Shown here: positions 1 to 40,685 of the stretch, in pieces
Layout: each line of letters opens with the position of its first letter
Numbering within the stretch: the stretch's first letter is position 1
Source: Lachnospiraceae bacterium
Lineage (GTDB): Bacteria > Bacillota > Clostridia > Lachnospirales > Lachnospiraceae
Reading direction: 5' to 3'
DNA length: 40,685 nt
Assembly: GCA_017552985.1 (NCBI GenBank)
Contig: JAFZNO010000117.1
Span: forward strand, 1-40,685
Translations under genes and position numbers: made by a program
The notes under the pieces: generated by a model
The model's input: only the letters and a program-made list of their open reading frames with translations
Told to the model about the DNA's origin: nothing
Database searches by the model: none

Positions 1-260
1 CATATGACCGCAAGTCTCCAAAATCTCAAATGAGTCATAATTCAGACGGTCTCCATATGACCGCAAGTCTCCAAAATCTCAAATGAGTCATAATTCAGAC
101 GGTCTCCATATGACCGCAAAACGCCAAAGCCTCGAAAAAAGTCATATTCAGGACGGTCTCCATATGACCGCAAAACGCCAAAGCCTCGAAAAGAGTCATA
201 TTCAGGACGGTCTCCATATGACCGCAAAACGCCAAAGCCTCAAATGAGTCATATTCTAAA
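1..260. repeat. 53/54-bp tandem repeat array, about 4.8 units, reaching the left window edge
   Basis: Units begin with CATATGACCGCAA at 1, 54, 107, 161 and 215. The first two are 53 bp and identical; units three and four are 54 bp and differ at one base; the fifth decays after about 40 bp. Each junction can fold as CGGTC...GACCG around CATATG. On the minus strand the 54-bp units read as an 18-residue periodic peptide, but the 53-bp units break that frame. I read it as a non-coding intergenic minisatellite. It is probably longer than shown. Confidence 0.9.
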
Positions 261-301
261 CAGATTTCATGTGATCGAAAACATCAAAACATAAATGCAA
301 G

Positions 302-462
302 TCAAAGGAAAGGGGGGATAGCAAGAAAAGAAAATACGAGGAGAAAATGAGGAAAGAAGGGTAAAAAGAAGCAAGCAAAAAAAGGAGCAAAAAAAGGAGA
401 AAAATAAGAAGCAGGAAAAATATAAGAGAAGAAACAAGAGAATAAGTCGTGTGAAGAAATAC
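302..462. other. Purine-rich (A/G) tract upstream of the nuclease-like gene
   Basis: About 160 bases on the plus strand are almost entirely A and G, with recurring AAAAAGGAG and GAAGAAA words. No supported gene lies in 261-503. The tract is directly 5' of the gene starting at 504 and may form its leader. The opposite strand gives only a Phe/Leu/Ser-rich spurious reading frame. Confidence 0.7.
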
Positions 463-503
463 AATAGGTCAAAACGACAAATTAGGAGAGAGGAAAGAAA
501 GCT

Positions 504-1301
504 ATGTATGGACTAAGGAAAATGTTAATTCAAGAAAAAGAATATCTATCTGATATTATAGCAAAGGTTAAGGGAGCGGAAAGGTGTTATCCTGAAGGGA
601 AACTTCGCATTTCCAATGATAAGGGGAATGTCAGGTTTTATCACTGTAAGGGTGGCGACAGATTTGGCATATATATTCCTAAGTCGAATGAGAGGTTGCC
701 TAGAGAACTGGCGCAAAAGACATATGATCGTGCCGTGATCGAAAAGGCAGAAGGTCGACTTAAGCAGATTGAAAGGATGCTTCAGAATTATGAGGACAAT
801 GAAATTGAACAAATATATCTTTCGTATCACGAGGAAAGAAAATCATTGATCATTCCGGTTGAATGGACGGAAGAGCAACAAATAAAACAGTGGTTGGAGA
901 AGTCGTACGAAGGGAAAGAGTTTCAAGAAGGTACGGCCGTGATCCTTACGGAACGCGGGGAGAGAGTTAGATCAAAGTCAGAAAAAATATTGGCGGATTA
1001 CTTTTACGGTAAAGGCATTCCGTATTTGTACGAAAAGCCACTTTTTCTAAATGGGTATGGCATTGTTTATCCAGATTTTACCTTTTATTCGAAAAAACTA
1101 AGAAAAGAAATCTATTGGGAACATGAAGGACTAATGGACAATCAAGATTACGCGAGGGCAGCCATAAAGAAGATAAACTCCTATCAGATGAATGGTATTT
1201 TTCCAGGGGAAAGATTAATCTTAACATATGAGACGACGCAAGATATTATTGATTCGAAGCTTATCCGAACGCTGACGGGGAGATATTTACTAGAGGATTA
1301 G
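504..1301 (+). CDS. Hypothetical protein with PD-(D/E)XK nuclease-like C-terminal half
   Basis: 265-residue protein not recognised by name. The N-terminal half (about 1-145) is charged and helical, with a Lys/Glu-rich stretch near 75-110. The C-terminal half has the order of a restriction-endonuclease-like fold: a helix with a conserved-type Glu in RSKSEKILADYF, then IVYPDFTFY, then EIYWEHEG, which fits E...PD...ExE spacing. The usual Lys of the last motif is replaced by His-Glu, so catalysis is uncertain. The start at 504 follows GAGAGAGGAAAG; an in-frame ATG lies at 522. The gene is AT-richer than its neighbours and uses AAT-GTC where host-like genes mostly use AAC-GTN, so recent acquisition is plausible. 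It stands alone between repeats and the lysozyme gene. The fold is inferred from motif order only. Confidence 0.7.
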   Translation: MYGLRKMLIQEKEYLSDIIAKVKGAERCYPEGKLRISNDKGNVRFYHCKGGDRFGIYIPKSNERLPRELAQKTYDRAVIEKAEGRLKQIERMLQNYEDNEIEQIYLSYHEERKSLIIPVEWTEEQQIKQWLEKSYEGKEFQEGTAVILTERGERVRSKSEKILADYFYGKGIPYLYEKPLFLNGYGIVYPDFTFYSKKLRKEIYWEHEGLMDNQDYARAAIKKINSYQMNGIFPGERLILTYETTQDIIDSKLIRTLTGRYLLED

Positions 1302-1405
1302 AATCATTGATAAATAAGTGTTAGAACGCAATGCATAAATAATCTTAGAGACAGTCGGAACGCGGATCTTAATCCCAGTTCATGAAATATTAAACAAATA
1401 TTAAA

Positions 1406-1433
1406 TTGCATGACGTCAGAAAGGCGTTATAAT
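1406..1433 (+). promoter_or_regulatory. Sigma-A-type promoter for the GH25 lysozyme gene
   Basis: TTGCAT (1406-1411), a 16-bp spacer and a perfect TATAAT (1428-1433). A TGACGTCA palindrome (1411-1418) starts on the last base of the -35 box and lies mostly in the spacer, a possible operator. The direct repeat AAATATTA occurs twice just upstream (about 1385-1404). Confidence 0.65.
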
Positions 1434-1486
1434 AATTTTAGAAGAACAATAACGACACTCTTAACAATCGACCATAAGGATTAACC

Positions 1487-2863
1487 ATGAAAAACGTAAG
1501 TCAAAAAGTACTGGCGGGATTACTCCTCGCAGTTATGGCAATCATAGTAATTATATTAGCGCTGATTTTCGGAAAGGGAACGGAAGAAACGCAGGGAAGC
1601 GTTGGCGAAGGCGCAAGCAAACCGTTGCAAGGTGAGAGCATCGCAAGCGTAGGTTTGGAAGAGGAAAAGCCGGTCGCTACTTCGCTTGGGATCGACGTGT
1701 CGAAGTGGCAGGGCATCATAGATTATGAGAAGGTGCGTGAGAGCGGCATAGAGTTCGTCATGGTCCGCGTGGGATACCGGACGGCGAAGGACGGAAAGAT
1801 CATGGCGGATGAAAATGCGGCATATAATCTGCAGAAGGCCGGGGAAGCAGGGCTTTTTCTGGGAGCATATTTTTATTCCAGCGCCATCACGGCAGAGGAA
1901 GCGAAGGAGGAAGCAGATTTCGTGGCGGATTTTGTGGCGCGCTATTCCATTACGTATCCGATCGCATATGACTGTGAGGGGTATATGGATGCGGACAGCA
2001 GGAATTTCTTGATGCCCGCGGAAGAAAGAACGCAGATCGCCATCGCCTTTCTGGATGAAATCCGGGCGAGGGGGTATGACCCGATGTTCTATGCGTCCAA
2101 AGGTGAAATGGAAGGTGCTGACGCCTGGAACGTAAGTCAGATGGAAGAGCATGGAAAGATCTGGGTTGCACAATATCCTGAAAAGCCGTATCCGCAGACG
2201 AAGAAGAGCTCCTATGGCGGAACCCATGCCATGTGGCAGTATAGTGACAGCGGTCACGTGGACGGAATGAAAACGGGAGCTGACGTGAACCTAGCATATA
2301 TGAGATTTGACGCGGCCAAGGCACCAAAGGACCAGACTCCGCCAGAGAAAGCATGGCCTGGCACGGATTCGGAGATGTTGTTTACGGAGTGCCGAGAGAG
2401 CGTGACGGCCAAGATCCAGACAAACCTTAGGACGTGGCCGGGGACGGACGTTGGAGAGATCGCGCACGTGCTTGAAAATGGAGAGGTAGCCATCAGGACG
2501 GGTACGTCCGATAAGGGATGGTCCCGCGTGGAATGGCAGGGACAGGTGCTTTACGCAGTAACTTCTTACCTGACGACGGATGTCTCCGCAAAGAAGGAGG
2601 ACGACGGAAAGACCGTAAACGTAGATGGCATTGAAGTGAAGACGGTGTTTGAGGACGTAAATGACTACGTGACGGCAAAAGAGATCGTGAATCTAAGGTC
2701 TCTGCCCAGCACGACGCATGAGTCTTCCAGAATACTTGGCACGCTGAGCGCGGGAGAAAAGCTAAAGCGCACTGGGATTAACAAAGATCTCGGGTGGTCC
2801 AGGCTGGAGTATAACGGGATGACGGTTTATGCCATTACCAGCTACTTGGTAAACGTGGAGTAA
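1487..2863 (+). CDS. GH25 lysozyme-like muramidase with two SH3-type C-terminal domains
   Basis: 458 residues. An N-terminal anchor (about 8-30, hydrophobic after MKNVSQK) is followed by an acidic linker and a GH25 domain (about 67-270). The domain opens with GIDVSKWQGIIDYEKV and carries the catalytic-type DCEG motif in AYDCEGYMD. GH25 enzymes cut the beta-1,4 bond between N-acetylmuramic acid and N-acetylglucosamine in peptidoglycan. Two repeats of an SH3b-like cell-wall domain follow (about 305-368 and 390-458); each has a NLRxxP-type motif and ends in WSRxEW/Y...YAxTSYL. The likely job is cell-wall remodelling at the outer membrane face, anchored rather than released. The ATG at 1487 has a weak upstream AAGGATT. 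The gene has its own promoter and seems monocistronic or leads the hydrolase gene. Confidence 0.92.
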   Translation: MKNVSQKVLAGLLLAVMAIIVIILALIFGKGTEETQGSVGEGASKPLQGESIASVGLEEEKPVATSLGIDVSKWQGIIDYEKVRESGIEFVMVRVGYRTAKDGKIMADENAAYNLQKAGEAGLFLGAYFYSSAITAEEAKEEADFVADFVARYSITYPIAYDCEGYMDADSRNFLMPAEERTQIAIAFLDEIRARGYDPMFYASKGEMEGADAWNVSQMEEHGKIWVAQYPEKPYPQTKKSSYGGTHAMWQYSDSGHVDGMKTGADVNLAYMRFDAAKAPKDQTPPEKAWPGTDSEMLFTECRESVTAKIQTNLRTWPGTDVGEIAHVLENGEVAIRTGTSDKGWSRVEWQGQVLYAVTSYLTTDVSAKKEDDGKTVNVDGIEVKTVFEDVNDYVTAKEIVNLRSLPSTTHESSRILGTLSAGEKLKRTGINKDLGWSRLEYNGMTVYAITSYLVNVE

Positions 2864-2935
2864 GGGAAAAGTCAGAAGTAAGGGAAGGTCAGAAGTGAGG
2901 AAAAACCAGAAGTAAGGAAAAGTCAGGGATGACGG
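2864..2935. repeat. Short imperfect tandem repeats (about 17 bp, four copies)
   Basis: Between the lysozyme and hydrolase genes, AGTCAGAAGTAAGG-like units recur four times: GTCAGAAGTAAGG, GTCAGAAGTGAGG, CCAGAAGTAAGG and GTCAGGGATGACGG. They encode no supported peptide and end just before the GTG start at 2945. Confidence 0.6.
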
Positions 2936-2944
2936 GGGAACAAA

Positions 2945-3823
2945 GTGACAAAGGTATACAAGAATGACAAGGCTGCGAAGGCGATCAGGGAGAGCTATGA
3001 CGCATTGCTTGGCCAATGGAATTGCGAGTACAAGGAATTGGAGCTTGAGGGGCGCTATGGCGTTACGCACGTGATCGAATTTGGCAGTAAAGAGAAGGAG
3101 CCGCTGATCCTGTTCCACGGAGTGGGTGATGACGCGGCGCTTATGTGGGTATATAATGCAAAAGAACTGGGGGAGCACTTTCACGTCTATGCAATTGATA
3201 CGATCGGCGGACCTGGAAAAAGTGTTCCAGGGGGCGGATACGATAAGTCCTTCGAGGACGTTACTTGGATAGACGAGATTCTGGATGCGCTGAGCCTTGA
3301 ACAGGTATTTATGGCCGGCGTTTCCAACGGGGCGTATCTCACGCAGGCATATTCCATATGCAGACCGGAGCGCGTGCGAAAGGGAATCAGCATGGCAGGT
3401 TCCGTTCCAATTGCCGCAAAAGGCTTTTCCATGCTGGGCATGATGAAGGTATTTCTGCCGGAAGCGCTGTTCCCGACGGATAAAAACGTAAAGAAGCTGA
3501 TTCAGAAAATGACGGGCGATCATTTTCATATGTTTACGGAAAATGAGACGCTGTTACGGCACTTTAAGGAATTAATGACGGGTTTTAATCGCGCTGCCAT
3601 GATGAATCATAAGGTCAGGGGATTTTCGAGATCCGAAGTCTTGTCCATTAAGGATAAAATGCTGTATATCGTTGGCAAAAAGGATCCATTTATGACGATG
3701 GGAGGAGAAGCCTTGATGGGGCAGTATCCCATGAACGTCAAGTGGTTTGACGATGCGGGGCACGGAATCAATCATGAGAAAGCTGCGGAAGTGAACCAAC
3801 TGATCATAGATTATTTTTCATAA
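2945..3823 (+). CDS. Alpha/beta hydrolase
   Basis: 292 residues, soluble, no signal peptide. The alpha/beta hydrolase fold is shown by the oxyanion-type HG at LFHGVGDD (about 57-63), the nucleophile elbow GVSNG with Ser127, the acid Asp247 in GKKDPF, and the catalytic His273 in DAGHGINHE close to the C-terminus. Spacing and length are normal for the family. The substrate cannot be told from sequence; esterase, lipase or thioesterase activity is possible. It begins with GTG at 2945 behind GGGGG with a 6-nt gap; no better ATG lies nearby. It sits 17 bp before the lysoplasmalogenase gene and may be co-transcribed with it, which would fit a role in lipid turnover, but that is inference. Confidence 0.88.
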   Translation: MTKVYKNDKAAKAIRESYDALLGQWNCEYKELELEGRYGVTHVIEFGSKEKEPLILFHGVGDDAALMWVYNAKELGEHFHVYAIDTIGGPGKSVPGGGYDKSFEDVTWIDEILDALSLEQVFMAGVSNGAYLTQAYSICRPERVRKGISMAGSVPIAAKGFSMLGMMKVFLPEALFPTDKNVKKLIQKMTGDHFHMFTENETLLRHFKELMTGFNRAAMMNHKVRGFSRSEVLSIKDKMLYIVGKKDPFMTMGGEALMGQYPMNVKWFDDAGHGINHEKAAEVNQLIIDYFS

Positions 3824-3840
3824 TAGAAGGGGGGATGGAC

Positions 3841-4500
3841 GTGTCATACGTTATTGGTGGGTTATGTGCTGTTTTGGCAGGAATTTTTCTTTACGTGGAG
3901 AGAAAAAAGAAATATGTTTCTGCCGTGATCGTGAAGGGACTTGCGTCGCTTTGCTTTGTGATCGTGGGGATTTTAAGTAATCAGGGAGCGAGCGGATCCA
4001 AACTGATCATTGCCGGGCTTGTGATCGGTTGCATCGCCGACGTGTTGCTAAATCTGCGATTTGTATTCACAAAGAAAGGGCAGGCGGTTTTCCTGGTAGG
4101 CATATTGGTGTTTCTTTCCGGACACGTCACGTACCTAGCCGCAGTTCTTCCCATGTCGTCAAACTGGATTGCCTGCGTGATCATCGGAATTCTTCTGACG
4201 GCGCTTTTGATGGTTTGGATTTTCCGGCAGATCACTGCCAAACCTGCTTTCAAAATCTTTGGCGTCGTGTATATTGGAGCGATCATGCTATTAAACTGCG
4301 TTGCCATCGGAAATCTGATCACGGCGCCTTCCGCATTTACCGGAGTGTTTGCAGTAGGAGCAGTATTATTCTTGATCAGTGACGTCGTACTGATCTTGAA
4401 TACCTTTGGAGGGAAATTTAGGCAAAGCCTGCGCATCGCCAACATCGGACTGTATTACGCAGGGCAATTGTTAATAGCCTTCAGCCTGCAGTGGTTATAA
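3841..4500 (+). CDS. YhhN/TMEM86 family lysoplasmalogenase-like membrane protein
   Basis: About 219 residues with eight predicted membrane segments. The family signature is visible: a membrane Asp in GLVIGCIADVLL, a second in VLFLISDVVLI, and the ending NIGLYYAGQLLIAFSL. Known members (TMEM86, bacterial YhhN) hydrolyse the vinyl ether bond of lysoplasmalogens; anaerobic clostridia make plasmalogens, so the role fits. An ATG at 3835 lies directly against the GGGGGG ribosome-binding run with no spacer, so the GTG at 3841, with a 6-nt spacer, is the more likely start. The gene ends 36 bp before a strong hairpin. Confidence 0.88.
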   Translation: MSYVIGGLCAVLAGIFLYVERKKKYVSAVIVKGLASLCFVIVGILSNQGASGSKLIIAGLVIGCIADVLLNLRFVFTKKGQAVFLVGILVFLSGHVTYLAAVLPMSSNWIACVIIGILLTALLMVWIFRQITAKPAFKIFGVVYIGAIMLLNCVAIGNLITAPSAFTGVFAVGAVLFLISDVVLILNTFGGKFRQSLRIANIGLYYAGQLLIAFSLQWL

Positions 4501-4536
4501 GCTTCACGCATCAGTGGGAGCAAGTTTAGAACATAA

Positions 4537-4572
4537 AAAACGGCATGGCCGCAATTGCGGCTATGCCGTTTT
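4537..4572. terminator. Bidirectional intrinsic terminator
   Basis: An 18-bp inverted repeat (4537-4554 with 4555-4572) with one non-Watson-Crick position: AAAACGGCATGGCCGC pairs with GCGGCTATGCCGTTTT. The A run on one side and T run on the other let it end transcription from both the YhhN gene and the converging DUF4234 gene. Confidence 0.9.
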
Positions 4573-4597
4573 ACCGTTATTCAATTAATTATGGCGA

Positions 4598-5215
4598 TTA
4601 TGCCAGGCCGTTTACGCGGTTGTAAGCTGCACAGATCGTATTGGTGTTCTTGATTAGGATGTGCATTGCAACGAAAGGTCCAATACCGCAGACAAACATA
4701 CCAACGATGCACCACAAGAGAATGGTGGTACCGTTTTCCTGGAATGCCAGGCCGTAACGAGGTGCGTTTGCGCAGAGTCTGTTGCCCAGCTTGTAGTACC
4801 AGTAATAAGCGTAGAAACCACAGGTAACCATGGAAAGCAAGATGAATGCGATCAGGCCGGCAGTCTGCTCACCGTCACCTTCACAAGCCGTGTTGACGTC
4901 TCTTGCCATGGTGTAAACAAAGTAATAACCATAAATACCACAGGTGATGATGGTCAGTACAATGTAAGCAACCAGGGAACGATCCGTTTTCAGCGCGCTG
5001 CCGGAAGAGTAGTTGCCACCGTTGTTGAAATCATTGCGGATGTCGTTGATCGCACTGCCAAGGGACTGCTCAGCTGAGTTAAAGAAATTTTTTGCAGCGT
5101 CAGTCGCGTTGTTCACTGCATTGTTAACCTGCGCGCCGTTATTAACGGGTGCACCGCAATTGGGGCAATTGTTGCTGCCGTCAGGAATTTGAGAACCACA
5201 GTTACTACAGAACAT
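4598..5215 (-). CDS. Zinc-ribbon and DUF4234 membrane protein
   Basis: 205 residues. The N-terminus is a zinc ribbon: CSNCG at 3-7 and CPNCG at 17-21. An Asn-rich, flexible linker (about 24-75) follows, then a DUF4234 domain with three or four hydrophobic segments, recognisable from LKTDRSLVAYIVLTIITCGIY and the YAYYWYYKLGNRL helix. The function of DUF4234 is unknown; zinc-ribbon fusions of this kind are common in Clostridia. AAAGGAGG lies 8 nt before the ATG. It is 18 bp downstream of the DUF2752 gene on the same strand, so the two are probably one transcript; both are small Cys-motif membrane proteins and may act together. Confidence 0.9.
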   Translation of the reverse strand: MFCSNCGSQIPDGSNNCPNCGAPVNNGAQVNNAVNNATDAAKNFFNSAEQSLGSAINDIRNDFNNGGNYSSGSALKTDRSLVAYIVLTIITCGIYGYYFVYTMARDVNTACEGDGEQTAGLIAFILLSMVTCGFYAYYWYYKLGNRLCANAPRYGLAFQENGTTILLWCIVGMFVCGIGPFVAMHILIKNTNTICAAYNRVNGLA

Positions 5216-5233
5216 TTTTTTATCCTCCTTTTC

Positions 5234-5665
5234 TCACGTGAAAAAGTATTTTATCGTTCGAAAGATAAAACCCTGTTCCGGATGAAATTCCACAATATCA
5301 TTTGTAGGATCGCACATTCGAACTAGGTATATAGTAACAAATAATATGATAAATGTAAATATTAAAATTTGATAAAGTCGCCTCGGAATATGACGTTTTA
5401 TGAGAAAAATCAGCACGATAAGAGGCATAACGTACACGAGGGGATGATAATGGAAGGCATCGGCGAAATGAAACCGTGCCAAAGCAAAGGCTGCACGCGT
5501 CATGCCGCAGCCCGGACAGGAGACGCCCGTCAGAAAATGAATGGGGCAGCCGATGCCGGAAAAGTGGAAAAACGCGTACAGCAAAATAACCGCGAGGATG
5601 GCTTCGATCGCGGACAAAAGTTCCTTTTTCTTTGATTTGATCAGATTCCATGTTCGTTGAAGCAT
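5234..5665 (-). CDS. DUF2752 family membrane protein
   Basis: 143 residues with about three membrane helices (18-38, 72-90, 95-115). The DUF2752 signature is clear: GCPIHFLTGVSCPGCGMTRA followed by FHYHPL. The two Cys motifs suggest metal or disulfide chemistry, but no function is established for the family. It lies between the GntR gene (29 bp upstream) and the DUF4234 gene (18 bp downstream). The ribosome binding site is weak (GAGAG), so translation may depend on coupling. Confidence 0.88.
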   Translation of the reverse strand: MLQRTWNLIKSKKKELLSAIEAILAVILLYAFFHFSGIGCPIHFLTGVSCPGCGMTRAAFALARFHFADAFHYHPLVYVMPLIVLIFLIKRHIPRRLYQILIFTFIILFVTIYLVRMCDPTNDIVEFHPEQGFIFRTIKYFFT

Positions 5666-5694
5666 TTTGCACTCTCAATACCTGTCTCAGGAAT

Positions 5695-6078
5695 TTATTT
5701 TCCGGAAGGCGATTGGTAGAAGAGCTCCAGAATGGAAGTGAGTTCTTCCAGTTCGATCCCGCTCATCTTTGCAATCTCGGTTGCCTGGGAAAGGTGTTCC
5801 TCAATTTGTTTCAAATGTGTTTCGCGGAGAAGCTCGGCGTTCTGGCCTTTGACAAAGCTGCCCTTGCCCGTATAGGACTCGATGAAACCCTCGCGCTCGA
5901 GTTCTTCATAGGCGCGCTTGGTCGTGATCACGCTGATGCGCATCTGCATTGCCAGATTACGCATGGATGGGAGAGCCTCCCCTTCGGCAAGCTCTCCGCT
6001 TAAGATCATGGCCTTGATTTGGTTGACGATCTGAAGATAAATCGGATCGTTCGATGAATTCGAGAGGATAATGTCCAT
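5695..6078 (-). CDS. GntR family transcriptional regulator, YtrA subfamily
   Basis: 127 residues. A GntR winged helix (about 10-78) starts at PIYLQIVNQIKAMILSGEL and includes LPSMRNLAMQMRISVITTKRAYEELEREGFI, ending in GKGSFV. Only about 45 helical residues follow, which is the short effector region typical of the YtrA subfamily; these usually repress an adjacent ABC transporter. The start at 6078 has AGGAGG with a 4-nt gap and is preferred to an upstream in-frame ATG at 6156. It follows the ABC/CPBP genes on the same strand after 126 bp. The palindrome at 9656-9688 is its most likely operator. Confidence 0.92.
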   Translation of the reverse strand: MDIILSNSSNDPIYLQIVNQIKAMILSGELAEGEALPSMRNLAMQMRISVITTKRAYEELEREGFIESYTGKGSFVKGQNAELLRETHLKQIEEHLSQATEIAKMSGIELEELTSILELFYQSPSGK

Positions 6079-6204
6079 GTTTCCTCCTGTAGGATAAGCG
6101 CGCTTCCGGATTCGGCTCCGTTGCAAATCTTTGCAAAGAAACGATGCCTTCAGCACATTTTATCATATTAATTTATGTTTGTGTAGCACGTTTCAAGATT
6201 ATGA

Positions 6205-7098
6205 TCATGCTTCGTTTGTGGTCTGGCTGGGAGTGGCGGCAGTTGGCGTTTGCATCTTGCGTTTGCCAAGGCGGAGCAGGTAGATCCAAGAGGGAATTCC
6301 AACGATGACGCTGGGAAGGACAAAGCCATAAATTCCAACTTGGAGCGTGTGGCTTGCGGCCACCTCCTGCGTGAGAAACAAAGTAAGGAAGCCGTTAAAA
6401 ACGCTGTCGATAACGCCGTGGAATAAGCAGGCGGGGATCACCGAGCCACTCATTTTCCGGACAAGCCACAGCGGAGCGCCTAGAAATACGGTGGCGACGC
6501 ACATGAGGAGAATGCCAAGGAAAGGAAATCCGGCATAGTCCTTTCCGAAATTGGCCCCAAGGTAATAGAGAACCGGAAAATGCCATACGCCCCAGAGGAT
6601 TCCGCCAAGAATCACTGCTCCATTCGTATCCAAAAGAATCTCCAGTTGGTCATAGAGAAGGGCACGCCATCCCAGCTCTTCGCCGGCCGTGATAAAGGCC
6701 ACGTAGTAGAGCTGCGCAAAACAAAGAAGGACTGTGAGAATGGCCATGCGAGGGCCGCCGTCAAGCTTGATGGTCAGGCTTTCTCCAAGCAGTAAAGCGC
6801 TTAACACGGCACCGAGCAGTGCTGCGAAAGCCGGAATCAGGAGGGCTAGAAGATATGCCTTCCCGTTTCCAAGAAATTTTGGACCTAGAACCCCGTCCCC
6901 CCAGCCCACTTTTGCGATGGTGCGTGCGAGGACGCAGCCAGTCAGCGGACTAAACAGAAAGGCAAAATACGTCACGTAAGAAAGGACTTCCTTTTCCTGC
7001 CAGTGCGCGTAGGAGTAGCATTGCAAAAGTACGAAGACAAGGCAGGTCGCAAGGAAAATGAGGATGGAGCGGAGGGCCTTCTTTTTATCAAGCTTCAT
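6205..7098 (-). CDS. CPBP family intramembrane glutamic metalloprotease
   Basis: 297 residues with about eight membrane helices. The family motifs are present in order: EELGWR (EExxxR) in the TAGEELGWRALLY helix, then the HF motif in GVWHFPVLYY, then a third His in ACLFHGVIDS. Family members are CAAX-prenyl-protease relatives; in Firmicutes many sit next to bacteriocin or ABC-transporter genes and contribute to self-immunity. Its ATG overlaps the end of the upstream permease gene by 11 bp, so it is translated within the ABC operon. The link to peptide resistance or export is inference from context. Confidence 0.93.
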   Translation of the reverse strand: MKLDKKKALRSILIFLATCLVFVLLQCYSYAHWQEKEVLSYVTYFAFLFSPLTGCVLARTIAKVGWGDGVLGPKFLGNGKAYLLALLIPAFAALLGAVLSALLLGESLTIKLDGGPRMAILTVLLCFAQLYYVAFITAGEELGWRALLYDQLEILLDTNGAVILGGILWGVWHFPVLYYLGANFGKDYAGFPFLGILLMCVATVFLGAPLWLVRKMSGSVIPACLFHGVIDSVFNGFLTLFLTQEVAASHTLQVGIYGFVLPSVIVGIPSWIYLLRLGKRKMQTPTAATPSQTTNEA

Positions 7099-7849
7099 AG
7101 GTCATCGCCCCCTTTCTAAATAATGCGCAGGAGATACGGAAGGATACGTAGATCAGCAAAATCATAAGATGCGGTGCCAGAAGAACGCAGATCAGCACCG
7201 GATATGCTGCGCCAAGGATCCACGCAAGGATGGATGCGTTGTCGGTATTCTCCATCATTTCCCGAAGCATGCTTATGACACCCCCCTCTTTCATAAAAGG
7301 GGAAATGTCACCAAACAATCCGTAAATGGCACAGCAAATGAATAGGATCAAAAGGATCGCCGTTTTGATATGTGGCCCATGCTTGCCAAAGCCAACGAAA
7401 AATGGAAGGGTGATGCTTTGCAACGTCATGACCATGAAAAGGAGCACCACGTGGAGCAGGCTGTTATTCAAAAGCTTGCCATCAATGACGGAAAGCATAA
7501 GGTCGTATAGTTCGCAGTACAGAAATACCAAGAAACCTATGAGGAAGGATTCGTAATACTTGCTGGCGATAAAGCCCTTAATGCCTGCGGGGCTTGCACA
7601 GAAATAGTACCGCGTCTTCTTTCCCAGGTCTGACTGTACCATAATGCTTTGGACACTCATCGCGCATAAAAAGAACATCGCGGTGTTTATTATGGAGAAG
7701 AATTGAATGTTTATGGGACTGTCAGCGCCCGGGGTGCGAATGAAAATGGCAGCAAAGGCCATGATCGCGGCATAAGCGAGGCACATTACAAGAAAAGCCA
7801 AGATCAGCTTTCGATTGAGATAAAAATCCTTGCGGATCAAACCGATCAT
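7088..7849 (-). CDS. ABC-2 type transporter permease (second subunit)
   Basis: 253 residues with six hydrophobic segments. The start MIGLIRKDFYLNRKLILAF is typical of ABC-2 permeases, with an amphipathic basic helix before the first membrane segment. It overlaps the upstream permease gene by 4 bp and the downstream CPBP gene by 11 bp. Together with the neighbouring permease and the ATPase it should form a heterodimeric exporter. No substrate can be read from the sequence; YtrA-linked transporters are often induced by cell-wall-active peptides. Confidence 0.88.
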   Translation of the reverse strand: MIGLIRKDFYLNRKLILAFLVMCLAYAAIMAFAAIFIRTPGADSPINIQFFSIINTAMFFLCAMSVQSIMVQSDLGKKTRYYFCASPAGIKGFIASKYYESFLIGFLVFLYCELYDLMLSVIDGKLLNNSLLHVVLLFMVMTLQSITLPFFVGFGKHGPHIKTAILLILFICCAIYGLFGDISPFMKEGGVISMLREMMENTDNASILAWILGAAYPVLICVLLAPHLMILLIYVSFRISCALFRKGAMTYEA

Positions 7850-8658
7850 GATTTGCCTCCTTTCTTCTTAGAGAGACTAATATTGCCGCCCTTTACTAGT
7901 CGCCTTTTGTCTAAAATTCTAACAGACAGGAAAAAGCTGCCGATGATCACGAGCAGGGCGATAAACGGTGCAAGAATCTTTATGGCATGGAATAGAGGTG
8001 TTCCAGAGAATTTAGTCAGCTTTTCCATAACGTATTGCGCGTAATCTAAAACCTCTGCATCTTCGTTGCGCACGAAAAAAGACAGGACGCTGATCGTATA
8101 TGCCAAGGTTCCCAAAGCGAAGAGGATGGTGATCAACATGTTGACAAAGCCTATGTTCTGTACGTAATAGGCGATGGGAAGAAGGATGGAACTGACCGCC
8201 ATCACGGCCAGGGCACACGCCAAAAAGAGGAGGAGAGTGCCGTCTGGAATTCTTTGCCCGGAAAGGGCGCAGGCGATCATAACGTGAAGCCAGCCAAGAA
8301 CAAAGGCGAAGACCGTCATGAACAGGAACGCGAGATACTTTGCGCCCACGTGCTCCCGAATGGTTCTGGGGGAAGACAGGGCATATTTCAGCCAAGGGGT
8401 TTTAAAGTCATTGTCCATGATCTGGCAGATGGCTTCCGGTGCGGTGACAAGAAGCATGACATATCCAAAGATGGCCGCCATGGGAATCAAGCGAAACCCC
8501 TCGGACAATTGCTCAGGAGAGCAGTATTTCGCCAGATTGCCAATCTGCATGCTCAAGGCCGCAAGGTCGGTCCAAAGAGCAAAGAGAAAATATACAAACA
8601 GGCACGTGATCAGTGTTTTTCTAGTAAGATGAAGTTCCCTGTAAATGAGACTTAGCAT
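7846..8658 (-). CDS. ABC-2 type transporter permease (first subunit)
   Basis: 270 residues from the ATG at 8658, which has GGAG 8 nt upstream; an upstream in-frame ATG at 8694 lacks this. It has six predicted membrane helices and the N-terminal MLSLIYRELHLTRKTLI, the same layout as the following permease, and ends in a Lys/Gly-rich tail. It lies 53 bp after the ATPase gene and shares a 4-bp overlap with the next permease. It is one half of the membrane channel of the exporter. Confidence 0.88.
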   Translation of the reverse strand: MLSLIYRELHLTRKTLITCLFVYFLFALWTDLAALSMQIGNLAKYCSPEQLSEGFRLIPMAAIFGYVMLLVTAPEAICQIMDNDFKTPWLKYALSSPRTIREHVGAKYLAFLFMTVFAFVLGWLHVMIACALSGQRIPDGTLLLFLACALAVMAVSSILLPIAYYVQNIGFVNMLITILFALGTLAYTISVLSFFVRNEDAEVLDYAQYVMEKLTKFSGTPLFHAIKILAPFIALLVIIGSFFLSVRILDKRRLVKGGNISLSKKKGGKS

Positions 8659-8711
8659 ATTCCATACTCCTTTAAAGACTCGGGGTTGTTGCAAGCTTAC
8701 GTGTTCATCGT

Positions 8712-9620
8712 TTAGGAAATAGCTTGGAATACTTTGGGGGAGTCAGTCACGCTACGGCCGGCACTGACGTAGAAGAGCATGATTTCTTCCAGGGTTGTCT
8801 TGTCGAGGACCAGGCCGCCGTAATTCTTGGCTGCCAGTTGGCGGTCGGAAACCATGACCTCCGCACCAAAGTCCGTAAGGCGGGCGGCCACGTAATCCTT
8901 GGGATCGATCTGCCCAAAGTCTGCCTTGGAACACTTGATGACGCCGTGATTGTCCAGAATCTCGTCTTTCATGCCCGTGATCAGGATCTTCCCGCGGTCG
9001 ATAAAGGTCACGTAATCGGCAACCTTTTCGAGATCGGAGGTGATGTGGGAGCTCATGAGGATGCTGTGGTTTTCTTCCTGAATGAATTCCAAAAAGAGAT
9101 CCAGAAATTCATTGCGTACCACGGGATCAAGGCCCGTCGTGGCCTCATCCATGATCAAGAGCTTCGCGTGATGTGAGAGGGCGGAAGCAATCTGAAGCTT
9201 CATCTTCATGCCCTTGGAAAACTGGCTAAATTTCTTTTTGGAGGGAAGCTGAAAACGATCCAGATAGCTTTGGAAAAGCGCGCCGTCCCAAGTAGGGAAA
9301 ACGCCCCGCAGGATCTTGTCCAGCTGCCTTGCATTTAGGTCTTCCGCGAAGGGAAGCTCATCAAATACGGCGGCGATCTGGTTCTTGATCTCCGTTTCCT
9401 GTTTCTCGAGATCTAAGCCCAGCACCTTGATGGATCCCTCGTCCTTTTTGATGATGCCAAGGATGGAATTGATGGTCGTGGTCTTGCCGGCGCCATTTTG
9501 GCCGATAAAGCCCATGATGCTGCCGCTTGGCACGTTAAAACTTACGTGATCCAAGGTAAAGCCGTCATAGCGTTTGGTGAGGCCGTCGATTTCTATGGCA
9601 TTAGATTCAATAGTATTCAT
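8712..9620 (-). CDS. ABC transporter ATP-binding protein
   Basis: 302 residues. Walker A is GQNGAGKTT (about 40-48), the signature region is QFSKGMKMKLQIA (a degenerate LSGGQ, common in the drug/lantibiotic ABC-2 branch), and Walker B is LLIMDEATTGLD, followed by a switch-region His in MSSHITSDLEKVAD. The C-terminal 80 residues form the small domain typical of this branch. It is the first gene of the operon and powers the two downstream permeases. The start at 9620 has GGAGG 8 nt upstream. A longer in-frame reading to 9824 would run through the promoter and is rejected. Confidence 0.95.
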   Translation of the reverse strand: MNTIESNAIEIDGLTKRYDGFTLDHVSFNVPSGSIMGFIGQNGAGKTTTINSILGIIKKDEGSIKVLGLDLEKQETEIKNQIAAVFDELPFAEDLNARQLDKILRGVFPTWDGALFQSYLDRFQLPSKKKFSQFSKGMKMKLQIASALSHHAKLLIMDEATTGLDPVVRNEFLDLFLEFIQEENHSILMSSHITSDLEKVADYVTFIDRGKILITGMKDEILDNHGVIKCSKADFGQIDPKDYVAARLTDFGAEVMVSDRQLAAKNYGGLVLDKTTLEEIMLFYVSAGRSVTDSPKVFQAIS

Positions 9621-9655
9621 GGCATTTTCCTCCGTGGAGCGCGAAAATAAGAAAT

Positions 9656-9712
9656 GTATATTGTATATAACGGATATATACAATATATAACATTTAAATC
9701 TGACAACGTCAA
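9656..9712 (-). promoter_or_regulatory. ABC operon promoter with overlapping palindromic operator
   Basis: On the minus strand TTGACG (9707-9712), a 17-bp spacer and TATATA (9684-9689) make a promoter reading toward the ATPase gene. A large palindrome covers 9656-9688: GTATATTGTATAT faces ATATACAATATAT, matching at 12 of 13 positions around a centre near 9672. It overlaps the -10 box and the expected start point. Such an arrangement fits repression by the YtrA-type GntR protein encoded at 5695-6078. Confidence 0.75.
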
Positions 9713-9777
9713 GAGATTTTGAAATATTTTGAATTTGTTGCCAGCGGAGACTTTTCGTGTCATAATATAAAACATGC

Positions 9778-10235
9778 AGTAGAAAAACAAGCGGCTGCGA
9801 AGCAGACATTTGTTTTTCATGCATGTTTTAACGAGAAAGCAGATTTGCGAAGCAAATCAAGAAAGCTGCGAAGCAGCGAGCTTTCGAGTTTAGGAATAAA
9901 ACACATAGTAGAAAAACAAGCGGCTGCGAAGCAGACATTTGTTTTTCAAGCATGTTTTAACGAGAAAGCAGATTTGCGAAGCAAATCAAGAAAGCTGCGA
10001 AGCAGCGAGCTTTCGAGTTTAGGAAATAAAACACATAGTAGAAAAACAAGCGGCTGCGAAGCAGACATTTGTTTTTCATGCATGTTTTAACGAGAAAGCA
10101 GATTTGCGAAGCAAATCAAGAAAGCTGCGGAGTAGCGAGCTTTCGAGTTTAGGAATAAAACACATAGTAGAAAAACAAGCGGCTGCGAAGCAAATCAAGA
10201 AAGCTGCGGAGCAGCGAGCTTTCGAGTTTAGGAAG
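9778..10235 (+). repeat. 129-bp tandem repeats made of GCGAAGC mini-hairpins
   Basis: AGTAGAAAAACAAGCGGC starts units at 9778, 9907, 10037 and 10166 (steps of 129, 130, 129); the last unit has an internal deletion. Each full unit holds three short hairpins with a GAA loop: CTGCGAAGCAG, TTGCGAAGCAA and CTGCGAAGCAG, and an outer stem GAAAGCT/AGCTTTC around the last. In the later units the loop changes to GGA while the stem can still pair. Reading frames through it give 43-residue periodic peptides, but the 130-bp step breaks the frame and no ribosome binding site was found, so I treat it as non-coding. It fills the space between the ABC operon promoter and the gene at 10290. Confidence 0.9.
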
Positions 10236-10289
10236 TATAGGGGTATGCGGGAAGTGAGCAACGTCAGCGGCACGGCGGAGGGGCATAAA

Positions 10290-10847
10290 ATGAAAGAGAT
10301 ACTGCCTAGTGGATATGCGAAAGGACATATGGGACTTGTAGTGGCCATTTTGTTTGGCGGCTGGGGCGGTTTCCTTTGTTATATGGCATGGAAGGCGGGT
10401 GCTGAGCCTCTGGTGGTGCTGCCGCTTGCAATTATTCTTGGCATAATTGTTATTGGGGCGATCCTTTCGGACGTTACCAAGAATATGAAAGCGGGAAAGC
10501 TAATGGCGCATAGGGAAGAGATGATGAAATATACCCGTGCCAAGGGCGAGATCCTGGAGCAGAAGCTGATCTTTTGCGTCGGCGAGAAGGAATTCCCGAA
10601 GGCGCCTGCGGAGGGGCTGCATCTCAGGGCAAAGAATAAGAATTATCGCTTCCGCGTAAGATTTGAGGATCCCCGCACGGCGAAGGAGCGGGAGGTCGTC
10701 TCGGAACGATATTCCTGGTTCAGTCTGTATGGGTATGAGCGCGTGGACGGGAAGCAGGAACAGGTATCGAAGTTTCGTGAAAAGGAAGCATACGTCTACG
10801 TTGATTTAGAGGGGAATGCGTGGGTGGAGCTCATTCCCACAAGGTAA
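10290..10847 (+). CDS. Hypothetical membrane protein, two helices and a soluble C-terminal domain
   Basis: 185 residues, not recognised. Two hydrophobic helices lie at about 16-36 and 42-62, then a charged soluble part (about 70-185) with Arg/Tyr-rich beta-like segments (NKNYRFRVRFED, YSWFSLYGYERVDG) and a final EAYVYVDLEGNAWVELIP. The start at 10290 has GGAGGGG with a 6-nt spacer. Upstream in-frame codons run into the mini-hairpin repeats and are not counted as protein. It is followed after 20 bp by the small gene at 10868. Confidence 0.7.
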   Translation: MKEILPSGYAKGHMGLVVAILFGGWGGFLCYMAWKAGAEPLVVLPLAIILGIIVIGAILSDVTKNMKAGKLMAHREEMMKYTRAKGEILEQKLIFCVGEKEFPKAPAEGLHLRAKNKNYRFRVRFEDPRTAKEREVVSERYSWFSLYGYERVDGKQEQVSKFREKEAYVYVDLEGNAWVELIPTR

Positions 10848-10867
10848 ATGGCAGAGGGAAAATAAAG

Positions 10868-11167
10868 ATGTTTGATGAACGAGAGGAATGGCGTGAGGCA
10901 CGGGACGGGCTCGTGTCGGAGGTGACGCGGCTTGGGTTCGATGAGGCGCTGGGAAACGAGATCGCAAAGAATTTGGGCAGTCCCAAGGCCATGAACCGGA
11001 TGGCGGCGTATCTTCGATATGAGAAGCCGAAGAAGGTCGAGGTCGTGGTGGACGAGATGCTCGCCATTAAGAGCGAGATCGAGGCGTGGCGTGAGAAGAA
11101 GGAGAGCGAAGACGCCAGCGCGCGATATTATATGATGCGGCGCAGGGGATTATTTGATGAGGAGTGA
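10868..11167 (+). CDS. Small helical hypothetical protein
   Basis: 99 residues from the ATG at 10868 (AGAGGG 9 nt upstream). The sequence is highly charged and predicted helical, with no membrane segment or cysteine: a segment near 10-35 (ARDGLVSEVTRLGFDEALGN), a middle part with MNRMAAYLRYEKPKKVE, and a C-terminal RYYMMRRRGLFDEE. No family is recognised. It lies between the membrane protein and the ybaK-like gene with very short gaps, so it is probably in one operon with them. Confidence 0.65.
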   Translation: MFDEREEWREARDGLVSEVTRLGFDEALGNEIAKNLGSPKAMNRMAAYLRYEKPKKVEVVVDEMLAIKSEIEAWREKKESEDASARYYMMRRRGLFDEE

Positions 11168-11171
11168 GGGA

Positions 11172-11666
11172 ATGAAGAAGGAAGAAAAGACGAACGTGCT
11201 TAGGGTACTGGACGCAAAGAAGATTGAATATAAAAGTCATGCCTATGAGGCGGACCCGACGCTGACGGGGGAGGATATTGCGGCAATTCTCGGCGAGGAG
11301 GCCCAAAAGGTGTTTAAGACCTTGGTGACGCAAGGAAAATCAGGGCAGTATTTCGTGTTTGTCGTGCCGGTAAATGCGGGATTGGATCTGAAAAAAGCGG
11401 CGAAGGCGGCAGGAGAGAAGTCTATTTCGATGATCAAGCAAAAGGATCTTTTGCCACTGACGGGTTACGTACACGGCGGCTGTTCTCCGATCGGCATGAA
11501 GAAGCAGTTCCCGACCTTTATTCACGAGACGGCGGCAGGCTTTGAACACGTATACGTCAGTGCCGGGAAAGTGGGAATGCAGGTGGAACTGGCGCCACGG
11601 GACTTGATCAAAACGGCGAATTGCAAGCTGGCGGACGTCGCCTCGTACGACGCCCCTGAAGCATAA
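11172..11666 (+). CDS. ybaK: YbaK/EbsC-type Cys-tRNA(Pro) deacylase
   Basis: 164 residues of the YbaK/ProX aminoacyl-tRNA editing family. Recognised features are the N-terminal NVLRVLDAKKIEYKSHAYE, the family Lys in EEAQKVFKTLVTQG, and the GYVHGGCSPIGMKKQFPTFI motif with the GxxSPxG signature of the active site. YbaK removes Cys mischarged onto tRNA-Pro in the cytoplasm. The start at 11172 follows GGAGTGAGGGA and is preferred to ATG codons at 11154 and 11157 that lie inside the end of the previous gene. It is normal in length. Confidence 0.93.
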   Translation: MKKEEKTNVLRVLDAKKIEYKSHAYEADPTLTGEDIAAILGEEAQKVFKTLVTQGKSGQYFVFVVPVNAGLDLKKAAKAAGEKSISMIKQKDLLPLTGYVHGGCSPIGMKKQFPTFIHETAAGFEHVYVSAGKVGMQVELAPRDLIKTANCKLADVASYDAPEA

Positions 11667-11675
11667 ACGCATCAA

Positions 11676-11762
11676 GTGGGTCATTGCGTGCCCTTCGGCA
11701 CGTCCCACGTTTCATCCGGGATCGCAGGCAAGCCTGCGACGTGGACGTGTCTACTGACACGT
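11676..11762 (+). other. Three consecutive stem-loops in the ybaK-Dabb spacer
   Basis: Hairpin one: GTGGG (11676-11680) with CCCAC (11704-11708) enclosing CGTGCC/GGCACG with loop CTTC. Hairpin two: TCGCAGGC/GCCTGCGA (11722-11739) with a 2-base loop. Hairpin three: ACGTGTC/GACACGT (11745-11762). None is followed by a T run, so they are not a classical terminator. They could be a processed 5' leader, a palindromic intergenic repeat or a small RNA. Confidence 0.55.
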
Positions 11763-11810
11763 TGGGAGCAGAACAAATACTAAAAATATTTTAAATGGAG
11801 GAGAAAGAGT

Positions 11811-12113
11811 ATGGTAAGGCACGTAATTCTGTGGCAACTGAAGGAAGAGTATGACGAGGCGCAGAAGGCGCAGATCAAGAAGGGCATCAAGGAAGGCCTG
11901 GAAGGATTGCAGGGAAAGATTCCCGGACTTTTGGAGATCAAGGTTTATACGGATCCCTTAAAGACCGCGAACAGCGACGTGATGCTGGATTCGAAGTTTG
12001 AGAGTGAGGCGGCGCTGAATGGTTATACCGTGCATCCGGATCACGTGGAGGTTGCAACGACCAAGGTCCGGCCTTTTGTATCGAGCAGGGTCGTGATGGA
12101 CTGCGAAGCATAA
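11811..12113 (+). CDS. Dabb (stress-responsive A/B barrel) domain protein
   Basis: 100 residues forming a single Dabb domain: the opening VRHVILWQLKEE, the middle LQGKIPGLLEIKVYTDP, and the ending YTVHPDHVEVATTKVRPFVSSRVVMDCE with the typical HPDH. Family members are small dimeric ferredoxin-fold barrels, mostly of unknown function in bacteria. GGAGGAG lies 7 nt before the ATG. The gene ends just before a terminator hairpin. Confidence 0.92.
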   Translation: MVRHVILWQLKEEYDEAQKAQIKKGIKEGLEGLQGKIPGLLEIKVYTDPLKTANSDVMLDSKFESEAALNGYTVHPDHVEVATTKVRPFVSSRVVMDCEA

Positions 12114-12131
12114 AATACATATGTAGGCATG

Positions 12132-12157
12132 GGTCAGAGGGAAGCTTCCCCCTGACC
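12132..12157 (+). terminator. Intrinsic terminator after the Dabb gene
   Basis: GGTCAGAGGGAA pairs with TTCCCCCTGACC around a GC loop with one mismatch, followed by an AT-rich TAATTTATTTT. It closely resembles the hairpin at 17224-17253; both precede the paired promoters of the Nudix locus. Confidence 0.75.
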
Positions 12158-12183
12158 TAATTTATTTTAAATTTAAATTCCTC

Positions 12184-12246
12184 TTGACATATTATCAAAA
12201 AGATATTAACATATGCATATAACAGATATATTCAAAATGATAATAA
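12184..12246 (+). promoter_or_regulatory. Promoter and double operator of the SPFH-NADK-NrtR-methyltransferase unit
   Basis: TTGACA (12184-12189), 17-bp spacer, TAACAT (12207-12212). Site 1, ATATTATCAAAAAGATATTA (12189-12208), fills the spacer. Site 2, TTCAAAATGATAATAA (12231-12246), lies downstream of the expected start point; its reverse complement resembles site 1. The whole block is nearly identical to the one at 17266-17327. The Nudix/winged-helix protein encoded at 14241 is the obvious candidate ligand. Confidence 0.75.
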
Positions 12247-12274
12247 CTAAAACAGGGCGAAAGGAGGACGCGGT

Positions 12275-13291
12275 ATGATCAACTACAAGAAATTTGAACC
12301 TACGGAGTACGTGATGAAGGTGAGGAAGGGCGTGACGGTTGCCAAGGGGAAAGGTCTGGCATTTTTATACAATACCAAGACGACCAGTATAGTGGTGGTG
12401 CCGGCAACCTCCATGGAGGCGAGCTTCGCGTTTGATGACGTGATGACCAGCGATTATCAAAGGGTTTGCGTGCAGGGAGACGTTTCGTTTGCCATCCGGA
12501 ATTATGAGCTTGCGGCGAAGATGATCGACTTTTCTTATCGCGACAAGGAAGCGCAGTACAAAGCGGTGCTTGCGGAGGCGAAGAACCGCATGAACAGGCG
12601 CGTGATCAATCTGGTCAGGGTATACGTTACCAAGTTCGTGAATGCATGGGACGTGCGAAGTGCCATGAAAAATCAGAACGTGTTGGCCAACGAACTGCTG
12701 GAAGCCATGAAGGGCGACGCCAGCCTCGCGGAGTTTGGCATGGAGATCCTGGCGATCTCCATTTTGGGAGTTCTGCCGCAACCCGACACGCGGAATGCGT
12801 TGGAGGCAGCCACCAGGGAGGAAATCTTGCGGCAGCAGGATGACGCTCTCTATAAGAGAAGAAACGCCGCGATCGAGCAGGAGCGTGCCATCAGGGAGAA
12901 TGAGCTGAATACCGAGATCCGCGTGGCGGAAAAAGAAAAAGAAAAGCGCGAGCGTGAGATGGAGACGAAGAAGATGCTGGCAGAGCGCGAGGCGCAGCTT
13001 CGTGAGGCGAAGATCGCCGCGGACATCCAGATCGAGGAACAGAACCGGAAGCTGGTAGAGCTTCAGGCTGAGAACGAGAGGCGCAGGTCGGATGCCAAGG
13101 CCTATGACAGCGAAGCACTTCTCCGCACGTTCACCGGCGTAAATCCGGAAGTGCTGAAGGCCCTTGCCATGAGTGGCATGGACAGCAGCGCGCTGATCGC
13201 GAAAGCCTTTGTGGAAATTGGAGAGAAAGCGGACAGGATTGGAACGCTGAACGTATCGCCGGAATTACTTGAAACGTTGAGCGCGCGATAG
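12275..13291 (+). CDS. SPFH/Band 7 (prohibitin-like) domain protein
   Basis: 338 residues. An N-terminal SPFH/PHB-type domain (about 1-190) includes VRKGVTVAKGKGLAFLYNTKTTSIVVVPAT-type beta strands and the ILGVLPQPDTRNALEAATREE transition. A long Glu/Arg-rich coiled coil follows (about 190-280), then a short C-terminal helix region rich in Ala/Leu. There is no clear membrane helix, so association with the membrane would be peripheral or via oligomers. SPFH proteins build ring or cage scaffolds. AAGGAGG lies 7 nt before the ATG. It is the first gene of a four-gene unit; the partner genes suggest that it scaffolds or localises a nucleotide-related activity, which is inference. Confidence 0.88.
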   Translation: MINYKKFEPTEYVMKVRKGVTVAKGKGLAFLYNTKTTSIVVVPATSMEASFAFDDVMTSDYQRVCVQGDVSFAIRNYELAAKMIDFSYRDKEAQYKAVLAEAKNRMNRRVINLVRVYVTKFVNAWDVRSAMKNQNVLANELLEAMKGDASLAEFGMEILAISILGVLPQPDTRNALEAATREEILRQQDDALYKRRNAAIEQERAIRENELNTEIRVAEKEKEKREREMETKKMLAEREAQLREAKIAADIQIEEQNRKLVELQAENERRRSDAKAYDSEALLRTFTGVNPEVLKALAMSGMDSSALIAKAFVEIGEKADRIGTLNVSPELLETLSAR

Positions 13292-13318
13292 CTACCCGGA
13301 TCAGGAAGGAGGGAAGGC

Positions 13319-14248
13319 ATGGAACGAGGCATGAATAAAGTCGTGATCATAAAGAAGCGGACCCGCCTTGAGGAGATGGTCCGGAAGTATAATACCGTTC
13401 AGCAGGCGCGATTTTTTGTGGAGCACATGGGAATGGATTTTGACGATTTCCTTTTGGAGGATGCAAACTACCGCCTGGCGATCGATGCCGTAAAGGAGGC
13501 AGCTGAAAAGCTTGCCAGGGTGCAGCTGATCGACCGCGAATACCTTCCCAACATGATCTTCGGGGAAAACGACGTCTGCGTTGCCGTAGGGCAGGACGGA
13601 CTCGTTGCAAATTCCATGAAATATCTTGACGGACAGCCGCTGATCGGCATCAATCCGGATCCCGCAAGGTTTGACGGCATTTTGCTTCCCTATGAGGCGG
13701 GGGATGCGGAGACCGTTTTGAAAAAGGTTTTGGCGGGCAGACACGGCGACAGGGAAATCACCATGGCTGAGGCCTCCACCAAGGACGGCCAAAGGCTTCT
13801 CGCAGTCAATGACTTGTTTATTGGCTGCAGGAGTCATGCTTCCGCCAGATACCAGATCCAGTGGAACGGGGAGGCAGAGAACCAGTCCTCCAGCGGGATC
13901 ATTGTTTCGACGGGCCTTGGCGCGACGGGCTGGTATAAATCCGTGATCGAGCAGGCAAAGGCCATTGCCGCCTATTTTGGGTGTGGACAAATTCCATACG
14001 AGCCTATAAAATGGAATGAGAGAAAGCTCTCCTTTGTGGTGCGGGAACCGTTTCCGAGCGTGTCGACGCAGGCAGGGATCGTATTCGGCTGCATTGAAAG
14101 GGAAGAGAGCATCAGGATTGTGTCCAACATGCCGGCGGGCGGCGTCATCTTTTCGGACGGCATGGAGGAAGACCGCTTGGAATTCCATGCGGGTAACGAG
14201 GCAGTGATCGGAATTGCCGGAAAGACGGGACGATTGGTTTATGGCTAA
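13319..14248 (+). CDS. NAD kinase-like protein with divergent GQDG motif
   Basis: 309 residues of the NAD kinase/diacylglycerol-kinase-like fold. The first motif reads VAVGQDGLVAN (GQDG at 91-94) instead of the usual GGDGT, keeping the Asp; the next strand is PLIGINPDPARFDG. The second signature is IIVSTGLGATGW, corresponding to the STPTGSTAY region of NAD kinases, and a final strand has GVIFSDGMEE. True NAD kinases phosphorylate the 2' hydroxyl of NAD. With the changed motifs this protein may act on a related nucleotide or may sense NAD. The start has GGAGG 6 nt upstream. Its stop overlaps the next gene by 8 bp, so the two products are probably made together. Confidence 0.85.
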   Translation: MERGMNKVVIIKKRTRLEEMVRKYNTVQQARFFVEHMGMDFDDFLLEDANYRLAIDAVKEAAEKLARVQLIDREYLPNMIFGENDVCVAVGQDGLVANSMKYLDGQPLIGINPDPARFDGILLPYEAGDAETVLKKVLAGRHGDREITMAEASTKDGQRLLAVNDLFIGCRSHASARYQIQWNGEAENQSSSGIIVSTGLGATGWYKSVIEQAKAIAAYFGCGQIPYEPIKWNERKLSFVVREPFPSVSTQAGIVFGCIEREESIRIVSNMPAGGVIFSDGMEEDRLEFHAGNEAVIGIAGKTGRLVYG

Positions 14249-15173
14249 GTACGTTGCATCGAAGGAAGAAAAGGAATACTTAAAGAAATATGACGTTACG
14301 AAATTTGACAGACCTTCCGTGACGGCAGACATTACGGTGTTTGCCGTCAGGGATGAGATGTCGGACGAGGAACTGGCGCAGAGGGATAAGAGTAATTACC
14401 GTAAGGATCCCCTCAGGGAATTGCAGATACTGCTTGTGAAGCGCGCAAGCTATCCCTATCGCAATCAGTGGGCTCTGCCCGGCGGTTTTTCGAAACCGGG
14501 GGAGAGCTGTGATGAGACGGCGAGGCGCGAATTGGAAGAAGAGACGGGAGTCGCGGACGCGTACCTCCGTCCTTTTGGCGTGTTCAGCAATCCCGGCAGG
14601 GATCCGAGAGGGTGGATCATCTCTCACGGGTATCTGGCGCTGATCGACGGCAGAAAATACCGCCTCCACGCCGGAACGGACGCCTGGGAGGCCGCATGGT
14701 TCCGCATTGAGGCAACGAGCACGGAGACGTCCCGGAAGAAAGACAAGAAGAATGGCGTCGTGATAGAGATCCGGCATGATCTTTTCCTGTATCAGAGGGA
14801 AAGGAACTTAAAACTGAAGGTCAGTCTGTTGGAGAAAAAATGGTTTTCCGAATTACACGGATATCACGAATATGAGATCCTGGATGCGGGGGGATTAGCG
14901 TTTGACCATGCCAAGATCGTTTTGAATGCTTTTTTGCACCTGCGCCGCGAGGCGGAAGGGCTGGGGAACGTGATCTTTGACCTCATGCCGGAAAAGTTTA
15001 CGCTGAACCGCCTGCAGAAGGCGTATGAATTGGTGCTGGGAAAAGAGCTCCTGACGGCAAATTTCCGCAGAAAGATAGCCCCGTTGGTTTTGGAGACGGA
15101 GGAGGAGATCGCGGGCGTAGGTCACAGACCGGCAAAACTCTTCAAGAGAAATCCGGAGGAGTTTTATTCTTAG
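14241..15173 (+). CDS. NrtR-type transcriptional regulator: Nudix domain plus winged helix
   Basis: 310 residues. The Nudix domain (about 20-215) has an intact box: GFSKPGE, a 7-residue gap, then RELEEETGV, matching Gx5Ex7REUxEExGU. The FSNPGRDPRGW motif follows, as in ADP-ribose-type Nudix domains. The C-terminal part (about 225-310) matches the NrtR winged helix (MPEKFTLNRLQKAYELVLGKELLTANFRRKI, then a GHRPAKLFK wing). In the known NrtR family this layout gives a repressor released by ADP-ribose or related NAD metabolites. The intact box here could also hydrolyse its ligand. It probably controls its own unit and the radical SAM-Nudix gene through the shared sites. The ATG at 14241 overlaps the previous stop. 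Confidence 0.9.
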   Translation: MAKYVASKEEKEYLKKYDVTKFDRPSVTADITVFAVRDEMSDEELAQRDKSNYRKDPLRELQILLVKRASYPYRNQWALPGGFSKPGESCDETARRELEEETGVADAYLRPFGVFSNPGRDPRGWIISHGYLALIDGRKYRLHAGTDAWEAAWFRIEATSTETSRKKDKKNGVVIEIRHDLFLYQRERNLKLKVSLLEKKWFSELHGYHEYEILDAGGLAFDHAKIVLNAFLHLRREAEGLGNVIFDLMPEKFTLNRLQKAYELVLGKELLTANFRRKIAPLVLETEEEIAGVGHRPAKLFKRNPEEFYS

Positions 15174-15209
15174 TTCCAGGCACTGATTCAAAAACGGTGG
15201 GATGAGATC

Positions 15210-17222
15210 ATGAAAATTATTTTGGACGACGGAATGTCTTTTGATGCAGAGCGCCTTGAAAACGAGGCGTGGCTTTCTTACTTGTATTTTACGGAGCATC
15301 ACGGCATCAACATGGAGCGCGTGGAAGTGGTTGAGCAGGTCAGCGGGCGTGAGACGCTAAGCTACGTGCTCCGGACGTTGGAGGTGCTTGAGGAGGATTA
15401 TTCGGCGGGCCGGTTGGAGCCGAAGGAATATGAGATCGTAAAGCGCGTTTTGGAATGGAGTGAGGTTTCCAAGGGCGGGAGCGTGAAGGAACGGGCGCAG
15501 TGGAGGAAAAAGGGTTATGCGCTGGACATCCACAATATCGCGTCTGCTGAAATATTTCTGGAGCATTGCAGGGAAGGACGATCACCTTATGAAACAAGTC
15601 AGGATGCGGCAGAAACGCAAGATGCCGAGGCGCAAAGGATCGCACTGCTCATCCGCACTCATGGCCTGATTGGGCAGGCTTTGAGAGGTGAAGTTCCCGT
15701 CCGGGAAAATGCGCCTCTCCTTGAGGTGAAGGATGCATTGGGCGAGGATGCGGCATTTCGAGTGCTGACCGTTTTGAACCATTGTATTATCGGTGGCGTT
15801 GCGCCCGGGCTTTGGGAGATGGTTGCGGACGAGGCAAAAAACCTGATCCGAAGGATTCTTTCCGGAGACCTTACGGAGTTTTCCGCGCGGGAGCGCATGA
15901 CGCGCCTGGACGAGCGGCTTACGGAAGCGGGGGACGAGTTGGTCTCCTTTTTTGAAGAGAAGATTTTTCCGCATTATGAGCTGTGGTATTATCAGGCGGC
16001 GTTTGCGGATTTTAACGTCAGTCAGGTGGAATGGCTTCTCCGGAAGATGGTGGAGAAGGTGGAGGATGGGGTGACCTATCTTTCCTTCAAGCCGCTGGCG
16101 GACGGATTATATTATGACTATCAGGGAAAAAAACACCTGAACGTATACAAGGAGCGCATTGTTGAAAAATACATGCGTGACAATGCCACTTCGAACGTGG
16201 AGCTTGTGGTGAAGCGCATTGGCAGGGCAATGCTGATCGATTTCCAGTTTTCGCCCGTTTGCGAAAAGCTGATCGAATTCTGCGTGGAGGCGGAGCGCTC
16301 GGGGTTACTTACGTTTGAAAAGAGCATCACCGTTTTGTATGACATGTTTGGATTCCGCAGGGATGCCTTTGACCGCCTAAACAATGAAGACAAGTATCTT
16401 TCCATCATGAATGACAGTGAGGAGAGCACAAAGAATTCCATCATCGATTACGTGACGGGACAGACGGCGGTTGACGTGGGCAGCGGCGGTGGCGTGCTCC
16501 TGGATCTGTTGGAGGAGCGGTATCCTGAAAAGAAGATCATTGGCACCGACGTGTCGGACAACGTGCTTCAGGTCCTGGAGAAGAAAAAGAAGGAGGAGGG
16601 GCACGCTTGGACGGTGCGGCGCCATAACTTTGCCGAAGAGCCTTTTATGGAAAAGGCGGACTCGATCATCTTTTCTTCCATTTTGCATGAGATCTTTTCC
16701 TATACGGAGACGGAGAACGGCAGGTTTGAGATCGGGACGGTGAGGACGGCACTCCAAAATGCGTATGCTTCCTTAAATCCCGGTGGCCGCATTATCATCC
16801 GCGACGGCGTGAAATCGCCTGTGGACGGGTCCGTGATCGAGGTTAGGTTCAAGGATCCCGAGGGCATGGAGTTTTTTAGGAATTACGTGCGTGACTTTGA
16901 GGGGCTCAAGGATATTGAGGATAAGAAGATCAAGGTTTTTGAGCAGGAAGAAAAGGTCAGCGCCGACGCGAATTTTATCAGAGAGTTTTTGTATACCTAC
17001 ACCTGGGGAAAGCAAAGCTATGCCCATGAGGTACAGGAGCAGTTTGGATATTTCACCATCGAGGAGTTCCGGGAATTCTTTGAAGGGCTGGGCGCGCGGA
17101 TCCTTCGCTGCGACGCATTTTTGGAACCTGGGTACGTAACGCACCTCTCGCCCAAGGTGGAGCTTTCCGTGCCGGAATATCCCAATTCCAATTGCATTGT
17201 CGTGGTTGAAAAACCGAGGTAA
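15210..17222 (+). CDS. Large two-part protein: unknown N-terminal domain and class I SAM methyltransferase
   Basis: 670 residues. The C-terminal part (about 400-670) is a Rossmann methyltransferase: motif I VDVGSGGGVLLDLL (421 onward), the motif II acid in KIIGTDVSDN, and the post-I/IV region SIIFSSILHEIFSY followed by LNPGGRIIIRDGVK. The N-terminal 400 residues are mostly helical and not recognised; notable is LIRTHGLIGQALRGEVPVRE (about 148-165), with conserved-looking His and Arg, and NHCIIGG at 190. No membrane segment is present. The methyl acceptor is unknown; the size of the N-terminal part suggests that it binds a macromolecule or carries a second activity. It is the last gene of the SPFH unit, 36 bp after the regulator gene. 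Confidence 0.85.
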   Translation: MKIILDDGMSFDAERLENEAWLSYLYFTEHHGINMERVEVVEQVSGRETLSYVLRTLEVLEEDYSAGRLEPKEYEIVKRVLEWSEVSKGGSVKERAQWRKKGYALDIHNIASAEIFLEHCREGRSPYETSQDAAETQDAEAQRIALLIRTHGLIGQALRGEVPVRENAPLLEVKDALGEDAAFRVLTVLNHCIIGGVAPGLWEMVADEAKNLIRRILSGDLTEFSARERMTRLDERLTEAGDELVSFFEEKIFPHYELWYYQAAFADFNVSQVEWLLRKMVEKVEDGVTYLSFKPLADGLYYDYQGKKHLNVYKERIVEKYMRDNATSNVELVVKRIGRAMLIDFQFSPVCEKLIEFCVEAERSGLLTFEKSITVLYDMFGFRRDAFDRLNNEDKYLSIMNDSEESTKNSIIDYVTGQTAVDVGSGGGVLLDLLEERYPEKKIIGTDVSDNVLQVLEKKKKEEGHAWTVRRHNFAEEPFMEKADSIIFSSILHEIFSYTETENGRFEIGTVRTALQNAYASLNPGGRIIIRDGVKSPVDGSVIEVRFKDPEGMEFFRNYVRDFEGLKDIEDKKIKVFEQEEKVSADANFIREFLYTYTWGKQSYAHEVQEQFGYFTIEEFREFFEGLGARILRCDAFLEPGYVTHLSPKVELSVPEYPNSNCIVVVEKPR

Positions 17223-17223
17223 T

Positions 17224-17253
17224 GGGTCAGGGGGGGACGGTTCCCCTTGACCC
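17224..17253 (+). terminator. Terminator ending the SPFH-methyltransferase unit
   Basis: GGGTCAGGGG pairs with CCCCTTGACCC around a GGGACGGTT loop with one G-T pair, followed by ATAAAAAATAT. It belongs to the same hairpin type as 12132-12157 and directly precedes the promoter of the radical SAM-Nudix gene. Confidence 0.75.
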
Positions 17254-17265
17254 ATAAAAAATATC

Positions 17266-17327
17266 TTGACATATTATCAAAATGATATTATGATAAGGAT
17301 ACAAAGATAATTTCAAATTGATAATAA
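17266..17327 (+). promoter_or_regulatory. Promoter and double operator of the radical SAM-Nudix gene
   Basis: TTGACA (17266-17271), 17-bp spacer, TATGAT (17289-17294). Site 1, ATATTATCAAAATGATATTA (17271-17290), differs from the site at 12189 by one base. Site 2, TTTCAAATTGATAATAA (17311-17327), matches the site at 12231 apart from two bases. Site 1 to site 2 distance is 41 bp here and 42 bp at the other promoter, near four helical turns, which suits cooperative binding by a dimeric regulator. Confidence 0.78.
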
Positions 17328-17383
17328 CAAGAATAAATATAGCAAAGGTCAGCCGAGATTCTGGCGGCGGAAAGGAGACAGTC

Positions 17384-19195
17384 ATGAAGTGTAAAGAAGT
17401 TTTTGAAAGAGGAATCCAGTTCCATCATTATTGCAACACCGCGTACCCGCTCCGGCCCAATTCCCTGGCGCAGTATGAACTCCATGACGACCAGGCAATC
17501 TATGAGCTGGTGAAAAGGAATATTGAAGCGCAGGACGAGTTGTGTCTTTACGTTCACGTTCCCTTCTGTCAGTCCAGGTGTAAGTTCTGCGAATACGTGG
17601 TGATGAACAATCCCTCCGAGAAGGATCCGGACGTTTACGTGGAGCATTTGCTGAAGGAAATCGAGATTTACCGCGAGATCATCAAGGACAAGCCGATCGT
17701 GGGTTATGACTTGGGAGGCGGCACGCCGGCATACTTGTCTGTTGAGAATCTGCGTAAGATCACACAGTCCATCCAACGGTTTAACTTAAAGGAAAACATG
17801 TATTTAAGCGTGGAGACCACGCCTGTGATCGCTGCCAATGATCCGGAAAAGATCAAGGCGCTCCGGGAGCTGGGTTATAACAGAATCTCCATGGGATTCC
17901 AGACCGTATCCCCAAAGCTCCTCGAATCCCTTGGCCGCGAAGGGTCGGAATTCATTTATGAAAAGGCCGTTCAGAATATCCGCAAGGCGGGCTTTGACAG
18001 GCTCAACATTGACTTGATGTATGGGTTCCTGAATCAGTCGGATGAGGATTTTGCCAATACGATCCGGTATACGATCGCCATGGACCCGGAATTCATCACG
18101 CTTTACAGAAACCGTTACAAGGGAACCTTGCTAGAGGCGGAGTCGCAGGGCGTGACGCTCTATAAAGTCAACCGCCAATATGACATTGCCTATCGCCTTC
18201 TGAAGCAGGCGGGATACGTGGCCAACAATGGAAAGAATACCTTTAGCCGCATTCCAGGGGACTATGGCACTTCCTCCTATCTGACGAAGCGCGTGGTCGA
18301 AGTGACTTCTTACGTGGGATTTGGCCTTGGGGCGCAGTCCTTTGTCGGAAACTACCTGGCATATAATCTGGGTTGCGTGGATCATAAGCTTGAAAAGTAT
18401 CTCAAGGCGACGGAGGAGGGGAAGCTTCCGATCAATGACATTGCCGACATGCCGGTCAGTGAGGTCCGCGCAAAGGCGATCTCCGTTATGTTCTACTTCG
18501 GATTCATCTCCATGAAGGCTTATCAGAAAAGGTTTCATGAAGATTTCCGCGAGATTTATGCGTCCCAGATCCGCTTCCTGACCGACAGCAGCCTCATGGA
18601 ATTTGTGGACGAGGATACCTTCATGCTGACGGATTACGGCGCGGCGCATCTCTATGGCATCATTCCGCTGTTCTACAGTGAGAGAAGCATTATCGAAATG
18701 TTTAACATGTCCGACCGCTGGCTTAATGACAAAAAGGGTGAGGAGATCTATCTGGAAAAGTATGACAGGAAAGCCTTCGACGCACCTTCCGTGGCAGTGG
18801 ATCTCCTGGTGTTTAATCAGGACAGAACGAAGATCCTTCTGATCAAGCGTGCGGATCACCCGTTCGTCAACCGCATGGCACTTCCCGGCGGATTCTATAA
18901 GCCGACGGATGATAATCTGGAGTTTGCGGCGACCCGGGAACTGATGGAGGAGACCTCCGTTTTTGTGAAGGTGACGGAAAAGAATCTGGTGAAGGTGACG
19001 TCCACGAAAAACAGAGACCCCAGGGGCTGGGTCATCAGCGTGGCTTACGCGCTGGAACTGGACGAAAGTAAGGTAAAGCCAGTGGCCAACAGTGATGCAC
19101 TGTTCGCAACCTGGGTCGACGTATCCGCGCTGGAGAAAGAAAAAATGGCCTTTGACCATTATGCCATCATACAATATGCATTAAAGCAGGCTTAA
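17384..19195 (+). CDS. HemN-like radical SAM protein fused to an NrtR-type Nudix domain
   Basis: 603 residues. The radical SAM part carries CQSRCKFC (Cys62, 66, 69; CxxxCxxC), preceded by CLYVHVPF as in HemN/HemW proteins, and the GGGTP motif in YDLGGGTPAYL. A HemN-like C-terminal region runs to about 440. The last 150 residues are a Nudix domain starting KYDRKAFDAPSVAVDLLVF and including RDPRGWVISVAY, as in the regulator at 14241. Its box is degenerate: the first Glu is displaced and the last Gly is Ser (GGFYKPTDD...RELMEETSV), so it may bind rather than cleave. It ends at AFDHYAIIQYAL, exactly where the regulator continues into its winged helix. AAGGAG lies 6 nt before the ATG. Annotation as coproporphyrinogen oxidase would be unsafe. 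Confidence 0.9.
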   Translation: MKCKEVFERGIQFHHYCNTAYPLRPNSLAQYELHDDQAIYELVKRNIEAQDELCLYVHVPFCQSRCKFCEYVVMNNPSEKDPDVYVEHLLKEIEIYREIIKDKPIVGYDLGGGTPAYLSVENLRKITQSIQRFNLKENMYLSVETTPVIAANDPEKIKALRELGYNRISMGFQTVSPKLLESLGREGSEFIYEKAVQNIRKAGFDRLNIDLMYGFLNQSDEDFANTIRYTIAMDPEFITLYRNRYKGTLLEAESQGVTLYKVNRQYDIAYRLLKQAGYVANNGKNTFSRIPGDYGTSSYLTKRVVEVTSYVGFGLGAQSFVGNYLAYNLGCVDHKLEKYLKATEEGKLPINDIADMPVSEVRAKAISVMFYFGFISMKAYQKRFHEDFREIYASQIRFLTDSSLMEFVDEDTFMLTDYGAAHLYGIIPLFYSERSIIEMFNMSDRWLNDKKGEEIYLEKYDRKAFDAPSVAVDLLVFNQDRTKILLIKRADHPFVNRMALPGGFYKPTDDNLEFAATRELMEETSVFVKVTEKNLVKVTSTKNRDPRGWVISVAYALELDESKVKPVANSDALFATWVDVSALEKEKMAFDHYAIIQYALKQA

Positions 19196-19219
19196 CCGCC
19201 GTTTCCATTTCATAATATG

Positions 19220-19257
19220 ACTTGCGACGTCCTCAAGGGGATGCCGCAAGTTTTTTT
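19220..19257 (+). terminator. Intrinsic terminator after the radical SAM-Nudix gene
   Basis: ACTTGCG (19220-19226) pairs with CGCAAGT (19245-19251), with further pairing inside, and is followed by a run of seven T. It closes the locus before the efflux operon. Confidence 0.88.
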
Positions 19258-19258
19258 G

Positions 19259-19315
19259 TTTAAATTCCAATTTAAGTTTCATTTTAAGGTTCGTTTTAGG
19301 TTCGTAAGGTATAAG
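19259..19315 (+). promoter_or_regulatory. Four 12-bp direct repeats upstream of the efflux operon -10 box
   Basis: TTTAAATTCCAA, TTTAAGTTTCAT, TTTAAGGTTCGT and TTTAGGTTCGT lie head to tail at 19259-19305, then TATAAG at 19310-19315. No good -35 box is visible, so the promoter is probably activator-dependent. Head-to-tail repeats of 11-12 bp are typical for OmpR/PhoB-type response regulators. No two-component genes occur in this window. Confidence 0.65.
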
Positions 19316-19353
19316 TATATCGTTAACCAATTCTTGAAAAGAGGAGAATTCTT

Positions 19354-21384
19354 ATGAAATATGATAAATTGGCAGGAGCACCCAAGAAAAAGAATAAGAA
19401 GAAAATCATTTTGATCATTGTTATTCTTGTGATCCTATTGGCTGCAGGCGGATGTGCGCTGTGGTTTTTCTTTGGGAAAAATGCAGGAAAAAATGCGAAG
19501 AGGCAAGGCTTTGGCTCAGGAGCTTTTGGCAATTTTGGCAGCGGCAGCTCCTTAAACGTAAATTTGCAGGGAAAGGTGACGGCGTCTGGCGTGACGAACG
19601 TGGGAACGGTTTCGGAGACCTTTGACGTCACGGAGCTGGAGACGGAGTTAAGGATAGAGCAGGTGTACGTTGCTTCCGGCGATGAGCTTAAGGCCGGGGA
19701 CAAGATCTTGAAGCTGACGGAAGAGAGCGTTGAGAATGCGCGGAAGGAACTACAGGAAAAGGAACGGGACGCGGAGCTTTCCTACCGGACGGGCGCGATC
19801 GAGTATGAGAGAAGCAAGATCGCCGCAGAATATGACAGGGACAGCACAAAACTAAGCGGAACGCAGGCAGATGGCGTATATCAGGACAGCTTGCTCGACA
19901 TGGCACAGGACGTGGAAACGGCACAAAGCAAGCTGGATGAGGCTAAGGCCCAGATCCAGGAATACGCAACCCTGGCAGATCCGGATGCCTGCAGGGCATA
20001 CTATAAGGTAGATGAGTATCAAAGGATCTATGATGAAAACCTGAAAATCCTCACGGATAACGTAGAAAAATGGGGAATTTACTGGTCCCAAGTGACGGGG
20101 GCAGGCGGAGGCGCTTCCATGGGAGGTTCCGGAGGCAGCGCTGGATCCATGAGCGGTGCGGGAGCAATGAGTGGTTCCGGAGGCGCCGCAGGGGGAATGA
20201 GCGGATCCTTTGGCGGAGCAGACGCCATGGGAGGTTCCATGGGGAGCGCTGGTTCCGGCAGCATGGGATCCGGCAGCGTGAACATTGGAAATTCTTCCCT
20301 CATAACAGTTACGGCTTCTGACGAGAAAGGCCAGTGGGTGACCATCCTAAAGAATTTATTTTCTGTTTTGGAGCAGAACCTTTCGGATCTGGAAAATGCC
20401 AAGGAACAATACGAAGAGGCATTAGCGACGGCGAGCCTTGAGAAGAAGCTGTTGGAGCTTTCCCTGCCGGAACTGGAAGAAAACTTGGCACAGGCGAAGG
20501 CATCCTATGAAAAAGCCATTTTACAGAATCAGCTGACAAAGGAAAAGAGCATTTCCAACGCGGACAGAGCAGATCATGATTATGAAACGGCTCTGGAAAA
20601 GGCGGAAAGCGATTTTGAAGCTTTGAAGAGTGCCTGGGAAGACGCGAAAAAGAATCTGGAAATCTTTGAGGAACAGGTGGGTGACGGCTACTTCCGGGCT
20701 TCCGCAGACGGAAGCGTGCTGAGGAATTCCGTGAGGGCAAACGGCGTGCTGCGGGCATCCGCAACGATCCTCACCTATGGCGACCTTACCGCCATGACGG
20801 TCACGGTATCCGTTGACCAGAGTGACGTTGCAAAGATCAAGCCTGGCGACGCGGCTTTGGTGGCATCCCAAAAGGGTGCGATGCTGGACGGCGTGGTGAA
20901 ATCCGTCAATCCCGTATCAAATTCTGAGAGCAGAAACAACGTAACCTATAGCGTAACGGTGGAAGTGGACGGTGCGGGAGCACTTGGAAGTAATGAATCC
21001 GTGACGGTTGTCTTCGGAATGACGACGGCAGACGTATCCACTGGAAATAATGGAAATGCCGCGGACGGAACGGGTGAGGGAAATTCTAACGGTGAAAGAC
21101 CTGGCAGGGGTGACGGCGAGAGACCCAGCTGGGGAGACGGTGAAATGCCAAACTTTGGAGACGGTCAGATGCCGAACTGGGGAGACGGAGAGATGCCAAA
21201 CTTCGGAGACGGTGAAATGCCAAACTTCGGAGACGGTCAGATGCCGAACTGGGGCGACGGAGAGATGCCAAACTTCGGCGACGGTCAGATGCCGAACTTT
21301 GGAGACGGCCAGATGCCAAACTTCGGAGACGGTGAGAGACCGGAGAGACCTAGCGGAAGAAAAGGAAAGGACGACGATGAATGA
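19354..21384 (+). CDS. HlyD/RND-type adaptor 1 of a MacB-type efflux system, with Gly/Ser/Met insert and MPNFGDG tail
   Basis: 676 residues. After a Lys-rich cytoplasmic start, one membrane helix lies at about 18-40. A barrel-sandwich half (about 68-122, VYVASGDELKAGDKILKL) follows, then a long coiled-coil hairpin. The tip of the hairpin holds a Gly/Ser/Met-rich insert (249-309). The second half includes YFRASADGSVLRN and a beta-barrel (VSVDQSDVAKIKPGD). The last 110 residues are a tail of GDGxMPNFGDG repeats ending in Lys/Asp-rich sequence. Adaptors link MacB-type permeases to extracytoplasmic partners. Length is well above the usual 350-450 because of the insert and tail. GAGGAG precedes the ATG; the stop overlaps the next start (ATGA). 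Confidence 0.9.
   Translation: MKYDKLAGAPKKKNKKKIILIIVILVILLAAGGCALWFFFGKNAGKNAKRQGFGSGAFGNFGSGSSLNVNLQGKVTASGVTNVGTVSETFDVTELETELRIEQVYVASGDELKAGDKILKLTEESVENARKELQEKERDAELSYRTGAIEYERSKIAAEYDRDSTKLSGTQADGVYQDSLLDMAQDVETAQSKLDEAKAQIQEYATLADPDACRAYYKVDEYQRIYDENLKILTDNVEKWGIYWSQVTGAGGGASMGGSGGSAGSMSGAGAMSGSGGAAGGMSGSFGGADAMGGSMGSAGSGSMGSGSVNIGNSSLITVTASDEKGQWVTILKNLFSVLEQNLSDLENAKEQYEEALATASLEKKLLELSLPELEENLAQAKASYEKAILQNQLTKEKSISNADRADHDYETALEKAESDFEALKSAWEDAKKNLEIFEEQVGDGYFRASADGSVLRNSVRANGVLRASATILTYGDLTAMTVTVSVDQSDVAKIKPGDAALVASQKGAMLDGVVKSVNPVSNSESRNNVTYSVTVEVDGAGALGSNESVTVVFGMTTADVSTGNNGNAADGTGEGNSNGERPGRGDGERPSWGDGEMPNFGDGQMPNWGDGEMPNFGDGEMPNFGDGQMPNWGDGEMPNFGDGQMPNFGDGQMPNFGDGERPERPSGRKGKDDDE
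21130..21345 (+). repeat. 24-bp in-frame minisatellite coding for GDGxMPNF/W repeats
   Basis: About nine copies of a GGAGACGGTGAAATGCCAAA-like unit lie in the 3' end of adaptor gene 1, each encoding eight residues (GDG, E or Q, MPN, F or W). Copies differ only by silent changes and by Glu/Gln and Phe/Trp swaps, so the array is recent and could vary in length without breaking the frame. Confidence 0.85.
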
Positions 21385-23270
21385 TGGGTAATGCAAAAGG
21401 AAAGAAGAGAGGCAAAAAAAGAATCAAGATCTTTCTTGTGATCGTTGCCTTCCTGGCACTTTTGGCAGCAGCGGGCTATACCGTATTCATTGCGCCGCTT
21501 TTGAAGAAGGATCAGTGGATTTATAAAGAGGTTCTGGTACAAAAAGGAACCCTCGCGGTAGGCGTAACGGAGAGCGGAGCGCTAACCTATGGGATCACGG
21601 AACTGAATTACGGCCTGGATCTGGATACGAGCACGGATGACGACGATGAGGAGGACGAGGAAGAGGTTGTAAAGTATCTGCAGGTGGAAGAGGTTTACGT
21701 CTCTGCGGGACAGAAGATCACGAAGGGTGACGCGCTTGTAAAGATTTCGGAAAGCAGCATCACCGGCGTAAGAAGGCAGTTGGACAGTGCTCTGGTCGAG
21801 GCAAAGACGGAATATAATGAGGCATTGGCTGATTATGAGCTTTCCGCTTTGGAAGCAAACCTGGATTATGAGAGTTCGCTGATCGATTCCAAATATGCGA
21901 AATCCATTTATAACAACAACGTTAAAAGCTTAAACGGAGACGTTCAGAGCTTGAAGGTTCAGTTGGAGGAATGTCAGTCCAAGACGGCGACGCTAACGCA
22001 AAAGCTCCAGGACGCACAGGACGGCTTTGGCGAACTTGAGCAGAAATATAAAGATGCCAAGGCAGCATGGGAAGCGGCAGACATTGCTGAGGCAGTAAAT
22101 TATACGTACTACGAAAGAGCCTATATCAATGCCCAATCGTCTTATCAGAATGCAAAGGATCAGATCAAGCAGGCAAAGCAGGCACTGGCAGATAATGAAA
22201 AGCAGATTACCACCCTGACGCGTCAGATCAATGCCAGTAAGGCGGCAAAGGAGCTCAATGGCTTACAGGTTGACGGGACCTATCAGGAAAGCGTGCTGAG
22301 CGGTGAAAATGCCAAGGTAATCTATGATTCGACGATGGAGGGATTAAAGGAAGATCTCCAAAAGGCGCAGGATGAACTGGATCAGGCGCAGAAACGCAAG
22401 GATGATTTTGAAGCGTTTGTGGGTGAGGATGGAATGCTCTACGCTTCAGAGGACGGAATCATAACGGAAGTATCCTGCACGGCAGGACAGACGCTGGAGA
22501 GACAGCAGACGCTTCTGACATATGCGAAACCAAGCGAGATGACCATCTCCGTGGACGTTACCCAGGAGGACGTTGTCAACCTGGCGGTGGGCGATAAGGT
22601 AAGTATTAGCTTTACGGCATACCCGGACGTACCCTACGAGGGAATCATCCATTCCATCGAAACCACGGCGACCTCCAGAAACACTGACACGGTCAGCTAC
22701 ACCGTGGTAGTTGCGGTGGAAGGCGAGACGGACGGATTGTACGGCGGCATGACCTCTGACATCATATTTGTTCTGGAGGAAAAAGAGGACATTCTTTACG
22801 TCTCCCGTAAGGCCATCGTGGAAGAAGACGGCAAAACTCTTGTCTACGTGAAGGATGCGGACGGCAAAATGGTACTTAGGGAAGTGAAGACGGGAATCAC
22901 GAATGGCGTCAGCATCGAGATCACGGAAGGCCTTCAGGAAGGCGAAACCATTTATCTGGCAAGTATAGTCAGCTCAGCGACGGAAGTAACGGGAGAGGCA
23001 GAGAGTGGTAACGGAAAGAATTCCGGAGAGGCTGGCGATGGAAGCAAACGACAGGACGGCAGCATGCCAAGCGGCGAAATGCCTAGCTTTGACGGCATGC
23101 CTGACATGGAGAACATGCCGGACTTCGGTGGCAGCATGCCAGACTTTGGAGGTAGCATGCCAGACTTCGGAGGTAGCATGCCAGACTTCGGAGGCGGAAT
23201 GCCGGGCGGCGGCTCCAGACCGGAAGGTGGATCGAGACCAAGTAGAAACTCAGGAGGAAGTAAGCAGTGA
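21381..23270 (+). CDS. HlyD/RND-type adaptor 2, with acidic insert and MPDFGGS tail
   Basis: 629 residues with a Lys/Arg-rich start, a membrane helix (about 16-38), a barrel-sandwich domain (VEEVYVSAGQKITKGDAL), a long coiled-coil hairpin (about 140-345), a second barrel-sandwich half (LYASEDGIITEVSCTAGQTL) and a beta-barrel plus membrane-proximal domain (MTISVDVTQEDVVNLAVGD, LYVSRKAIVEEDGKTLVYV). The position that is plain in adaptor 1 carries an Asp/Glu run here (about 83-96). The tail (about 555-629) has MPDFGGS repeats. It overlaps both neighbours by 4 bp. Three different adaptors for one permease suggest a mixed adaptor assembly; this is inference. Confidence 0.9.
   Translation: MMGNAKGKKRGKKRIKIFLVIVAFLALLAAAGYTVFIAPLLKKDQWIYKEVLVQKGTLAVGVTESGALTYGITELNYGLDLDTSTDDDDEEDEEEVVKYLQVEEVYVSAGQKITKGDALVKISESSITGVRRQLDSALVEAKTEYNEALADYELSALEANLDYESSLIDSKYAKSIYNNNVKSLNGDVQSLKVQLEECQSKTATLTQKLQDAQDGFGELEQKYKDAKAAWEAADIAEAVNYTYYERAYINAQSSYQNAKDQIKQAKQALADNEKQITTLTRQINASKAAKELNGLQVDGTYQESVLSGENAKVIYDSTMEGLKEDLQKAQDELDQAQKRKDDFEAFVGEDGMLYASEDGIITEVSCTAGQTLERQQTLLTYAKPSEMTISVDVTQEDVVNLAVGDKVSISFTAYPDVPYEGIIHSIETTATSRNTDTVSYTVVVAVEGETDGLYGGMTSDIIFVLEEKEDILYVSRKAIVEEDGKTLVYVKDADGKMVLREVKTGITNGVSIEITEGLQEGETIYLASIVSSATEVTGEAESGNGKNSGEAGDGSKRQDGSMPSGEMPSFDGMPDMENMPDFGGSMPDFGGSMPDFGGSMPDFGGGMPGGGSRPEGGSRPSRNSGGSKQ
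23108..23200 (+). repeat. 21-bp in-frame repeats coding for MPDFGGS
   Basis: Four near-identical 21-bp units (ATGCCAGACTTCGGAGGTAG type) at the 3' end of adaptor gene 2. Unit length and sequence differ from the 24-bp array of adaptor 1, although both give Met-Pro-x-Phe-Gly peptides. Confidence 0.8.
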
Positions 23271-25099
23271 GTTTTAGCAAAAAGGGAGAAACAAAGCTTA
23301 CAAAAGGGAATAAAAAGCAGAAGATCATGCTGGGCGCATTTCTGCTGATCTGCGTGATCGCGATCGCGGTGATCGTGATCTGGAAAAAACGTCCTGCGGA
23401 AGAAGTGGTCACTTACAAAGAGATCGCAGCATCCACGGGAGTTTTGGAGTCAGGGGTATCGCAGCGCGGAAGCATTGACATCGGTACGATCGAGCAAAGC
23501 TTTGAGCTTGACATGAGCGCGCTCCAGAGAGTGAATACTTCGAGTAGCGGATCCTCCTCTTCGTCAGGATCGAAAAGCCAAGGCGGCATGAGCTCCGGCG
23601 GCATGAGCTCTGGCAGCATGGGCTCCGGCGGAATGGGAGCCGGTGGCATGGATTTCGGCGGTTTTGGTTCCTCGGGCGGCAGTTCGGGAGGCAGTAGTTC
23701 AGGCGGTGGCTTTGGCGGCGGAATGGATCTGTTTGGGCAGGCCAGAAATCTCGCCGGAAACAATACGTTCACGAAGTCTGACGACTCTTCCAGCCTGACC
23801 GTTGAGGAAGTGTGCGTGTCCGTGGGCCAGGAGATCAAGAAGGGTGACGTTCTTTACGTTTTGGAAGAGGAATCCGTCCAGAAGCTGAAAGAGACGCTGG
23901 AGTCCAACGTGGAAAAGGCAAAGGCAGATCTGGAAATGCTGTATGCGGATCAAAAGGTTTCCAAACAGAACGCGCAGAATACCTATGACGTAAGCGTTGC
24001 ATACGGAAGCTACATGCAGACGGAATATAATGAGACCATCGCTGAATTGCAGGATGCGGTAAACGAAGCGAATGACACGCTGACGCAGGCGAAGGAAACG
24101 CTTGCAGAGTATGAGGCACTGCTCGCAGAGACGCAAACGGCATATGATAAGGCAGTCCAGTCCCTGAAGAATTGTGAATGGAGCAGGGACAATACGGCAA
24201 AGGAAAGTGAAGTATACTTTTACGTTTATTACTTCCAGCTTACGCAGCAGGCGGAGAACATTGAGAGTCAGTTAAAGCAAAAGAAGGAACAGCTGGAAAG
24301 CCGCGTGGAGAGCGCAAAGAGTACCGTTTCCCGCGCGCAGAAGTCCTTGAATCAGGCCAAGAGACGCTTAGAGCAGGGTAAGCTGGAGGCCCAGGAGACC
24401 TTGCAGTTAAGACAGTTGGCGTATAATACCGCACAGGAAACTTTGGACGTGACCCTTGCTTATCTGGAGATCGATGCGAAGGAGCAGGAGGACACCTACG
24501 CGGACGCGCAGGAGAAATGGGAATCCTTCTCAGCTTACGTGGACGGATGCAACGTCTGCTCACAGTATGACGGGACGGTCACTTCCGTTGAGCTTGGCGT
24601 TGGGGATACGGTGGGAACCAATTCCCTTCTCGTAACCCTGAACAGCCGCGCGGACGTGACGATGACGGTGACGATCGACGAAGACGACATGAGCGGAATC
24701 GAGGTTGGGACCAAGGCGAACGTTGTTCTAACGGCGTTCCCCGAGGAAGTGTTTGAGGCTTACGTTACGGAGATTTCGGAAGCACAGTCTGACAGATCCG
24801 GCAACGTTACTTATGAAGTGACCGCAACGCTCCAGGGAGAGCTGGAAAAGCTTTATCAGAGCATGACGGGCGAGATCACTTTCATCACCGGAAAGACGGA
24901 AGCGGAAGTGCTCTACGTACCGAAGCGTGCCGTGACCACAAACGGTGAAAAGTCGACCGTGAAGGTGAAGACGGCAGACGGCCAGGTGGTGGAAAGAGAA
25001 GTTGTCACCGGCTTTACGGATGGCGTTAACGTAGAAATCAAAGAAGGTCTGACGGACGGCGAGATCGTTTTGACGGAAAGCAGGGGGAAGACGAAATGA
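23267..25099 (+). CDS. HlyD/RND-type adaptor 3, with Gly/Ser/Met-rich insert
   Basis: 610 residues starting with GTG at 23267, overlapping the previous stop by 4 bp. A membrane helix lies at about 22-43. Between the first beta strand (SIDIGTIEQSFELDMSALQ) and the lipoyl-like SLTVEEVCVSVGQEIKKGDVLY there is a Gly/Ser/Met stretch (about 88-152; GGMSSGGMSSGSMGSGGMG), at the place where adaptor 2 has its acidic run. A coiled-coil hairpin, barrel-sandwich half (VCSQYDGTVTSVELGVGDTV), beta-barrel (MTVTIDEDDMSGIEVGT) and membrane-proximal domain follow. It has no repeat tail. The stop overlaps the permease start (ATGA). Confidence 0.9.
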   Translation: MSFSKKGETKLTKGNKKQKIMLGAFLLICVIAIAVIVIWKKRPAEEVVTYKEIAASTGVLESGVSQRGSIDIGTIEQSFELDMSALQRVNTSSSGSSSSSGSKSQGGMSSGGMSSGSMGSGGMGAGGMDFGGFGSSGGSSGGSSSGGGFGGGMDLFGQARNLAGNNTFTKSDDSSSLTVEEVCVSVGQEIKKGDVLYVLEEESVQKLKETLESNVEKAKADLEMLYADQKVSKQNAQNTYDVSVAYGSYMQTEYNETIAELQDAVNEANDTLTQAKETLAEYEALLAETQTAYDKAVQSLKNCEWSRDNTAKESEVYFYVYYFQLTQQAENIESQLKQKKEQLESRVESAKSTVSRAQKSLNQAKRRLEQGKLEAQETLQLRQLAYNTAQETLDVTLAYLEIDAKEQEDTYADAQEKWESFSAYVDGCNVCSQYDGTVTSVELGVGDTVGTNSLLVTLNSRADVTMTVTIDEDDMSGIEVGTKANVVLTAFPEEVFEAYVTEISEAQSDRSGNVTYEVTATLQGELEKLYQSMTGEITFITGKTEAEVLYVPKRAVTTNGEKSTVKVKTADGQVVEREVVTGFTDGVNVEIKEGLTDGEIVLTESRGKTK

Positions 25100-26565
25100 G
25101 ATTATCTGAGATCATAAGACTGGTTTGGCTGAACCTGTCACAGAATAAATTCAAAGTCGTGCTGACCTCCGTGGGCATTATCGTTGGTTCCGCCACGATC
25201 ATGCTGGTGCTCGCCATCGGCACGGGCAGCCGGGAAGAGGTTGCGGAACAGTTTAAGAACTTAAATGCCGGTGCGATCGACGTAACCTATGGCGGAGAAG
25301 CGCAGAGTGGCGGCGGATCTGATTGGTTCTCAAGCATGTTCTCCTTTGGAGGCGGTGAGATGCCTTCTTTCGGCGGCGACGGTGGAAGTGGAATGCCATC
25401 CTTTGGCGGTGGGATGCCATCCTTCGGAGGCGGAAGCGGCGGAATGCCATCCTTTGGCGGCAGTAGCGGAGGCGGGATGCCATCCTTTGGAGGCGGCAGC
25501 GGAAGCGGCAGATCCTCCGGGGGCAGCAGATCCTCGTCCGGCGGCAGCGGAATGCCTTCCTTCGGCGGCTTTGGCGGGGGATCGAACGGCGATGACCTGA
25601 TCCTGACGCAGGCGGATTGTGACCTTTTGATGGAAGAAGTGGACGGCATCACGGATGCGACGATCTCTTATACGACAACAACCTCCGTGGAGGGCGGCGA
25701 TCTTAGCTCCGCCACCTATTACACCATCGCGGGCGTGCTGGATAATTACGCCCAGATCAGCAATCTTTCCATGGCGATCGGAAGCTTTCTGACCCAGGAA
25801 AATGATGAGAGTAAGGAAAAGGTTTGCGTGCTTGGCGCAAACGTGGCAACGGAGATTTTTGGAAGCGCATATGCTGCATATGACGGCATTGTCTACATAG
25901 ATGACAGACCCTACGTGGTCTCCGGCGTCCTTGAGGAAATGGGAACGGTTGCCTCAGGAATCAGTCCTGACACGGCAATCTTCATTCCTTATCAGACGGG
26001 CATCAAGTACGTTACCGGCGAATCCATCCGGCCTACGATCACAGTGATCGCGGCAGACGTCAACAACGTGTCGGCGGTGATGGAAGACGTCAATGCGGTT
26101 CTCGAGGAGACGTATGAAGGAAGCGCGTTTGGACTTTCCGACGCGGGAAGCAAGATGGAAGCTGCAACCACGTCCAATCAGACGCTGACGCTCCTTTTGT
26201 ATTCCATGGCAGCGATCGTATTTATCGTCGGTGGCATTGGCATTATGAACGTGCTTTTCGTATCCGTTAAGGAGAGAACGAATGAGATCGGAATTTTGAA
26301 GGCGCTTGGGTGCTCGAGAAAGGATATCCTGATGGAGTTCCTGTTGGAAGCAAGCTGCATCAGCTTTGTGGGTGCCTGCATCGGCGTATTGTTATCCCTG
26401 GGGATCACGCCGGCCGTGGAGCTGTTCCACGTCAGGGTTTCCCTGTCGGCTCAGGGAGCAATGCTCTCGCTGGTATTTGGCGTCATCACGGGTACGGTGT
26501 TTGGATTCTACCCGGCCTACAAGGCATCGAGACTGGTGCCGGTAGTGGCATTGAATCAAGAATAA
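25096..26565 (+). CDS. MacB-type ABC transporter permease with MPSFGG-repeat extracellular insert
   Basis: 489 residues. The first helix (about 20-42) is followed by EEVAEQFKNLNAGAIDVTYGG, the start of a MacB periplasmic core domain. An insert of about 100 residues (66-165) interrupts that domain with six MPSFGG copies separated by Gly/Ser. The core domain resumes at LILTQADCDLL. The last three helices carry the FtsX signature NVLFVSVKERTNEIGILKALGCSRKDI. In MacB systems the permease is a mechanotransducer driven by the partner ATPase. The native insert length in MacB relatives is near zero. Gram-positive relatives include YknZ-like permeases. Confidence 0.93.
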   Translation: MRLSEIIRLVWLNLSQNKFKVVLTSVGIIVGSATIMLVLAIGTGSREEVAEQFKNLNAGAIDVTYGGEAQSGGGSDWFSSMFSFGGGEMPSFGGDGGSGMPSFGGGMPSFGGGSGGMPSFGGSSGGGMPSFGGGSGSGRSSGGSRSSSGGSGMPSFGGFGGGSNGDDLILTQADCDLLMEEVDGITDATISYTTTTSVEGGDLSSATYYTIAGVLDNYAQISNLSMAIGSFLTQENDESKEKVCVLGANVATEIFGSAYAAYDGIVYIDDRPYVVSGVLEEMGTVASGISPDTAIFIPYQTGIKYVTGESIRPTITVIAADVNNVSAVMEDVNAVLEETYEGSAFGLSDAGSKMEAATTSNQTLTLLLYSMAAIVFIVGGIGIMNVLFVSVKERTNEIGILKALGCSRKDILMEFLLEASCISFVGACIGVLLSLGITPAVELFHVRVSLSAQGAMLSLVFGVITGTVFGFYPAYKASRLVPVVALNQE

Positions 26566-26590
26566 ACAGGGTGGTTTGGAGGATAGGAAC

Positions 26591-27259
26591 ATGGCAATGA
26601 TCGAAATGAGAGGGATCAATAAGGGATACATGCTGGGAGAGGAACGCCTTCCCATTTTGAAGAACGTGGATTTTTCCGTGGAGAAGGGTGAGTACGTGGC
26701 AATCCTTGGTCCCTCCGGCTCCGGTAAGACGACCTTCATGAATATCATTGGTTGCATGGACGTAATGGACAGCGGGGAGTATTATCTGGACGGCGTGGCA
26801 ATCCATGAGACGAAGGAGCGGGACCTCACGGAGATCCGGAACAAGAAGATTGGATTTATCTTTCAGAACTACCAATTGATCCCGACTTATAACGTGATGC
26901 AAAACATTATCATGCCGCTGCTCATGCGCGGAATGTCCCATCAGGACGCAGAGACGAGGTGCTTAGAGACCGTCCGTCTTCTGGGACTGGACCAGAGAGT
27001 GGAGCATAAGCCGAACGAACTTTCGGGAGGTCAAAAACAGCGTGTCTCCATCGCGAGGGCGCTGGTCGGCCAGCCGGCCATCCTCCTGGCTGACGAGCCT
27101 ACGGGTGCGTTGGACCAGACCAGCGGCAAGGAAGTGCTGAAGCTCTTTAGCGAGATCAATGAGATGGGAAACACCATCGTCATGATCACCCATGACCTGA
27201 GCGTTGCAAAGACGGCAAAGCGGATCGTGCGCATCGTGGACGGACAATTGATGGAATAA
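26591..27259 (+). CDS. MacB/LolD-type ABC transporter ATP-binding protein
   Basis: 222 residues, a full-length single ATPase domain. Walker A is GPSGSGKTT, the Q loop is FIFQNYQLIPTYNV, the signature is LSGGQKQRVSIARAL, Walker B is ILLADEPTGALD, and the switch His is in MITHDLSVA. The ATG at 26591 has GGAGG 8 nt upstream; a TTG at 26576 is in frame but lies before that site. It follows the permease gene by 25 bp and powers it. It is the last gene of the five-gene operon. Confidence 0.96.
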   Translation: MAMIEMRGINKGYMLGEERLPILKNVDFSVEKGEYVAILGPSGSGKTTFMNIIGCMDVMDSGEYYLDGVAIHETKERDLTEIRNKKIGFIFQNYQLIPTYNVMQNIIMPLLMRGMSHQDAETRCLETVRLLGLDQRVEHKPNELSGGQKQRVSIARALVGQPAILLADEPTGALDQTSGKEVLKLFSEINEMGNTIVMITHDLSVAKTAKRIVRIVDGQLME

Positions 27260-27280
27260 TTACCTCTTGTCGAAAACCGA

Positions 27281-27309
27281 TGGACAAATGACGGGATGCC
27301 TGCTATACT
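27281..27309 (+). promoter_or_regulatory. Promoter for the zinc-ribbon membrane protein gene
   Basis: TGGACA (27281-27286), a 17-bp spacer and TATACT (27304-27309), 38 bp before the ATG at 27348. Confidence 0.6.
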
Positions 27310-27347
27310 GTATAAAGCCATAATCAGTAGGAGCGAGGATAAAGGAA

Positions 27348-28085
27348 ATGGAAATCAAAACAATTCGTTGTCCGTCATGCGGAGGTAACCTAAACGTTGA
27401 AAACATAAATCAGTCACTTTTTTACTGCCAGTACTGCGGTTCGGCGGTCCACCTTGAGACAAACCGGAACAAAGGGTATGACATGGAGCACGGAAGGCTC
27501 GATGCGCGTGCCGAGATGGCAGATTCGGTTCTTGAGGAGATCGAAAAGATCAAACCGGAGCTGATCAGAAACGGGAAGGCAAAGCGGGATATGAATACTT
27601 ATCCTTCGGAAATTTCGGACCTCAAGATTGAAAAAAGCGTTTCCCTGTCGATGGGATTAAAAGATGATGTTTTCAAAGGGTTTTTAAAGGGCCTGGGAGT
27701 GTTGTTTCTTGGAGCATTTTTCGTGGTGGCCTTACATAGCGTGCTAATTGAGCCTTTATTTTTTCTGGTTGAACTGGCCGTTCTCTTGGCTCCGGTTTAC
27801 ATTCCTGCCATCGGAATTGTAAAACTGATCAAAAAACGAGGGGAAATGAATAACCAGATCGCAAATTATGAAAAGAGGCTGAAAGAATGCCAAAAGGTAT
27901 ATGGGGAAACCAATGATTTTCTGGCAAAGAACGCCAATATCGACATACCGCCGCGCTTTCGCAATGAGACCGCATTGAACTATATTATCAAAGGCTTAAA
28001 GGCCCGGGAGTTCGTTTCCCTGGAACAGGCTCTCTTCCGGTGCGAAGAAACCTTAGGAATTGATGAGGTTTCCGATTTATACTAA
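27348..28085 (+). CDS. Zinc-ribbon membrane protein of unknown function
   Basis: 245 residues. An N-terminal zinc ribbon has CPSCGG (8-13) and CQYCGS (27-32). A charged region follows (40-105, with Glu/Lys-rich helix), then two membrane helices (about 108-128 and 132-155), then a basic/coiled-coil segment (160-185) and a soluble C-terminal part. No named family is recognised beyond the ribbon. It has its own promoter and terminator. Codon use is partly unlike the host-like genes (GAT-GTT occurs). Confidence 0.8.
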   Translation: MEIKTIRCPSCGGNLNVENINQSLFYCQYCGSAVHLETNRNKGYDMEHGRLDARAEMADSVLEEIEKIKPELIRNGKAKRDMNTYPSEISDLKIEKSVSLSMGLKDDVFKGFLKGLGVLFLGAFFVVALHSVLIEPLFFLVELAVLLAPVYIPAIGIVKLIKKRGEMNNQIANYEKRLKECQKVYGETNDFLAKNANIDIPPRFRNETALNYIIKGLKAREFVSLEQALFRCEETLGIDEVSDLY

Positions 28086-28113
28086 GAGTTCTGAACATGA
28101 AACTATGATTAAG

Positions 28114-28150
28114 AGATGCAGATTTAATTGACGGTCTGCATCTTTTTTTT
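28114..28150 (+). terminator. Intrinsic terminator after the zinc-ribbon gene
   Basis: AGATGCAGA (28114-28122) pairs perfectly with TCTGCATCT (28135-28143), followed by a run of T. Confidence 0.92.
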
Positions 28151-28204
28151 TATAATAAATGCAGGATGATTAATGGGGGAAAATTGTAAATATAAACTTG
28201 ATTT

Positions 28205-28285
28205 ATCAATACAGCCCAATTAGGCGTTTACCTAAGGGAAGGTGACGCGTGGAAACCGTAAACAGGGCAATGGATTTGACACTGT
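28205..28285 (+). pseudogene. Degenerate copy of the subtilase gene 3' end (remnant 1)
   Basis: The stretch AAGGGAAGGTGACGCG followed by GGAAACCGTAAACAGGGCAA closely matches the last codons of the subtilase gene (33085-33154), which encode FNLREGDVVETVNRATDL. Small deletions destroy the frame here. It lies directly 5' of the first lipoprotein gene. The simplest reading is the leftover of an ancestral protease copy. Confidence 0.65.
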
Positions 28286-28311
28286 AACAAGTGTACAAGG
28301 GGAGGGCTATT

Positions 28312-28965
28312 ATGAGAAAGGTGAGGGTGTTAATTTTATGCTTTGCCATCATGGCATTATGCGGTTGTGAGATTTCTAAAGGAAATTCGTCAACCGAGTA
28401 TTCAGGTGAGTCGAGTACTTCAAAGGAAGATACTGGTACGGATTTAGACCAAGGAGAGATACCTCCAATAGAGGAAACCATGCCATTCTCAATAGCATCT
28501 GATGCGAAAATATATAAGTATGAAAGTAACAATCTGCTTGGGCTATGTGCGATTTATGTTAATGCACCATCAGAAGTAATCTATGTTTTTGACTTAAAAA
28601 AAGATTTTGTTAAATTTTCAAATCAGGAAGGTTTTCAAGTCTATGGAAAGGATTCCGGGAATGATTCATTTAGAATATTGAATTATAGTTTTGCAAAAGA
28701 TGATTATCGGCAATATGTGATGTTGAAATGCGAAGAGAGATATGAAATAGAAGGTTTTTATTTTATCAAGAATAATACGGATTTTCAATATGAATTGAAT
28801 GATAATGCGATGCCGGTTGTTATAGAGTATGAGAATGGTAGATCGTCATCAACTTCAAATAGGATAGTAATCACAAGTAGACAAACATTTAACATCGAAA
28901 AACAAGGATGGGATAATGTTGAACAAAGTACGGAAGAGGTGCAATATAGGGAGGAGTTTGATTGA
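28312..28965 (+). CDS. Putative lipoprotein, paralog 1
   Basis: 217 residues with a lipoprotein signal: MRKVRVLILCFAIMALCGC with the modified Cys at 19 (LCGC box). A Ser/Thr/Glu-rich linker (20-60) and a soluble domain (65-217) follow, with SDAKIYKYESNNLLGLCAIYVNAP and EGFQVYGKD as the best conserved segments against its neighbour. No known domain recognised. The start at 28312 has GGGGAGGG 5 nt upstream. The gene is AT-rich and uses TAT-GTT. It probably acts on the outer membrane face; partnership with the downstream secreted protease (as inhibitor, chaperone or substrate receptor) is a guess based on gene order. Confidence 0.85.
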   Translation: MRKVRVLILCFAIMALCGCEISKGNSSTEYSGESSTSKEDTGTDLDQGEIPPIEETMPFSIASDAKIYKYESNNLLGLCAIYVNAPSEVIYVFDLKKDFVKFSNQEGFQVYGKDSGNDSFRILNYSFAKDDYRQYVMLKCEERYEIEGFYFIKNNTDFQYELNDNAMPVVIEYENGRSSSTSNRIVITSRQTFNIEKQGWDNVEQSTEEVQYREEFD

Positions 28966-28999
28966 ATTTGCAGTTAACGATTCAAGACGCGAATCGCAA

Positions 29000-29082
29000 A
29001 TGCAGTACAGCACAATTAGGCGTCTGCTTAAGGAAGGGTGACGCGGTTGGAAGCATAAGCAGGGCCACAAATCTAACACTGT
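29000..29082 (+). pseudogene. Degenerate copy of the subtilase gene 3' end (remnant 2)
   Basis: CACAATTAGGCGTCTGCTTA, then AAGGGTGACGCGGTTGGAAG and AAGCAGGGCCACAAATC, aligns with remnant 1 and, more weakly, with the 3' end of the subtilase gene. It is more diverged than remnant 1. It also sits directly before a lipoprotein gene, so remnant plus lipoprotein gene is the duplicated unit of about 800 bp. Confidence 0.55.
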
Positions 29083-29105
29083 AAATATACGAGGGGAGGA
29101 TTTTT

Positions 29106-29756
29106 ATGAGAAAAATAAGGGTGCTGATTCTATGTTTTGTAATTATGGCATTATGCGGTTGTGAGTTTTCTAAAGCGAATTCGTCGACCGAGTATTCTGG
29201 TGAGCCTAGTACTTCGAACGTAGATGCCAGTACGGGCTTGGGTCAAGACGGGATACCGCCAATAGAGGAAAACATGCCATTCGCCATAGCGTCTGATGCG
29301 AAAATATATAAGTATGACAGTAACAATCTGCTTGGGTTATGTGCGATTTACGTTAATGCACCATCAGAAGTAATCTATGTATTCAATCAAAAAAAAGACT
29401 ACGTTAAGTATTCAAAGGAGGAAGGCTTTCAGGTTTATGGAAAAGATTCTGAGAGAAAAACAGTAGCAATTAAACAATTTTATTTTTCCAAGGATGATTA
29501 TTGGCAATATATGCTATTGAAATGTGATGAAAATTATGAAATTGATGGTTTTTTCCTTACAAGTAGTGGGGATTATCATTATAAAATGATTAAGAATTCT
29601 TTACCCAGCGTGGAAGAGTACGAGTATAGTTTTTCAAAAAAAACATTACCGGTCACGGTGATTATAAACAGACAATCATATAATACTAAAGATCATGCTT
29701 GGAATGAGATTGAAGAAAGTACGGATGTTTTGCAACCAGACATACAAAAAGATTAG
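29106..29756 (+). CDS. Putative lipoprotein, paralog 2
   Basis: 216 residues, a clear paralog of the gene at 28312: the same signal peptide with Cys19, the same linker start (SSTEYSGEPSTS) and the same domain start (SDAKIYKYDSNNLLGLCAIYVNAPSEVIYVF region). The C-terminal 80 residues are much more diverged than the N-terminal 120, which suggests that this part contacts a variable partner. GGGGAGG lies 6 nt before the ATG. Its stop is 17 bp before the protease gene, so co-transcription with it is likely. Confidence 0.87.
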   Translation: MRKIRVLILCFVIMALCGCEFSKANSSTEYSGEPSTSNVDASTGLGQDGIPPIEENMPFAIASDAKIYKYDSNNLLGLCAIYVNAPSEVIYVFNQKKDYVKYSKEEGFQVYGKDSERKTVAIKQFYFSKDDYWQYMLLKCDENYEIDGFFLTSSGDYHYKMIKNSLPSVEEYEYSFSKKTLPVTVIINRQSYNTKDHAWNEIEESTDVLQPDIQKD

Positions 29757-29773
29757 ATGAGGATAAAAGAATT

Positions 29774-32700
29774 ATGAAGATGGCAAGAAAACTGGTAGCG
29801 TTTTTCTTAGTTATTTTGCTTGTTATTGGCATATTGGATAATAATGTGGTTCATGCAGAGAATAACAACAGTTTTCAAAAAGAAGAGGCTACAAGTGATT
29901 CCGGCGAGGCTTTCGCTGATGCGGACTATCAGGTGAAATGGATGTTAGGAGGCTCGTGGGCGACGGGACATAACATGACTGTTACCATTGCAAACATGGG
30001 AATGGAAACTATTACTAACTGGCAGCTTTCATTTGACTATGCGCATCCAATTACGCAAATATGGAATGCAGAATTAATTGAATGCAAAGAAGGCAAAGTA
30101 ACGGTGAAAAATGCTGGATGGAATAAAGACATTCCCGTAGGTGGAGAGATTACTTTTGGCTTTGCGTGCGAAGAACCATTTTCGGTTTATCCGGAAGGCT
30201 ATATGGTTTGTTGCAGACAGATAACCGAGGTGAATGGAGACATAGAAGTTATTGTTGAAAATAACTGGGGGAATGGGTGCAAAGGTGCCATAATCATACG
30301 TAACAACACGGATCAAATCATGGAAGACTGGCAATTGGAATTTGACTGCAATGGCAGGTTGGAATCAGTTTGGGATGGTCAAATTGTATCAAACAATGAA
30401 GGCCGCTATACTGTTAAAAATGCCGGATATAATTATGTTATTGAACCAAATTCAGACAGAAAGATTGGCTTTGTACTTAGCGCGGAAAATGGTGAAAATG
30501 CATTTTCTAATTTTTTGTTACGAGCGAGTGGGAATAATGGCATAAATGATTCGAATAATCCTTCGGAGCAGGAATCGGATGACTTCAATGATGATCCCGA
30601 TGATTTTGTTGAAGCAAATCTTGGAGAAGCATACGTGAAGGACAGCGAACTTTCAGACATAGTAATTGATGGCGAAACAGGAATGGCATACGTTAAAAAT
30701 CAAATTCTGATTAGTGCATTCCCGGGAGCGGAAAAGGCAAACATTGAAGAGATGGCGGCTGAAATGAATGCCGACATAGTGGGATTTATAGAGTTCACCA
30801 ATGATTATCAATTAGAGTTTAGGGATGATAAGACATTAGATGAAATTAACGCGTTGATAGAACGGGTTTTTGACAATCCATTTATTAGCAATTGTACATT
30901 GAATAGCTGTATAGTGAGCAAATATGATTCGGAGATATCTTGGGAAGATGCTTTATTTATAGACAATATTAAAGCGTGGAAATCAGATATTACGAAATAT
31001 AACGAGAATACGACGATAATCGATGAAGGAAAACTGTCAATTAAGACTGGAGATAATTGGGGGCTTAAGGCACTAAACATTCCGGCAGCTTGGCAAATTA
31101 CGAATCATGAAAATTCGGTAAGAGTTGGGATATATGATCATGGTTTTGCATTTAGACATGAAGATCTTTCATTTGTAAAGCAATATAATAACATTGAGTT
31201 ATCAGATGATCGTTCGCACGGAACGCATGTGGCTGGAATTATTGGTGCAAAGCATAATAAAATTGGAATTGCGGGAGTTGCAACAAATGCTCAACTTATA
31301 ACTTATTCCAATGATGGCGAATGGTATAATGAAATGGAGCAGAAGCTTGCGCTTGCTACTTTGATTGGCAATCATGTAAGGGTAATTAACTATAGTCGAG
31401 CGTGGAGTAATGTTTTGGCATATGTTGCTTCTAATCCGAATGATATAAATAACAAAATTGCGTTAGATGATATCAGTTATTATAAATCCAATATGGAAGA
31501 ATATCTTCTAAAATTTTATACCATGGGATATGACTTTAGCATTGTAACTAGCGCTGGAAATACAAACGGAAAGGTATTTGTTAAAGACGATTCCATGGTT
31601 TTTGGATATAAGGTGGTTGATGCAACTGAGCGCATGGGAAAACGGGAAGTCGATGTTATGGCTGATTATAACTCTGTGTTGAATGCTATAACAAATCCGA
31701 TATTAAAGAATAGGATTATAGTGGTTGGTGCAGTGAGGCAAGACATTAAAGAGAATGGCACGCAGGTTATTTACAACATATTTAAATCATCAAATTTAGG
31801 TGCTAGGGTAGATGTTGTGGCTCCAGGTCATGAGATATTAAGCACGGTGCCCTATGCGTATACAAAAACCGAGATTAAAGGTTATGCACTTGATAGCGGA
31901 ACGTCAATGGCGGCACCTTACGTTACGGGAATTCTTGCGCTGATGTATCAAACCAATCCCAATTTGAATGCAGAAGATGCAAAAAGAATTGTGTGTGATC
32001 ATGGGAATTGCGTAGAAAGCATATCATACAAAGGGATGGTTTATTACATGCCGGATGCTGAAAAGTGCGTAAAGGCTGCTCTGGAGTTAAAGGATGGGCA
32101 GGAGCAGGAAGTTCCCAAGAAGAATGGACTGTTGCTTGGCAAAATAATAACTTCAGAGGGGGGAGCTCCCGGAGTAACCGAGATTGAGCTGACTAACGCG
32201 AATGACGTGCTCAATCCGCTTTCGGGCAATAAGAACATTTACAGATTCACGTCTACGGAGGATGGAACCTTTATATGCTCTGTTCCGGAGGACGTTTATC
32301 GCGTTACAATCCACAAAGAAGGGTATTATTCGCACGTTGACTGGAATGTCAATATAGTGTGTGAAGAAACGACGAATCTGGGTGAAATCACGTTGTTTGC
32401 CCGGCCAAATTTGATACGGTTGTTTGGGGAGATATCATACTCAAAAGAACGTATTCCCGACGTAATATTGCGATTTAGAAAAGGATTAAATAATCGTACC
32501 GGAGAATATGTTCAGGATGAAAAAGGCATTCCGTTTGAGGTGCATACGGACAGTGCCGGATATTATGAGATTGATTTGGCTGAAGATGAATACACCATAG
32601 AGGTTATCAAGGACGGGTATGCCAATGAGTATCAAAACCTGCGATTGAGCGCAACGGAAATCGAGCAGAAATCAGCTGAGAGAAACATAGGATTTACGTT

Positions 32701-33154
32701 CAAAAACGAAGACACTTATAAGATTGTTTTGTCATGGGAGAACAGTGCGGTTGACTTGGATTTGGACGTTTCCTGTATTAGTGGATCAGATACGGTATGC
32801 CGAATATCTGCAAAAAGAAATACAAATTCGCTTATTTATCTTAAAACAAGGATTGAAGGAGACGAAGAAGCTGAACTTGGAACGGAGACAATGCTGATTT
32901 CTGGGTTGGACAAGATATTGTTGGGGAACCAAATTATATTGGCAGTTAGCGTTTATGACAACCAATGCCCGTATGGATCTTTCTGTGGCCATTTTTATGC
33001 CGCAAACGCAAAACTGTGCCTATATAAAAATGAGGAATTGATTCAGGTCTTTGAAGCGCCATCTAGCGCAGACAGAAAGGTTTGGCATGCGTTTAACTTA
33101 AGGGAAGGTGACGTGGTGGAAACCGTAAACAGGGCAACGGATTTAACGCCATAA
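29774..33154 (+). CDS. Secreted S8 subtilase with two N-terminal CBM2-like domains and C-terminal regulatory-like domains
   Basis: 1126 residues. A signal peptide (1-28, ending VVHA) is followed by two CBM2-like domains (about 50-137 and 155-252), seen in NWQLSFDY...IWNAE...VKNAGWNKDI...FGF and its echo DWQLEFDC...VWDGQ...VKNAGYN. An acidic linker (258-282), a propeptide-like region (285-400) and an S8 domain come next: Asp455 in GIYDHG, His482 in SHGTHVAG, Asn596 in SAGN, Ser711 in SGTSMAAP. After about 775 come carboxypeptidase regulatory-like beta domains, then VLSWENSAVDLDLDV, which resembles DUF2135/YfaP domains. It has no sorting signal. The likely job is secreted proteolysis near a polysaccharide surface. 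The first three quarters are AT-richer than the C-terminal quarter. Confidence 0.92.
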   Translation: MKMARKLVAFFLVILLVIGILDNNVVHAENNNSFQKEEATSDSGEAFADADYQVKWMLGGSWATGHNMTVTIANMGMETITNWQLSFDYAHPITQIWNAELIECKEGKVTVKNAGWNKDIPVGGEITFGFACEEPFSVYPEGYMVCCRQITEVNGDIEVIVENNWGNGCKGAIIIRNNTDQIMEDWQLEFDCNGRLESVWDGQIVSNNEGRYTVKNAGYNYVIEPNSDRKIGFVLSAENGENAFSNFLLRASGNNGINDSNNPSEQESDDFNDDPDDFVEANLGEAYVKDSELSDIVIDGETGMAYVKNQILISAFPGAEKANIEEMAAEMNADIVGFIEFTNDYQLEFRDDKTLDEINALIERVFDNPFISNCTLNSCIVSKYDSEISWEDALFIDNIKAWKSDITKYNENTTIIDEGKLSIKTGDNWGLKALNIPAAWQITNHENSVRVGIYDHGFAFRHEDLSFVKQYNNIELSDDRSHGTHVAGIIGAKHNKIGIAGVATNAQLITYSNDGEWYNEMEQKLALATLIGNHVRVINYSRAWSNVLAYVASNPNDINNKIALDDISYYKSNMEEYLLKFYTMGYDFSIVTSAGNTNGKVFVKDDSMVFGYKVVDATERMGKREVDVMADYNSVLNAITNPILKNRIIVVGAVRQDIKENGTQVIYNIFKSSNLGARVDVVAPGHEILSTVPYAYTKTEIKGYALDSGTSMAAPYVTGILALMYQTNPNLNAEDAKRIVCDHGNCVESISYKGMVYYMPDAEKCVKAALELKDGQEQEVPKKNGLLLGKIITSEGGAPGVTEIELTNANDVLNPLSGNKNIYRFTSTEDGTFICSVPEDVYRVTIHKEGYYSHVDWNVNIVCEETTNLGEITLFARPNLIRLFGEISYSKERIPDVILRFRKGLNNRTGEYVQDEKGIPFEVHTDSAGYYEIDLAEDEYTIEVIKDGYANEYQNLRLSATEIEQKSAERNIGFTFKNEDTYKIVLSWENSAVDLDLDVSCISGSDTVCRISAKRNTNSLIYLKTRIEGDEEAELGTETMLISGLDKILLGNQIILAVSVYDNQCPYGSFCGHFYAANAKLCLYKNEELIQVFEAPSSADRKVWHAFNLREGDVVETVNRATDLTP

Positions 33155-33177
33155 GAAAATGATAGGGGAGTATGGCC

Positions 33178-34514
33178 ATGAATGATTTTTGGGCGGAGTA
33201 CAAGAGGAAACTGAGGACGCCGGAGGAGGCGGTGCAGGTGGTCAAGGACGGGGACTGGATCGATTACACCAGTTCGCTTGGCATGCCCGTACTTTTGGAC
33301 CGAGCGCTTGCGGCGAGACGCGACGAACTGAAGGACGTAAAGATCCGCGGCAACCTGATTCCCGGCCCCATCGAGGTTGCGGAATGCGATCCGGACCAGG
33401 AGCACTTTACGTATCACAGCTGGCATTGTTCTGCGTATGAGCGGAAGCTGTGCGATGAGGGAAAGTGTTATTACATTCCCATGGTGTTCCACAACAATGC
33501 GGCGTATTATGAATTCTTTTTGGACGTGAACGTCGTGATGGTCAGCGTGGCGCCCATGGATAAGCATGGTTACTTTAATTTCTCCGTGAATACCGGAGTG
33601 GCTGGACCGATCTGTCGTGATGCCGGCATTGTCATCGTTGAGGTCAATGAGCACATGCCGAAGATCCGCGGGGGATATGACGAGTGCATTCACATATCTG
33701 AGGTGGATTTTGTCGTGGAGGGAGAGCATGCGCCCTTTGAGGATGCAAAGCCGACGCCGCCGCGCCCGGTGGACCGGAAGATCGCGGAGCATTTGATCCC
33801 GTATATCGTGAACGGGGCTACGCTGCAGCTCGGAATTGGCAGCATTCCTAATGCCGTCGGCGAGTGCATCGCGCAGTCAGACATCAAGGATCTGGGCATG
33901 CACACGGAGCTTTGCTCGGATGCATTCTTTGAATTATACAAGGCAGGGAAGCTGACGAATAAGTTTAAGAGCATTGACAGGGGCAAGGGCGTGTTTGGAT
34001 GCGCCATTGGCTCCAATGAATTGTATGAGTGGCTTGATGACAATCCAGGCGTGGCCGCGTACCCATTGGAATACGTGAATCGTCCCTACGTGATCGAGCA
34101 GATTGACAACATGGTTTCGATCAACGCCTGCGTGGCCGTGGACCTCTATGGGCAGGTGGCTGCGGAGAGCACGGGTAAACGGCAGATCAGCGGCACCGGC
34201 GGACAGTTGGATTTCCTGATCGGCGCGTCGGTGTCGAAGGGCGGAAGGCCTTTATCTGCATGAGTTCCATCCACACGGACCGCTATGGCGTAAAGCATTC
34301 GCGCATCCTGCCGCAGTTTAACGGGGATATCATTACGTCGCCGCGAAGCCAGGTGTATTTCCTTGCGACGGAATACGGCGTGATCAACCTGGAAGGCCGC
34401 TCGACCTGGGAGCGCGCGGAGATGTTGATTTCCATTGCGCATCCGGATTTCCGGGACGTACTCATCAAAGAGGCGCAGGACCGGAAGATCTGGAGAAGAA
34501 GCAACAAGCGGTAA
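33178..34514 (+). pseudogene. Acetyl-CoA hydrolase/transferase family CoA-transferase (butyryl- or 4-hydroxybutyryl-CoA type), frameshifted near 34246
   Basis: Two overlapping frames (to 34263 and from 34260) together give about 445 residues, the normal family length. The N-terminal piece has the family core, including GATLQLGIGSIPNAVG, GMHTELCSDA with the catalytic-type Glu, and QISGTGGQLDFLIGA. The C-terminal piece resumes with SSIHTDRYGVKHSRILP and ends STWERAEMLISIAHPDFRD...IWRRSNK. The join reads GGCGGAAGGCC where GGA-AAG-GCC-TTT (Gly-Lys-Ala-Phe) is expected, so one A is missing. This is either a true pseudogene or a sequencing error. The enzyme moves CoA between acetate and butyryl- or hydroxybutyryl-CoA and fits the thiolase at the window end. 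The ATG at 33178 is better spaced from GGGGAG than that at 33172. Confidence 0.85.
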
Positions 34515-34554
34515 AGCAGTTATCTTGTAAAGCAACAGCATGAAGGAGAGAGGA

Positions 34555-35064
34555 ATGGATCGTTGGCTTGAGAATAAAAAATTACCGTATCATTTCATAT
34601 CCGCATGCGGTCTTGTGTATAAAGAGGGACTTGTTCTGTTGATACGAAACCCGATGCGCGGTTGGGAACTGCCTGGGGGAACGATGGAGCAAGGAGAAAC
34701 GATTACGGAAGCGCTGAAGCGCGAGATCCGTGAGGAATCAGGGATACTTTGCGAACCAGAGCACTTAACGGGAATCTATCAGAATCTGGTGGTGAAGGAT
34801 GGATATGGCCCGTTGGAGGGAATGAAAATACCGCCCATCGTCAACCTTGCGTTTATTTGCAAGTATGTTGGCGGGAAGGCGGCTGTTTCGGAAGAATCTG
34901 AGGACGTCTGCTGGGTGACGCCGGAGGAAGCGGTACGCATGGTAACGCATCCCCTGTATGCAAAACGGTTGGCGGACATGCTTTCGACTAGGGAAGGGGT
35001 CACGTTCTCATCTTATGAATATGACAATAAAACTGCCGTATTCAAAGCAGACGAGAGATTATAA
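34555..35064 (+). CDS. Nudix hydrolase
   Basis: 169 residues. The Nudix box is intact: GGTMEQGE, then REIREESGI (Gx5Ex7REUxEExGU). The N-terminus is the usual ISACGLVYKEGLVLLIRNP strand. There is no RDPRGW motif and no winged helix, so it is unrelated to the NrtR-type modules at 14.2 and 17.4 kb. The substrate is unknown; a nucleoside diphosphate derivative is likely. The ATG at 34555 has AAGGAG 6 nt upstream; an in-frame ATG at 34540 lacks this. Confidence 0.92.
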   Translation: MDRWLENKKLPYHFISACGLVYKEGLVLLIRNPMRGWELPGGTMEQGETITEALKREIREESGILCEPEHLTGIYQNLVVKDGYGPLEGMKIPPIVNLAFICKYVGGKAAVSEESEDVCWVTPEEAVRMVTHPLYAKRLADMLSTREGVTFSSYEYDNKTAVFKADERL

Positions 35065-35070
35065 AACGTA

Positions 35071-35101
35071 AAAACTGCCTGATTCTAAAGGAAACAGGCA
35101 G
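35071..35101 (-). terminator. Convergent terminator between the Nudix and SDR genes
   Basis: CTGCCTG (35075-35081) pairs with CAGGCAG (35095-35101). The A run on its left is a T tail on the minus strand, so it mainly serves the SDR gene. Confidence 0.75.
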
Positions 35102-35167
35102 CGTGCACGTTAATTTGCAGACGTGAATGATGGCCGGACAGTGGGGAAGGCTAATTGGGGAACGGGC

Positions 35168-35959
35168 TTACGTCCAGCCGCCGTCCATGGTGATGATCTG
35201 GCCAGTGAGGTAGGCGGGAGCCTGTGCAAGCTGAAGGGCGAGCGCAGCGACCTCGGAAGGAGCTCCGATGCGGTCTGCAGGGATCTCGGCGACGAGAGCT
35301 TCCATGTCTTCCGCGGAAAAGCAGGCGTTCATGGAGGTGTCGATGACGCCGCAGGCAATGGCGTTCACTTGGATGTTGCTAGGCGCAAGCTCCTTTGCGA
35401 GTGCCTTGGTGAAAGCATTGATGCCGCCCTTGGAGGCGGAGTAGGCAACTTCCGTGGAAGCCCCCACGTTACCCCAGACGGAGGAAATGTTGATGATGCG
35501 GCCCGCATGCGCTTTTAGCATCAGCGGGATGGCATGTTTGCTGGCATAAAAACAGGAATCCAGATTGGTGGACAAAACGCGCCGCCATTCTTCGGGACTC
35601 ATTTCATGGAGCAGGCCCACGTAAGAAATGCCTGCGTTATTTACAAGAACGTCCAGGCGGGAAAGCTTCTGGAATAAGGCTTCCACCTGTGCGGGATCGC
35701 TGGCATCCACTTGGAACGCCTCGCAGCGGATTCCGTCAGGTGTTCGCGAAGGCGCAAACAGTTCTGGCGAGGATGTTGCCGATTCCAGCTCCCGTGCGAA
35801 TGCCTCGAGTTCCGGCAAAGTCTTGGAACAGGTAAGCACAAGGTCATAACCCGCATTTGCAAAGGCTTTTGCAATGGCCTTGCCAATGCCGCGGGAAGCT
35901 CCCGTGATCAGGCAAACTGGGCGGGAAGGATTGAATTGGATGCCGTTTGATTCCATCAT
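35168..35959 (-). CDS. Short-chain dehydrogenase/reductase, FabG-like
   Basis: 263 residues, classical SDR. The cofactor motif TGASRGIG is at about 19-26, NNAG at about 107, the catalytic Ser in NISSVWG, Tyr and Lys in YSASKGG, and the C-terminal LTGQIITMDGGW. It resembles 3-oxoacyl-ACP reductases, but isolated members act on many alcohols or ketones. A loop of about 20 residues (SATSSPELFAPSRTPDG) between beta strands 2 and 3 is longer than usual. GGAGG lies 5 nt before the first ATG. Confidence 0.93.
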   Translation of the reverse strand: MMESNGIQFNPSRPVCLITGASRGIGKAIAKAFANAGYDLVLTCSKTLPELEAFARELESATSSPELFAPSRTPDGIRCEAFQVDASDPAQVEALFQKLSRLDVLVNNAGISYVGLLHEMSPEEWRRVLSTNLDSCFYASKHAIPLMLKAHAGRIINISSVWGNVGASTEVAYSASKGGINAFTKALAKELAPSNIQVNAIACGVIDTSMNACFSAEDMEALVAEIPADRIGAPSEVAALALQLAQAPAYLTGQIITMDGGWT

Positions 35960-36047
35960 GCATACCTCCGCAGATAATTTTGTGGCTGAAAAACTGTTCG
36001 ATCGTTCCTTACTGGATTTATCTTAACACAATTTTTACCAGAAAACT

Positions 36048-36196
36048 AGGAAAACATTCCGGCAGTAGGGATAGAAAAACGTTCCGTCGGTGGGGATGGG
36101 AAAACATTCAGGCGGCTTGGATGGAAAACGCTCAGGCAACTGAGATGGGAAACATGTAGTTGGCTGGAATAAGAAGCTTTAGGCAACGGGGAGAAA
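36048..36196 (+). repeat. Degenerate 24/25-bp tandem repeats in the leader of the membrane-protein pair
   Basis: GGAAAACATTCCGGCAG, GAAAAACGTTCCGTCGG, GGAAAACATTCAGGCGG, GAAAACGCTCAGGCAA and two weaker copies follow one another in steps of 25, 25, 25, 24 and 24 bp. They lie between the SDR gene and the gene at 36201. A reading frame runs through them but has no ribosome binding site. Confidence 0.65.
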
Positions 36197-36200
36197 GAAC

Positions 36201-36971
36201 ATGGGTGTCTTAAAATACTTATTTACTACAGGCTTCATGGAAAAAGACAGGCCGCTTTCAAACAGGATTTACAATTTGGAATTGGTGCTTGCCATGGGAT
36301 CCATTGCCTTGGTGATCGCGGCCGCCGTAAATTCCAACGTGGCTCTTTGCAACTGTCTGGCGTGGTTCATTGGCACGTGTGCCGTTTATTCTTTTTTTAT
36401 CTGCACGTTAATCAACTTATGGAACCTTAAAATATCATTGGGATACGTATTGTTGCTCCGTTTTGGACTTTGGCTTCCCACGGAAGTGGCTTGCGTGATC
36501 GCCGGCATTGTCAACGTCATAAAGGCAAGCGCCCTTTACGGAAACGGTGCGGGTGACGCACGCCTGGCAGTAATGATCATAAGGGGAGTCAACGTGCTTC
36601 TCATCGTATCGCCCGTTATATTTCTTCCGTTGGTCTTAAAGGAACGTGCCATCTCGCGCCGCTCCAAAACTATCATTGCGTATGGCTCTATAGAAGAAAA
36701 GCGGTTTGGCATTACGGAAAACGGTGAAGAGAGAATGGAAATGCATCCCTACTGTTTTTGGACGAAACGTGCCATTCGGATCTGGCTCCATCCGCAGTTT
36801 AGGGACAAGGACGAGTTGTTTGAGGGTGAGAACTACAGAGTGGAAAGGAAGACGGATCATATCACGGTATTTTATGAGGGCGTGCTCATTTATGATTTTA
36901 GCGTTAATGCCAATGAAAAAGACGTGATTGTATATTTACCGGCAGAGGATAAAAAAAGATGCGAAGCATAA
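36201..36971 (+). CDS. Hypothetical four-helix membrane protein, paralog 1
   Basis: 256 residues with four predicted helices (about 26-48, 53-73, 80-105, 125-147) and a soluble C-terminal domain (150-256) containing ENGEERMEMHPYCFWTKRAIRIWL and a DHITVFYEGVLIYDF strand. GGGGAG lies 7 nt before the ATG. No family is recognised. It overlaps the next gene by 13 bp, and the two proteins have the same layout. Confidence 0.8.
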   Translation: MGVLKYLFTTGFMEKDRPLSNRIYNLELVLAMGSIALVIAAAVNSNVALCNCLAWFIGTCAVYSFFICTLINLWNLKISLGYVLLLRFGLWLPTEVACVIAGIVNVIKASALYGNGAGDARLAVMIIRGVNVLLIVSPVIFLPLVLKERAISRRSKTIIAYGSIEEKRFGITENGEERMEMHPYCFWTKRAIRIWLHPQFRDKDELFEGENYRVERKTDHITVFYEGVLIYDFSVNANEKDVIVYLPAEDKKRCEA

Positions 36972-37756
36972 AATCCTTTTTGGAAACGTTTTTATTGGCT
37001 CCGTTCCTTTTTGTGCGGGAAGCGGGGAAGGGAAAACCAATCTACAAACTTGGGTACGCTTTGTATTTTCTGTTATGGGCGGGATCCATTGCAATGCTTG
37101 TTTTTTCCATAACGAATCCGGATATTGGACAATGTAAGCATAATTTGTGGCTTTCCGGATTGCTCATGCTGTTGGATTTTCTTTGCTTTTGGCTTCTTGG
37201 GACGTTGGATCTGGAAGATACGGATGGATACATTGGCATAATCATATGCCTTGCACTGCCGGCAGCGGCCATCAGCGTGGCAGTCATTATCGTCAACGTA
37301 GCAAGAATGGTGTTTGGCCTTGGCGGCGAGATTTCGGTGAATCCCGTGACGGTGCCTGTGTTTATGAGAATTCTGGCCGCCGTGTTTGGCGTCTTGGCGG
37401 TGTTGGTGCTTTTGCTTGCGGTGTGTGAGATTCGCCTGATCCGCGGCAGCGAGATCGTGATCACGAAAGGAGTGGCTGATAAGTATCGAAGTGTCATTCT
37501 AAAAAATGGCAAGGAGAGAAAAGTAGAATTGGCACCATATGTTTTTTTGCCCAAGGATGTTTTTGAAATCCGAACGTACCTGAAGGAAGAAGAGCATTCG
37601 AAAACCGTAAAGGAAGGTATTTATCAGATCGAATTGAGCAAAAATGAAATTGTGGTCAGTCGCGGAGAGGATAAGATTTTTGTGATGCAAAATACAAGTA
37701 ATTTTTACCTATATCTCAATCCGCGGGGAAGACGCATGGATACGTGGCGTGAATGA
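36959..37756 (+). CDS. Hypothetical four-helix membrane protein, paralog 2
   Basis: 265 residues with four helices (about 30-50, 62-82, 90-115, 132-158) and a C-terminal soluble domain. KNGKERKVELAPYVFLPKDVFEIR matches the ENGEERMEMHPYCFW segment of the previous protein, and IYQIELSKNEIVVSRGEDKIFVM matches its next strands, so the pair arose by tandem duplication. They may form a heteromer. The start overlaps the end of paralog 1. Confidence 0.8.
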   Translation: MRSIKSFLETFLLAPFLFVREAGKGKPIYKLGYALYFLLWAGSIAMLVFSITNPDIGQCKHNLWLSGLLMLLDFLCFWLLGTLDLEDTDGYIGIIICLALPAAAISVAVIIVNVARMVFGLGGEISVNPVTVPVFMRILAAVFGVLAVLVLLLAVCEIRLIRGSEIVITKGVADKYRSVILKNGKERKVELAPYVFLPKDVFEIRTYLKEEEHSKTVKEGIYQIELSKNEIVVSRGEDKIFVMQNTSNFYLYLNPRGRRMDTWRE

Positions 37757-37872
37757 TGAAAGGCTAGGCCATGGCATTCGGCATGAGAGATAAATGATCA
37801 GTTCATGGCGTCTGGACTTTAGGACGTCAGGTAAACATAAATAAGATGACGTACGGAATGGAGGGAAAAAAG

Positions 37873-38787
37873 ATGTTTGACATAATTATCATCGGCTCCG
37901 GGGCAGCAGGGCTGTCGGCCGGAGTGTACGCAAAGAGGGCGGGAATGGATCTTCTGGTGATCGAGAAGAGCCCCATGAGCGGAGGACAGATCCTGAACAC
38001 CTACGAGGTGGACAATTATCTGGGACTCCCCGGCATTAACGGCTTTGACATGGGCATGAAGTTCCGCGAGCACGCTGACAAGCTCGAGGTGCCTTTTAAG
38101 GAGGCGGAGGTCTTGGAGATCAAGGACCTCGGGGACAAGAAGATTGTCCGCACGGATAAGGAGGAGCTTGAGACGAAGAGCATTATCCTTGCAACGGGCG
38201 CGCATCATGCGCTTCTCGGCGTTCCCGGGGAGGAAGAACTCTCCGGCATGGGCGTTTCTTACTGCGCAACCTGTGACGGCGCGTTCTTCCGCAAGAAGGT
38301 GGTGGCAGTAGTTGGCGGCGGCGACGTGGCGCTGGAAGATGCCATATATCTTGCACGCACCAGCGCAAAGGTGTACCTCATCCACAGAAGGGACGAGCTC
38401 CGCGGGACCAAGGTGCTGCAGGAGGAACTTCTCGCAATGGAGAACGTGGAGGTTCTCTACAGCCACGTGGTGAAGGAGATCTGCGGCGAGGACAGTGTTG
38501 AGAAGCTGATCCTGGAGGACGTAAAGACCGGCGAGAAGAAGGAGCTTCCCGTGAACGGCATATTCATCGCCGTGGGAATCCATCCCGACAGCGAGCTTGT
38601 AAAAGGGATCGTCGAAATGGATCAGGCGGGCTACGTGATCGCGGATGAAACCTGCGTTTCCAGTTGCCCCGGAATCTTTGCGGCGGGAGACGTGAGGAAG
38701 AAGCCAATCAGACAAGTCGTGACGGCCGTGGCAGACGGCGCGAACGCGGCGACCAGCGCCGGAACTTACGTGAACCAGTTACGATAA
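37873..38787 (+). CDS. trxB: Thioredoxin reductase
   Basis: 304 residues. The FAD motif GSGAAGLSAG lies at the N-terminus (8-17), the redox pair is Cys131-Ala-Thr-Cys134 in CATCDGAF, the NADPH motif is GGGDVALEDA, and the C-terminal GIFAAGDVRKKPIRQVVTAVADGA is typical. The enzyme passes electrons from NAD(P)H to thioredoxin in the cytoplasm. Length is normal for bacterial TrxB. GGAGGG lies 7 nt before the ATG at 37873; an in-frame ATG at 37846 is upstream of that site. Confidence 0.93.
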   Translation: MFDIIIIGSGAAGLSAGVYAKRAGMDLLVIEKSPMSGGQILNTYEVDNYLGLPGINGFDMGMKFREHADKLEVPFKEAEVLEIKDLGDKKIVRTDKEELETKSIILATGAHHALLGVPGEEELSGMGVSYCATCDGAFFRKKVVAVVGGGDVALEDAIYLARTSAKVYLIHRRDELRGTKVLQEELLAMENVEVLYSHVVKEICGEDSVEKLILEDVKTGEKKELPVNGIFIAVGIHPDSELVKGIVEMDQAGYVIADETCVSSCPGIFAAGDVRKKPIRQVVTAVADGANAATSAGTYVNQLR

Positions 38788-39149
38788 GTTGAATATCAGT
38801 TTCCAAAAGTTTTCTAAATATTTATTTTTGAATTTTATGGGTTGACAAAAGTGAAACTGTGTAAAATTCACAATCTTGAGATGGAGAACGGAATTTTGAA
38901 AAAAAATGATTGCTTTTTTGACTATAGTTATCCACGTCGAAAAAGGTCGAATTTAGGGGAAAAGTGATTTATACACTAAGTTATGCACGTTATCCACAGG
39001 TTTTTGCAAAAAAAATGACATGGAAATCAGTTTTTTTGAAAGAACAAAGGTTTTGTCTATATTTAACAAAATTGTTGAAAATCTGAAAAAAGCGTCGATT
39101 TCTGTTGACAGATTTAATTTCAAAAATATGTAAAATATTTAGGAAATTG
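38788..39149. other. AT-rich intergenic region with a DnaA-box-like cluster
   Basis: No gene is visible. Four 9-mers close to TTATCCACA lie on the same strand within 71 bp: TTATCCACG (38928-38936), TTATACACT (38969-38977), TTATGCACG (38981-38989) and TTATCCACA (38990-38998, a perfect match). The flanks are rich in A and T runs. This could be a DnaA-binding cluster regulating hpf or a titration site. The neighbours are not those of a normal Firmicute oriC. Confidence 0.55.
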
Positions 39150-39179
39150 TTGCAAAAATAAGTCGAATCATGATATAAT
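39150..39179 (+). promoter_or_regulatory. Promoter of the hpf gene
   Basis: TTGCAA (39150-39155), an 18-bp spacer and TATAAT (39174-39179), about 90 bp before the ATG. Confidence 0.7.
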
Positions 39180-39269
39180 GCTTATACAATTACAAAGAAG
39201 CCCACATGGACAAGGAAAGGAGCCGTGATTCGGTTTCGTAATTAAATTTATGACGGAAGGGATGATCAT

Positions 39270-39797
39270 ATGAAATTTATTATTGTAGGCAGAAACATCG
39301 AAGTAACTCCCGGATTGAGAGCAGCCGTAGAAGACAAGATCGGCAAGCTGGACAAGTATTTTAACCCTAACACCGAGGTGCACGTAACGCTGAGCGTTGA
39401 GAAGGAGCGCCAGAAGATAGAGGTAACCATTCCCGTTAAGGGCAACATCATTCGCTCCGAGCAGGTTAGCAATGACATGTACGTTTCCATCGACCTCGTG
39501 GAAGAGATCATTGAGAGACAGTTAAAGAAATACAAGACCAAGATCGTTGACAAGCATCAGGCCGGCGGTGATTTCAGCAAGGCTTACGTTGAGAACGATT
39601 ATGCGGATGAAGAGGAGATCAAGATCGTCCGCACGAAGAAGTTTGACATCAAGCCCATGTATCCTGAGGATGCCTGCATCCAGATGGAGCTTCTTGGACA
39701 TAACTTCTACGTATTCTGCAATGCGGAGACGGATCAGGTGAACGTGGTATACAAGAGAAAGGGAGATACTTACGGACTGATCGAGCCGGAAGCATAA
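39270..39797 (+). CDS. hpf: Ribosome hibernation promoting factor, long form
   Basis: 175 residues. The N-terminal ribosome-binding domain (1-95) begins MKFIIVGRNIEVTPGLRAAVEDKIGKLDKYF. A linker (96-115) leads to the C-terminal dimerisation domain (IVRTKKFDIKPMYPEDACIQMELLGHNFYVFCN). Long HPF alone joins ribosomes into inactive 100S dimers in stationary phase. GGAAGGG lies 8 nt before the ATG. It is followed by an intrinsic terminator, so it is monocistronic. Confidence 0.96.
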   Translation: MKFIIVGRNIEVTPGLRAAVEDKIGKLDKYFNPNTEVHVTLSVEKERQKIEVTIPVKGNIIRSEQVSNDMYVSIDLVEEIIERQLKKYKTKIVDKHQAGGDFSKAYVENDYADEEEIKIVRTKKFDIKPMYPEDACIQMELLGHNFYVFCNAETDQVNVVYKRKGDTYGLIEPEA

Positions 39798-39816
39798 GGA
39801 TTCAAATTTAGGACGA

Positions 39817-39844
39817 AAGGGGTGCCGAAAGGCCCCCCTTTTTT
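39817..39844 (+). terminator. Intrinsic terminator after hpf
   Basis: AAGGGGTGCC with GGCCCCCCTT around a GAAA loop (one mismatch), followed by TTTTTT. Confidence 0.9.
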
Positions 39845-39871
39845 GTTCATAAAAATTTCAAAATAAAGTCA

Positions 39872-39900
39872 TTGCAAAAGAAGGGTGACTATGTTACAAT
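39872..39900 (+). promoter_or_regulatory. Promoter of the thiolase gene
   Basis: TTGCAA (39872-39877), a 17-bp spacer and TACAAT (39895-39900). The leader of about 95 nt holds a weak hairpin, GAATGAT with ATCATTC (about 39913-39938). Confidence 0.7.
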
Positions 39901-40000
39901 GGGGAAGACTGGAATGATAAAAAAATAACAATCATTCAGACACCAAGTGAAATACGAAAAAGAACCAGTACAAAGTAAAGAAAACATGGAGGAAAAACAA

Positions 40001-40685
40001 ATGGCAAGAAAAGTAGTTTTAGCCGGCGCTTGTCGTACCGCGATCGGTACCATGGGCGGATCCCTGAGCACGACTCCCGCAGTTGAGCTCGGCGCAATCG
40101 TTATCAAGGAGGCACTGAATCGTGCAGGCGTAGATCCCGCACAGGTTGATCAGGTTTACATGGGTTGCGTAATCCAGGCTGGTCTCGGACAGAACGTTGC
40201 CCGCCAGGCTTCCATCAAGGCAGGTCTTCCCATCGAAGTTCCCGCAGTTACCATGAACGTGGTTTGCGGATCCGGTCTGAACTGCGTTAACCAGGCTGCA
40301 CAGATGATCATGGCAGGTGATGCTGACATCGTTGTGGCAGGCGGCATGGAGAACATGTCCATGGCTCCTTATGCAATTCCTCAGGCACGTTTCGGTTATA
40401 GAATGAACAATGGTACCCTGGTTGATACCATGATCAAGGATGCACTTTGGGATGCATTCAACGACTATCACATGATCACCACCGCAGACAACATCTGCCG
40501 CGAGTGGGGTCTGACCAGGGAAGAGATCGATGAGTTCGCACTGAAGTCTCAGCAGAAGTGCGAGGCAGCTCAGAAGGCCGGCGCATTCGACAAGGAAATC
40601 GTTCCCGTAATGGTTAAGAAGAAAAAAGAAGTGATCGAGTTCAAGGTTGACGAGGGTCCTCGTCCCGGTTCCACCATGGAAGGCC
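40001..40685 (+). CDS. thlA: Acetyl-CoA acetyltransferase (thiolase), cut by the window end
   Basis: The first 228 residues are in the window, with no stop. [16 protein letters not shown] is the typical thiolase start, and the nucleophilic Cys89 lies in [39 protein letters not shown] also matches biosynthetic thiolases. The enzyme condenses two acetyl-CoA to acetoacetyl-CoA, the first step of butyrate formation in clostridia. GGAGG lies 8 nt before the ATG. The missing C-terminal part should hold the remaining catalytic residues (His and the second Cys). Confidence 0.95.

Follow-up and report, generated by a model that had tools for sequence, protein, structure and literature searches.

The question raised by this locus is whether five adjoining, unusual genes of a Lachnospiraceae bacterium belong to a single system, and what such a system would respond to. 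We call the whole analysed stretch of 40,685 nucleotides the window. The features concerned, all on the forward strand, are the following.

12184–12250 (+): promoter P1, with two operator-like sites at 12190–12208 and 12227–12245 (sequence comparison)
12275–13291 (+): gene for an SPFH/Band-7 protein, 338 aa, with a Band_7 domain (Pfam)
13319–14248 (+): gene for an NAD-kinase-like protein of NADK2 type (NADKL), 309 aa, with motifs GQDG, ND and SSSG-TG-G..W
14241–15173 (+): gene for an NrtR-type regulator, with a Nudix domain and a winged helix
15210–17222 (+): gene for a class I methyltransferase (MT), close to NF005379/PRK06922
17266–17328 (+): promoter P2, closely similar to P1; operator-like sites 17272–17290 and 17308–17326 (sequence comparison)
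17384–19195 (+): gene for a HemN-like radical SAM-Nudix protein (RSN) with a CX3CX2C motif, ATG at 17384

The original prediction, that five genes are bound together by gene overlap and near-identical promoters, is borne out by coordinates, domain search and promoter match: the ATG of the NrtR gene falls within the 3′ end of the NADKL gene, and P1 and P2 match at 84% over 64 bp (2.6e-11). The further claim that the five are one system did not survive. In the genomes examined, the full set of five was found just twice, here and in a genome of the same genus (G011, locus L036). Rare co-occurrence of the families had been named beforehand as the outcome that would speak against the prediction; the check was run and they are rarely together, and the five-gene system therefore fails, while a smaller and far wider system was found. 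The genes for SPFH and NADKL stand together in all 80 of the top-ranking genome loci, which span about nine phyla, and within 150 bp of each other in 78. These 80 were the best matches to two motifs of the query, so that motif counts among them are partly ascertained. A motif-based scan gave at least 581 genome stretches with an NADKL relative. An NrtR-type regulator is present in 48 of the 80, and no NrtR was found in 32 of 88 core loci, many of them Paenibacillus and some short contigs. MT is present in only five of the 80 and full-length RSN in one, which rules out a conserved five-gene unit; RSN matches were seen in five loci, four of them Nudix-only or radical-SAM-only (L070, L075, L106, L110). 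Judged by gene content, the unit conserved across phyla is the SPFH-NADKL pair, often with NrtR, MT and RSN being optional, and the pair is scattered but widespread among bacteria. That the system is undescribed holds in so far as this is a real NrtR-type gene set for which literature searches found no description, nor any account of the SPFH-NADKL pair. The pair may already figure in the 2012 paper of De Souza and Aravind on NAD-utilising gene neighbourhoods.

The nucleotide-kinase fold predicted for NADKL is upheld by profile and predicted structure, both of which give human mitochondrial NADK2 (C5orf33; PDB 7r4j/7n29) as the nearest solved relative, and not a bacterial NAD kinase. Identity to the human protein is 22%, and NADKL scores as an NAD-kinase fold. 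The window NADKL has no match to PF01513 or to any other Pfam family at E 0.01, NCBIfam NAD-kinase matches are weak (4e-6) and far below cut-off, and PF01513 matches only seven of 49 aligned rows at 0.01. This alignment joins 48 of the 80 locus proteins to that of the window; a smaller set (A5) holds the window protein and 19 of the 80, and another (A4) took in seven ordinary NAD kinases, five of them from weak-match loci. By sequence, NADKL is placed with mitochondrial NADK2 and apart from the bacterial NAD kinases. Unlike human NADK2, it is bacterial, is encoded in an operon with SPFH, and has GQDGL or GRDGL in place of GGDGT in nearly all rows. The GGDG motif itself is replaced by GQDG or GRDG in 49 of 49 rows, with the catalytic Asp kept, and the Asn-Asp of the NE/D short motif is likewise kept in every row.

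The altered motif may mean that kinase activity has been lost. One rival reading, to which we give somewhat better than one chance in three, makes NADKL a pseudokinase: it would phosphorylate nothing, but would bind NAD(P) or ADP-ribose and send signals to the SPFH assembly or by way of it. PMC8553519, which defines the NE/D short motif, describes GGDG as common to all NAD kinases, and it is its second Gly that every one of the 49 rows replaces with Q or R. An ordinary NAD kinase is encoded elsewhere in the genome (contig C85, 66.7 bits), a ground on which we rejected NADKL as the NAD kinase of this genome; NADP supply from NADKL is therefore not needed. On the other hand, Asp93, Asn164-Asp165 and Thr198 do not vary in the alignment, nor do the residues that flank them, which suggests kept chemistry, and the motif patterns used to find the loci partly fixed the Q/R column.

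The SPFH protein is recognised by Band_7 at 30.7 bits against a cut-off of 23.6 (E 4e-7), and stomatin is a profile match (1e-4). An N-terminal membrane anchor is common but not universal in SPFH/Band 7 proteins. The window protein shares the SPFH domain with stomatin and Erlin but differs from them in having no N-terminal hydrophobic segment by hydropathy, its highest 19-residue stretch lying within the SPFH domain, from residue 149 on, and in having a conserved C-terminal motif of its own, G.LN.SP.LL, kept in 70 of the 80 loci. The membrane scaffold originally proposed is therefore not supported for this protein, and we rejected it since its hydropathy profile showed no anchor.

The regulator is of NrtR type as predicted: both its Nudix domain (PF00293, 64 bits, 2e-17), with an intact Nudix box, and its winged helix (NrtR_WHD, PF21906, 64.6 bits, 9e-18) are above cut-off, and it scores 138 bits against the cut-off of 400 of the NCBIfam equivalog for ADP-ribose-responsive repressors, NF050029. 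In domains and palindromic operators it resembles the ADP-ribose-responsive NrtR repressors (NF050029; 3gz5/3gz6, which we take to be Shewanella NrtR). It differs from these in that score and in its predicted targets, which are SPFH-NADKL, MT and RSN and not NAD synthesis. The original prediction had stressed that no NAD synthesis gene is present, and this is true of the five genes; a second NrtR of the same genome, on contig C30, nevertheless adjoins genes for a nicotinamidase-like protein, NAPRTase and NAD synthase. Because published NrtR-family effectors include ADP-ribose, NAD and L-arabinose (PMC4666351), we can only infer that the gene set responds to NAD or ADP-ribose.

P1 and P2 both hold TTGACATATTATCAAAAwGATATTA and a second site 36–37 bp further on, a palindromic operator pair that, by sequence comparison, is common to the two promoters. 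Across the genome of 3.86 Mb, P1/P2 account for all three operator-like sites that have no more than two mismatches and for four of the nine that have no more than three; a control search with the pattern read backwards gave one match. A similar design is found upstream of SPFH in L038, L040 and L041, and the operator also occurs in L036, where the RSN promoter is kept despite an inserted gene. Palindromes at the -35/-10 boxes occur in 16 of 86 among the 88 core loci, a raw count with no shuffle baseline. In a first two-site shuffle test the score of P2 was reached by 7 of 100 shuffles and that of the L142 promoter by 15 of 100, so that neither passed. A later two-site count covered 85 SPFH promoters of the 88 loci and left these two outside; they were judged by eye, by the P1/P2 alignment and by the genome-wide operator scan. 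We suggest that the window NrtR probably controls RSN as well in this genome.

In some other genomes the gene set is tied to NAD/ADP-ribose genes. Pnkp/Hen1 RNA-repair or NADAR/PARG ADP-ribose-removal genes share a gene row with the core in L055, L051, L043 and L044, with RNA-repair partners at two core loci, and none of these genes stands beside the core in this window. After subtraction by hand of 11 query genes, 12 NAD/ADP-ribose genes were near and two far (p = 0.0037), a comparison biased by the fact that the families tested were picked from the near genes, and 74 of 87 core loci have no such gene near. In only a minority of loci, then, do recognised neighbours suggest NAD salvage, ADP-ribose removal and RNA repair. 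They bear on another possibility, that NADKL is an ordinary NAD kinase carried by a scaffold of SPFH protein and serves, like mitochondrial NADK2, as a second and inducible source of NADP under oxidative stress. NADK2, the closest structure to NADKL, is an NAD kinase linked to the elimination of ROS (PMC8553519); but the donor motif is altered in NADKL, and the neighbours recognised, in a search whose families did not include redox genes, are those just named in that minority, and we think this role unlikely, at about one chance in four.

The scattered distribution across phyla, the RNA-repair partners at two loci and the presence on plasmids (57 records that match 80% or more of the query) could also indicate an anti-phage or other conflict system. 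We regard this as improbable, well behind the other readings, as among the PADLOC protein models only a generic Nudix model (PDC-S07) matches NrtR and RSN, and no match turned up among phage records or viral contigs. The same zero count led us to discard a phage or viral origin.

We favor, with a probability of about 0.48 and hence as a tentative reading, a local NrtR regulon round a two-gene core, in which a repressor sensing ADP-ribose or NAD controls an enzyme of NADK2 type carried on an SPFH scaffold, and in which the partners are interchangeable. NrtR would occupy two sites, the operator lying between the -35 and -10 boxes and the one downstream, and would release the DNA as the level of ADP-ribose or of a related NAD derivative goes up. 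SPFH would form a soluble ring or cage holding NADKL, which would bind an NAD-like nucleotide and phosphorylate it with its altered donor site (GQDG). Given such a release and such a held kinase, the cassette would respond to a loss of NAD or to the release of ADP-ribose. Different hosts would add different helpers to it, namely NAD salvage, ADP-ribose removal or RNA repair, and here MT and RSN, the Nudix domain of RSN possibly sensing the same ligand as NrtR. The carriers are rumen, gut, soil and root-nodule bacteria, and if the ADP-ribose link holds, the cassette would add one more layer to their NAD/ADP-ribose homeostasis.

A bolder version is doubtful, somewhat less likely to our minds than the pseudokinase. 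It would make this a horizontally spread cassette in which a donor-site-altered NADK2-type enzyme on a soluble SPFH assembly handles an ADP-ribose-derived metabolite, with an NrtR subfamily as the switch, one also fused to radical SAM, and with the family supplying the prokaryotic relatives that mitochondrial NADK2 has lacked. For eukaryotic NADK genes, mitochondrial NADK2 included, PMC6675116 reports no consistent prokaryotic sister clade, and NADKL offers candidate bacterial kin that can be placed in a tree.

It could be argued that MT and RSN lie here merely for convenience, with a promoter that they share or have copied, only SPFH, NADKL and NrtR being functional together. Their low counts beside the core (five and, at full length, one of 80) fit this, and each occurs apart from the core elsewhere: MT in G734 and G684, with neither core nor any NrtR_WHD, and RSN in G705, again with neither, and in G607 without its Nudix domain. 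Against it, another Lachnospiraceae genome without NADKL has an NrtR-MT pair, and in a further Lachnospiraceae genome of another genus (G492), also without NADKL, one unlinked protein fuses radical SAM, Nudix and NrtR DNA-binding domains behind a promoter that holds the same operator as P1/P2. The regulators of both the fusion and the pair fall in the clade of the window NrtR, with few outsiders sampled, and the RSN promoter kept in L036 points the same way. The trees were built from core-linked rows of 180–340 aa (53 loci and the window), two G530 NrtRs being left out. In the first, the C30 protein was the only full NrtR outside the theme; the second added that of G145, which groups with a core-linked NrtR. 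The clade argument is weakly controlled, since only these two NrtRs are unlinked by position to core, MT or fusion and one of them groups with a core-linked one. We put the chance of mere convenience at about a quarter, and treat the links of radical SAM and MT to the core as indirect. In the radical SAM-NrtR fusion a transcription factor would be tied to a radical enzyme, and the fusion offers a direct way into the question of what the cassette senses.

The predicted 400 unfamiliar residues of MT do lack a Pfam match; they precede the Rossmann domain (Methyltransf_12 at residues 421–528). Almost from end to end, however, MT resembles NCBIfam NF005379 (574.6 bits, just below the cut-off of 602). 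MT adjoins NrtR in L144 (G602) and L055, and follows NADKL in Butyrivibrio (L045, L048). RSN, described originally as a radical SAM enzyme with its own copy of the Nudix module, does have both domains (Radical_SAM and NUDIX, Pfam), but its C-terminal Nudix, though NrtR-like, has a degenerate box and no winged helix. In the tree this domain lies outside the core NrtR clade, on a long branch. The CX3CX2C motif and radical SAM domain are those of HemN-like enzymes (1olt; the STM4012 family; the methyltransferase NocN, 9p2u). RSN differs from these in scoring below the cut-offs of the families shown (for the HemN coproporphyrinogen oxidase model TIGR00538, 157 bits against 325) and in its fusion to an NrtR-like Nudix domain, or in G492 to a whole regulator. 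In plasmids no RSN match covers 80% of the protein, the 15 matches listed covering the radical SAM part, and MT has three partial matches, from Bacillus.

The SPFH gene and the gene for the NADK2-type NAD-kinase-like protein (NADKL) form a core pair found well beyond the window. An alignment of ten NADKLs was run against a collection of 84,980 species genomes, and at least 581 of the at least 592 pattern matches examined held an NADKL relative. The best 80 of these were kept with their flanks, and in all 80 SPFH accompanies NADKL, at a distance of at most 150 bp in 78 and overlapping in 41 by ORF calls; in one locus (L044) a 2 kb gap between the two contains a PARG-like gene and two DUF4291 genes. 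By record titles, the 80 loci come from Bacillota, Pseudomonadota, Spirochaetota, Planctomycetota, Verrucomicrobiota, Lentisphaerota and Hydrogenedentota, and also from Acidobacteriota (Pyrinomonadaceae) and Actinomycetota (Coriobacteriia). Among plasmids, 68 records match, and 42 of these 68 are from Rhizobium; in 57 the match spans at least 80% of the query. An NrtR-like gene is present in 48 of the 80 loci by BLAST; with eight loci added, phmmer detects one in 56 of 88. Targeted and related searches of open-licence papers gave no account of the SPFH-NADKL pair among the papers listed.

Within genus and class the distribution of NADKL is patchy, with full-strength matches in 2 of 37 genus genomes searched and 5 of 391 class genomes, the genome of the window counted in both. 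The Acetatifactor MAG G011 (locus L036, JAILLF010000027.1), from the same genus, has all five genes of the window in the same order, namely SPFH, NADKL, NrtR, a methyltransferase gene (MT) and a radical SAM-Nudix gene (RSN). One additional gene (14050-15041 of L036; by eye for a small membrane protein) separates MT from RSN, and the operator before RSN is retained despite this insertion.

In the window itself, rechecked gene positions agree with the coordinates of the original prediction and with the overlap it described, NrtR starting within the 3′-end of NADKL; MT begins 36 bp after NrtR. Its two near-identical promoters were also found, that of RSN being an 84% copy, over 64 bp, of the one before SPFH. 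Both carry the palindrome TATTATCA-n3-TGATAwTA in the -35/-10 spacer, and in each another copy follows 36-37 bp further on. In the genome as a whole, all three sites with at most two mismatches, and four of nine with at most three, are inside these two promoters. GGGTCAG...CTGACC hairpin-like elements, seen by eye directly before both promoters (12131-12158 and about 17224-17255), look like repeated extragenic elements; a pattern search with up to three mismatches recovered the first and not the second.

SPFH genes of other Clostridia (L038, L040, L041) are preceded by a similar operator layout, which recurs in Butyrivibrio and Treponema with a different word, AGTAGyA..., and in Paenibacillus with TAATGTC...GACATTA, there with no NrtR close by. 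Such variation between groups is in keeping with PMC4666351, where NrtR operators are noted to differ widely from group to group. Of 85 loci, 14 score for a two-site promoter, where 40 shuffles gave a mean of 0.25 and a maximum of 2; several of the 14 are close relatives and therefore do not amount to 14 independent cases. Four Paenibacillus loci (L074, L079, L104, L113) have a two-site palindromic promoter before SPFH and no NrtR within the 10-kb flanks; their regulator is encoded elsewhere or of another kind. The AGTAGyA operator is common to Treponema and Butyrivibrio (L023, L050, L052, L045-L049), and the NrtR of T. saccharophilum, whose locus is plasmid-borne, falls within the Butyrivibrio clade, which together point to transfer across phyla.

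In the NrtR trees, the window NrtR belongs to a set of 15 (support 100/99) made up of 13 NrtRs encoded near the core, the NrtR of G602 and a fusion protein of G492, both genomes of the same family. The NrtRs of contig C30, from the genome of the window, and of G145 fall outside this set; as these were the only other NrtRs sampled, and that of G145 groups with a core-linked row (99/99), the control is thin. The C30 NrtR gene is part of a canonical-looking NAD salvage row (L131, 149-3607), its neighbours being a nicotinamidase-like gene and genes for NAPRTase and NAD synthase. Core-linked NrtRs have an intact Nudix box in many Clostridia, and in most of the Proteobacteria rows sampled R-K-L...K-T-G replaces R-E-L...E-T-G, a change that suggests that hydrolysis has been lost there.

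Among 397 genomes of the family, relatives of RSN (E up to 1e-60) are found in three others and relatives of MT in four others, and none of these seven carries full-strength NADKL. The G492 relative of RSN (737 residues) joins Radical_SAM, HemN_C, NUDIX and the NrtR winged helix (NrtR_WHD) in one protein, the sole NrtR_WHD match of that genome, and its promoter (TTGACATCTTATTATCAAAGTGATATTATC) is near the window operator in sequence. In G602, NrtR immediately precedes MT. To judge from sequence, RSN and MT are tied to this NrtR subfamily through operator, fusion and pairing, beyond position alone. Against this tie, the Nudix domain of the window RSN, on a long branch, does not group with the window-NrtR clade, and two MT-carrying genomes have no NrtR_WHD match at all. 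The RSN relative of G705 (79%) has the Nudix domain and lacks the winged helix, with no NrtR_WHD match anywhere in that genome, and that of G607 has neither domain.

By phmmer, 13 of 87 loci have genes of NAD, ADP-ribose or RNA-repair type close to the core; neighbours confirmed by Pfam are listed here.

Neighbours of the core confirmed by Pfam
L043: NADAR and PARG, immediately preceding the core
L051: PARG and RlaP, after the core
L055: Hen1 and Pnkp, after NrtR-MT-SPFH-NADKL
L044: DUF4291
L110: NAMPT
L038: isochorismatase-fold, nicotinamidase-like gene

By phmmer, 23 such genes are near the core versus 2 far from it, in a comparison whose families were themselves picked from near genes; after removal of the 11 query genes, the count is 12 versus 2 (p = 0.0037). 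These counts and the confirmed neighbours connect the core with the chemistry of NAD and ADP-ribose in a minority of genomes; in two, they connect it with RNA repair.

The gene association, fold kinship, operator sharing and fusion are observed directly, and the ligand, substrate, scaffold and output of the cassette are inferred. In what we take as the best reading, a repressor would sense ADP-ribose or NAD and control an NADK2-type enzyme held by SPFH, with partner genes that may change from host to host; we give this reading slightly less than even odds (about 0.48, lowered from 0.50 on account of the thin tree control).

Elsewhere in the window, a 129-bp unit is repeated 3.3 times (96% match) at 9767-10192, directly upstream of a small gene cluster. 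At 19354-25099, inspection by eye suggests three consecutive efflux-adaptor-like genes, then a membrane-protein gene and a gene for an ATP-binding protein; the product of the first of the three has C-terminal GDGEMPNF-type repeats.
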